Part shown: positions 1-36,659 of the stretch, piece after piece
How positions within the stretch are numbered: the first letter of the stretch is position 1
How the letters are laid out: the number at the start of each line of letters is the position of its first letter
Origin: an uncultured Clostridia bacterium
Lineage (GTDB): Bacteria > Bacillota > Clostridia > Christensenellales > Borkfalkiaceae
Direction: 5' to 3'
NCBI GenBank assembly: GCA_944368065.1
Contig: CALVWV010000049.1
Location: 1 to 36,659, forward strand
DNA: 36,659 nucleotides
Made by a program: the position numbers and the translations under genes
Notes under the pieces: model-generated
Seen by the model: the letters and a program-made list of their open reading frames with translations, nothing else
Told to the model about the DNA's origin: nothing
The model's database searches: none

Positions 1-111
1 CCTCCTGTCATTTTAAGTGATGCGGTCGCCAAACCTTCACTTATCTTAACACGGAGGTTTTTATTTACTAAAGTCTTTTTTATCGTCCCCCAGTAGAACT
101 GGGGGTTTTTT
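1..111 (+). ncRNA. 3' tail of a plus-strand transcript, identity unknown
   Basis: The first 60 bases can fold with CCTCC (1-5) against GGAGG (53-57) and an inner AAGTGA/TCACTT stem, followed by a T run. A second hairpin (87-105, CCCCCAGT against ACTGGGGG) ends in six T, a clear Rho-independent terminator for plus-strand transcription. No plus-strand reading frame fits, so this is the end of an RNA gene or a 3' UTR that begins outside the window. I do not recognise the RNA. Confidence 0.45.
87..111 (+). terminator. Rho-independent terminator
   Basis: An 8-bp stem (87-94 with 98-105) and a three-base loop are followed by T6 at 106-111. It ends whatever plus-strand transcript enters the window from the left. 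Confidence 0.8.
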
Positions 112-132
112 CAAGCTAAAGCGCCAAGAAAA

Positions 133-159
133 GCCGCCGCGCAAGTCTTGCGCGGCGGC
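133..159 (-). terminator. Terminator hairpin after glgB
   Basis: A near-perfect GC-rich inverted repeat (133-145 with 147-159) lies 15 bases past the glgB stop. On the minus strand it is followed by TTTTCTT. It probably ends the glgB transcript. Confidence 0.75.
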
Positions 160-173
160 AAATTTTATTTTTA

Positions 174-2264
174 TCAGTCTTTTTTATCCTCGGCTTTTAC
201 CGCCGCTTTGCGCGCCCTGATTTTAGCTATGGTCACGCCCTTCTTTTTTACCGCCGACTTATCTTCAGCCTTTGCGGGAGCGGCAACCTTGGGCACGTGC
301 TTGTTGTCGCTTTTAGCGGCCTCGTGCTCCTGCTTTACGCGGCGGCGCACCTTGCGCTCCTCTTCCTTTTCCTCTTCCGTGCTTTCGTGGTAGGGAACGG
401 CAAATATGAGCGATTCGTAAGGTCTGAGCTTTATTACCAGGCGGTAAGGTCTGCCGTCGCACTCCTCCTTTATTGCCGTCAGAGAATATTCTTCCTCGTC
501 GGCGTAGGTGGAGAATATCTTTACATAGTCGCCGGATACGGGTACGCCTATTTCTATGGGGTCGCGGAATACGGGAGCAAAGTTGTGCACGAACACGAGC
601 GCGTCGTTGTAGTTCCAGGGATTGCGCCTTATAAAACTGAATATGTTGCGCATATAGTCGCCGCTGTTTATCCACTCGAACACGTTCTTTTTGCCCGCGT
701 CGTTATGAAGCACGGAGTGCGACGTGTAGAGGTGCAGAAGCTTGCGGTAGCAGTCCATTATGTCCCTGTGGCCGGGGTCGTTGCAAAGTCCCCACTGCAG
801 TTCGCCCTTATAGTCCCATTCGGCTTCCTGACCGAAATCCTGACCCATGAAGAGCAGTTTTTTGCCGGGGTGACCCATCATCATCGTATAGGCGGTTTTG
901 AGCGCGCCGAATTTATCCTGATGAGTGCCCGCCATTTTATTGAACATTGAGCCCTTGCCGTGAACGACTTCGTCGTGCGAAAGGACGAGTATGTAATTTT
1001 CGTCGAACACGTAATCGAACGTGCTCGTCATAAGGTGGTGCTTGTAGCGGCGGAATACGGGGTCCTCGTTATAATAGCGGATGGTATCGTTCATCCAGCC
1101 CATATCCCACTTAAGTCCGAAGCCGAGCCCCTCGTCCTTCGCGGGAGCGGTTACGCCCGAAACTATGGAGCTGTCCTCCGCGATAATGAAAGCCGAAGTG
1201 CGCTGGCGGAGTACGGTGTTCAGATGACGGAAGAACTCAAAGCTTTCCATATTGAAGTCGGTGCCGTACTTGTTGGGACGCCACTTTTCCCTGCCGAAGC
1301 TGTTGTAAAGCATTGCCGCAACTGCGTCGGCGCGGAGCGCGTCCACGTGATATACGTTTACCCAGAAGAACGCCGAAGCTATGAGGAAGTTTGAAACTTC
1401 GGGCTTGCCGAGGTCGAAAGCCTTGGTGCCCCACTGCGGATATTCGGCGCGCAGGGGGTCGGCATACTCGTAAAGGGGAGTGCCGTCAAACCAGTCGAGA
1501 CCGAACTCATCCTTGGGGAAGTGCGCGGGAACCCAGTCCAGAATGACGCCTATGCCGTTTTTGTGCATATAATCGACGAAGTACATGAAGTCCTGAGGGC
1601 TGCCGTAGCGCGACGTGGGCGAAAAATACCCCGTAACCTGATAGCCCCATGAACCGTCGAACGGATATTCGCAAATGCCCATAACTTCGATATGGGTATA
1701 GCCCATATACTTTACGTACTCGCACAGCTCGTGCGCGAGGCGGCGGTAGTCGAGGAATTTATCCTCGTCCCACCACTTTTCCCAGTCCTTTTTCCAGCTG
1801 CCGAGGTGCACTTCATATACCGCCATGGGCTTTTCGAGGAAGTTTTCCTCAGCTTTCTGCTTGCGCCATTCATCGTCGCCCCACTCGTATTTTGTAAGGT
1901 CGGCGACGACGGATGCGTTTGCGGGACGGAGCTCGGAAGCGTACGCGTAAGGGTCGGCTTTCATTACTTCCGAACCGTCGGCGCGGACTATGAGATATTT
2001 ATACTTAACCCCCTCGCACATGCCGGGAACGAAGAGCTCCCACATGCAGTCGTCGACTTTTTCCATTACGTCGCGCCAGGGCGTCCAGCCGTTTCCGTCC
2101 GAAACCACGCATACGGCGCGCGCCGAGGGCGCCCATAAAACAAAATGCACGCCGCGCACGCCGTTTTCTTCGGTGATGTGCGCGCCCATTTTATTGTAGA
2201 GCTCGTAATGCACGCCGTGGTGGAAATAGTATCTGTCCAGGTCGGTAAAAAATCTTTTAACCAT
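174..2264 (-). CDS. glgB: 1,4-alpha-glucan branching enzyme
   Basis: GlgB makes the alpha-1,6 branch points of glycogen in the cytoplasm. The order is an N-terminal CBM48-like domain (about residues 15-110) and then a GH13 barrel. The hallmark regions are readable: DALRADAV with the nucleophile Asp, IIAEDSS with the acid/base Glu, and LSHDEVVHGKGS with the third Asp, all characteristic of branching enzymes. The frame is open to a TTG at 2306, but that codon lies inside a hairpin. The chosen ATG at 2264 has GGGGG five bases upstream; a second ATG, one codon earlier at 2267, has a spacing of only two. The protein is about 696 residues. The last 70 or so are a Glu/Lys/Ala-rich tail past the expected C-terminal beta domain, which is unusual. 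It lies downstream of a GH13 amylase on the same strand, with a stable hairpin between them. glgA and glgC are not in the window. Confidence 0.95.
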   Translation of the reverse strand: MVKRFFTDLDRYYFHHGVHYELYNKMGAHITEENGVRGVHFVLWAPSARAVCVVSDGNGWTPWRDVMEKVDDCMWELFVPGMCEGVKYKYLIVRADGSEVMKADPYAYASELRPANASVVADLTKYEWGDDEWRKQKAEENFLEKPMAVYEVHLGSWKKDWEKWWDEDKFLDYRRLAHELCEYVKYMGYTHIEVMGICEYPFDGSWGYQVTGYFSPTSRYGSPQDFMYFVDYMHKNGIGVILDWVPAHFPKDEFGLDWFDGTPLYEYADPLRAEYPQWGTKAFDLGKPEVSNFLIASAFFWVNVYHVDALRADAVAAMLYNSFGREKWRPNKYGTDFNMESFEFFRHLNTVLRQRTSAFIIAEDSSIVSGVTAPAKDEGLGFGLKWDMGWMNDTIRYYNEDPVFRRYKHHLMTSTFDYVFDENYILVLSHDEVVHGKGSMFNKMAGTHQDKFGALKTAYTMMMGHPGKKLLFMGQDFGQEAEWDYKGELQWGLCNDPGHRDIMDCYRKLLHLYTSHSVLHNDAGKKNVFEWINSGDYMRNIFSFIRRNPWNYNDALVFVHNFAPVFRDPIEIGVPVSGDYVKIFSTYADEEEYSLTAIKEECDGRPYRLVIKLRPYESLIFAVPYHESTEEEKEEERKVRRRVKQEHEAAKSDNKHVPKVAAPAKAEDKSAVKKKGVTIAKIRARKAAVKAEDKKD

Positions 2265-2298
2265 CATATCCCCCAAATTTTTCTTAGTTTGTTTTTTA

Positions 2299-2335
2299 TG
2301 CGGCAACGCCGCTTTTTAAGCGCGGCGTTGCCGCA
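2299..2335 (-). other. Perfect 14-bp hairpin between amylase and glgB
   Basis: TGCGGCAACGCCGC (2299-2312) pairs perfectly with 2322-2335 around a 9-base loop. On the minus strand it is followed by A-rich sequence, not a T run, so it is not a typical terminator. An intercistronic RNA-stability or processing element in the glgB leader is an inference. Confidence 0.6.
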
Positions 2336-2436
2336 CTACTTTTAACTTGTTTAAATAAATTGCCCCGCATATATGCCTTAATCAATGCAGTTTTGCGCGG
2401 CCGCAGACATTTCCCGTTCAATGCGTGCCGAAAAAT

Positions 2437-4506
2437 TCAGTTAAGGAACATGCTCATCTGCTGGTTATTGTGCCCCCTGCCGCCCAGCCTGCAACTGAAC
2501 ACGCAGGCAGATTTTGCGGGCAGAGTAATGTGAAATCTGCCGTATTTTACGGCGTATTCCTGCCCCGAGGCAAATTCGCTTGCCGTAGCAACCTCAAGCT
2601 TCATTCTGCTGCTGTCGCGCACGCCCGCCTCCCATACGGGAAGGCTCAAGGTAATCTCTTCGTCGCGTACGTTCACGGCGACAACGGCGCAGTCTTCGGC
2701 ATCGAAGCGGGCATAAGCTATATAACCGTGACCCGCGTCCAGTTTTTTGACCGAACCCATCTTGAGGCAGTGCACCCTTTTGCGCACGGCAATCAGCTTT
2801 TTGTGGAACTCTATCAGCGATTTATCCTCCGAGCCCCACGGGTAAGTTCTGCGGCTGTCGGGGTCCGTCCAGCCCACCTGACCCGCCTCGTCGGCGTAAT
2901 ATATTCCCGGGCAGCCCGGCCACGTCATCTGAATTGTCACGGCAAGTTCGAAAACGCGCTTGTCGATACCCTGACCCGCCGCTTCGGGTCCGACTGAATC
3001 CGTTCTGCCTACCCTGCGGTTGGTGCGGGTGAGAAAACGCGAATGGTCGTGATTGGAGAGCTGGTTGAGCGCCGAATCGAGGGAAGGCCTCGGAAAGCGG
3101 CTCATATTCCTGAACATGCTGTCGAAGAAGTAAATGCCGTCGCCGAGAAGCCTGTCGTCGCGCGAGTCTGAGTGCTTTTCCATGCCCGTAAGAAACCACG
3201 TTACGGGCTCCATGAAGGCGTCGTAATTCATTACCGTATCCCACTGCTTGCCGTCGAACCACGCTGACGGGTCGCCGTAGTGCTCGGCGAAGATAAAAGC
3301 TTCGGGATTGGCCTGGCGCACTCTTTTGCGGAATCTTGTCCAGAACCAGTGGTTAAAGTAGGACGAATGACCGAGGTCCGCGGCTACGTCAAGCCGCCAG
3401 CCGTCCACGTTGTACGGCGCGGCCACCCACTTTTCGCCTATCTTCATGATCGCCTCTATAAGCTCGGGCGACTGTTCGTAGTTGAGTTTGGGCAGCGTTT
3501 CGTGACCCCACCAGCCTTCGTACCCCGAATAGTTTTCATTGGGGCGGTCGAACTGGAAGTAGTTGCGGTAAGGGCTTATTACCGACTGGTACGCGCCGTC
3601 TTCAAATCCCTCTTTATTGAGGTAAATGCCCTCCCTGTCCAGCCATTTGTTGAAAGAACCGCAATGGTTGAACACGCCGTCTATTATTATCTTCATGCCG
3701 CGGCGGTGCACTTCCTTGACCAGATCCGCGAAAAACGCGTTGCTTTCGTCGAGGTTTACCTGCGAGGTTATGCGCTTTATATACCTGCGCGCAAAGCCGT
3801 TGTGCTTCTCCCAGTCCGCCATGGCGTAGGGCTCGTCCTCCCTTATTATCGCAAGGTGAGGGTCGATGTGGTCGTAGTCCTGCGTGTCGTACTTATGGTT
3901 CGACGGCGAAACGAAAATCGGGTTGAAGTATATTGCGTCTATGCCGAGGTCCTGAAGATAATCGAGCTTTTTCATTACGCCCTGCAAATCGCCGCCGTAG
4001 AAGTTTGCCACGTCCATCTTTTCGGGGTATTTGTTCCAGTAAGCTACCTTACGGCTGTGCTGGTTGATGTAGTAATATTCGTTGTTTTCAACATCGTTTG
4101 AGGGGTCGCCGTTGAAAAACCTGTCAACAAAAATCTGGTAGACCACGGCTCCCTTCGCCCAGTCGGGTACTTTGAAGCCGGGTATGAACGAAAAGTTGTA
4201 TTCGGACTGGTTGTTTTCCACCCAGCCGAGCTTGTTGTAGCAGACTTTGTCGTCCTCGTCATAGATTACGAAATAATAGCTTACCGGGTCCTGCGTGCAG
4301 GTAAGCTTTATGGAATAATAATCGAAAGTGCCGTCCGTGCGCGACTTGGTCATTTCCTTTTTTATGCCGTTGATTACGGCATATGCGCGCGTCACGTCGT
4401 TTGCAAGGGTGCGCAGGGTTATGGTAACCAGATCGCCCTTTACAGGTTCGTACGGAGTGCGGTAGCTTTCAGTTTCATCGCTGAAAAGCGCCATTCTGTT
4501 TATCAT
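2437..4506 (-). CDS. GH13 alpha-glucosidase of the neopullulanase / cyclomaltodextrinase type
   Basis: This 689-residue enzyme probably hydrolyses maltodextrins, cyclodextrins or pullulan. The first 120 residues resemble the CBM34-type N domain of these enzymes. The catalytic barrel shows GVFNHCG (region I), GWRLDVAAD with the nucleophile (II), FIFAEHYGD with the acid/base Glu (III) and LSNHDHSRF (IV). LPKLN matches the fifth conserved region (MPKLN) that marks the neopullulanase/cyclomaltodextrinase subfamily. There is no signal peptide, so it should be cytoplasmic and act on imported oligosaccharides or internal glycogen. The ATG at 4506 has AAAGGA nine bases upstream. A near-consensus promoter lies at 4613-4641. 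glgB follows on the same strand, which suggests joint control of alpha-glucan turnover. The exact substrate cannot be read from sequence. Confidence 0.92.
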   Translation of the reverse strand: MINRMALFSDETESYRTPYEPVKGDLVTITLRTLANDVTRAYAVINGIKKEMTKSRTDGTFDYYSIKLTCTQDPVSYYFVIYDEDDKVCYNKLGWVENNQSEYNFSFIPGFKVPDWAKGAVVYQIFVDRFFNGDPSNDVENNEYYYINQHSRKVAYWNKYPEKMDVANFYGGDLQGVMKKLDYLQDLGIDAIYFNPIFVSPSNHKYDTQDYDHIDPHLAIIREDEPYAMADWEKHNGFARRYIKRITSQVNLDESNAFFADLVKEVHRRGMKIIIDGVFNHCGSFNKWLDREGIYLNKEGFEDGAYQSVISPYRNYFQFDRPNENYSGYEGWWGHETLPKLNYEQSPELIEAIMKIGEKWVAAPYNVDGWRLDVAADLGHSSYFNHWFWTRFRKRVRQANPEAFIFAEHYGDPSAWFDGKQWDTVMNYDAFMEPVTWFLTGMEKHSDSRDDRLLGDGIYFFDSMFRNMSRFPRPSLDSALNQLSNHDHSRFLTRTNRRVGRTDSVGPEAAGQGIDKRVFELAVTIQMTWPGCPGIYYADEAGQVGWTDPDSRRTYPWGSEDKSLIEFHKKLIAVRKRVHCLKMGSVKKLDAGHGYIAYARFDAEDCAVVAVNVRDEEITLSLPVWEAGVRDSSRMKLEVATASEFASGQEYAVKYGRFHITLPAKSACVFSCRLGGRGHNNQQMSMFLN

Positions 4507-4612
4507 AATTTTTTGTCCTTTAAGTCAGGCCTTGAGTATAATTGATTATGTTTATAAAATACAGATTTGTGCCGCACAAAAAAGCAACGCGGCACGGCTT
4601 TTTACTTTTTAA

Positions 4613-4641
4613 ATTTTACCATACGGCGGCATAAAAGTCAA
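4613..4641 (-). promoter_or_regulatory. Promoter of the GH13 amylase
   Basis: On the minus strand TTGACT (4641-4636) and TAAAAT (4618-4613) are separated by 17 bases. Transcription would start near 4606, giving a leader of about 100 nt that contains a 7-bp hairpin. I see no convincing CcpA cre site. Confidence 0.75.
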
Positions 4642-4942
4642 TATGCTTTTTTGCGGGAAAAAGGGCATATAATGCGGCCTGCGGGCGGCAAATGAAAGTA
4701 AACAGGCTTAAAATGAGGGCGCGCGGCGCGCGGATAAAAATCCGCGCGCCGCGCGCAAAATCACAGCGGCAAAAACTGACGCTTTCTGCCGCATTTTGAA
4801 AGCAAACTCAGCCGACGGCAAAGAATTTTCATACAAGCAAAAAACCGCCTTCAAAGGGCAGAATACTGCACATAAGAAAGTTTGCGGCAACAGCAATTTA
4901 CAAGCAGAAAACGGCCTGCAAACGGCAGAAGAATTTAACATG

Positions 4943-4974
4943 AAAAAAGCCGCACGCTTTCTGCGTGCGGCTTT
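4943..4974 (-). terminator. Terminator of the GT2 glycosyltransferase
   Basis: AAAGCCGCACGC pairs with GCGTGCGGCTTT (4946-4957 with 4963-4974) around a 5-base loop, with six T on the minus strand after the stem. It lies 11 bases past the stop at 4985. Confidence 0.9.
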
Positions 4975-4984
4975 AAAAAGTTTC

Positions 4985-6610
4985 TTATTTGTTCAAAGAC
5001 AGCGCTTTGCCGTACTTTACGCTGCCGCGCCTTAAAGGCAGGGCGCGCTCCGTCTCTTTGCCGTGAATGTAATTCCTGCGAACCTTTATGGGAAGGGTGA
5101 TGTTGGAAAGCAGAATTATGAACGGCGCCGCCAGGCAACCCGCCACTATATAAATCACGGGGAGTACGTTTCCGCACGAAATCCATGCGAGAGCGCCTAT
5201 CGCCACTCCGAAAAGAATGGAATCGAAGGAATACTTTAACACCTCTTTAAGCCTGAACTTGGTGGACTGTTTCGGCGTAACTATGAACACGGCTTTTCTT
5301 CCGCACAGACCGAGGAATACCGTTCTGAGCATCATTGGCGCAAGAGATGCGTACGTTGCTATGTTCAGTATGAAATAGGGTATCAGAAGGAAGAAGTTGC
5401 GGCTCTTTTTGTACGTGAACAGGTCGGGCAGCATGGGCGAGCAGAGGAATACAATCATCACCGCGTATACCGTCATCGAATAGCCGATTACGGGATACCC
5501 CGCAAAGCCGAGACCTATAAGGCAGAGCGTGAGTACAAGGCTGAGCACGGGAACTATGGGCAGGCTGTAGTGCGAAAGCATAAGGTCGAGCTTTTCGAAC
5601 CACCTCATATTGGAATGAGTTATTTCCTTGCCGAACTTCTTCATGTACTCAAGGTTGCCCTGCGTCCATTTGCACTGCCTCTTCTTAAGCGAGACGTAAT
5701 CGACGGGGAACTCCTCGTAGCAGAGAATGTCGGGCGCGTATATTATGCCGTAGCCCGCGTTTTTGATTTTTACCGCGAAAGAAATATCTTCCGCCACGAC
5801 GAGGGGGAAACCGCCCGTCGCTTCGTAACAAGCGCGGCTTACCGTCATGCCGTGACCTATAAGCGCATTTGCGCCGTAGAAGTTTTTGACGACCTGAATG
5901 GTTTCGCCGTTGCTGCCTACGCTCAGGCCCATAAGGCGCTGGAATACGTTGCCGCCCTGCGTCGCCTTGTGGCGCGCCTGTACGGTGCCGCAGTTTTTAT
6001 CGTAATTGAAGTACTTTAAAACGCCTTCTATATAGTCGGGAGGAATGACCTCGTCGCTGTCAAGAACTACAAAATAATCGTAGTCGGTTTTACCTTTTAA
6101 GTAATTGTTGAGGTTGCCCGCTTTGTAGCCCTTATGCTCTTTGCGGCGCACAACTTCGGCTCCGCAATCTGAGGCAAACCTGTCTATCTGCTTTTTGTAT
6201 TCGGGGTCGGAACTGTCGTCCAGGATAACCGTCCTGAAATTGCCGTAGTTCTGCCGCATGCTCTTTTTCAGAGCATCGGGATTGAAATCGTTGCAGGTGC
6301 AGTACAAAAGAAGAACTTCAGGCTCGCCGTCCTTCTCCCTGTCGTACTTGCGCACCGCGGAATAAACTTTTTCAAACTTTTTATGCATTACGGCATAAGT
6401 GAGCGAGAATATGAAATCCTTTATGCTGCCCAGCCATAAACATGCAAGAATGGCGGTGTTTACAGAGAGCAGCGCAATTATGATGCCTTTGCGCGCCCCG
6501 CCGTACCCGCCGACTCCGGCTATAAGCTGCCACAGCGAAACGCCCAAAAGCGCCACGCAGACCAGCCATAATACAATAACTACAGCATACGCCGTAGGTT
6601 TTTTGTTCAT
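4985..6610 (-). CDS. Membrane GT2 glycosyltransferase, cellulose-synthase-like
   Basis: The protein has 541 residues. Two TM segments at the N terminus (about 8-30 and 42-62) precede a cytoplasmic GT2 domain with DDS (131-133), DSD (184-186, metal and sugar-nucleotide binding), AED (273-275, position of the catalytic base) and RQCKW (311-315), a variant of the Q/R-x-x-R-W motif of processive synthases. Four or more TM segments follow (about 350-500). This layout is that of polymerising or lipid-linked glycan synthases in the plasma membrane. The product cannot be read. The ATG at 6610 has AAGGAG nine bases upstream. It has its own consensus promoter and terminator, so it is monocistronic, but it sits next to a GT4 enzyme and a flippase-like protein. 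No PilZ domain or bcsB-like partner is nearby. Confidence 0.85.
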   Translation of the reverse strand: MNKKPTAYAVVIVLWLVCVALLGVSLWQLIAGVGGYGGARKGIIIALLSVNTAILACLWLGSIKDFIFSLTYAVMHKKFEKVYSAVRKYDREKDGEPEVLLLYCTCNDFNPDALKKSMRQNYGNFRTVILDDSSDPEYKKQIDRFASDCGAEVVRRKEHKGYKAGNLNNYLKGKTDYDYFVVLDSDEVIPPDYIEGVLKYFNYDKNCGTVQARHKATQGGNVFQRLMGLSVGSNGETIQVVKNFYGANALIGHGMTVSRACYEATGGFPLVVAEDISFAVKIKNAGYGIIYAPDILCYEEFPVDYVSLKKRQCKWTQGNLEYMKKFGKEITHSNMRWFEKLDLMLSHYSLPIVPVLSLVLTLCLIGLGFAGYPVIGYSMTVYAVMIVFLCSPMLPDLFTYKKSRNFFLLIPYFILNIATYASLAPMMLRTVFLGLCGRKAVFIVTPKQSTKFRLKEVLKYSFDSILFGVAIGALAWISCGNVLPVIYIVAGCLAAPFIILLSNITLPIKVRRNYIHGKETERALPLRRGSVKYGKALSLNK

Positions 6611-6719
6611 CTGATTTTTCTCCTTGAGCCCCTCCGCTTTTTTGCGGACTCTGATTGATGATGCTGAAATCCCTGATTTTTATCTTATTTTTATTTTTAT
6701 CTTATTTTTAAGTATGCAT

Positions 6720-6748
6720 ATTATATTATTTATCGCCATAAATGTCAA
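6720..6748 (-). promoter_or_regulatory. Promoter of the GT2 gene
   Basis: On the minus strand a perfect TTGACA (6748-6743) and a perfect TATAAT (6725-6720) are separated by 17 bases. The leader would be about 100 nt. Confidence 0.85.
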
Positions 6749-6977
6749 CTTTGACACCGACATTGTATTTTGGCGTTATAAGAATTTTTAACATAACAAA
6801 TTCAGTTTATAATTAACAAACTTAACATAAATAATGATACTTAATAATAAGGCTGTATACCTTTTTATAGCGTGAATATGCCGTTTTATGCCCGAAATGC
6901 CGCAGAATTAATTAATCAGAATTCAATTTGTTTATTTATAACATTTTCTTCCGGCTATTCAGACGGTTAAAAATGTT

Positions 6978-7006
6978 AAAAACGCACGCTTGAAGCGTGC
7001 GTTTTT
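6978..7006 (-). terminator. Terminator of the GT4 gene
   Basis: AAAAACGCACGCTT pairs with its complement across 6978-7006, with T5 on both strands. It lies about 90 nt past the GT4 stop, the only gene it can serve. Confidence 0.8.
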
Positions 7007-7095
7007 ATGAATTATGTAAAAAATTCAAGAATTATTTACAGAAAATACGATTTGAATTGCATTTTCTACGTTTTTATCGCATTTTTGCGACAAAA

Positions 7096-8280
7096 TCATC
7101 GTTTTTTTGCATTATTCTCGGCTATTATGCGGGAATATTCCGCATCCGCATCCGCTACTGCGTCCCGCCAAGTGTAGACTATCGACGTGCAATTTTTGCA
7201 CACCCTGCCGTAATCGGAACTTTCAAAAATATTTTGTATTTTATCCGCCCAGAGGGGAACTTCGAGCTTTTCGCAATAGCCCGTCTCTCCGTCGGTCAGT
7301 ATTTCCGCCGCGCATGAGCCCGCGGGCACGAGCGATGGGGTGCGGCAGGACGCCGCTTCGAGCAGAACAAGCCCGAACGTATCGAACACCGACGGAAGAA
7401 GAAAGAGGTCGGCGCGGGCGTAAAACGCGCGCAATTTTTCCCGGTCGCCGATATATCCCGTAAAAATTATCGCATCCGCAAGCCCCATTTTTTCCACAGT
7501 TTTTTTATGCGCCTCGAGCTCGTCTCCGCCGCCCACAACGATAAATCTGCACCTTAAACCGCGGCGCTTAAGCTCGGCTATTACCGCAAAAGAAAACTTT
7601 AAATTTTTGACGGATACCACCCTTCCCGTATACAGCAGAATGCGTTCGTCGGGGGATATTCCGTACTCTTTTTCAATTTCCGAAGCCAAACGAGCCGTCT
7701 CTTCTGCGGAAGATACCGCCATATCCGTGCCGTTGCGCATGACCTTTATTTCGCCTTTATAGCCGTATTCGCGCAAAGTTTTTGCCGAGCTGTTGCTCAC
7801 CGCCCACACGTATTTTACTTTGTTCACGTTGCGCATTATGGCTTTCATCATTATGTAAGTTATAAAGCGCGAGCGGGTTACCCGCAAAAACTCGTCTTTG
7901 AATTTGGTGTGGAATGTGAACACTACTGGTATGCCGCGCTTTTTTGCATAGCGCACAAAATAAGCGCATATTGCAAACGGCGAATGCGCGTGCAGAATAT
8001 CCGGCTTAAGTTCGTCCAGATATTTTTTAAGCTTTACATCCGTGCCGGGCGTGGAATTGCGGAAGCTTAAAAAAGGCACTGCAAGGGAGCGGTTATGAAA
8101 AACTTCTCCGCAATACTCTTCTTCGCCCTGTTTATCTCTCTTTTTGCCGTAGGATGGCGCGACTATGGCGCAGTTCCAGTCTTTTTTTTCAAGCTCGGTG
8201 CGGTAGTTTGCGACGACGTTGGTAACCCCGTCAACCTGAGGGTACCACGCGTCTATGCCGAGCACAACGGTTTTACTCAT
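7096..8280 (-). CDS. GT4-family glycosyltransferase, glycolipid-synthase-like
   Basis: This 394-residue protein has the two-Rossmann (GT-B) layout of GT4 enzymes. The N-terminal half starts with an early Gly-containing segment (DAWYPQVDGVTNVV) and has HAHSPF and FTFHTKFKDE, typical of mono- and diglucosyl-diacylglycerol synthases and related lipid-acting enzymes. The C-terminal half has YTGRVVSVKN and SVFDTFGLVLLEAASC, the E-x7-E motif with Asp in the first position. It probably moves a hexose from a nucleotide sugar to a membrane lipid, but this is family-level inference. Its ATG overlaps the end of the upstream membrane protein by 8 bases, so the two are translationally coupled and likely work on the same envelope product. 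A terminator lies about 90 nt downstream. Confidence 0.88.
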   Translation of the reverse strand: MSKTVVLGIDAWYPQVDGVTNVVANYRTELEKKDWNCAIVAPSYGKKRDKQGEEEYCGEVFHNRSLAVPFLSFRNSTPGTDVKLKKYLDELKPDILHAHSPFAICAYFVRYAKKRGIPVVFTFHTKFKDEFLRVTRSRFITYIMMKAIMRNVNKVKYVWAVSNSSAKTLREYGYKGEIKVMRNGTDMAVSSAEETARLASEIEKEYGISPDERILLYTGRVVSVKNLKFSFAVIAELKRRGLRCRFIVVGGGDELEAHKKTVEKMGLADAIIFTGYIGDREKLRAFYARADLFLLPSVFDTFGLVLLEAASCRTPSLVPAGSCAAEILTDGETGYCEKLEVPLWADKIQNIFESSDYGRVCKNCTSIVYTWRDAVADADAEYSRIIAENNAKKR

Positions 8281-9526
8281 TTTTTACTTTCTTCTTTGAT
8301 TTTATATTTTTTGCTATAAGGTCAAAGATCGTAATTCCTATGCCGATAAATATATAGATGTAGTACACGGCAAAGCGCCAGAACAACACCGCCCACGCGA
8401 GCGCCGCACCCGCCGCAAGCGAAAACGCGAGCACTCCCATGCCCTCCACCACGCCCGAGTTGCCGGGAGTAGGTATGAACGAAACGCCGAATATGGCAAA
8501 TATATTGAGCGACATAACGGCTATAAACATGCCGTCGAGATTGCACGAAAGCGCGTTCATCACAAAATAGGGCACGGAAAACGTGAGGAAGTTTTCCGCA
8601 AAGCAGCATATGAGAAAAAGTATTAAAAGAAGCGGCCTTTTTACTATTATTTTGAAAGACGAAACAAAGTCGTCCACTATTTTGAGCGCCTTTGCCATTA
8701 CCTTTTCCCTGTTCTTTACTATGTGAAGTTTTACGCCTATGTTGATGAAAAGCGCGGTGCACTTGCTTGCAAGTCTGGGGAAAAATACGAAAAACAATAT
8801 GAATACCGGCAGTATGAGGTTGACGGCAAGACCTACCCAGCCGGCCACGAGGAGCAATGTGCCGCCAGACACGCCGTCGAGAACGCCGAACACAACGCCG
8901 AGTATCATGAACACGGCGCCTATGAACGCAAACCCGAAAATGCTGCCGAAATAACGTATGAGCGCTATTGCGGAAGAATCGGAAACGTTAATGCCCTTAG
9001 TGGTCATGTAGTAAATCTGAAGGGGCTGACCGCCCGTGGAAAAAGGCGTTATGCCGTCGTAAAACCTTCCTATGAAGCTCGTCTTGATTGCTACCGCGGG
9101 GCGCATTCTGCCGATTACAGCTTTATTGACAAAGCAGAACTTGAGGCAGTCCACTATCATTATGAGAAGCACTACGCATACAAGCATTACCGCGCCGAGC
9201 GCGTTTATGTTGGACATCGCCTCTGAAAAGGTTAGGCCGTCGCCCTTGGTAACTTCGCCCGCAATGCCGAAAAGGCTGTAAAGTCCGAGCGCAAGTATTA
9301 CCACGAGCACTATGTTCCATATCCATTTGCGCTTCTTTTTTTGCGGAGGAGCGACTTCCGACATCTGCCCGCCGCTATCCGTTGCGGGGGCGTCTGCCAC
9401 TTTATACGCGCTCTCTTCCGCGGGTACGCTTTCTGCGTTTTCCCCGCTGCTATCCGTTGCGGGGGCGTTTATTTCAGACGGCGCTGCGTCCTCCTCAGGT
9501 AAGGGTGATTTGTTTTCTGAACTCAC
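8273..9526 (-). CDS. UPF0104 / LPG-synthase-TM-domain membrane protein (flippase-like)
   Basis: The 417-residue protein has a disordered, acidic, Pro/Ala/Ser-rich head (1-62), a KKKRK stop-transfer patch, and about eight TM helices. RFYDGITPFSTGGQPLQ and SFIPTPGNSGVVEG are signatures of the MprF flippase-like family (PF03706 / UPF0104), whose members move or modify lipids at the cytoplasmic membrane. There is no MprF synthase domain. The head carries an internal repeat (APATDS twice, from a 20-base exact DNA repeat). The start is GTG at 9526 with GGAG seven bases upstream. It overlaps the GT4 gene downstream by 8 bases, so a job in translocating the GT4 product (glycolipid or lipid-linked sugar) is plausible but not proven. 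Confidence 0.85.
   Translation of the reverse strand: MSSENKSPLPEEDAAPSEINAPATDSSGENAESVPAEESAYKVADAPATDSGGQMSEVAPPQKKKRKWIWNIVLVVILALGLYSLFGIAGEVTKGDGLTFSEAMSNINALGAVMLVCVVLLIMIVDCLKFCFVNKAVIGRMRPAVAIKTSFIGRFYDGITPFSTGGQPLQIYYMTTKGINVSDSSAIALIRYFGSIFGFAFIGAVFMILGVVFGVLDGVSGGTLLLVAGWVGLAVNLILPVFILFFVFFPRLASKCTALFINIGVKLHIVKNREKVMAKALKIVDDFVSSFKIIVKRPLLLILFLICCFAENFLTFSVPYFVMNALSCNLDGMFIAVMSLNIFAIFGVSFIPTPGNSGVVEGMGVLAFSLAAGAALAWAVLFWRFAVYYIYIFIGIGITIFDLIAKNIKSKKKVKNE
9374..9468. repeat. 20-base exact direct repeat inside a coding region
   Basis: GCTATCCGTTGCGGGGGCGT occurs at 9374-9393 and again at 9449-9468, a period of 75 bases (25 codons). It encodes the repeated APATDS segment in the disordered head of the flippase-like protein, so the head may change length by slippage. 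Confidence 0.85.
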
Positions 9527-9697
9527 TTATAAACTCCGGTATTTGCGCGGCAAAGCGTGCCGCGCCTTTTTATGCCTGTTAAGATTATATATTATATTAA
9601 TGCGGCTGTCAATTTTAACTTAATTATGTAAAAAAAACTCAATGTGCCGCAAATTTTTATTAAATAATGTAAATTTTTTAACATTATTTGAAATTGG

Positions 9698-9713
9698 GCG
9701 GCATATATGCCGC
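9698..9713. repeat. Extragenic palindrome GCGGCATATATGCCGC, copy 1
   Basis: This is a perfect 16-bp palindrome downstream of the DegV gene. The same sequence recurs at 17725-17740, with relatives at other gene ends in this window. An adjacent GC-rich inverted repeat (about 9735-9757) could serve as the DegV terminator, though its T tail is weak. Confidence 0.6.
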
Positions 9714-9772
9714 AATTAACGCAACAATATAAGCGCCGCGGCATTGCCGCGGCGCAAAAATCAAATTTTAAA

Positions 9773-10663
9773 TCACAGCGTGCGCTTATCCGTTCCGAAG
9801 AAGAACAGCGCAACCGTTCCGGGGCCCGTATGCGAACCTATGACGGTACCTATGGGGTTTAATTCGACTTTTCCGTCGAGCGAAGGGAAAGCTTCCTCTA
9901 TCATGCTTTTAAGCTGATTTGCCTCGGCGTCCATCATGGAATGGCTTATATAGCACTTGCCGCTGTAAGCCGTGCCGTCTTCCGCCTGCGCGCACATGCT
10001 GGAAAACAGGTCCTTTACCGCCTTCTTTCTGCCGAGCGCTTTGCGGCGGACTATAAGTTTGCCCTCGCTGTTGACGTCCATCACGGGGCAGATATTCAAA
10101 AGCGTGCCTATCGCCGCCGCAGGACCAGATACCCTGCCGCCGCGCTTGAAGTGCGCCAGATTTGTGGCAAAGAACCAGTGCCTTACGCGCAATCTGTTAT
10201 CTTCTATCCACTTTTTGAGCTCGTCTATGCCCATGCCGCCGGCCTTGAGCTCGGCAGCCTTATCCACAAGCAGACCGTAGCCCGAAGACGCCGCAAGCGA
10301 ATCCACAACGTAAACCTTGCGCTCGGGATATTTTGCCGCCATAATCTTCTGCGCCGCCTGAGCCGACTGCCAGCCGCCCGAAAGACCTGAAGAAAATTCT
10401 ATATGCAGAAGGTCGTAACCTGCCGAAAGAATGGGCTCGAAAATTTCGCACAATTCTTCGGGAGTCACCTGCGAAGTCGTAGGCATTGCGCCCGCATCGA
10501 TTTTTGCATAAAATTCTGCGGGGGTTATAGTGGTATAAAGGTCGTCGGAGTAATCCTTGCCGTCTATGATGTAATGGTATTTGCCGAAGACGCAACCGAG
10601 TTTTTTAAGGTGCTCCGCGGATATATCCGCCGTAGAACTGCAACTGATTCTGTAATCTGCCAT
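9773..10663 (-). CDS. DegV family fatty-acid-binding protein
   Basis: DegV (FakB-type) proteins bind a fatty acid and present it to the kinase FakA for uptake into phospholipid. This 296-residue protein has the family's usual length and order: an N-terminal domain with SCSSTADIS and PTTSQVTPEE, then SSGLSGGWQSA contacting the carboxylate, VDSLAASSGYGLLV, and a C-terminal domain with FKRGGRVSG, NICPVMDVNSEGKL and GSHTGPGT. No fakA is in the window. GGGAG lies ten bases before the ATG at 10663. It stands alone, with an 813-bp gene-free gap upstream. Confidence 0.92.
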   Translation of the reverse strand: MADYRISCSSTADISAEHLKKLGCVFGKYHYIIDGKDYSDDLYTTITPAEFYAKIDAGAMPTTSQVTPEELCEIFEPILSAGYDLLHIEFSSGLSGGWQSAQAAQKIMAAKYPERKVYVVDSLAASSGYGLLVDKAAELKAGGMGIDELKKWIEDNRLRVRHWFFATNLAHFKRGGRVSGPAAAIGTLLNICPVMDVNSEGKLIVRRKALGRKKAVKDLFSSMCAQAEDGTAYSGKCYISHSMMDAEANQLKSMIEEAFPSLDGKVELNPIGTVIGSHTGPGTVALFFFGTDKRTL

Positions 10664-10830
10664 AAAAATACTTCTCCCTTTTTTACTTGTATTGATTGCC
10701 GAAAAAGTTTTGCCGCCATTGATTGCCGAAACGTACGGCGCGGTCTGAACGGTTTATATCGTGACGGAGTAATTTATTTAATCTGACGATATCCGGGTCC
10801 GACCGCCGCGACTTAATCGGCGCAAAAAAA

Positions 10831-10871
10831 TCCGCCTGAAAAAAGCGGAATACCGCCTGAATAAGCGGAAT
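10831..10871. repeat. Two-copy 21-base hairpin repeat
   Basis: CCGCCTGAA..AAGCGGAAT occurs at 10832 and again at 10853. Each copy is a small inverted repeat (CCGC/GCGG), so the pair forms two side-by-side hairpins. Confidence 0.6.
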
Positions 10872-10980
10872 TTATTATCTGACTTCAAATTTATTTTATT
10901 ACAGGCGCGGGCAAAAATCAATGCTTTAAATTAAAAAAAGCGCGCTTTCCTTTCTACGCTTTGAAAAATGCTCTCTACCG

Positions 10981-11023
10981 CATAAAAGCGGCACTCTACC
11001 CACGGTAGAGTGCCGCTTTTATG
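10981..11023. terminator. 20-bp perfect hairpin, possible bidirectional terminator
   Basis: Bases 10981-11000 are the exact reverse complement of 11004-11023, with a CAC loop. Both strands end in CTTTTATG after the GC-rich stem, which would allow modest termination either way. The nearest genes are DegV (start 10663) and rex (stop 11477), both minus strand, so it would end long read-through from rex. Confidence 0.5.
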
Positions 11024-11282
11024 CTGATTGCTTCGATAATTTTCCTTAAATTATCCGCACATATGCCGCAACATTGCGCGGGCACGCGGCAAAAGCGCAC
11101 GCGGGCAAAAAGCAAATGAACTTACGTGCAATCCACACGCGCGCTTTGTTTTACGGAAAAAACCATGACAGCCTGCATAGCCCTGCGGCAGAACTTATCG
11201 CGGTTTCAGCGCTTTTCATAAAAAAGTGCATCCGCCCGCCGCCGTAAAATTATAAAGCGGCGCATGAAAAGGCGAATAAATC

Positions 11283-11428
11283 ACGCGTATAAGGGCACAT
11301 AACAGCGCAGAAACACCGCACATAACGGCTAATAAAGGCACTATAAGAGCGCATAAAACAACGCATATAAGGGCGTATAACGGCGCAGAAACAACACATA
11401 TAACGCTTAATAAACTGTGCATAAAACA
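11283..11428. repeat. Degenerate tandem repeat, about 78 bases times two
   Basis: A unit starting ACGCGTATAAGGGC at 11283 recurs as ACGCATATAAGGGC at 11361. The second copy is about 10 bases shorter. Within each unit ATAA recurs at roughly one helical turn. A minus-strand 68-residue hydrophobic frame (11216-11422) crosses it but has no ribosome site and only mirrors the repeat. Confidence 0.6.
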
Positions 11429-11429
11429 G

Positions 11430-11457
11430 CGGCGGAAAACAATGTTTCCCGCCGCAT
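11430..11457 (-). terminator. Probable terminator of rex
   Basis: GCGGCGG-AAAC pairs with GTTT-CCCGCCGC with one bulge. On the minus strand it is followed by TGTTTT. It lies 20 bases past the rex stop. Confidence 0.55.
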
Positions 11458-11476
11458 ATTGCCGTATTATTTAATG

Positions 11477-12091
11477 TTAAAGCAAGCTTGCAAGTATTGC
11501 AAGGCTGGCAGCAACGTCTATGTGGCGAACCACCACGCTTTCATCAGCCTTGAGCTGTACGGGCGCAAAATTGAGAATGCCCTTTATGCCCGCAGCAACC
11601 AGCATATCGCAAACGCTCTGCGCCGCGCTTGCCGGGACGGCAAGTATGGCAAGGTGAGGCTTGTATTCCTGCACTCCCCTTTCCAGCTCTTCTATGGGGC
11701 AAACTTTTTTGCCAGCCACTTCCATTCCTATTTTTGCGGGGTCGCTGTCATATGCTTCGACTATATCGATGCCGTAATTGACAAATCCGCCGTAGCTCAG
11801 CAACGCGCGGCCGAGACCGCCGACGCCCACGAGCACTGCCGCCTTGCGCTGGTTACAGCCGAGATAATCTTCAAGCGCGGCGATAAGTTCGGTGCGGACA
11901 TAACCCACTTTGGGTCTTCCGGCGCTGCTCGTGTAAGCAAGGTCCTTGCGCACAAGCACTTCGCCCATGCCCAGCGCCTGGGCTATGGCACCAGACGATA
12001 TATATTTGTTGTCTTCCCCGGAAAGCGATTTTAAGTAATTGAGATAAACGGGAAGCCTCTGAAGCGAAATTTCGGGAATATCCCTCGTCAT
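11477..12091 (-). CDS. rex: Redox-sensing transcriptional repressor Rex
   Basis: Rex represses fermentation and anaerobic respiration genes when the NADH/NAD+ ratio is low and leaves DNA when NADH binds. The 204-residue protein has the N-terminal winged helix (RLPVYLNYLKSL, ISSGAIAQALG, VRKDLAYTSSAGRPKVGY) and a Rossmann domain with VLVGVGGLGRALLSYGGF, followed by VPASAAQSVCDMLVAAGIKGILNFAPVQL and a C-terminal swap helix. Length and order match the family. Its ATG overlaps the stop of the upstream ROK kinase by 4 bases (ATGA), so the two are translationally coupled. That pairing ties sugar phosphorylation to redox control. No perfect Rex operator (TTGTTAA-N4-TTAACAA) is seen in the window. 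Confidence 0.95.
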   Translation of the reverse strand: MTRDIPEISLQRLPVYLNYLKSLSGEDNKYISSGAIAQALGMGEVLVRKDLAYTSSAGRPKVGYVRTELIAALEDYLGCNQRKAAVLVGVGGLGRALLSYGGFVNYGIDIVEAYDSDPAKIGMEVAGKKVCPIEELERGVQEYKPHLAILAVPASAAQSVCDMLVAAGIKGILNFAPVQLKADESVVVRHIDVAASLAILASLL

Positions 12092-13038
12092 AGATCAACC
12101 TTCATTGCGAGCGCCGCCGCGCCGTAAGCGCCGGCCTTGCTGCCGAGCGACGCCTTTACTATTTTAACGGGAGCATACTGCGTGCCGCCGAAAAGTTCTT
12201 TATCAACATAAGTCTGGAGAGGCACGGTAAGATTGTCGCCCTGCTCGCTGACGCCGCCGCCTATCATTATTATTTCGGGGCGGAAGATGTTTGCAAGGTT
12301 TGCAATGCCGCAGGCGAGATATTTTATATACCAGTCCACAACCTCTTTGGCGTCGATATCGTCGTGATAGAAGTCGAACGCCGTTTTACCGTTGGCAGTT
12401 TCTGACGTGTATTTGGTCCACATAGCTGAACGGGGATTGTCCTCCATCTGCCTGCGCGTGCGCCTTACGAGCGCCGTCGCCGAGCAGTAAGCTTCGAAAC
12501 AGCCGCGCCTGCCGCACGTGCACACGTCGCCGTGGCGCTCAATTACCATATGTCCGATTTCCGCGCCTGCAGATTTATAACCTTCAAAAAGCTTGCCGTC
12601 TATGATTATGCCGCCGCCGACGCCTGTGCCCAGCGTTACGAGTATGCTGTTTTTATAATCCTTGCCTGCGCCGAATTTTGCCTCGCCGAGGGCTGCCGCA
12701 TTGGCGTCGTTGGTTATTTTTACGGGCACGCCTATGCGCTCTTCAAGCTTAGCTGCAAGGGGATAGTCGCGGAGGCTTAAGTTGCCCGAGAAGACAAGAA
12801 CGCCGTGCTCGCTGTCTATTACGCCGGGACAGCCGACGCCTATCAGAATATCTTCCTTCTTTACTCCGCACTTGGAAAGCATGGAATTAACAAGCTCTGC
12901 TATAATGTCGCACATGAAATCGCCGCCGCGCTCGGAACCCGTTACCGCACTGTCTTCGCAGAGCGCCGTACCCTTTGAATCGAGCACGATTCCTTTGACA
13001 GTCATTCCGCCGATGTCTATGCCTACATAATACTCCAT
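12088..13038 (-). CDS. glk: ROK family sugar kinase, probable glucokinase
   Basis: This is a 316-residue cytoplasmic ROK kinase, probably making glucose 6-phosphate from glucose and ATP. Visible features are the N-terminal phosphate-binding GIDIGGMTVKG, NDANAAALGEA with the catalytic Asp (about 111), GTGVGGGIIIDGKL, EIGHM, and the ROK zinc motif CTCGRRGC with the preceding His. The C-terminal IIMIGGGVSEQGD is also typical. The frame is open upstream to 13083, but the ATG at 13038 has GAGGAG seven bases upstream and puts the phosphate loop at the usual distance. There is no helix-turn-helix domain, so it is an enzyme and not an ROK repressor. It shares 4 bases with rex and has a TTGACA-type promoter. 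Glucose as substrate is inferred from family. Confidence 0.9.
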   Translation of the reverse strand: MEYYVGIDIGGMTVKGIVLDSKGTALCEDSAVTGSERGGDFMCDIIAELVNSMLSKCGVKKEDILIGVGCPGVIDSEHGVLVFSGNLSLRDYPLAAKLEERIGVPVKITNDANAAALGEAKFGAGKDYKNSILVTLGTGVGGGIIIDGKLFEGYKSAGAEIGHMVIERHGDVCTCGRRGCFEAYCSATALVRRTRRQMEDNPRSAMWTKYTSETANGKTAFDFYHDDIDAKEVVDWYIKYLACGIANLANIFRPEIIMIGGGVSEQGDNLTVPLQTYVDKELFGGTQYAPVKIVKASLGSKAGAYGAAALAMKVDL

Positions 13039-13108
13039 ATATGCACTCCTCGCGGCACCGCACGCCTTTGCGGCGCGCCGCATAAAATAAGTATTTTATT
13101 ACCCATTA

Positions 13109-13138
13109 AGTGTACTCTTTTTTACCCTTGTTTGTCAA
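13109..13138 (-). promoter_or_regulatory. Promoter of the ROK kinase - rex operon
   Basis: On the minus strand TTGACA (13138-13133) and TACACT (13114-13109) are separated by 18 bases. The leader would be about 65 nt. Confidence 0.6.
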
Positions 13139-13190
13139 GTGTTATCTGAAAAATACAAACAAAATATGTGATTTTTATGTACAAAAACAT

Positions 13191-13223
13191 AAGCCGCGGC
13201 GGCATGCTCTGCCGCCGCGGCTT
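13191..13223 (-). terminator. Terminator of dut
   Basis: A 14-bp perfect stem (13191-13204 with 13210-13223) with a 5-base loop is followed on the minus strand by ATGTTTTTGT. It lies 27 bases past the dut stop. Confidence 0.7.
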
Positions 13224-13250
13224 ACCGCGTAAAATAAAAAATTTATTCTT

Positions 13251-13688
13251 TCATCTTCTGCCGGTAGAGCCGAAGCCGCCCTCGCCGCGCTCCGTTTCGG
13301 AAAGCTCCTGCCTTTCTTCGAAATCGGCGGTGATGTAAGGCGTTATCACAAGCTGGGCAATTCTGTCGCCCGCGGACACGGTGCGCTCCTCGCCCGAATG
13401 ATTGTAAAGCGCAACTTTGACTTCGCCGCGGTAGTCGCAATCCACGACGCCGACCTTGTTTGCGGGGGCGAGCCCCTGCTTTGTGGCAAGTCCGCTGCGC
13501 GCATAAATGAGTCCCGCATAGCCTACGGGAAGCTCCAAAGCAATGCCTGTAGGTATGACCTTTGTTTCGCCGGCGGCTATTATGACGTCGCCGTCAAGGC
13601 AGGCGTAAAGGTCAGCGCCAGCGGCAAACCTGCTGCCGTATTCGGGAATGCGTGCTTTTTCGTTGAGTTTTTTGATTGCTACTTTCAT
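13251..13688 (-). CDS. dut: dUTP diphosphatase (trimeric dUTPase)
   Basis: Dut cleaves dUTP to dUMP and pyrophosphate, which keeps uracil out of DNA and feeds thymidylate synthesis. All five motifs of the trimeric family are present in its 145 residues: AGADLYA, ARSGLA, GVVDCDYRGEV with the catalytic Asp, GDRIAQLV, and the C-terminal GEGGFGSTGR arm. AAGGA lies six bases before the ATG. It follows nrdG on the same strand (125-bp gap), so three deoxynucleotide genes sit together. Whether dut shares the nrd promoters is unclear. Confidence 0.97.
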   Translation of the reverse strand: MKVAIKKLNEKARIPEYGSRFAAGADLYACLDGDVIIAAGETKVIPTGIALELPVGYAGLIYARSGLATKQGLAPANKVGVVDCDYRGEVKVALYNHSGEERTVSAGDRIAQLVITPYITADFEERQELSETERGEGGFGSTGRR

Positions 13689-13813
13689 GTAAAATCCTTA
13701 TTCAGTCGGTTATTTTTTTATCTTTCAGGGCAGGTTAAATGCAATAACATTATAAAAAGGGCGGCACATATGGCTTAACCAAGCCAAAAAATGCGGCAAT
13801 TCACGCACGGATT

Positions 13814-14347
13814 TCAGACTACCGTAACCTCGTCCCAGAGCACCAACTCGTCCTTTTCAAGCGACTGCGGAACGAGTATTATGCGCTGGTTTGAAGAACC
13901 GCGGAAAAGAAGGTCGGGATTTTTGAGCTCCTCCACAAATCTTCCGTCCACAAGAACGTCCAGACACTTTAAAAGGCGCATTGTAACTTCGGGGTCGCCC
14001 TTTTTGCCTGTAAGCAGGTCAGCTTCGAAGTCGTAGCCCGTATAGCACCACACCGATTTATCGGGATAGGTCTTTCTGAGGCGCTCCATGAAATCCACGA
14101 GGGCGAGCTGGTTTTCGGGCTCGAACGGGTCGCCGCCGAGAAGGGAAAAGCCTTTTATGTAATCGGGCTCGAGACCTTTTAAAATTTTGTTCTGCACCTC
14201 TTCGGTGAAAGGTTCGCCGTACTTGAAGTCCCAGGTTTCGGGATTGAAGCAGTTTTTGCAATGATTGCGGCAACCGCTGACGTACAGCGATACGCGCACG
14301 CCGGGTCCGTTGGCTATATCGTAATATTTTATTGTTGCGTAATTCAT
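13814..14347 (-). CDS. nrdG: Anaerobic ribonucleotide reductase activating protein (radical SAM)
   Basis: NrdG uses S-adenosylmethionine and a [4Fe-4S] cluster to make the glycyl radical of NrdD under anaerobic conditions. The cluster motif C-x3-C-x2-C is CRNHCKNC (Cys 26, 30, 33). GPGVRVSLYVSGC and the later SLLGGDPFEPEN are typical of small radical SAM activases. The frame opens at 14380, but no ribosome site precedes that ATG. The ATG at 14347 has AGG eight bases upstream and gives 177 residues, the usual length. It follows nrdD, with a terminator-like hairpin between, so it may be expressed at a lower level than the reductase. Confidence 0.94.
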   Translation of the reverse strand: MNYATIKYYDIANGPGVRVSLYVSGCRNHCKNCFNPETWDFKYGEPFTEEVQNKILKGLEPDYIKGFSLLGGDPFEPENQLALVDFMERLRKTYPDKSVWCYTGYDFEADLLTGKKGDPEVTMRLLKCLDVLVDGRFVEELKNPDLLFRGSSNQRIILVPQSLEKDELVLWDEVTVV

Positions 14348-14410
14348 TATAGATACCTGAATATGCGCCGACGAACTCATTCAGGGCATGTCGGCACTTA
14401 AAATAAAAGT

Positions 14411-14455
14411 AAAAAGCGCGCCGCGCATATCGCTTTCTGCATATGTGCGGCGCGC
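14411..14455 (-). terminator. Attenuator-like terminator between nrdD and nrdG
   Basis: Bases 14416-14430 pair with 14441-14455 (15 bp, one G-U). On the minus strand the stem is followed by TTTTTACTTTTATTTT. It lies after the nrdD stop and before the nrdG start, so partial termination could set the reductase:activase ratio (inference). Confidence 0.65.
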
Positions 14456-14527
14456 GCCTGTTTTTGCTGACAAAAGGGCTTTCATGCAGAATTGACTGCG
14501 GTATATGCCCGAACTATCGGCTTTTTA

Positions 14528-16654
14528 TCAAAGGTGAAGAACCCTTGCTTTGATTTCCTTTGTCTTGCCTACGTTCCAGAAGTTTTCGCCCAGATAACCG
14601 CAGGTACGGCGCGTAACATTCATCTTGCGCTGGTCCTTGTTGTGGCATACGGGGCACTCCCATTCGTAGTTGTCGTTTATCATAATCTCGCCGTCATAGC
14701 CGCAGACCTGGCAGTAGTCGGACTTTGTGTTGAACTCGGCGTACTGGATGTTGTCGTAAATGAACTTTACAACGTCTTCCATAGCGGTGAGGTTGTGGCG
14801 CATGTTGGGAATTTCTACATAAGAAATCGCGCCGCCGGAAGATATCTGCTGGAACTGGCTTTCAAACTTGAACTTGGAGAACGCGTCTATATGCTCGCGC
14901 ACGTCCACGTGATAGCTGTTGGTGTAGTAGCCCTTGTCGGTCACGTCCTTTATCGTGCCGAAACGCTCCTTATCGATGCGTGCAAAGCGGTAGCAGAGCG
15001 ACTCGGCAGGGGTGCCGTAAAGACCGAAGCCTATGCCTGTCTCCTTCTTCCACTTCTCGCAGTGGTCGCGCATGCACTTCATAACCCTGAGCGCAAATTC
15101 AAGACCTTCGGGAGCGGTGTGTGAAACGCCCTTCATGAGTTTGGTTACCTCATAGAGGCCTATATATCCCAAAGATATCGTTGAATAACCGTTGAGGAGA
15201 TACTTATCTATCTTTTCGCCTTTCTGAAGTCTTGCTATCGCGCCGTACTGCCAGTGTATGGGGGATACGTCGGACGAAACGCCCATAAGCGCGTTGTGGC
15301 GAACCATGAGGGCATCGTAGCAGAGCTGAAGCCTTTCTTCCATGAGCTTCCAGAACTTGTCTTCATCGCCGCGGGCGAGAATGCCTATCTGGGGCAGGTT
15401 GAGCGAAACGACGCCCTGATTGAAGCGGCCTTCGAACTTGTAGTTGCCGTTTTCATCCTTCCAGGGGGAGAGGAATGAGCGGCAGCCCATGGGCGAGAAT
15501 ACGTTGCCTTCGTAATTTTCGCGCATCTTCTTTGCCGAAATGTAGTCGGGATAGAGGCGCTTTGACGAGCACTTTACGGCAAGCCTTGTGAGGTAGTCGT
15601 ACTTGCCGCCCTTGAGGCAGTTGTTTTCATCGAGAACGTAAATAAGCTTGGGGAACGCGGGCGTTACGTATACGCCTACTTCGTTCTTTATGCCCTGATA
15701 ACGCTGACGGAGGATTTCCTCTATTATCATGGCGTTTTCTTCGATGTAGGGATCGTCGGGCTTTAAGTAAAGGAAGAGCGTGACGAAAGGAGACTGACCG
15801 TTTGTGGTCATCAGAGTGTTTATCTGATACTGTATGGTCTGAACGCCTGCCCTGAGTTCGTCCTTAAGGCGCATGTTGACTATCTTTTCCTTCTCTTCCT
15901 GGCTTACCTCGTCGCCGAGCTGTTCGTTGCACTGCTTCATGTACTTTTCCTTGGTGCGACGAAGATATTTGCCGAGGTGCGCGATGTTTACCGACTGACC
16001 GCCGTACTGCGAAGACGCGACGGAGGCTATTATCTGCGTAACTATCGTGCAGGCAACCTGGAAGGACTTGGGGCTTTCAATCATTTTGCCGTTCATTACC
16101 GTGCCGTTTTCAAGCATATCCTCTATATTTATAAGGCAGCAGTTGAATATGGGCTGAAGGAAATAGTCGGCGTCGTGGAAGTGAATTGCGCCTTCGTCGT
16201 GAGCCTTGGAAATGTATTCGGGCAGGAGTATCCTGCGGGTAAGGTCCTTGGAAACTTCGCCCGCGATAAGGTCGCGCTGGGTGGAAGCCGTGCGCGCGTT
16301 CTTGTTGGAGTTCTCCTCCATTACTTCCTTGTTGGAGTTGCGGATAAGCGAAAGAATGCTTTCGTCCGTGGTGTTTGCCTTGCGGACGAGCGCCCTTTCA
16401 TAGCGGTAAAGAATGTACGACTTCATAAGCTGATACTTCTGCAGTTCCATCAGCTTTTCTTCTACCATATCCTGAATGTCTTCAACGAGCAGACGGGCTC
16501 TGTGGCGTGAAGATATATCGTCCACGATAGCGGTTATCTGCGCGTCGGTAATCCTGTCTTCAAAGTCAACGGATTCGTTGGCCTTCTGGATGGCTGTGAA
16601 TATTTTGCTGCCGTCGAAATCGGTAGTTTTGCCATCCCTCTTTATAACTTTCAT
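14528..16654 (-). CDS. nrdD: Anaerobic ribonucleoside-triphosphate reductase (class III)
   Basis: NrdD reduces NTPs to dNTPs without oxygen by a glycyl radical mechanism. The 708 residues begin with an ATP-cone allosteric domain (VIKRDGKTTDFDGSKI, about 1-95) and end with a zinc site (Cys 648, 651, 667, 670) and the radical loop RRTCGYLGEN with Gly 686. The middle carries the barrel, including FLYLKPDDPYIEENAMIIEE and NLPQIGILARG. AAGGAGG lies six bases before the ATG, the strongest ribosome site in this region. nrdG follows. Two NrdR-box/promoter modules lie 107-302 bases upstream, so it is very likely repressed by NrdR-dATP/ATP when dNTPs are high. nrdR itself is not in the window. Confidence 0.97.
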   Translation of the reverse strand: MKVIKRDGKTTDFDGSKIFTAIQKANESVDFEDRITDAQITAIVDDISSRHRARLLVEDIQDMVEEKLMELQKYQLMKSYILYRYERALVRKANTTDESILSLIRNSNKEVMEENSNKNARTASTQRDLIAGEVSKDLTRRILLPEYISKAHDEGAIHFHDADYFLQPIFNCCLINIEDMLENGTVMNGKMIESPKSFQVACTIVTQIIASVASSQYGGQSVNIAHLGKYLRRTKEKYMKQCNEQLGDEVSQEEKEKIVNMRLKDELRAGVQTIQYQINTLMTTNGQSPFVTLFLYLKPDDPYIEENAMIIEEILRQRYQGIKNEVGVYVTPAFPKLIYVLDENNCLKGGKYDYLTRLAVKCSSKRLYPDYISAKKMRENYEGNVFSPMGCRSFLSPWKDENGNYKFEGRFNQGVVSLNLPQIGILARGDEDKFWKLMEERLQLCYDALMVRHNALMGVSSDVSPIHWQYGAIARLQKGEKIDKYLLNGYSTISLGYIGLYEVTKLMKGVSHTAPEGLEFALRVMKCMRDHCEKWKKETGIGFGLYGTPAESLCYRFARIDKERFGTIKDVTDKGYYTNSYHVDVREHIDAFSKFKFESQFQQISSGGAISYVEIPNMRHNLTAMEDVVKFIYDNIQYAEFNTKSDYCQVCGYDGEIMINDNYEWECPVCHNKDQRKMNVTRRTCGYLGENFWNVGKTKEIKARVLHL

Positions 16655-16760
16655 AAAATTCCTCCTTAAAGCGCAGAGCGCGTAAAAACATCTTTGAAAA
16701 TCCGCTTATCTTTGCGGAAAACTGAAAAGGAGCAAATCACCCCTTCCAGCGAACACTTAT

Positions 16761-16789
16761 ATTATATAATACATATTGTACATTGTCAA
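16761..16789 (-). promoter_or_regulatory. Proximal nrdD promoter
   Basis: On the minus strand a perfect TTGACA (16789-16784) and a perfect TATAAT (16766-16761) are separated by 17 bases. The spacer is filled by an NrdR-box-like sequence. The start point would be near 16754, leaving a leader of about 100 nt. Confidence 0.85.
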
Positions 16790-16813
16790 TACCCGAAACA
16801 CAATATCTTGTAT
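16766..16813. promoter_or_regulatory. Proximal NrdR box pair
   Basis: ACACAATATCTTGTAT (16798-16813) matches the NrdR consensus ACACWATATATWGTGT at 14 of 16 positions. A weaker box (16766-16781) has its centre exactly 32 bases away, about three helical turns, the spacing known for NrdR pairs. The weaker box covers the promoter spacer, which fits repression by blocking RNA polymerase. Confidence 0.8.
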
Positions 16814-16903
16814 TAAAAAATATTATAGCAACTTTCAGGCAAAACAATCCGCCATTTTTCAAAGCTTTTGCATTTGCTCTGCCTTCTGACGCGAACGCTA
16901 TTT

Positions 16904-16932
16904 AGTATATAAAATATATAGTACAAAGTCAA
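16904..16932 (-). promoter_or_regulatory. Distal nrdD promoter
   Basis: On the minus strand TTGACT (16932-16927) and TATACT (16909-16904) are separated by 17 bases. It lies exactly 143 bases upstream of the equivalent elements of the proximal promoter. Confidence 0.7.
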
Positions 16933-16956
16933 GTGCGGCGGCACAATATGTTGTAT
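16909..16956. promoter_or_regulatory. Distal NrdR box pair
   Basis: GCACAATATGTTGTAT (16941-16956) and ATAAAATATATAGTAC (16909-16924) each match the NrdR consensus at about 12 of 16 positions and are again 32 bases apart centre to centre. The second covers the promoter spacer, as in the proximal module. Confidence 0.75.
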
Positions 16957-17136
16957 GTTTTTTTGTAACAAAAGGTCGGATAAACAAAACGTGCCGTTTT
17001 GGCGGCAAACGCGCCCGTTTGCCGCCGGAAAAGAAAGCTGTTGAAAACTTTTAACAACTTCACAAGTCGTACAAAGCGCGCGCGGCGCCGGGAAAATTGG
17101 TCGGCGCCGCGCGCTAAACTATGAAACGACGCGCAG

Positions 17137-17577
17137 TCAACCGAGATACTGGCTGAGCGCGGAAATATCGAGCTTCCATTCGGGGACCTGATTTCTGCGG
17201 CGGTGGTCTTCGTTCGCCTTGCCGAGCGCAGCGCGGTATTCGGCGTAAGACGCGCCGTTGACCTGCATGAAGTGATCTTCAGCGGCGCGCAGGTCGCCCT
17301 TGAGCGAAGTGCGGCCTATATGGATTACCGCGTGACAGGCGGGACACACAGCCACCACCCTTACGAGCTTCTGCACGGCGTTCTTTTCGTCGTACTCCCA
17401 CTGCTCGTGCGCTTCCAGACGGGAAGAGGGCTGTCCGCATATCATGCACCTGCCGCCCGCAAGCGCGCGCACGTGGCGGCTTAGCGCGCCCCACTGCGCG
17501 GAGGTAAGCACGGAGCGCAGGTTGGAATACCAGCAGCTGTCGGGTACAAGTTCAAAATTGAGTTTATAATCTTTCAT
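17137..17577 (-). CDS. Small HNH-family protein
   Basis: The 146-residue protein has a C44-x2-C47 pair, EAHE (His 57) and CPACHAVIHIG (Cys 78, Cys 81, His 82, His 86), the zinc-framed HNH (beta-beta-alpha-metal) fold of small endonucleases. The N terminus (PDSCWYSNLRSVLTSAQW) and the C-terminal helix with VPEWKLDIS match a widespread family of stand-alone HNH proteins in bacteria whose role is not established to my knowledge. GAGG lies eight bases before the ATG. It lies between glpK and nrdD, and nothing around it suggests phage or an intron. The nuclease function is inferred from the fold. Confidence 0.75.
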   Translation of the reverse strand: MKDYKLNFELVPDSCWYSNLRSVLTSAQWGALSRHVRALAGGRCMICGQPSSRLEAHEQWEYDEKNAVQKLVRVVAVCPACHAVIHIGRTSLKGDLRAAEDHFMQVNGASYAEYRAALGKANEDHRRRNQVPEWKLDISALSQYLG

Positions 17578-17724
17578 TGATTTGCCTCGTTATTTATATG
17601 GCGCCGTGCGGCGCACATAAACTTCGCCCGCGCGGCTGCGCGGGCGCTTTCAATCAGTTCAAGCCATTATATATACTGTTATTCTGCGCAAAGACATATC
17701 ATTTTATCGCGCAGGCACAAAAGG

Positions 17725-17740
17725 GCGGCATATATGCCGC
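17725..17740. repeat. Extragenic palindrome GCGGCATATATGCCGC, copy 2
   Basis: This is the same 16-bp palindrome as at 9698, here two bases past the glpK stop. On the minus strand it is followed by CCTTTTG, so it may act as a weak terminator. Confidence 0.6.
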
Positions 17741-17742
17741 AA

Positions 17743-19227
17743 CTATTGATTAAGACGGGCGCGGCGGACTGCAAGTTTCCAGCCCGAAATAAGTTTTTCG
17801 CGCTCAGCTTTCGGCATTGCGGGCGCAAAAAGCCGCTCTATGACAGAAAGGGAGCGCACCTCATCCACGTCGCGCCAGAACCCGCAGGAGAGCCCCGCGA
17901 TGTACGCAGCCCCGAGCGAAGTGACTTCGGTAACGGCGGGACGGACTACCGAGCAGTCGGATATGTCGGCCTGAAAACGCATCAGAAAATTGTTGGCGCT
18001 CGCGCCGCCGTCCACTGCGAGGCGGGAAAGAGTTACGCCGGAAGCTTCCTCCATTGCGCGCAGAACGTCGTTGACGCGGTACGCTATGCCCTCAAGCACG
18101 GCGCGGACTATGTGCTCCTTGCGCGCGCCGCGCGTTATTCCGCTTAAGATACCGCACGCAGAGCCGTCCCAGTAGGGCGCGCCGAGACCGTTGAATGCGG
18201 GAACGAAATACATTCCCGCGCTGTCGTCCACCCTTAATGCAAGTTCCTCAGTTTCCGAGGCGGAACTTATAATGCCCAGCCCGTCCCTGAGCCATTGCAC
18301 TGCCGCGCCGCCGATAAAAACCGAACCTTCGAGCGCGTAAGAAGGTCTGCCTTCAACGCACGCGCACAGCGTGGTCAGAAGTCCGTCGCGCACTTCGGGG
18401 GCGACGAGCCCCGCATTCATCAGAAGAAAACAGCCCGTGCCGTATGTGTTTTTCGCATCGCCCTGTTCAAAGCACATATGCCCGAACAAAGCCGCCTGCT
18501 GGTCGCCCGCGACGCCGCGGATTGGTATTTCGCCGCCGAAATAACGCTTTTCCGTGACGCCGAAATCGCCGCCGCAAGCCTTTACTTCGGGAAGCATGCA
18601 GCGTGGCACGCCGAAGAGATTTAAAAGTTCTTCGTCCCAGCTTAAGGTATGAATGTTAAAAAGCATGGTGCGCGCCGCATTGGTATAATCGGTGGCAAAT
18701 ACCTTTCCGCCCGTAAGCCGCCAGATGAGATAGGTATCCACCGTTCCGAACAGCAGTTCGCCGCGTTCGGCGCGTTCGCGCGCGCCCTGCACGTTGTTTA
18801 AAATCCATTCGAGTTTTGTAGCCGAAAAATAAGGGTCGGGTATAAGCCCCGTCTTAGCGCGGATAATATCTGTAAACCCTTCTTTTACCAGCTGACGGCA
18901 CCTTTCCGTTGTGCGGCGGCACTGCCAGACTATGGCGTTGCATACAGGTCTGCCCGTATCCTTTTCCCATACGACGGTAGTTTCGCGCTGGTTGGTTATG
19001 CCTATCGCGGCGATATCGGAAGGTTTTGCGCCCGCGCGCTCCATTGCGTTACTGACGGCGCGCAGGGAAGAAAAGAAAATTTCTTCAGGGTCGTGCTCAA
19101 CAAGCCCCGGCGCGGGATAAATCTGCGGTATCTCCCTGCCGTAAGAAGATACTACGGCTCCGCTTTTATTGAAAATGACGGCGCGCGTGCTTGTAGTGCC
19201 CTGATCGAGCGCGAGAATGTACTTCAT
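17743..19227 (-). CDS. glpK: Glycerol kinase
   Basis: GlpK makes glycerol 3-phosphate from glycerol and ATP for catabolism or phospholipid synthesis. The 494-residue protein begins [13 protein letters not shown] (phosphate loop of FGGY kinases), has [61 protein letters not shown] and [11 protein letters not shown], and ends with the usual [18 protein letters not shown]. The frame is open to 19266, but the ATG at 19227 has AAGGAAGGGG just upstream and starts at the family's usual point. It stands alone with a strong promoter; no glpF or glpD is in view. Confidence 0.96.
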
Positions 19228-19602
19228 AATTCCCCTTCCTTTATTCTTTTTCGGATGACCGAACACGTATAATTATATAACTGCGGAGCGGCGTTGTCAA
19301 CGGCGGATTTTTTTCAGGTCTGCCCCGCATCTTGTTTTAACGGCGCGCATTGTGCCGCCGTGCATTGTACGTGCGCGCATTCTGTATCATTTATGCCGTT
19401 TTAATCGTCGCCGTCCGCATTTACATTTTATTGACAATTTTTTAATTATATTTTAACGGCGCGACGGTAACATAATAATAAAGTGAGCGTAAAAGCCGCA
19501 AAGCGGATAAAATAATAAAAAATATAATTTTGTTTATGATAATTTATAATTATTTTATAAACGAGACGTATATTATAACCGTAAAGCACAAAGGAGAGTT
19601 TT
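19228..19602. other. 375-bp divergent intergenic region
   Basis: It carries the glpK promoter (19272-19300) and a strongly AT-rich 100 bases before the rightward membrane-protein gene. A TTGACA on the plus strand at 19431 has no good -10 element, so I cannot place the rightward promoter. Confidence 0.5.
19272..19300 (-). promoter_or_regulatory. glpK promoter
   Basis: On the minus strand TTGACA (19300-19295) and TATAAT (19277-19272) are separated by 17 bases, a full consensus. The leader is about 40 nt. Confidence 0.85.
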
Positions 19603-20289
19603 TTGTTTATGGAGAATACAGCAGCCGCAGGCGGCGAAGCTGCCGAAAAATTAAGCGAAAAGGATAAAAAATTCAAGCCGCTGAGCATATTCGGCTACGA
19701 CGCGCGCTACTTTTTCATAGGCATGATAGTGTTTGCCTTTTTCGGCTTCTGCGCCGAAAACATAGGCAGAATGACGGTACAGCATATTTTTGACTGCAGA
19801 CATCAGCTTCTGCCCTTCCTGTTCGCGTACGGAATTGCACTCCTCGCCGTATATGTTTTAATAGGCACGCCCGACGACCTCAGATTTTTCAATATAAGAA
19901 TTTTCAGGCAAAAAAACACGCGAAATAAGATACTTTCGCACATCATTTATTTCAGCGTTATTTTTGTGTTCATTCTGGGCGGCGAAATTGCCGTCGGCAT
20001 GATTTACGAAAAATTTGCAGGCGTAATCTTGTGGGACTACAGCGACATACCCACGCACATCACGCGGTATACAAGCATTTTAACCACCCTTTTATACGGC
20101 GGCGGCGTGTACCTTCTGATGGCGTTCGCGTTCAGACCGATGATGAAGCTTATAATGAAGATGGGGCTGAAAGCCGCCACCATCATCGACTGCACATTAG
20201 GCGTTGCGATTGTCATTGACTTCCTTATCATGATTATAATAACGTTCGTGACGGGCAGCGCGCCCGATTACTGGTCGATAAGCTGGTAA
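19603..20289 (+). CDS. CmpB-like multi-pass membrane protein (ABC_trans_CmpB family)
   Basis: The 228-residue protein has a charged N terminus and about five TM segments (near 35-55, 70-90, 115-138, 158-175 and 195-218). VILWDYSDIPTHI and LLYGGGVYLLMAF resemble the conserved core of the CmpB family (PF06541), often called putative ABC transporter permease, whose biological role is not known. The start is probably TTG at 19603, which lies six bases from AAGGAG; an ATG two codons later is 12 bases away. It is one of only two protein genes on the plus strand and has no partner ATPase. It is convergent with the bcp gene. Confidence 0.75.
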   Translation: MFMENTAAAGGEAAEKLSEKDKKFKPLSIFGYDARYFFIGMIVFAFFGFCAENIGRMTVQHIFDCRHQLLPFLFAYGIALLAVYVLIGTPDDLRFFNIRIFRQKNTRNKILSHIIYFSVIFVFILGGEIAVGMIYEKFAGVILWDYSDIPTHITRYTSILTTLLYGGGVYLLMAFAFRPMMKLIMKMGLKAATIIDCTLGVAIVIDFLIMIIITFVTGSAPDYWSISW

Positions 20290-20357
20290 TCTGCTCTGCA
20301 GCTTATCAAAAAAATTACAGTCAAAGGCATTTCGTCTTTTGTCAACCTCCAATGCAA

Positions 20358-20388
20358 GTGGACCCGCCGCAGTATGCGGCGGGTCCAC
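20358..20388. terminator. Convergent-gene hairpin
   Basis: GTGGACCCGCCGCA (20358-20371) pairs perfectly with 20375-20388 around a 3-base loop. It sits between the convergent CmpB-like and bcp genes. There is no clear T tail on either strand, so termination efficiency is uncertain. Confidence 0.5.
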
Positions 20389-20393
20389 GGCTT

Positions 20394-20855
20394 TCAGAGC
20401 GAATTTACAAAATCAAGTACTTCCTGCGGGTTCTTGTCGGGCGAAACGCCCGCCTTTGCGTAAACGACGTTGCCCTCGCCGTCTATTACGTAAGTCGTGC
20501 GTATCGTGCCGACGGTAACTTTGCCGTAAAGCTTCTTTTCGCCGATTGCGCCGTACGACTCGTGCACAGTTTTTTCGGGGTCGGAAAGAAGTATGAACGG
20601 CAGCGAGTTCTTTTCCCTGAACTTTTTATGCGAAGCCGCGGAATCCTTGCTTATGCCGACGACTTCCGCTCCCGCCGCCCTGAACTGAGAATACAGCGCG
20701 CCGAACGCGCACGCCTGGCGGGTACAGCCCGGAGTGCTGTCCTTGGGATAAAAATACAGCACGAGAGTTTTTCCGCGGAAATCGTTCAAAGAATACTGCC
20801 TGCCCTCATCGTCCGAAAGGGTGAAATCGGGGGCTTTTTCTCCGATAGTCAGCAT
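20394..20855 (-). CDS. bcp: Peroxiredoxin, Bcp/PrxQ type
   Basis: This thiol peroxidase reduces hydrogen peroxide and organic peroxides with thioredoxin as electron donor. In its 153 residues, FYPKDSTPGCTRQACAF has the active-site P-x3-T-x2-C with the peroxidatic Cys 44 and a second Cys five residues on (49), the atypical 2-Cys arrangement of PrxQ/Bcp. The opening GEKAPDFTL is also typical. AGGAGG lies eight bases before the ATG. The sequence GCGGCATATATGC overlaps its leader and start codon. Likely role: oxygen defence in an anaerobe. Confidence 0.95.
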   Translation of the reverse strand: MLTIGEKAPDFTLSDDEGRQYSLNDFRGKTLVLYFYPKDSTPGCTRQACAFGALYSQFRAAGAEVVGISKDSAASHKKFREKNSLPFILLSDPEKTVHESYGAIGEKKLYGKVTVGTIRTTYVIDGEGNVVYAKAGVSPDKNPQEVLDFVNSL

Positions 20856-20937
20856 ATATGCCGCCTCCTTTTTTTATTTTTGCCCTCCTATTATAACAGC
20901 CTTGCAGCCTTATGTCAATACGCGGAAAAATCATAAA

Positions 20938-20981
20938 AAAAAGCCGTTGCCTGCGGCATATGCCGCAGGCAACGGCTTTTT
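20938..20981 (-). terminator. 44-base perfect palindrome, terminator of the P-type ATPase
   Basis: Bases 20938-20959 are the exact reverse complement of 20960-20981. On the minus strand the stem runs into eight T. It lies 19 bases past the ATPase stop. T5 on the plus strand would allow bidirectional use. Confidence 0.9.
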
Positions 20982-20999
20982 CAGACTTAAAACAATCAA

Positions 21000-23684
21000 T
21001 CAGTTGCGCTTTGATTTTTTAGCCGAAACAAGCCTGCCGATAAGCTTTGCAACTTCAGACACAACTATTATGCTGAGCGCCATTGCAAACACTTTGAGCC
21101 AGTCTATAATGTTCAGTCCGCCCGTCGTGTTGAACACTTCGCCGCCGAACTGCGTTATTATAATCTGAAGCACGAACGTGCCCGCAAATACCGCAAGCAT
21201 TATGTGGTTGTGCAGAATGTTTCTGAATATGCTGGTGTTGCCGAGCTCCCTCGAGTTGAACGCATTGAACAGCTGGAAAAGCACGAACAGCGTGAAGATT
21301 GCCGCGCTTTCGTGGCCTTCCTCTATGGCGAGGAAGTTGAAGCTCTTCTGGAGCACGATTATAAGCACCATGAACAGTCCGTTCACCACAATTCTTAAAA
21401 GCATATCCTTTGTGACGATGCTCATATTTCTCGGCGTAGGATTTCTGTCCATAAGTCCCGCGCGCATGGGCTCGAGGCCGAGCGTTACCGCGGGAGGGCC
21501 GTCCATGATGAGGTTTATCCACAACATCTGCAGAGGCGAGAAAGGCGTGCCGACGTTGAGAATTACGCAAATCATTACTATGAGCACGGAAGAAAGGTTA
21601 ACCGTGAGCTGGAACTGTATGAAGCGCTGGAAGTTTTCGTAAATGCCCCTGCCCCACTGCACGGCGGTGACAATCGTAGAGAAAGAATCGTCCAGAAGCA
21701 CGATATCGCTCGCTTCCTTGGAAACTTCTGTACCCGTGATGCCCATAGCCACGCCTACGTCCGCATTCTTTATTGCGGGCGCGTCGTTTATGCCGTCGCC
21801 AGTTACCGCGACCACGTTGCCCTGCGCCTTAAGCGCCTTTACCACGCGCATCTTTATTACGGGGGTAGAACGCGCAATTACGCGTATTTTGGGGATAAGC
21901 GCAGAGAACTCTTCGTCCGAAAGGTTTTCCACATCCTTGGCCTCGACTGCTATATGTTCGTCGTCGAGTATGCCGAGCTGGGTTGCTATCGCCTTGGCGG
22001 TTATTATGTTGTCGCCCGTGAGCATCTTTATGTCTATGCCCGCATGGCGGCAGTGCTCTACGGCGGCGAATACGTCGGGACGGAGCGGGTCGGAAATTAC
22101 CACAAAGCCGTCGAACGTCATTCCGCTTTCAACAAGGGCGCGCTCTTCGGTGAAGTTGTAACTTCTGTCAAGCGTGCGGTGAGCAAGACCTATTACCCTG
22201 CCCGCCTGAGCCTGATATCCCGCGATGGCCTGCTCTGCGGCAATTCTGTCCTCGTCGGGCATTACGCACATTGCAAGTATCTTTTCGGGGCTGCCCTTGG
22301 TGTAAGCCACCTGCTCGCCGTTCTCTTCTATGACGGTGGTCATATTCTTCGTCTCGGAAGAGAAGGGATAGCGGAACACCTGTCTGAATCCGCCGCGGAC
22401 GGGGGCGTAGTCTACGCCCGACTTGTGCGCCGCAACGAGCATTGCGCACTCCGTGGGATTGCCGATAAATTCGGGAGTATCGCCCCTGAAATGTACGTCC
22501 GCAGTGGAGTTTACGCAGAAGTTCGTCATCATTGCGCAGCCTTTCGGAAGTTCGGAGGGAGCGAGATGAGTGTTGCCGAGCTGAATGTCGGTAACCGTCA
22601 TGCGGTTTTCGGTGAGAGTGCCCGTCTTATCCGAGCAGATGACGTTTATGCAGCCTACCGTTTCGCACGCGACGAGCTTTTTGACAAGCGCGTTCTGTTT
22701 GGACATCTTTATGATGTTTATCGCAAGGGTTACCGCAACTATCGTGGGCAGACCTTCGGGAACAGCGGCAACGATAAGCACTATGCTGTCGAGGAAGGCG
22801 TCGGAGAAGAGCTGGAAAATGTGTATGGGCGTCATGCCATCGAACCCTGCAACGAGATACTCTATCGCCTGTATGACGAATATGAGCGCCGCGGCGACTG
22901 CTCCGAGCGTGGTTATGAGTTTGCCCAGCTTTGCAAGCTTTTCCTGCAGGGGAGTCGTGGACTTATCCTGATTGGTGAGCTCGCGCGCGATTTTGCCGAA
23001 TTCGGTATGGTCGCCTACGCCCGTTACCACGGCCTTGCCCGAACCGCCCGTTATGAAGCAGCCCGAATAGAGCATGTTCTGCCTTTCAGCCACAGGCGTG
23101 TTCTCCGCTTCGCATACAAAGGAAGCGTCCTTGTGCACGGCCATGCTCTCGCCGGTGAGCGCGCTTTCGTCGGACATAAGCTGGGTGCTGTCTATAAGAC
23201 GGCAGTCGGCGGGCAGTTTTGCGCCCGTTTCTACAAGAAGAATATCGCCTACCACGACCTCGAGCTGGGGAATCATTTTTACTTCGCCGCCGCGTATGAC
23301 TTTTACGAGCGTATCTTCGCCTATTTTGGACAGAGCCTCGAAAGCTTTTGCGCTTCTGCCCTCCATCACTACGGTTATAGTAACCGAAAGCATGATGGCA
23401 ACAAGTATGCCGATTACCTCATAAAACTCGCTTTCGCCCGTTGTTACTTCGTTGACGATGTTGACGGCAACGGTTATTACGAGCGCGACGAGAAGGATTA
23501 TGAGCATCGGTTCGCACACGGCTTCCCATATTCGCCTTAAAACCGATTTGGGTTTTTCGCGGGTGAACTGGTTTTCGCCGTTTGCCGCGCGGCTTTGTTC
23601 GACTTCGGCTTCGGAAAGGCCGACGTCGGGATTTACGCCTTTTTCCGAAAGCACGTCGCGCGCGGACTGCATGTACTCCTTCAT
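21000..23684 (-). CDS. P-type ATPase, P2 type, probable Mn2+/Ca2+ exporter
   Basis: This 894-residue cation pump has the actuator motif TGES (177-180), PEGLP in M4 (309-313), the phosphorylated Asp 352 in DKTGTLT, MLTGDN, VTGDGINDAPAIKNADVGVAMG, and NLIMDGPPAVTLGLEP in M6, all matching SERCA/PMCA-like calcium ATPases. About ten TM segments are seen. Family membership alone would suggest Ca2+, but a yybP-ykoY aptamer, which senses Mn2+, lies in its leader. L. lactis YoaB is a known case of a riboswitch-controlled P2 ATPase linked to manganese. Mn2+ efflux is therefore the better guess. GGAGG lies six bases before the ATG. It has its own promoter and a strong terminator. Confidence 0.93.
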   Translation of the reverse strand: MKEYMQSARDVLSEKGVNPDVGLSEAEVEQSRAANGENQFTREKPKSVLRRIWEAVCEPMLIILLVALVITVAVNIVNEVTTGESEFYEVIGILVAIMLSVTITVVMEGRSAKAFEALSKIGEDTLVKVIRGGEVKMIPQLEVVVGDILLVETGAKLPADCRLIDSTQLMSDESALTGESMAVHKDASFVCEAENTPVAERQNMLYSGCFITGGSGKAVVTGVGDHTEFGKIARELTNQDKSTTPLQEKLAKLGKLITTLGAVAAALIFVIQAIEYLVAGFDGMTPIHIFQLFSDAFLDSIVLIVAAVPEGLPTIVAVTLAINIIKMSKQNALVKKLVACETVGCINVICSDKTGTLTENRMTVTDIQLGNTHLAPSELPKGCAMMTNFCVNSTADVHFRGDTPEFIGNPTECAMLVAAHKSGVDYAPVRGGFRQVFRYPFSSETKNMTTVIEENGEQVAYTKGSPEKILAMCVMPDEDRIAAEQAIAGYQAQAGRVIGLAHRTLDRSYNFTEERALVESGMTFDGFVVISDPLRPDVFAAVEHCRHAGIDIKMLTGDNIITAKAIATQLGILDDEHIAVEAKDVENLSDEEFSALIPKIRVIARSTPVIKMRVVKALKAQGNVVAVTGDGINDAPAIKNADVGVAMGITGTEVSKEASDIVLLDDSFSTIVTAVQWGRGIYENFQRFIQFQLTVNLSSVLIVMICVILNVGTPFSPLQMLWINLIMDGPPAVTLGLEPMRAGLMDRNPTPRNMSIVTKDMLLRIVVNGLFMVLIIVLQKSFNFLAIEEGHESAAIFTLFVLFQLFNAFNSRELGNTSIFRNILHNHIMLAVFAGTFVLQIIITQFGGEVFNTTGGLNIIDWLKVFAMALSIIVVSEVAKLIGRLVSAKKSKRN

Positions 23685-23734
23685 TAAAAACCTCCACTTT
23701 TAGTCTGCAATAAAATCCGGGAAAAATCACGCAG

Positions 23735-23768
23735 AAAAAAAATATCCGCAAGCCCTGTCGGCTTACGG
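23735..23768 (-). terminator. Intrinsic terminator, riboswitch expression platform
   Basis: CCGTAAGCC pairs with GGCTTGCGG (9 bp, one G-U) and is followed by ATA and eight T, before the ATPase start. Its 5' arm is also complementary, with one bulge, to CGGCTATACGG in the 3' part of the aptamer, so the two folds compete. Confidence 0.8.
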
Positions 23769-23777
23769 TTGAATATA

Positions 23778-23905
23778 AAGACCCCGTATAGCCGCTTTTA
23801 TGGATATACGTGAGTCTGGTAATTTGAGGCAGGCCAGGCGCAATGCCACGATGTTGGTTACTGCCTACGCGCCGCACGGCGCGCTTACTACTCCCCCACG
23901 GGATT
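23778..23905 (-). promoter_or_regulatory. yybP-ykoY manganese riboswitch
   Basis: Read on the minus strand, the leader has GGGGGAGTAG, a GC-rich stem (GCGCGCC/GGCGCG), CCAACATCG, GCCTGG..CTGCC, CAGACTCACG, a short hairpin (CGTATA/TATACG) and GGGGTCTTT. These are the conserved blocks of the yybP-ykoY aptamer in the right order. CCCGT at the 5' end and ACGGG at the 3' end close the P1 helix. An intrinsic terminator follows. Natural members usually turn genes on with Mn2+; the direction here cannot be read from sequence alone. Confidence 0.9.
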
Positions 23906-23918
23906 TAATTGCATATAG

Positions 23919-23948
23919 ATATTAACACACGGACAAAAAAATTGTCAA
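23919..23948 (-). promoter_or_regulatory. Promoter of the riboswitch-ATPase unit
   Basis: On the minus strand TTGACA (23948-23943) and TAATAT (23924-23919) are separated by 18 bases. The start near 23912 would place the aptamer at the very 5' end of the transcript. Confidence 0.65.
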
Positions 23949-24040
23949 ACGAAATAAGAACTTTTTTTGCATTAAAATTTTTATCGCGCGGCGGACATAT
24001 GCGCATTGCGCGGCGGAAACACGCCGAGTTATTTACAGCG

Positions 24041-24613
24041 CTACACCCTGCCTTCCGTCCCGCTTAAACTCTGCGGCAGATATACGCGGATGAACTTTAC
24101 CGCCTGAACGCAGTTCACGACGTACTTCACGCTCTTTTTTATAGGCTTATCCAGGCCGCTTGCAAGGTAAAAAGTGACTTTGCCGTAATTGAGATTGCCC
24201 GAATAAGCCCAGCCGTTCACAAGAAAGGCAAGTTTTGCGGGCGTGGCCTTTACATACACCACGTCGCGCGCGGCAAAATATTCGCGCGTGCCGTTTTTAT
24301 GGCAAAGAACTATGAAGCCGTCCTCGCGGTAGGCTATCGTATACGGCGGCGCATTTGAACTTACGCTGACATCGGATATGGCGCGGCGGAAAACGAGGAC
24401 GCACAAAACGCCGTCGGCTGCAATAAGCACGACGGTTATCGACCAGAAAAGCGCGGGGATATCCTGCAGAAAGAGCACGTTGAGCGCCTGAACCAGCACG
24501 ATGAGAAAAATATTTATGAGGATTGCAAGAAACACCGAACCGGTGATCGCCTCGTTTTTGTTGATTGTCACCCTGCCCGCAAGCGGGGTAAGCTTTATGC
24601 CGTCCTCTGTCAT
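24041..24613 (-). CDS. Unknown membrane protein with two TM helices
   Basis: I do not recognise this 190-residue protein. It has a short N-terminal cytoplasmic part, two TM helices (about 24-48 and 54-75), and a 110-residue soluble tail with alternating beta-like stretches (YTIAYREDGFIVLCH, REYFAARDVVYVKATPAKLAFLVNG). This resembles the general layout of membrane-anchored PH-like domains, but no signature is visible. The ATG at 24613 is five bases from GAGG. It has its own consensus promoter. No neighbour hints at its job. Confidence 0.7.
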   Translation of the reverse strand: MTEDGIKLTPLAGRVTINKNEAITGSVFLAILINIFLIVLVQALNVLFLQDIPALFWSITVVLIAADGVLCVLVFRRAISDVSVSSNAPPYTIAYREDGFIVLCHKNGTREYFAARDVVYVKATPAKLAFLVNGWAYSGNLNYGKVTFYLASGLDKPIKKSVKYVVNCVQAVKFIRVYLPQSLSGTEGRV

Positions 24614-24645
24614 TCCAGCCTCAACGAAGTTACATTACGGGTATA

Positions 24646-24674
24646 ATTTTATCACCGCCGCGGCTATATGTCAA
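24646..24674 (-). promoter_or_regulatory. Promoter of the two-TM protein
   Basis: On the minus strand TTGACA (24674-24669) and TAAAAT (24651-24646) are separated by 17 bases. The start lies about 25 nt before the gene. Confidence 0.8.
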
Positions 24675-24719
24675 ACGGCGGAATTAAATAAAAATTACCA
24701 CAATTTTTGCATAATGCGC

Positions 24720-24761
24720 GTTCCGGGGCGCGTTTTTGCACCCAAAAACGCGCCCCGGAAC
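24720..24761. other. 18-bp perfect hairpin between two transcription units
   Basis: Bases 24720-24737 pair exactly with 24744-24761 around GCACCC. The plus strand tail is CAAATTTTTA; the minus strand has no T tail. It lies between the STAS gene's terminator and the next promoter, possibly as an insulator. Confidence 0.55.
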
Positions 24762-24791
24762 AAATTTTTAATCTTGTTGCGTTCAAAAAAT

Positions 24792-24831
24792 AAAAAATGC
24801 GGAAAGAAATTCAAACTTTTGCCTTTCCGCA
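24792..24831 (-). terminator. Terminator of the STAS gene
   Basis: TGCGGAAAG pairs with CTTTCCGCA (24798-24806 with 24823-24831). On the minus strand it is followed by TTTTTTATTTTTT. Confidence 0.8.
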
Positions 24832-24849
24832 AACAAATAAAGCCGCCCC

Positions 24850-25152
24850 TTATACGGCTTTTACCACATTCATGAGCGTTGTCACGCCCTGCTCTTCAAG
24901 CCTGTCGTATAATTCTTCTTTTACGTTGACCATCGTAAGATCCGAACTCCCGAGCTTCTTTTTTGTGGAAAGAAGAAGCATGAGCCCCTCGTTTGCAAGG
25001 CGGTCTACCCCGCCGAAATCTACGGTAAGTTTTTTGACCCCGTCGAGATTGTTCTTCAAAAACGCCTCGGTTTCAGGTACGCATTCCGCGCACATATCGC
25101 CTTCGAGCCACAAGTAAAGATTTTCACCTTCCCGTCTGCTTTTTATTTCCAT
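24850..25152 (-). CDS. STAS-domain protein, anti-anti-sigma-like, no phosphorylatable Ser
   Basis: The 100-residue protein is a stand-alone STAS domain: an N-terminal strand pair (NLYLWLEGDMCAECVPETEAFLK), then LTVDFGGVDRLANEGLMLLLSTKKKLG, then NVKEELYDRLEEQGVTTLM. This is the shape of SpoIIAA/RsbV-type antagonists of anti-sigma factors. In those, the central loop reads D-S-S-G with a regulatory serine. Here it is A-N-E-G (53-56), so the usual kinase/phosphatase switch should not apply. GGAGG lies five bases before the ATG. No anti-sigma kinase or sigma gene is adjacent. It has its own promoter, divergent from the large RNA gene. Confidence 0.75.
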   Translation of the reverse strand: MEIKSRREGENLYLWLEGDMCAECVPETEAFLKNNLDGVKKLTVDFGGVDRLANEGLMLLLSTKKKLGSSDLTMVNVKEELYDRLEEQGVTTLMNVVKAV

Positions 25153-25209
25153 TCACACCTCCGCGGCGCATCTTTATTTTGCCGCCGCAAACCTTGAAAA
25201 AGCTATGTT

Positions 25210-25238
25210 AATATAAACCAATTGCGCCCGTTTGTCAA
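25210..25238 (-). promoter_or_regulatory. Promoter of the STAS gene
   Basis: On the minus strand TTGACA (25238-25233) and TATATT (25215-25210) are separated by 17 bases. The leader is about 50 nt. Confidence 0.8.
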
Positions 25239-25423
25239 CCGTTTTGCAATAAAACAGTACAGCCATTGCAAAAATTACGACGCAATCCGACAAAAAAATC
25301 TGCGAAGCGTGCCAATCCACGCGCACGCGCGCGACCTTTTATACGCGCGCTCCGCGCCCCCGTGCGCATATATTGCAGGTAGCACAAAATACATTTTTTT
25401 GCCTATTTTTTTTGATTTGCCTA

Positions 25424-25451
25424 TTGACAAACTGATTTTTGATGCTATAAT
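25424..25451 (+). promoter_or_regulatory. Strong promoter of the large RNA gene
   Basis: Perfect TTGACA (25424-25429) and TATAAT (25446-25451) are separated by 16 bases on the plus strand. The preceding 40 bases are T-rich, like an UP-type region. Transcription would begin near 25458. Confidence 0.85.
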
Positions 25452-25483
25452 GAAAGTACAAAAAAGATAAAAACAAACAAAAA

Positions 25484-25500
25484 ATGTTAGCGCTAAACAT
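25484..25500. promoter_or_regulatory. LacI-type palindrome just downstream of the RNA promoter
   Basis: ATGTTAGCGCTAAACAT has a perfect TTAGCGCTAA core centred on CG, as in operators of LacI-family repressors. It is at about +26 of the RNA gene. It could equally be the first hairpin of the RNA. Confidence 0.4.
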
Positions 25501-25644
25501 TTTAACGAATAAACTAAAAGAGGTTAAAGATGAAGTTCAAGTAGCCCCGAAAGGGGGTCAATGTTATACCGCAGAGCGGACAGCTTAAAGCGAACCGCCC
25601 GTTAAGATATAAATTGAATAGCAAAGCAAGGAGGTAAAAGAAAA

Positions 25645-25736
25645 ATGACGAAAAGGAAATTTTACTTCTGCAAAGCTACTACGTATGCAAGGAGGGTAGT
25701 CCAATGAACAGCGTTACCCGGGAGACCTTATTCTGA
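25645..25736 (+). CDS. Two overlapping mini reading frames (20 and 10 codons) in the large RNA
   Basis: AAGGAGG (25628-25634) lies ten bases before an ATG at 25645 that opens 20 codons rich in Lys, Arg and Thr and stops at 25705-25707. The stop overlaps, as ATGA, an ATG at 25704 that opens 10 codons to 25736 and has its own AAGGAGGG seven bases upstream. Ribosome sites and a stop/start overlap are what coupled genes look like, but purine-rich structured RNA produces GGAGG by chance, and no family is recognisable. Treat as hypothetical. Confidence 0.25.
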
Positions 25737-25889
25737 AAACACGGTTTTAATTTCGCAGGGATTTGAATCGGGTTTCAGAAATCGGGTCTGAAAGCCGCCG
25801 AGCCGCAAGGAAGATAAGCCGCGCGGGGCAATCCCGAACAATTTTTAAAGTAAAATTTCAGACGACCGCAACCGGATGGAGATATTCGG

Positions 25890-25949
25890 ATGAAGAATTT
25901 TAAAGACCCTGAAAGAAGGGATTTTCAATTCCGGATAAGAAGATTCTGA
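25890..25949 (+). CDS. Mini reading frame of 19 codons in the large RNA
   Basis: The ATG at 25890 has GGAG eight bases upstream and overlaps, as ATGA, the stop of a 5-codon frame starting at 25876. The 19 residues are strongly charged (many Arg, Asp, Glu, Phe). There is no recognisable family; it may be a chance frame in the structured RNA. Confidence 0.2.
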   Translation: MKNFKDPERRDFQFRIRRF

Positions 25950-26199
25950 CGGACGGGGAATTCAAGATAATTTGCCCGATTATTAAAATTTGAGCGCGGA
26001 AGCGAGAGATTGAGCGATAAACTTTGCAAAGGTTTGCTTCACTCCCCTTAGAAGCCTTAAAGCGAGAACGCAAGTAAGACGCGACGGAAGAAAGCTAAGA
26101 GATTCTACCTGTATGGCGTTTGCCGCAAGTGCATATAAAGCACCGTAAAAAAAGCGGAAGCGGGTCTCGAAATTAAAATTTAATAACTTTGAAAACAAT

Positions 26200-26229
26200 A
26201 CCTGCGCAGATGTAATTGCGCAGGTTTTT
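26200..26229 (+). terminator. Terminator of the large RNA gene
   Basis: ACCTGCGCA (26200-26208) pairs exactly with TGCGCAGGT (26217-26225) and is followed by T5. This is the end of the plus-strand RNA unit. Confidence 0.85.
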
Positions 26230-26230
26230 G

Positions 26231-26799
26231 TGCCCAAGCTGCCGAATAACGGGGCGAGGCGCGCATCCCCCCACCGCTCTGACGTATGCGGATTCAGCCG
26301 AGCGAACGGCACGAAAAATATATTTGCACGGAAAAAGGCAAAAAGTTGCGCCGATTGTAGAACGACTGCGGGCGGACGGCAAGATTTACTCCACCCGGAT
26401 CATCGCGCGAAATAGTTTTACAAAAAGCGGATTAGCGGTACGGCGCACGGGCTATATTTTTCCGAAAGTGCGGAAAATATCCGCAGAACGCGCATATTAT
26501 GCGCCACTTAAGCACTAACCGTTGTGAAACGGCTATTCCATGAACAGAAATTCTCACAGTACGGGTTTTAATAAGCCCTGCCGCATAAAGACGGCTGCAA
26601 AACAAAAGGTGAATGCGCAGTGCGGAAACGGAAGCGCTGCGGGCAATCGGGAAGCCCGCTGAAATCCGCACAGTTTTATCGGGGTATATAGTCCTGGCGG
26701 GATAGTTCTCCTCCCGCCACGGAATGACTGGTCTGTGTAGAGGTATCCCCCGCGGGATGTAAATCCCGCGGGGGATACTGATTTTTTATTATTTAATCT
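26231..26799 (+). ncRNA. Second gene-free structured block, possible RNA
   Basis: About 570 bases between the large RNA and the YfbR-like gene carry no credible protein gene. The last 180 bases are clearly structured: GTGCGGA/TCCGCAC enclosing GCGGGC/GCCCGC (26620-26672), then TGGCGGG/CCCGCCA (26694-26718) inside AGTC/GACT, and a strong terminator (26743-26785). Other small hairpins are at 26518-26532 and 26561-26580. I find no promoter for it, so it may be read-through from the large RNA or an unrecognised RNA gene. It does not match tmRNA, RNase P, SRP or T-box features that I can recall. Confidence 0.35.
26743..26785 (+). terminator. Strong plus-strand terminator
   Basis: GTATCCCCCGCGGGAT (26743-26758) pairs with ATCCCGCGGGGGATAC around a 4-base loop and is followed on the plus strand by TGATTTTTTATT. 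It shows that plus-strand transcription reaches this point. Confidence 0.8.
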
Positions 26800-26928
26800 A
26801 AACTTTAAACGTTGCCGAATTGCATTTATGCAAACAACAAGTCGCGCGGAATTTTTTCCGCGCGACTTGTTTACATTCAATTTGTTTATGCAGCAATAAG
26901 TATCAGATTTACGCGCATTCCTGCGCGC

Positions 26929-27522
26929 TCAGTCCACGATGCCTTTTTCCAGCTCGTCCAGCGTAAGCGAAAAAGCCGGAATAAATTTTTCCATGAAGTA
27001 ATCGACCGCGGGCATTTTGCGGGATACAATATCGTCCTTTATGCTCTTTTCCGCCTTTTCAAACTCAGTGTTGCCGCAGCGGCGCTCTTCAAGGCACTTG
27101 ATGTATGCAGAAAGTCTGTCCGCCGCCTTCACTATCCTCCACTCCTCGCTATTTGTATCGGGCTTGACAAACGGCGACAGCTCCTCTTCGAGCTCGGGCG
27201 GGAGGGTAGCCAGAAGCTTATCGCAGGCGACGCTCTCTATATCCTTGTACGCGCCCGTAATCGAGCGGTTGAAATACTTTATGGGCGTAGGCAGATCGCC
27301 CGTGAGCACTTCGGAACACTCGTGATACATCGCATAGAGCACGCACTTTTCCGCATCCGTCTTTCCGCCGAAAAGCTTGTTGTTTATAACGGCGAGCGCG
27401 TGGGCGATAAACGACACCTGCTGGGAATGCTCCATTATATTTTCTTCGCGGACGGAGCGCATGAGCGACCAGCGCTTTATATACTTCATTCTGTCCATAA
27501 AGGCATAAAAATTATACGACAT
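26929..27522 (-). CDS. YfbR-like HD-domain 5'-deoxynucleotidase
   Basis: YfbR removes the 5' phosphate from deoxynucleoside monophosphates in the cytoplasm. The 197-residue protein has the specificity pair Arg 17-Trp 18 (KRW), EHS with His 32, YHECSEVLTGDLPTPIKYFN (His 67, Glu 71, Asp 76) and KAADRL (Asp 135), in the positions known for E. coli YfbR. The second residue of the HD pair is Glu 68 instead of Asp, an unusual change in a metal ligand. The frame is open to 27717, but the ATG at 27522 has GGGAG nine bases upstream and gives the usual length. It diverges from the TPP-riboswitch unit. Confidence 0.88.
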   Translation of the reverse strand: MSYNFYAFMDRMKYIKRWSLMRSVREENIMEHSQQVSFIAHALAVINNKLFGGKTDAEKCVLYAMYHECSEVLTGDLPTPIKYFNRSITGAYKDIESVACDKLLATLPPELEEELSPFVKPDTNSEEWRIVKAADRLSAYIKCLEERRCGNTEFEKAEKSIKDDIVSRKMPAVDYFMEKFIPAFSLTLDELEKGIVD

Positions 27523-27647
27523 AAAAATTAACTCCCGCGCGCAGATTAAAAGGCGCGCTGCAACAGCTGTATTTATATATAATGCAGCGCGAGCACGCGC
27601 GCAAGCTTTACAAAATAAATTATAATACATTTTGCATTCAAATTCAA

Positions 27648-27676
27648 TTGACTTAAACGTTGTTTTGCCATATAAT
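27648..27676 (+). promoter_or_regulatory. Promoter of the TPP riboswitch-thiT unit
   Basis: TTGACT (27648-27653) and TATAAT (27671-27676) are separated by 17 bases on the plus strand. Transcription starts near 27683, about 40 bases before the aptamer. Confidence 0.85.
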
Positions 27677-27722
27677 TTTTTTAAGTTGCAGGCAAAGCAC
27701 TGCGGCAATTTCAACAAATAAA

Positions 27723-27800
27723 TACCGTCGGGGGTGTCCGCTGTGTGCGGGCTGAGATTATACCCTTTGAATCGGCAAGGTAATGCTTGAGCGATAGTAC
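27723..27800 (+). promoter_or_regulatory. TPP riboswitch (THI box)
   Basis: The conserved blocks are present in order: GGGGTG (27731-27736), GGGCTGAGA (about 27749-27757), ACCCTTTGAA (27762-27771) and GGTAATGC (27779-27786). TACCGTCG (27723-27730) and CGATAGTA (27792-27799) close P1 with one mismatch. A hairpin (GACC/GGTC with TCGCT downstream and TTTTCTTT) at about 27804-27830 may be the expression platform. It should lower expression of the thiamine transporter when TPP is plentiful. Confidence 0.93.
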
Positions 27801-27891
27801 AAAGACCATATAATTGGGTCGCTTTTCTTTATTTATGCGCGGTAAAGACAAAGCGGCTTTTTTCTTTTCGGCGGTAAAAGGAGGAATTTTT

Positions 27892-29121
27892 ATGAATTTT
27901 TCTATGCTGGCATTCAAAGACCTTTTAGGCGACGCAGTTAACTATTTCGCCAACTTTCAGACGGCGACTGACGGTTGCCGCACGGTAATGCTCTGGGTAG
28001 CAATCGCGCTTATTCTCGCATTCATAGCAGCAAAAATCGCGCTCAGATGCACGGCTCCCAAAGTTGCAGAAGGCGAAGAAGTAAAGGACGCAAGGCAGTC
28101 CAAATTAAACAAAACAGCGCTGTTCGTTGCGCTCGGCTATGCCGTTGCGGCGATTGTGGTGTTCACAGTATGCTACTTCAACGATGTAAGCACGGGCGAA
28201 GAAAGCCTTGTTCCCATAACCTTCTATCCCCTTCTCGTTTTCCTTGCCGTTTCCATAGCGGGAGGAATTGCGGTAGCATTCAAGCCTCTGAAGCTTGTAA
28301 AAATAATAGCTGCAAGCGTTTCCGCCGCCGCGCTCGTTGCGGCGATAATCTGCCTTATAGTTTACTACGCTTCCGGCGATGCGGCTGAATGGAACTGGGT
28401 TTCCGAAGACCAGGTCGAACAGGCAGGTTTGTACGTAAGCGCAATTATTCTTCTTGCGATAATAGTTGCCGTGGCGTTCATCACGGACAGAACCAAAGGC
28501 TTCGACACGCGCGCCATAACTTTCGGCGGCATATGCATAGCGCTTTCCTTCGCGCTCTCCTACATAAGGATAATACACATGCCCATGGGCGGTTCGATAA
28601 CGCTGGCTTCAATGCTTCCCCTCATGCTCTACAGCTATATGTTCGGCTGCAAAAAGGGACTTGTCGCTGGCATTATTTACGGCGTGCTTCAGGCAATACA
28701 GGACCCCTGGCTTCTGCACCCCGCACAGTTCGCGCTTGACTACATAGTAGCTTTCATGGCGATAGCGCTTACCGGATGCTTAAGGAACGTTGCCTCACTC
28801 AAAGGCAAAATGCGCACGCAGTTTACTTTAGGCGCAATAATAGCGGGCGTATTAAGGTATGTATCGCACTATTTTTCGGGCGTGTTCGCGTTCGGCATGT
28901 TCGGCGCAGACTATGCCGAAGAATACGGAATTTCCGCGCTTGCAAACCCCTACTTCTATTCGTTCGTATATCAGACGATGTATGTAATCCCCGAAATGAT
29001 TATAGTGATAGTCGTGGGCGTGCTTCTTCTTTCTTCCGCAAACATGCGCAGGCAGGTATTGCGCTACGGCGAGTATGAAAAGACCGCCGAAAGCGTAGCA
29101 ACCGACGCGATAGCGGCATAA
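27892..29121 (+). CDS. thiT: ECF thiamine transporter substrate-binding component ThiT, N-terminally extended
   Basis: ThiT is the membrane S-component that binds thiamine for the energy-coupling-factor transporter. The core is residues 207-395: TRAITFGGICIALSFALS, MPMGGSITLASMLPLMLYSYMFG, GIIYGVLQAIQDPW and PAQFALDYIVAF are ThiT signatures. Usual ThiT proteins have about 190 residues; this one has 409. The extra 205 residues carry about five TM segments (near 31-50, 76-96, 107-130, 137-160 and 180-198) of a kind I do not recognise. AGGAGG lies seven bases before the ATG at 27892. A TPP riboswitch in the leader supports the substrate. The shared EcfA/EcfT module is not in the window. Confidence 0.93.
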   Translation: MNFSMLAFKDLLGDAVNYFANFQTATDGCRTVMLWVAIALILAFIAAKIALRCTAPKVAEGEEVKDARQSKLNKTALFVALGYAVAAIVVFTVCYFNDVSTGEESLVPITFYPLLVFLAVSIAGGIAVAFKPLKLVKIIAASVSAAALVAAIICLIVYYASGDAAEWNWVSEDQVEQAGLYVSAIILLAIIVAVAFITDRTKGFDTRAITFGGICIALSFALSYIRIIHMPMGGSITLASMLPLMLYSYMFGCKKGLVAGIIYGVLQAIQDPWLLHPAQFALDYIVAFMAIALTGCLRNVASLKGKMRTQFTLGAIIAGVLRYVSHYFSGVFAFGMFGADYAEEYGISALANPYFYSFVYQTMYVIPEMIIVIVVGVLLLSSANMRRQVLRYGEYEKTAESVATDAIAA

Positions 29122-29174
29122 CCATAAAACATAAAAACGCGGATTTTTCGCGCTTTGAAATATTTACGCGCAGA

Positions 29175-29211
29175 ACGGGGCGCCATGCACAGCATGGCGC
29201 CCCGTATTTTT
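29175..29211 (+). terminator. Terminator of thiT
   Basis: ACGGGGCGCCATGC (29175-29188) pairs exactly with 29192-29205 around ACA and is followed by ATTTTTAT. It also lies after the rseP stop of the opposite strand, but lacks a T tail in that direction. Confidence 0.85.
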
Positions 29212-29223
29212 ATAAATATGCAA

Positions 29224-30396
29224 CTATCCGCACGCGGCAAACTGCAGAATGTCCACCAGCACGGCAAAACCTAAAATCAGAATAAAGCCCGCGGCGTGGA
29301 TTGCCGCCTCTATCTTTCTGGGCACGGGCTTTCTGAATATCCACTCTATAAGGCAGAAAACCACCTTGCTTCCGTCCAGCGCGGGAATGGGCAGAAGGTT
29401 GAATACCGCAAGATTGACCCCTATATATGCCGCAATTTCCAGAAAACTCTGCACGCTCTGCGTGGCAAGCTGGGATGTAAGTTTGATTGTAGTTACGGGC
29501 CCGCCCATTGCGCTTAAACCGATGTTGCCCGTTAAAAGCTCGCCCAGCACCCTGAAAATTGTACCCGCAATTTCAAAAGAGTACGCAAATGCGCGGCCTA
29601 TGCTGTCGAACACGGGGAAGCGGTAGCTCGCAGTGCCTATCTGCCAGTAATAGTTGCCGTCCTCTTTAAGTTCGGTATCAACGCCGAGCGCGCTCCACAG
29701 CTTTGACGTGTCGGCAGAATTTTCAAAATCGCAGTCGCCGCGTAGGGTTACGTTTATTTCCGTAACTTTTCCGCCGCGTTCGACGGTGAACGCTACCCAA
29801 TCGCCTTCGGCTTTGCCCGAAAGCGCTTCCATGAGGTCGGTCGTGAGGTAAACCCCTCCGCCGTCCGCTTCCAGAATTATATCCCCCGCCGCAAAGCTGT
29901 TCATTGCGGTATATCCTTCGGGATAAGTCACTCCGTTTACCTGAATTACCGTCTGACCGAACGCAAGGAAACAGATAATAATTAAAATTACAGCCGTGAC
30001 ATAATTCATGAGCGCGCCGGAGATAAGCACTATTATGCGCTTCCACGGCGGCTTGGATGTAAAGCCTTCTTTTGAAGCGAGCGAGCCTTCGCCGCTTACC
30101 CCGCCATTCAAGACCGTTCCGCCTTTATTACTTTCCTCGCCGTCCTCGCCCGCAAAAGCGCAGTAACCGCCAAGCGGCACGGCGCGCACGGAAAAAACTT
30201 CGCCCGATTTTTTGCTCTTGCGCTTGAAGAGCGCGGGACCGAAGCCTACGGCAAACTCGTTTATTTTAAAACCGAGCGCCTTTCCCGCCGCATAATGCCC
30301 GAATTCGTGTACGGTTATCATGGCGAGCAATATTAAAACGGCGAGAAGCACCGCTCCTATGCCGCTTAAAACGGACGATACCGAAAGTAAATTCAT
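29224..30396 (-). CDS. rseP: RIP metalloprotease RseP (site-2 protease, M50)
   Basis: This intramembrane zinc protease cuts membrane-anchored regulators such as anti-sigma factors and leftover signal peptides. The 390-residue protein has HEFGH in the first TM helix (30-34), a PDZ domain in the middle (about 165-250), and NLLPIPALDG in the third helix, supplying the third zinc ligand. Four TM segments are seen. The frame is open to 30414, but the ATG at 30396 has AAGGGGG close upstream and begins in the usual way. It ends the dxr-cdsA-uppS-frr-pyrH order that is standard in Firmicutes. Confidence 0.94.
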   Translation of the reverse strand: MNLLSVSSVLSGIGAVLLAVLILLAMITVHEFGHYAAGKALGFKINEFAVGFGPALFKRKSKKSGEVFSVRAVPLGGYCAFAGEDGEESNKGGTVLNGGVSGEGSLASKEGFTSKPPWKRIIVLISGALMNYVTAVILIIICFLAFGQTVIQVNGVTYPEGYTAMNSFAAGDIILEADGGGVYLTTDLMEALSGKAEGDWVAFTVERGGKVTEINVTLRGDCDFENSADTSKLWSALGVDTELKEDGNYYWQIGTASYRFPVFDSIGRAFAYSFEIAGTIFRVLGELLTGNIGLSAMGGPVTTIKLTSQLATQSVQSFLEIAAYIGVNLAVFNLLPIPALDGSKVVFCLIEWIFRKPVPRKIEAAIHAAGFILILGFAVLVDILQFAACG

Positions 30397-30433
30397 TTGC
30401 CCCCTTGCCTGCATTTACAATTTATTATGAGGA

Positions 30434-30464
30434 GCGCGCGCCCGCGCTATGCGCGGGCGCGCGC
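30434..30464 (-). other. 14-bp hairpin between dxr and rseP
   Basis: GCGCGCGCCCGCGC (30434-30447) pairs with 30451-30464 around TAT. There is no T tail on the minus strand, so it is an intercistronic hairpin rather than a terminator for the operon direction. Confidence 0.55.
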
Positions 30465-30486
30465 ATAATTTTTTATGTAACTTGTT

Positions 30487-31638
30487 TTACGCGAGCTTTG
30501 ATATGAGCTCTTCGGCTCTGAGCCTTGCGCTGCGGTCAACTTCGGTGAGCTGTTCAAGGCTGCGCACGCTCTGCCTGTTTTCCGACTGCACGACGCCGTC
30601 CGCCACGCGGAAAATATCGGTAAACTTTATTTTTTCCGAAAGAAAGGCGCGGACAGCCACTTCGCCCGCGGCATTCAGCGCGCAGGGCAACGTTCCGCCT
30701 GCCCTTCCGCAAGCCTTTGCAAGCGAAAAACAGGGATACCTGCCCTCTTCGAGCGGTCTGAATTCGAGCGAAAGCAGCTTTGTGAAATCGAGCTCCGCGC
30801 CTTTGAGCCGTTCGCGGACGGGACAGGACAGCGCAAGCTGTATGGGAAGTTTCATCGTAGGACAGGAAAGCTGGGCAAGCACCGCTCCGTCTGAAAATTC
30901 CACCATGGAATGCACTATGCTCTGCGGGTGCAGAACCGCCGTAATTTTATCGTAGTCAGCGCCGAACAGGTGGTGCGCTTCTATCACTTCGAACCCCTTA
31001 TTTAAAAGGGTTGCGCTGTCTATGGTAATCTTTGCGCCCATATTCCACGTAGGGTGCTTAAGCGCCATCTGCGGAGTTACGTTTTCAAGCTCTTTTTGCT
31101 CAAGGTCGCGGAATGCGCCTCCGCTGGCTGTTATTATAAGGCGCCTGAAGGGCGCGCCGAGGTCGAAGCCGAGGCACTGCCATATTGCAGAATGCTCGCT
31201 GTCTACCGGCATAATGGCTACGCCCTTGCTCTTTGCGAGCGGAATTATAAAATCGCCGCCGCACACAAGCGTTTCCTTGTTGGCGAGCGCAAGCGTTTTG
31301 CCCGCGTTTATAGCCGCCGCGGAATACTTGAGCCCGGCAAAGCCGCCCGCCGCAACGAGGACAACATCCGCTTTTTCATAAGACGCCGCTGCAAGCGCGG
31401 CGCTTTTTCCTCCGCAGAACTTTGTTTCTGCGGGCACTTCCGCTATCTTTTCCGCCGCCGCGGAGTCGGCAAGCGCGGCGTACTCCGGCTTTATGAGCGC
31501 AAGCTGCTTTTCAAAGAGAGCGTAAGAGCTGTCCGCCGCCATCGCTACTATTTTAAACTTATCGGGATTTTCAAGCGCGACTTCAATGGTCTGTCTGCCT
31601 ATGCTGCCAGTGCTGCCGATGAGCGCAATATTTTTCAT
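30487..31638 (-). CDS. dxr: 1-deoxy-D-xylulose 5-phosphate reductoisomerase
   Basis: Dxr makes 2-C-methyl-D-erythritol 4-phosphate with NADPH, the committed step of the MEP isoprenoid pathway. The 383 residues show IALIGSTGSIGRQT (NADPH site), ALANKETLVCGG, PVDSEHSAIWQCL with metal ligands Asp and Glu, ITASGGAFRD, HPTWNMGAKITIDSATLLNKGFEVIEAHHLF and HPQSIVHSMVEF. The frame is open to 31809, but the ATG at 31638 has AAGGAG five bases upstream and is directly before the nucleotide site. A terminator after cdsA suggests that dxr-rseP also has its own promoter (TATAAT at 31673-31678, no clear -35). Confidence 0.97.
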   Translation of the reverse strand: MKNIALIGSTGSIGRQTIEVALENPDKFKIVAMAADSSYALFEKQLALIKPEYAALADSAAAEKIAEVPAETKFCGGKSAALAAASYEKADVVLVAAGGFAGLKYSAAAINAGKTLALANKETLVCGGDFIIPLAKSKGVAIMPVDSEHSAIWQCLGFDLGAPFRRLIITASGGAFRDLEQKELENVTPQMALKHPTWNMGAKITIDSATLLNKGFEVIEAHHLFGADYDKITAVLHPQSIVHSMVEFSDGAVLAQLSCPTMKLPIQLALSCPVRERLKGAELDFTKLLSLEFRPLEEGRYPCFSLAKACGRAGGTLPCALNAAGEVAVRAFLSEKIKFTDIFRVADGVVQSENRQSVRSLEQLTEVDRSARLRAEELISKLA

Positions 31639-31696
31639 GTAAGCTCCTTGCGGGCACGGCGTGGCTAAAAATATTATACCCCGACGCCCGCGGAAT

Positions 31697-31736
31697 AATG
31701 ACTTTATTACGGTAAAAATGACTTTATTATAGCAAA
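31697..31736. repeat. Two-copy 20-base tandem repeat upstream of dxr
   Basis: AATGACTTTATT followed by ACGGTAAA or ATAGCAAA occurs twice back to back (31697-31716 and 31717-31736). The second copy contains ATTATA, a TATAAT on the minus strand. It lies between the cdsA terminator and dxr. Confidence 0.65.
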
Positions 31737-31762
31737 AAAGTTTCCGCACGCGGCGGAAACTT
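31730..31762 (-). terminator. Terminator between cdsA and dxr
   Basis: AAGTTTCCG pairs with CGGAAACTT around a GC-rich loop, and on the minus strand the stem runs into TTTTTTGC. It lies inside an otherwise canonical operon. Confidence 0.65.
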
Positions 31763-31809
31763 GTATCTGAACGCGGCGCGGAGCAAATCAGCCCGCACAT
31801 ATGCCGCAT

Positions 31810-32676
31810 TTACGCGAGGAACAAAAAGGAAATAAATACTACTATGCCCGCAAACAGCGTGCCGTCGAAACGGTCCATAACGCCGCCGTGACCGGGAAGA
31901 AGTCTGCCCATATCCTTTACGTTGCAAGCCCTTTTTACGGCGCTTTCGAAGAGGTCGCCGAACTGCGTTGCCACAGATACGGCAAAGCCTATTACGATTG
32001 CCGCCGCCCAGCCGGGCAGGGGCGAAGAGATTACAACTTTTCCGCCGAGCACCACAAAGAGATAGTATGCCGCAACGGCGCCTATTATGCCGCCAATAAG
32101 TCCGCCGACAGCGCCGATTACAGTTTTGTTGGGGCTTACGTGAGGCGCAAGCTTTAAAGGAAGCCTTTTGCCGAGCGCCATTCCGATAAGATATGCGCCC
32201 GCGTCCGTGAAAGGTACGCTGATAAAGAGCACAAGCATTGCCAGCATGGAGTTGTTATCCATGTGGTTTACCGCCGAGAGCACAACCGTAAGAAGGCCGA
32301 CGTAAAGAAGCGTAAAGAGCGAAAAGAGCGTGCTTTTGAGGTCCGAACGGGAATGGTCAGCAACAAACAGAACGCAGATTACGACCGCGCCGAAACCGAG
32401 CGCGTCCGCCGCGCCGAGCCAGCCTTCGCCGAGAAGCATGGCAAAAAGTGTGAAAAGCGGAACGGCAAGCGCGGAAAAAGTTATTGTAACCGCGCGCTGC
32501 AATACAGACACGCCGCCGTAAGCGCGGATGAGTTCAAACGCGCCTATAGCCGCAATCGCGCAGAAAAGCGCGTCGAACAGCAGTGAGCCGAGCCCGTCGG
32601 GAATAAGCCACTTGCCCGCGCACAGCGCTATTACCGCAAGCACATAGACGGTGCTTGTTATACTTCTTACTTTCAT
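31810..32676 (-). CDS. cdsA: Phosphatidate cytidylyltransferase
   Basis: CdsA makes CDP-diacylglycerol from phosphatidic acid and CTP in the cytoplasmic membrane, the branch point to anionic phospholipids. The 288-residue protein has about eight TM helices and the family signature near its C terminus: S-x-x-KRACNVKD-x-GRLLPGHGG-x-x-DRFD. PFTDAGAYLIG and SPNKTVIGAVGG are also typical. AAAGGA lies ten bases before the ATG. uppS is upstream. Immediately past its stop is a copy of the GCACATATGCCGCA palindrome. Confidence 0.96.
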   Translation of the reverse strand: MKVRSITSTVYVLAVIALCAGKWLIPDGLGSLLFDALFCAIAAIGAFELIRAYGGVSVLQRAVTITFSALAVPLFTLFAMLLGEGWLGAADALGFGAVVICVLFVADHSRSDLKSTLFSLFTLLYVGLLTVVLSAVNHMDNNSMLAMLVLFISVPFTDAGAYLIGMALGKRLPLKLAPHVSPNKTVIGAVGGLIGGIIGAVAAYYLFVVLGGKVVISSPLPGWAAAIVIGFAVSVATQFGDLFESAVKRACNVKDMGRLLPGHGGVMDRFDGTLFAGIVVFISFLFLA

Positions 32677-32771
32677 CTTGAAAAAATCCTTTTAAAGTTA
32701 TATATCCGCGGGCTTACGTAAAGCGCGCCGCGCGGATTATTTTTTTGCTTATTATGTTTTGCCTGAGCGCC

Positions 32772-33461
32772 TTATATTTTTCCGAAGCGGCGGGTGCGCC
32801 GCGAAAATTCCTTTATCGCTTTATCGAACTGCTTATTGTCGAAATCGGGGAAAAGCACGTCTGAAAAGTAGAGCTCGGCGTATGCCGCCTGCCATAAAAG
32901 GAAATTGGATAAGCGGATTTCGCCGCCCGTCCTTATTATAAGGTCGGGGTCGGGAATATCCGCCGTATACAAAAGCTTGGCAAAACTTTTTTCTGTAACC
33001 TTGCCGCCGAGTTCCGCAGCAAAGTTCGCCGCGCGCACAATCTCTGCACGGCTGCCGTAGTTTACCGCAAAAACGACGGTAAAAGGCGCGTCTGAGGGCG
33101 AACGCGAGCACACGCGCGATATTTTATCCGCCACGTCCGCGGGGAGTGCGGATATATCGCCTATGACGCGCACGCCTACGTTTTCGCCGATAAGCTTAGG
33201 CGCGTAATCTTCGAAATATTTTCTGAAAAGGGTAAAAAGCCCCTCAAGCTCCTCTTTGGGGCGCGAAAGATTTTCGGTTGAAAGCGCGTACAGCGTGAGG
33301 TACTTCACCCCCGATTCGCGGGCGTACTCCACAAGCTTTATTATGCGCTTCATGCCGGCATCGTGACCTGCGGAACGCGGCAAAAGCCGCTTCTTTGCCC
33401 ACCTGCCGTTGCCGTCCATTATTATGCCCACGTTTACGGGCAGAGCAGACTTTTCCGCCAT
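32772..33461 (-). CDS. uppS: Isoprenyl transferase (undecaprenyl diphosphate synthase)
   Basis: UppS adds isopentenyl diphosphate units to make the C55 carrier lipid of cell-wall synthesis. In 229 residues it shows IIMDGNGRWAKKR with the catalytic Asp, GHDAGMKR, TLYALSTENLSRP, VVFAVNYGSRAEI and DPDLIIRTGGEIRLSNFLLWQAAYAEL. The family is slightly longer on average (about 240-250). Its ATG starts one base after the frr stop and has no close ribosome site, so translation is probably coupled to frr. Confidence 0.97.
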   Translation of the reverse strand: MAEKSALPVNVGIIMDGNGRWAKKRLLPRSAGHDAGMKRIIKLVEYARESGVKYLTLYALSTENLSRPKEELEGLFTLFRKYFEDYAPKLIGENVGVRVIGDISALPADVADKISRVCSRSPSDAPFTVVFAVNYGSRAEIVRAANFAAELGGKVTEKSFAKLLYTADIPDPDLIIRTGGEIRLSNFLLWQAAYAELYFSDVLFPDFDNKQFDKAIKEFSRRTRRFGKI

Positions 33462-33462
33462 A

Positions 33463-34035
33463 TTATACGGTCATTATTTCCTTTTCTTTTTCGGATACCG
33501 CCGCGTCAATCTTTGCAACGGCTTCGGTTACCTGCTTTTCCACGTCCTTTTCGCAGAGCGCGTATTCGTCCTCGGAAAGCGTTTTGTCTGTTTTGAGCTT
33601 TTTGAGCGCGTCCATTGCCTCCCTGCGCACGTTGCGCTGGGCAACCTTGGCGTCCTCGCCCATCTTCCTTATCTTTTTAACGAGTTCCTTTCTGCGCTCT
33701 TCGGTGAGCTCGGGGAATACAAGGCGTATAACCTTGCCGTCGTTGGTGGGGTTGAGGCCTATATCGGAAACCTGTATAGCCTTTTCGATAGCCTTTAAAA
33801 TGGACACGTCCCAGGGGGAAATGACGAGGCACCTGCCCTCCTGCACGGAGATGTTGGCCGTCTGGTTAACGGGCGTAGGCGCGCCGTAATAATCTACCAT
33901 CACCCTGTCGAGTATGTGGGGATTTGCCCTGCCTGCACGGATTACAGAGTAGTCCTCTTTGAGGACGCTCACCGTTTTGGAGAGCTTGTCGTCCAGAACG
34001 AGCATAATTTCTTCAACCTGTTCGTTATCTATCAT
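33463..34035 (-). CDS. frr: Ribosome recycling factor
   Basis: RRF splits post-termination ribosomes with EF-G. The 190-residue protein has the family markers VIRAGRANPHILDRVMVDYYGAPTP, ISPWDVS, IGLNPTNDGKVIRLVFPELTEERRKELVKKI and the coiled-coil arm. AAGGAG lies eight bases before the ATG. pyrH is 12 bases upstream and uppS one base downstream. Confidence 0.98.
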   Translation of the reverse strand: MIDNEQVEEIMLVLDDKLSKTVSVLKEDYSVIRAGRANPHILDRVMVDYYGAPTPVNQTANISVQEGRCLVISPWDVSILKAIEKAIQVSDIGLNPTNDGKVIRLVFPELTEERRKELVKKIRKMGEDAKVAQRNVRREAMDALKKLKTDKTLSEDEYALCEKDVEKQVTEAVAKIDAAVSEKEKEIMTV

Positions 34036-34047
34036 AAAAATTGCTCC

Positions 34048-34758
34048 TTAATTATTATCTATAAGCGTGCCGATTTTTTCGCCGCAGACCGCCTTTACAA
34101 TGGAATTTTCCTCGTCGAGCCCGAAAGCAAGCACGGGAATGTTGTTTTCCATGCACATTGTGGCGGCGGTGGCGTCCATCGCCTTGATGCCGTCTTTGAT
34201 TATGTCCAGGTAGTTGAGGTGGTCGAACTTTCTGGCATTGGGATTGAGTTTGGGGTCGCTGTCGTAAATGCCATCTATATTCTTGGCCATGAGAAGAACG
34301 TTAGCCTGAATTTCGCACGCGCGCTGTGCGGCAGCCGTATCCGTCGAGCAATATGGATTGCCCGTGCCGCACGCCATTATAACCACCCTGCCCTTTTCAA
34401 AATGATGAAGAGCCTTGCGGAGGATGTAAGGTTCGGCTACGGAAGTCATTATAAGCGCCGTCTGCACTCGCGTGGGTATGCCGCGCTGTTCTATGGCGTC
34501 CATCATTGCAAGCGAGTTCATTACCGTGGCGAGCATGCCCATATGGTCGGCCGTGGTACGGTCCATATGCGTACCCTGCCTGCCGCGCCAGAAGTTGCCG
34601 CCGCCGATGACAAGCGCCACTTCCACGCCCATCTTTTTTATCGCGACTATCTGGTCGACCACGCGCGCTATCACCGCTTCGTCCAGTCCGTGTCCCTTAG
34701 GGCCGGCAAGCGCCTCGCCCGAAAGTTTTATAAGCACTCTTTTGTATTTGGGTTGCAT
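34048..34758 (-). CDS. pyrH: UMP kinase
   Basis: PyrH phosphorylates UMP to UDP for pyrimidine nucleotide synthesis. The 236 residues show KRVLIKLSGEALAG, VALVIGGGNFWRG, RTTADHMGMLATVMNSLAM, GNPYCSTDTAAAQRA and FDHLNYLDIIKDGIKAMDATA, the full bacterial UMP-kinase pattern. The ribosome site is weak (GAGG 14 bases upstream). It is the first gene of an operon with its own TTGTAA-17-TATAAT promoter. Confidence 0.97.
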   Translation of the reverse strand: MQPKYKRVLIKLSGEALAGPKGHGLDEAVIARVVDQIVAIKKMGVEVALVIGGGNFWRGRQGTHMDRTTADHMGMLATVMNSLAMMDAIEQRGIPTRVQTALIMTSVAEPYILRKALHHFEKGRVVIMACGTGNPYCSTDTAAAQRACEIQANVLLMAKNIDGIYDSDPKLNPNARKFDHLNYLDIIKDGIKAMDATAATMCMENNIPVLAFGLDEENSIVKAVCGEKIGTLIDNN

Positions 34759-34798
34759 AAGCTTTCAGCACCTCGCATATTTTAAATCCACTTGCTAA

Positions 34799-34827
34799 AT
34801 TATACCATATGCGCGGACGGATTACAA
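34799..34827 (-). promoter_or_regulatory. Promoter of the pyrH-frr-uppS-cdsA operon
   Basis: On the minus strand TTGTAA (34827-34822) and TATAAT (34804-34799) are separated by 17 bases. The leader is about 35 nt. Confidence 0.7.
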
Positions 34828-34861
34828 TACCTGGCGCGCAAATACTTTTGTTTACAGGCAA

Positions 34862-34893
34862 AAAATCAGGCGGGAAAAAACATTCCCCGCCGC
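34862..34893 (-). terminator. Terminator of the unknown two-TM gene
   Basis: GGCGGG pairs with CCCGCC around a T-rich loop and is followed by TGATTTTTT on the minus strand. It separates the unknown gene from pyrH. Confidence 0.65.
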
Positions 34894-34899
34894 AATTTT

Positions 34900-35448
34900 T
34901 CAGTGCGCGGCGCCCGATAAAAGCGATTCCGCTTCTTTAAGGCACTCTTCAACTTTTTTACTGTATATATCCACGCCGAAACCGGGGTTTTCGGCGTCGT
35001 CTGCAATATCAATTTTGCGCATTCTCCACTTTTCGCGCAGGCAGCTCCAAACCACCGTGAGTACGGCGCCGACAACAGCAGCCACCCAGCCGCCTATCGC
35101 AAGGAAAAGTTCGGATGTCTGGAGTCCGCTCACGACGAGCGCGACGCCTGCGCCCATAATTATTATGCCGCAGATGAGTATCGCAAGGAGCGCCACACGG
35201 CGCTTTTTCCTGACCTCGGGGGGAATGCCGCCCACTTTTCTCGCCTGCTCGCACAGGCTGTCGACCTCAGCTTCGAGCTCGGCAAGCCGACCGCTCGCCG
35301 GCATATGTTCGTCGCGCTGAAGCATTATAACTGAATATTTTACGCCGTGTTCCTCGTGTTCCGATATGCTCACCACCGTATAACCGAGACGACGGTACCT
35401 GTCTAAATACGCGTCCTTATATACGCTTTCAATCTTTAACTGTTTCAT
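34900..35448 (-). CDS. Unknown two-TM protein inserted between tsf and pyrH
   Basis: I do not recognise this 182-residue protein. It starts with a soluble part (1-50), a predicted coiled coil (about 52-72), a basic RKKRR patch, and two TM helices (about 85-107 and 114-135), then a charged tail with KKVEECLKEAESLL. The ribosome site is weak (GAG nine bases before the ATG). In most Firmicutes tsf is followed directly by pyrH; here this gene, with its own promoter and terminator, is between them. That suggests insertion of an independent unit. Confidence 0.75.
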   Translation of the reverse strand: MKQLKIESVYKDAYLDRYRRLGYTVVSISEHEEHGVKYSVIMLQRDEHMPASGRLAELEAEVDSLCEQARKVGGIPPEVRKKRRVALLAILICGIIIMGAGVALVVSGLQTSELFLAIGGWVAAVVGAVLTVVWSCLREKWRMRKIDIADDAENPGFGVDIYSKKVEECLKEAESLLSGAAH

Positions 35449-35504
35449 CTTTTTCTACTCAGTACCTTATCCATAATATGCTGAAAAGATACTTCTACGA
35501 TTAA

Positions 35505-35533
35505 ATTATAGCACCGAAGACAAAAAAATACAA
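35505..35533 (-). promoter_or_regulatory. Promoter of the unknown two-TM gene
   Basis: On the minus strand TTGTAT (35533-35528) and TATAAT (35510-35505) are separated by 17 bases. The leader is about 50 nt. Confidence 0.65.
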
Positions 35534-35748
35534 CAATATTTTATTATTTTGAAGCAAAATAGGCGGTGAATTGCGTTAAATAAGGCATATGTGCCCTCCT
35601 TTTTATAAAAAATAATCAATTATTCAAACGCCGCCGTTTTAAAATAAAAGCAAATTGCCCCGCACATATACCGCATTTATACGCTTTTTCAGGCTGCTTA
35701 CGCACGAGGAAAGAAGTTTTGCGGATAAAAATAAATTTATGCAACCAT

Positions 35749-35779
35749 AAAAAAACTGCGGCGCGAATTTGCGCCGCAG
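35749..35779 (-). terminator. Terminator of tsf
   Basis: CTGCGGCGC (35756-35764) pairs with GCGCCGCAG (35771-35779) around GAATTT and is followed on the minus strand by seven T. Confidence 0.9.
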
Positions 35780-35796
35780 CGATTATTTTTTTAAGC

Positions 35797-36659
35797 TTAG
35801 TCCTTCTTCATGGCGGCAACCTGTTTTGCCACTTCTTCGGAAAGGTCCTCGCTCTTCTTCTCAAGGCCTTCGCCCATTTCATAGCGGACGAACTTGTTTA
35901 CCTTGAACTGCTTTCCGATAACTTCGGCAACGGTCTTGGAATCGTCCTTTACGAAAGGCTGGAGCATGAGGCAGTTTTCGGAATAGAACTTGCCGAGCTT
36001 GCCCATTACTATCTTTTCAAGAATTTCCTTGGGCTTCTTGGCGTTCTTTTCGTCGTTCTGCATCTGAACGAGCATTATTTCCTTTTCCTTTTCGATAACG
36101 TTTGCGGGAACTTCCTCTTTTACGATATAGGAAGGACGGGAAGCTGCTATCTGAAGAGCTACATCGTGAAGAGTTTCTTCGCTGCCGGGCTGAACGTCGA
36201 GAGCTTCAACCATAACGCCTACCTTGCCGCCCATGTGGATGTAGGTTTCGATTTTGCCCGCGGTTTCTATGATTTCAAACCTGCGGATGGAAATCTTTTC
36301 GCCTATAACGGCAGTCTGGGAAGTGATGAAGTCTTTTACGGTGCCGTCGCCCATGGGGCATGCGTTGAGCGCTTCAACGTCTGCGGGCTTGCATTCCGCA
36401 ACTACTTTTGCTACGGAATCAACAATGCCGTGGAACTTTTCGCCCTTGGATACGAAGTCGGACTCGCAGTTGATTTCAAGAAGAACGCCGGTGTTGCCCG
36501 TAACATATGCGCCAACAACGCCTTCTGCGGCAATGCGGCCTTCCTTTTTAACTGCTTTGGCTATGCCGCGCTCCCTTAAAAGCTCGGCTGCCTTTTCCAT
36601 ATCGCCGTCTGCATCCTGCAAAGCCTTTTTGCAGTCGAGCATGCCGGCGCCGCTCTTTT
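35797..36659 (-). CDS. tsf: Elongation factor Ts, 5' end beyond the window
   Basis: EF-Ts recycles EF-Tu by releasing GDP. The visible part ends at the natural stop and reads K-S-G-A-G-M-LDCKKALQDADGDMEKAAELLRE at the edge. Full-length proteins have about 20 more N-terminal residues including the ADVKALRE helix, so the ATG at 36642 is internal and the gene continues past 36659. INCESDFVSKGEKF (the TDFV-type motif that contacts EF-Tu), the core domains and the C-terminal module (LMLQPFVKDDSKTVAEVI) are all present. rpsB is expected just outside the window. Confidence 0.96.
   Translation of the reverse strand, partial: KSGAGMLDCKKALQDADGDMEKAAELLRERGIAKAVKKEGRIAAEGVVGAYVTGNTGVLLEINCESDFVSKGEKFHGIVDSVAKVVAECKPADVEALNACPMGDGTVKDFITSQTAVIGEKISIRRFEIIETAGKIETYIHMGGKVGVMVEALDVQPGSEETLHDVALQIAASRPSYIVKEEVPANVIEKEKEIMLVQMQNDEKNAKKPKEILEKIVMGKLGKFYSENCLMLQPFVKDDSKTVAEVIGKQFKVNKFVRYEMGEGLEKKSEDLSEEVAKQVAAMKKD

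Follow-up and report, generated by a model that had tools for sequence, protein, structure and literature searches.

The locus described here raises a simple question: what is made by a plus-strand transcription unit that starts at a consensus promoter, ends at its own terminator and contains no protein gene of normal size? It lies in a window (the whole stretch of DNA that was analysed, 36,659 nt) that forms contig C49 in a draft genome of 1.70 Mb, which is 83% complete. An initial annotation had proposed a structured RNA gene of about 770 nt with a purine bias, bounded by a perfect −35/−10 pair with a 16-base spacer and by a terminator stem, and all of these elements were borne out. The promoter (TTGACA at 25424–25429 and TATAAT at 25446–25451, separated by 16 nt) agrees with the consensus at 12 of 12 positions; of the six promoter-like sites in 24600–27000 (shuffled mean 3.3) it is the only one that does so. 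The same region holds eight terminator-like sites, compared with 4.4 after shuffling, and a single site of this kind is therefore weak evidence alone. The site that ends the RNA gene, with a stem of 10 pairs (one of them G-U) at 26200–26225 followed by T's, is kept at the same place in relatives. The 773 nt from the inferred start to the end fold with a minimum free energy of −199.1 kcal/mol (z = −3.1), as low as in none of 20 shuffled sequences, and the purine content of 25458–26230 is 60.7% versus 48.3% for the whole window. The features of the locus are collected in Table 1.

Table 1. Features of the RNA gene and its promoter (window coordinates)
Feature	Position	Strand	Remarks
Sigma-70 promoter TTGACA-16 nt-TATAAT	25424–25451	+	TG before −10; similar upstream promoter in relatives of three genera
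RNA gene	25458–26230	+	start inferred ~7 nt past −10; end is the terminator
Kissing hairpin (predicted), stem AAATGTT/AACATTT	25482–25502	+	palindromic loop in 76/77 genus genomes
7-nt loop AGCGCTA with palindrome AGCGCT	25489–25495	+	within hairpin 25482–25502
SD GAGG of micro-ORF 1	25520–25523	+	sequence reading
Micro-ORF 1, ATG AAG TTC AAG TAG (MKFK)	25530–25544	+	4-codon form in 60/77 genus genomes
Hairpin CCCC-GAAA-GGGG	25545–25556	+	directly 3′ of micro-ORF 1 stop
Hairpin GCGG...CCGC	25576–25598	+	different pairs at the same place in G152, G180
SD AAGGAGG of micro-ORF 2	25628–25634	+	sequence reading
Micro-ORF 2, MTKRKFYFCKATTYARRVVQ (20 aa)	25645–25707	+	stop overlaps micro-ORF 3 start (ATGA)
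SD GGAGGG of micro-ORF 3	25691–25696	+	sequence reading
Micro-ORF 3, MNSVTRETLF (10 aa)	25704–25736	+	mostly like MYKFTGEI in the genus
Helix a, 5′ strand GAGACC	25722–25727	+	inside codons 7–8 of micro-ORF 3
Helix b, 5′ strand TTTTAATTTCG	25745–25755	+	candidate pseudoknot
Middle part	25760–26080	+	hardly conserved, specific to the window's clade, 59% purine
Conserved 3′ domain with short hairpins	26106–26168	+	comparison within the window's clade
Helix a, 3′ strand GGTCTC	26163–26168	+	covariation in 50 relatives
Helix b, 3′ strand CGAAATTAAAA	26168–26178	+	base 26168 common to helix a 3′ strand
Intrinsic terminator	26200–26229	+	stem 26200–26225, 10 pairs including one G-U, then T's

The longest plus-strand frame (ATG, GTG or TTG start) lying fully within the RNA gene encodes 46 aa from a TTG; frames that overlap its ends reach 82 and 100 aa on the plus strand and 109 aa on the minus strand. 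ARAGORN found no tRNA or tmRNA in the window. The neighbours are a STAS-domain gene (24850–25152, bit score slightly below the Pfam cut-off) and a YfbR-like nucleotidase gene (26929–27717), both on the minus strand. A very strong 19-bp terminator-like hairpin (24720–24761) lies between the frames 24041–24613 and 24850–25152. On the other side, 3′ of the RNA gene, the plus-strand intergenic stretches 26237–26325 and 26612–26795 match parts of a few genomes of the genus (10 of 93, the window's own included); seven of the ten belong to the window's clade (12 genomes, 64–85% identity), and G139 and G200 have short matches elsewhere. The stretch 26612–26795 carries a strong terminator of its own (26742–26779), and the two stretches are perhaps a second small RNA.

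The initial annotation had left two identities side by side, a divergent member of OLE, GOLLD or ROOL and a new family. Scanning the RNA gene against Rfam 15 gave no match at the gathering cut-off, and even at E = 5 there were only matches far below the cut-offs, none of them to OLE, GOLLD or ROOL; 18 related loci likewise yielded sub-cut-off matches only, besides one tRNA in L225. The tmRNA match of the genome that exceeds its cut-off (RF00023) lies on contig C28 and its only 6S RNA match (RF00013) on contig C33, not in the window. Size and complexity are all that would speak for a divergent OLE, GOLLD, ROOL, tmRNA or 6S RNA, and we give such an identity next to no probability. A new family, by contrast, agrees both with the Rfam result and with conservation in relatives, and the open-licence literature that was searched contained no description of such an RNA. 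Published surveys of candidate structured RNAs may include part of the family, with no entry in Rfam 15.

A first DNA search matched 35 of 151 genomes of the bacterial family, 15 of them in the window's genus (its own genome included), and the best matches retained both ends of the gene, with the middle missing or variable. A model of the first ~100 nt (R1), built from 12 sequences including that of the window, matched 79 of 93 genomes of the genus (E ≤ 0.1) and 55 of the 61 good ones; matches in G175 and at one place in G211, which has another R1 match at C14, were judged false by eye and excluded before further counts. Two weak R1 matches in a second genus (g9) turned out to be real relatives once read. 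Weak R1 matches in G010 and G329 were also read and are not relatives. With one g9 copy as query (DNA search, E ≤ 0.001), 84 of the 103 g9 genomes and 52 of the 60 good ones were matched; many of these matches are short, and 30 loci were read. A leader pattern allowing up to three mismatches, which misses the window's own leader as too divergent, occurs in 63 of 301 genomes of the family, distributed over 3 of 18 genera, and its reversed control in none. These genera are that of the window (g1), g9 and a third (g3) that was found by this pattern and from which eight loci were read. Among 297 genomes of the order the pattern matched 16 and the reversed control one; four matches outside the family (L278–L281) were, on reading, ordinary gene starts. 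For a model of the 3′ domain (R2, from alignment A2 described below), 38 of the 301 genomes of the family gave a match; all 38 belong to the window's genus, and neither the window's own genome nor its clade is among them. Since the g9 and g3 relatives surfaced through weak R1 matches and the pattern, the silence of a model does not prove absence from the other genera. Neither the phage and plasmid collections searched nor the viral contigs, scanned with one exact pattern, gave a match.

A pattern scan of named genomes returned 42 stretches titled Clostridia, Clostridiales or Eubacteriales bacteria, one of which is Candidatus Coproplasma excrementipullorum. Coproplasma was described from chicken gut and assigned to Christensenellales, Borkfalkiaceae (PMC8035907). 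We infer that the window belongs to Coproplasma, and most carriers in the pattern scan would be gut bacteria. That we are dealing with a real conserved RNA gene is virtually certain. The RNA family that it defines belongs to Clostridia related to Candidatus Coproplasma; judged by sequence comparison, this new, previously undescribed family is found in most searched genomes of two related genera and also in a third. Because the gene is present in 55 of 61 good genomes of one of these two genera and in 52 of 60 of the other, it likely matters to its hosts.

Members of the window's clade share a conserved 5′ part of ~310 nt and a conserved 3′ part of ~130 nt, separated by ~300–400 nt that can hardly be aligned. 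Together with two near kin, they are 638–773 nt long when measured from where the model begins to where the terminator stem ends. The other members for which a length was obtained, 37 in which a script located the terminator close behind micro-ORF 3 (ORF3), have a median of 407 nt (range 284–695), and 33 of them fall between 300 and 470 nt. The length of 770 nt is therefore a feature of the clade, and the giant size that had suggested an ornate RNA does not extend to the family as a whole.

Close behind the promoter, the leader is predicted to form a hairpin with a 7-nt loop. In 76 of the 77 genus genomes, which are related and in which the hairpin was located by an anchored search, this loop contains a 6-nt palindrome; the sole exception is G191 (AGCTGGC). 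Twelve kinds of palindrome occur, each with at least four G/C: GGTACC (23 genomes), AGCGCT (18), GCGCGC (15), GACGTC (5), GCTAGC (4), GGCGCC (4), GTGCAC (2) and, once each, ACGCGT, ACCGGT, CGTACG, CGCGCG and TGCGCA, although the CGCGCG in the G194 loop (GCGCGCG) can also be read as GCGCGC, so that the 12 kinds may be 11. A palindrome is expected by chance in 3.3% of 7-mers of such composition, and elsewhere in these RNAs 569 of 17,941 7-mers contain one. Eleven or 12 kinds mean at least ten changes in which self-complementarity was kept. In the stem, one A-U pair is replaced by G-C in 3 of 12 sequences, and G139 and G159 combine a new stem with an unchanged loop design. A loop of 7 nt leaves a 6-nt palindrome hardly any way to pair within one molecule, so that the simplest reading is that one copy of the RNA pairs with another. 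The leader palindromes are strong evidence for a homodimeric kissing loop, and at the level of sequence we regard such a contact as very probable.

The same palindrome could act at the level of DNA, as an operator for a dimeric protein. It is located right behind the promoter, and palindromes just past a promoter are typical of repressor sites; for the AGCGCT form seen in the window's clade, self-complementarity of the DNA covers 10 bp (TTAGCGCTAA). However, the 6-mer varies among 12 kinds between constant flanks and, within the 7-nt loop, is centred half a base away from the midpoint of the stem arms. The covarying stem pair and the new stems of G139 and G159 also argue against an operator, which we consider very improbable. 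Returning to the kissing loop, the putative dimer contact can be read from the sequence as 12 interchangeable palindromes and is for this reason directly testable with paired loop mutants. No palindromic 7-nt loop is apparent in the 30 g9 or the 8 g3 loci read, in which the leader hairpin has a different form; some g9 loops contain TTTCATGAAA.

The statement of the initial annotation that the unit holds no recognisable protein gene stands for normal proteins but overlooked three micro-ORFs of 4, 20 and 10 codons, each led by an SD sequence. As these SD-led frames are conserved in three genera, the gene is stand-alone and structured, as had been claimed, but not purely noncoding. When SD-led ATG frames of up to 30 codons are counted (nested starts included, which inflates the figure for L262), each RNA holds 3.04 of them in g1 (77 RNAs), 2.62 in g9 (29) and 5.0 in g3 (8), compared with 0.40, 0.47 and 0.84 in dinucleotide shuffles; SD-led micro-ORFs of 2–20 codons thus exceed the shuffles 5.6- to 7.6-fold across the three genera. 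The order ORF1–ORF2–ORF3 is retained in most g1 and g9 members that were read. ORF1 follows the pattern M-[KTR]-[YFDGE]-[KT] in 60 of the 77 genus genomes (the four-codon form is absent in the other 17), reads MDR, MNK, MHK or just MH or MG in g9, and may thus consist of two codons (MH, MG, MN). The GNRA hairpin behind its stop has two of its four pairs altered on both sides among 12 sequences. ORF2 has 10–20 codons in the genus, often resembling MKRLYFARTNEVKGR; its g9 counterpart is like MRIFQGLKIK, with the SD in a hairpin loop, and g9 ORF3 is like MYHDMIGAET. Four to seven micro-ORFs (nested starts counted) are found in g3, including MIPSHLEANA, MIYIPTSKRYFNKEDKAR and MNFTCEECK. We consider it likely from these sequence features that the micro-ORFs are translated.

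Several arrangements around the frames were seen in single copies or groups. In L015 (G073) the unit of ORF1 and GNRA hairpin is repeated about three to four times at ~1550–1900 of the locus. Many g9 copies (L198–L227) place the ORF2 SD in the loop of a 7-bp hairpin, CATATCG-GGAGGTACAA-CGATATG, the 3′ strand of which carries the start codon. In all three genera the start of ORF3, and often that of ORF1, is preceded by CTCC[AG]ATG, AGTCCAATG or ACGCCAATG; the CC before these starts could form base pairs with the GG in the SD immediately upstream.

Evidence that the peptide sequences themselves matter is weak. ORF2 has a pN/pS of 0.71 (58 genomes) versus 1.00 and 1.06 in the other frames, with 9 of 300 column shuffles as low; the corresponding shuffle counts are 27 of 300 for codons 2–6 of ORF3, 31 of 300 for codons 2–8 and, for ORF2 within the window's clade and its kin, 97 of 300. 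The peptides differ between genera. A tiny polycistronic messenger, with the micropeptides as its product and a structure that just tunes their translation and stability, would explain why SD, start and stop are conserved in three genera and why ORF2 has a pN/pS of 0.71 when other frames have about 1.0, and would account for the motifs LYFA...E.KGR in g1 and KRYFNKE.K.R in g3. It is at odds with an ORF1 of two codons (MH, MG, MN), too short for a likely product, with the poor conservation of the peptides between genera and with the weak support from column shuffles. Moreover, the end of ORF2 also serves as the SD of the frame that follows, and the last codons of ORF3 provide one strand of helix a (see below). 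We regard a messenger as unlikely and suggest from this double use that the placement of ribosomes may outweigh the peptide.

Covarying base pairs among homologues, to which the initial annotation had looked for support, were found in 50 relatives. Alignment A2 comprises these 50 of the 77 genus members, all of the short form and aligned without structure; it omits the window's clade and kin (14), nine members whose middle is longer, three in which the pattern found no ORF3 site (G149, G163 and G164) and G053. Its 21 pairs in six helices have 90.3% of their cells paired, compared with 81.0% after shuffling, and a covariation score of 0.357 (shuffled 0.196) that none of 500 shuffles reached, under shuffles that do not preserve relatedness and with helix a spotted by eye in some sequences before the test. 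Slid versions do not exceed 0.150. Further pair types are no more numerous than in the shuffles (87 of 500). Helix a, which joins ORF3 to the 3′ domain, is the strongest helix: each of its six pairs covaries, with both sides altered in some genomes. All six pairs are present in 37 of the 50 relatives and five of six in 8 more, and none of 2000 shuffles reaches the observed pairing. Helix a is invariant within the window's clade of 12, and the near kin G097 has GGGAAC with GTTCCC in its place. The model R2 derived from this alignment has no match to the window itself, the middle of which is much longer.

A further helix, b, would cross helix a as a pseudoknot. As a genus-wide element it was rejected, its pairing being not significant (163 of 2000 shuffles). 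When the window's clade and its kin were tested by themselves (14 genomes), the observed pairing was reached in 13 of 5000 permutations, and a C-G pair is exchanged for U-A in G182; in G182, G152, G178, G153 and G154 the helix pairs equally well or better with the 3′ strand of the window than with their own. Helix b is thus retained as a candidate pseudoknot, predicted from sequence for the window's clade.

A noncoding scaffold or nanostructure RNA of the ornate type would be consistent with the covarying multi-helix domain, the homodimer-type loop, the purine-rich sequence and the stand-alone gene; the ORFs would then be by-products of SD-like, purine-rich loops. Such an origin fits poorly with SD-led ORFs at 5.6 to 7.6 times the level of dinucleotide shuffles in three genera (nested starts counted apart) and with an order of ORF1, ORF2 and ORF3 that most g1 and g9 members read have retained, and we judge a pure scaffold distinctly improbable.

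The surroundings of the gene bear on where its effect would be exerted. One divergent gene supplies the longest upstream frame in 52 of 77 genus genomes (4 of 77 have no upstream flank), and the one copy that was tested is a Na_H_Exchanger by Pfam. This recurrence could point to a cis-acting leader or attenuator for a neighbour, for example the divergent Na+/H+ antiporter gene. However, that gene is divergent and hence off the transcript, and the RNA ends at its own terminator. In addition, a search of the window's genome (83% complete) for the antiporter at E ≤ 1e-20 was negative, and antiporter and RNA are on different contigs in all three of the comparable g9 genomes (G009, G042 and G055). 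Linkage to the antiporter was therefore rejected as a clue to function and is taken as neighbourhood, and we attach very little probability to a cis-acting leader. The window has no co-directional gene downstream (the next one, the nucleotidase gene, is on the minus strand), and the longest frames that follow the RNA in relatives are of various kinds and not always on the same strand.

While the identity of the RNA family is well supported, its function is what we infer from these features: the family is probably dimeric and probably engages ribosomes. The best explanation, which we would give an even chance of being correct, is a stand-alone, self-associating, ribosome-engaged regulatory RNA whose fold would be gated by translation. 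Strong transcription would make the RNA abundant, and two copies would pair through the palindromic loop. Ribosomes would initiate on the micro-ORFs and terminate at once; a ribosome on ORF3 would hold helix a open, in the window's clade together with the candidate pseudoknot, and so free the partner strand. When initiation drops, helix a, and perhaps the pseudoknot, would close. The open and closed states would differ in what they bind in trans, be it ribosomes, a protein or other RNAs. Because ribosomes on the last micro-ORF would keep helix a open, the fold of the RNA and, through it, its activity would follow the translation state; because the window has no same-strand gene downstream, the output would have to be in trans. 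A translation-gated fold acting in trans is, taken by itself, a tentative proposal that falls somewhat short of an even chance. We are more doubtful still about a dimeric (or higher) RNA machine in which the minimal frames, some of 2–4 codons, would serve purely to hold ribosomes and their traffic would set the three-dimensional state. If true, most genomes of at least two genera would possess a stand-alone RNA that senses or stores translating ribosomes. If shown, the link between micro-ORF and covarying helix would be a means for a trans-acting RNA to read the translation state.

To our knowledge, the functions of large stand-alone bacterial RNAs are largely open. RNAIII of Staphylococcus aureus is a dual-function regulatory RNA, stand-alone and structured, that encodes one small peptide. 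The present RNA resembles it as a stand-alone RNA with a structure and small peptide frames, both read from the sequence, the frames being probably translated; unlike RNAIII it has three or more micro-ORFs, some of 2–4 codons, instead of one peptide gene, and no Rfam match. Translational attenuator leaders and minigenes also contain very short SD-led ORFs that overlap a helix, but here the RNA has its own terminator, and no regulated same-strand gene follows downstream in the window. The dimerisation initiation site of HIV-1 uses the palindrome forms GCGCGC and GTGCAC in a 9-nt loop; the loop described here has 7 nt and many palindrome forms and belongs to an unrelated, bacterial RNA. Few natural RNA homo-oligomers are known (PMC7357161). 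OLE, GOLLD and ROOL are, like the present family, large structured bacterial RNAs, and the cryo-EM study of these RNAs (PMC12286853) bases the argument for their homo-oligomers on symmetric kissing loops whose palindromes switch between relatives, as in L9.3 of OLE, where GGCC changes to GAUC or AGCU. A symmetric loop contact of this type is predicted here from the sequence. In contrast to OLE, GOLLD and ROOL, the family matches no existing model, has a shorter core and SD-led micro-ORFs, and its palindrome is 6 nt long and occurs in 12 forms. The likeness to ornate RNAs that was first proposed for this locus thus survives in a probable homo-oligomer like OLE, GOLLD and ROOL, formed by an RNA that is not a member of those families.
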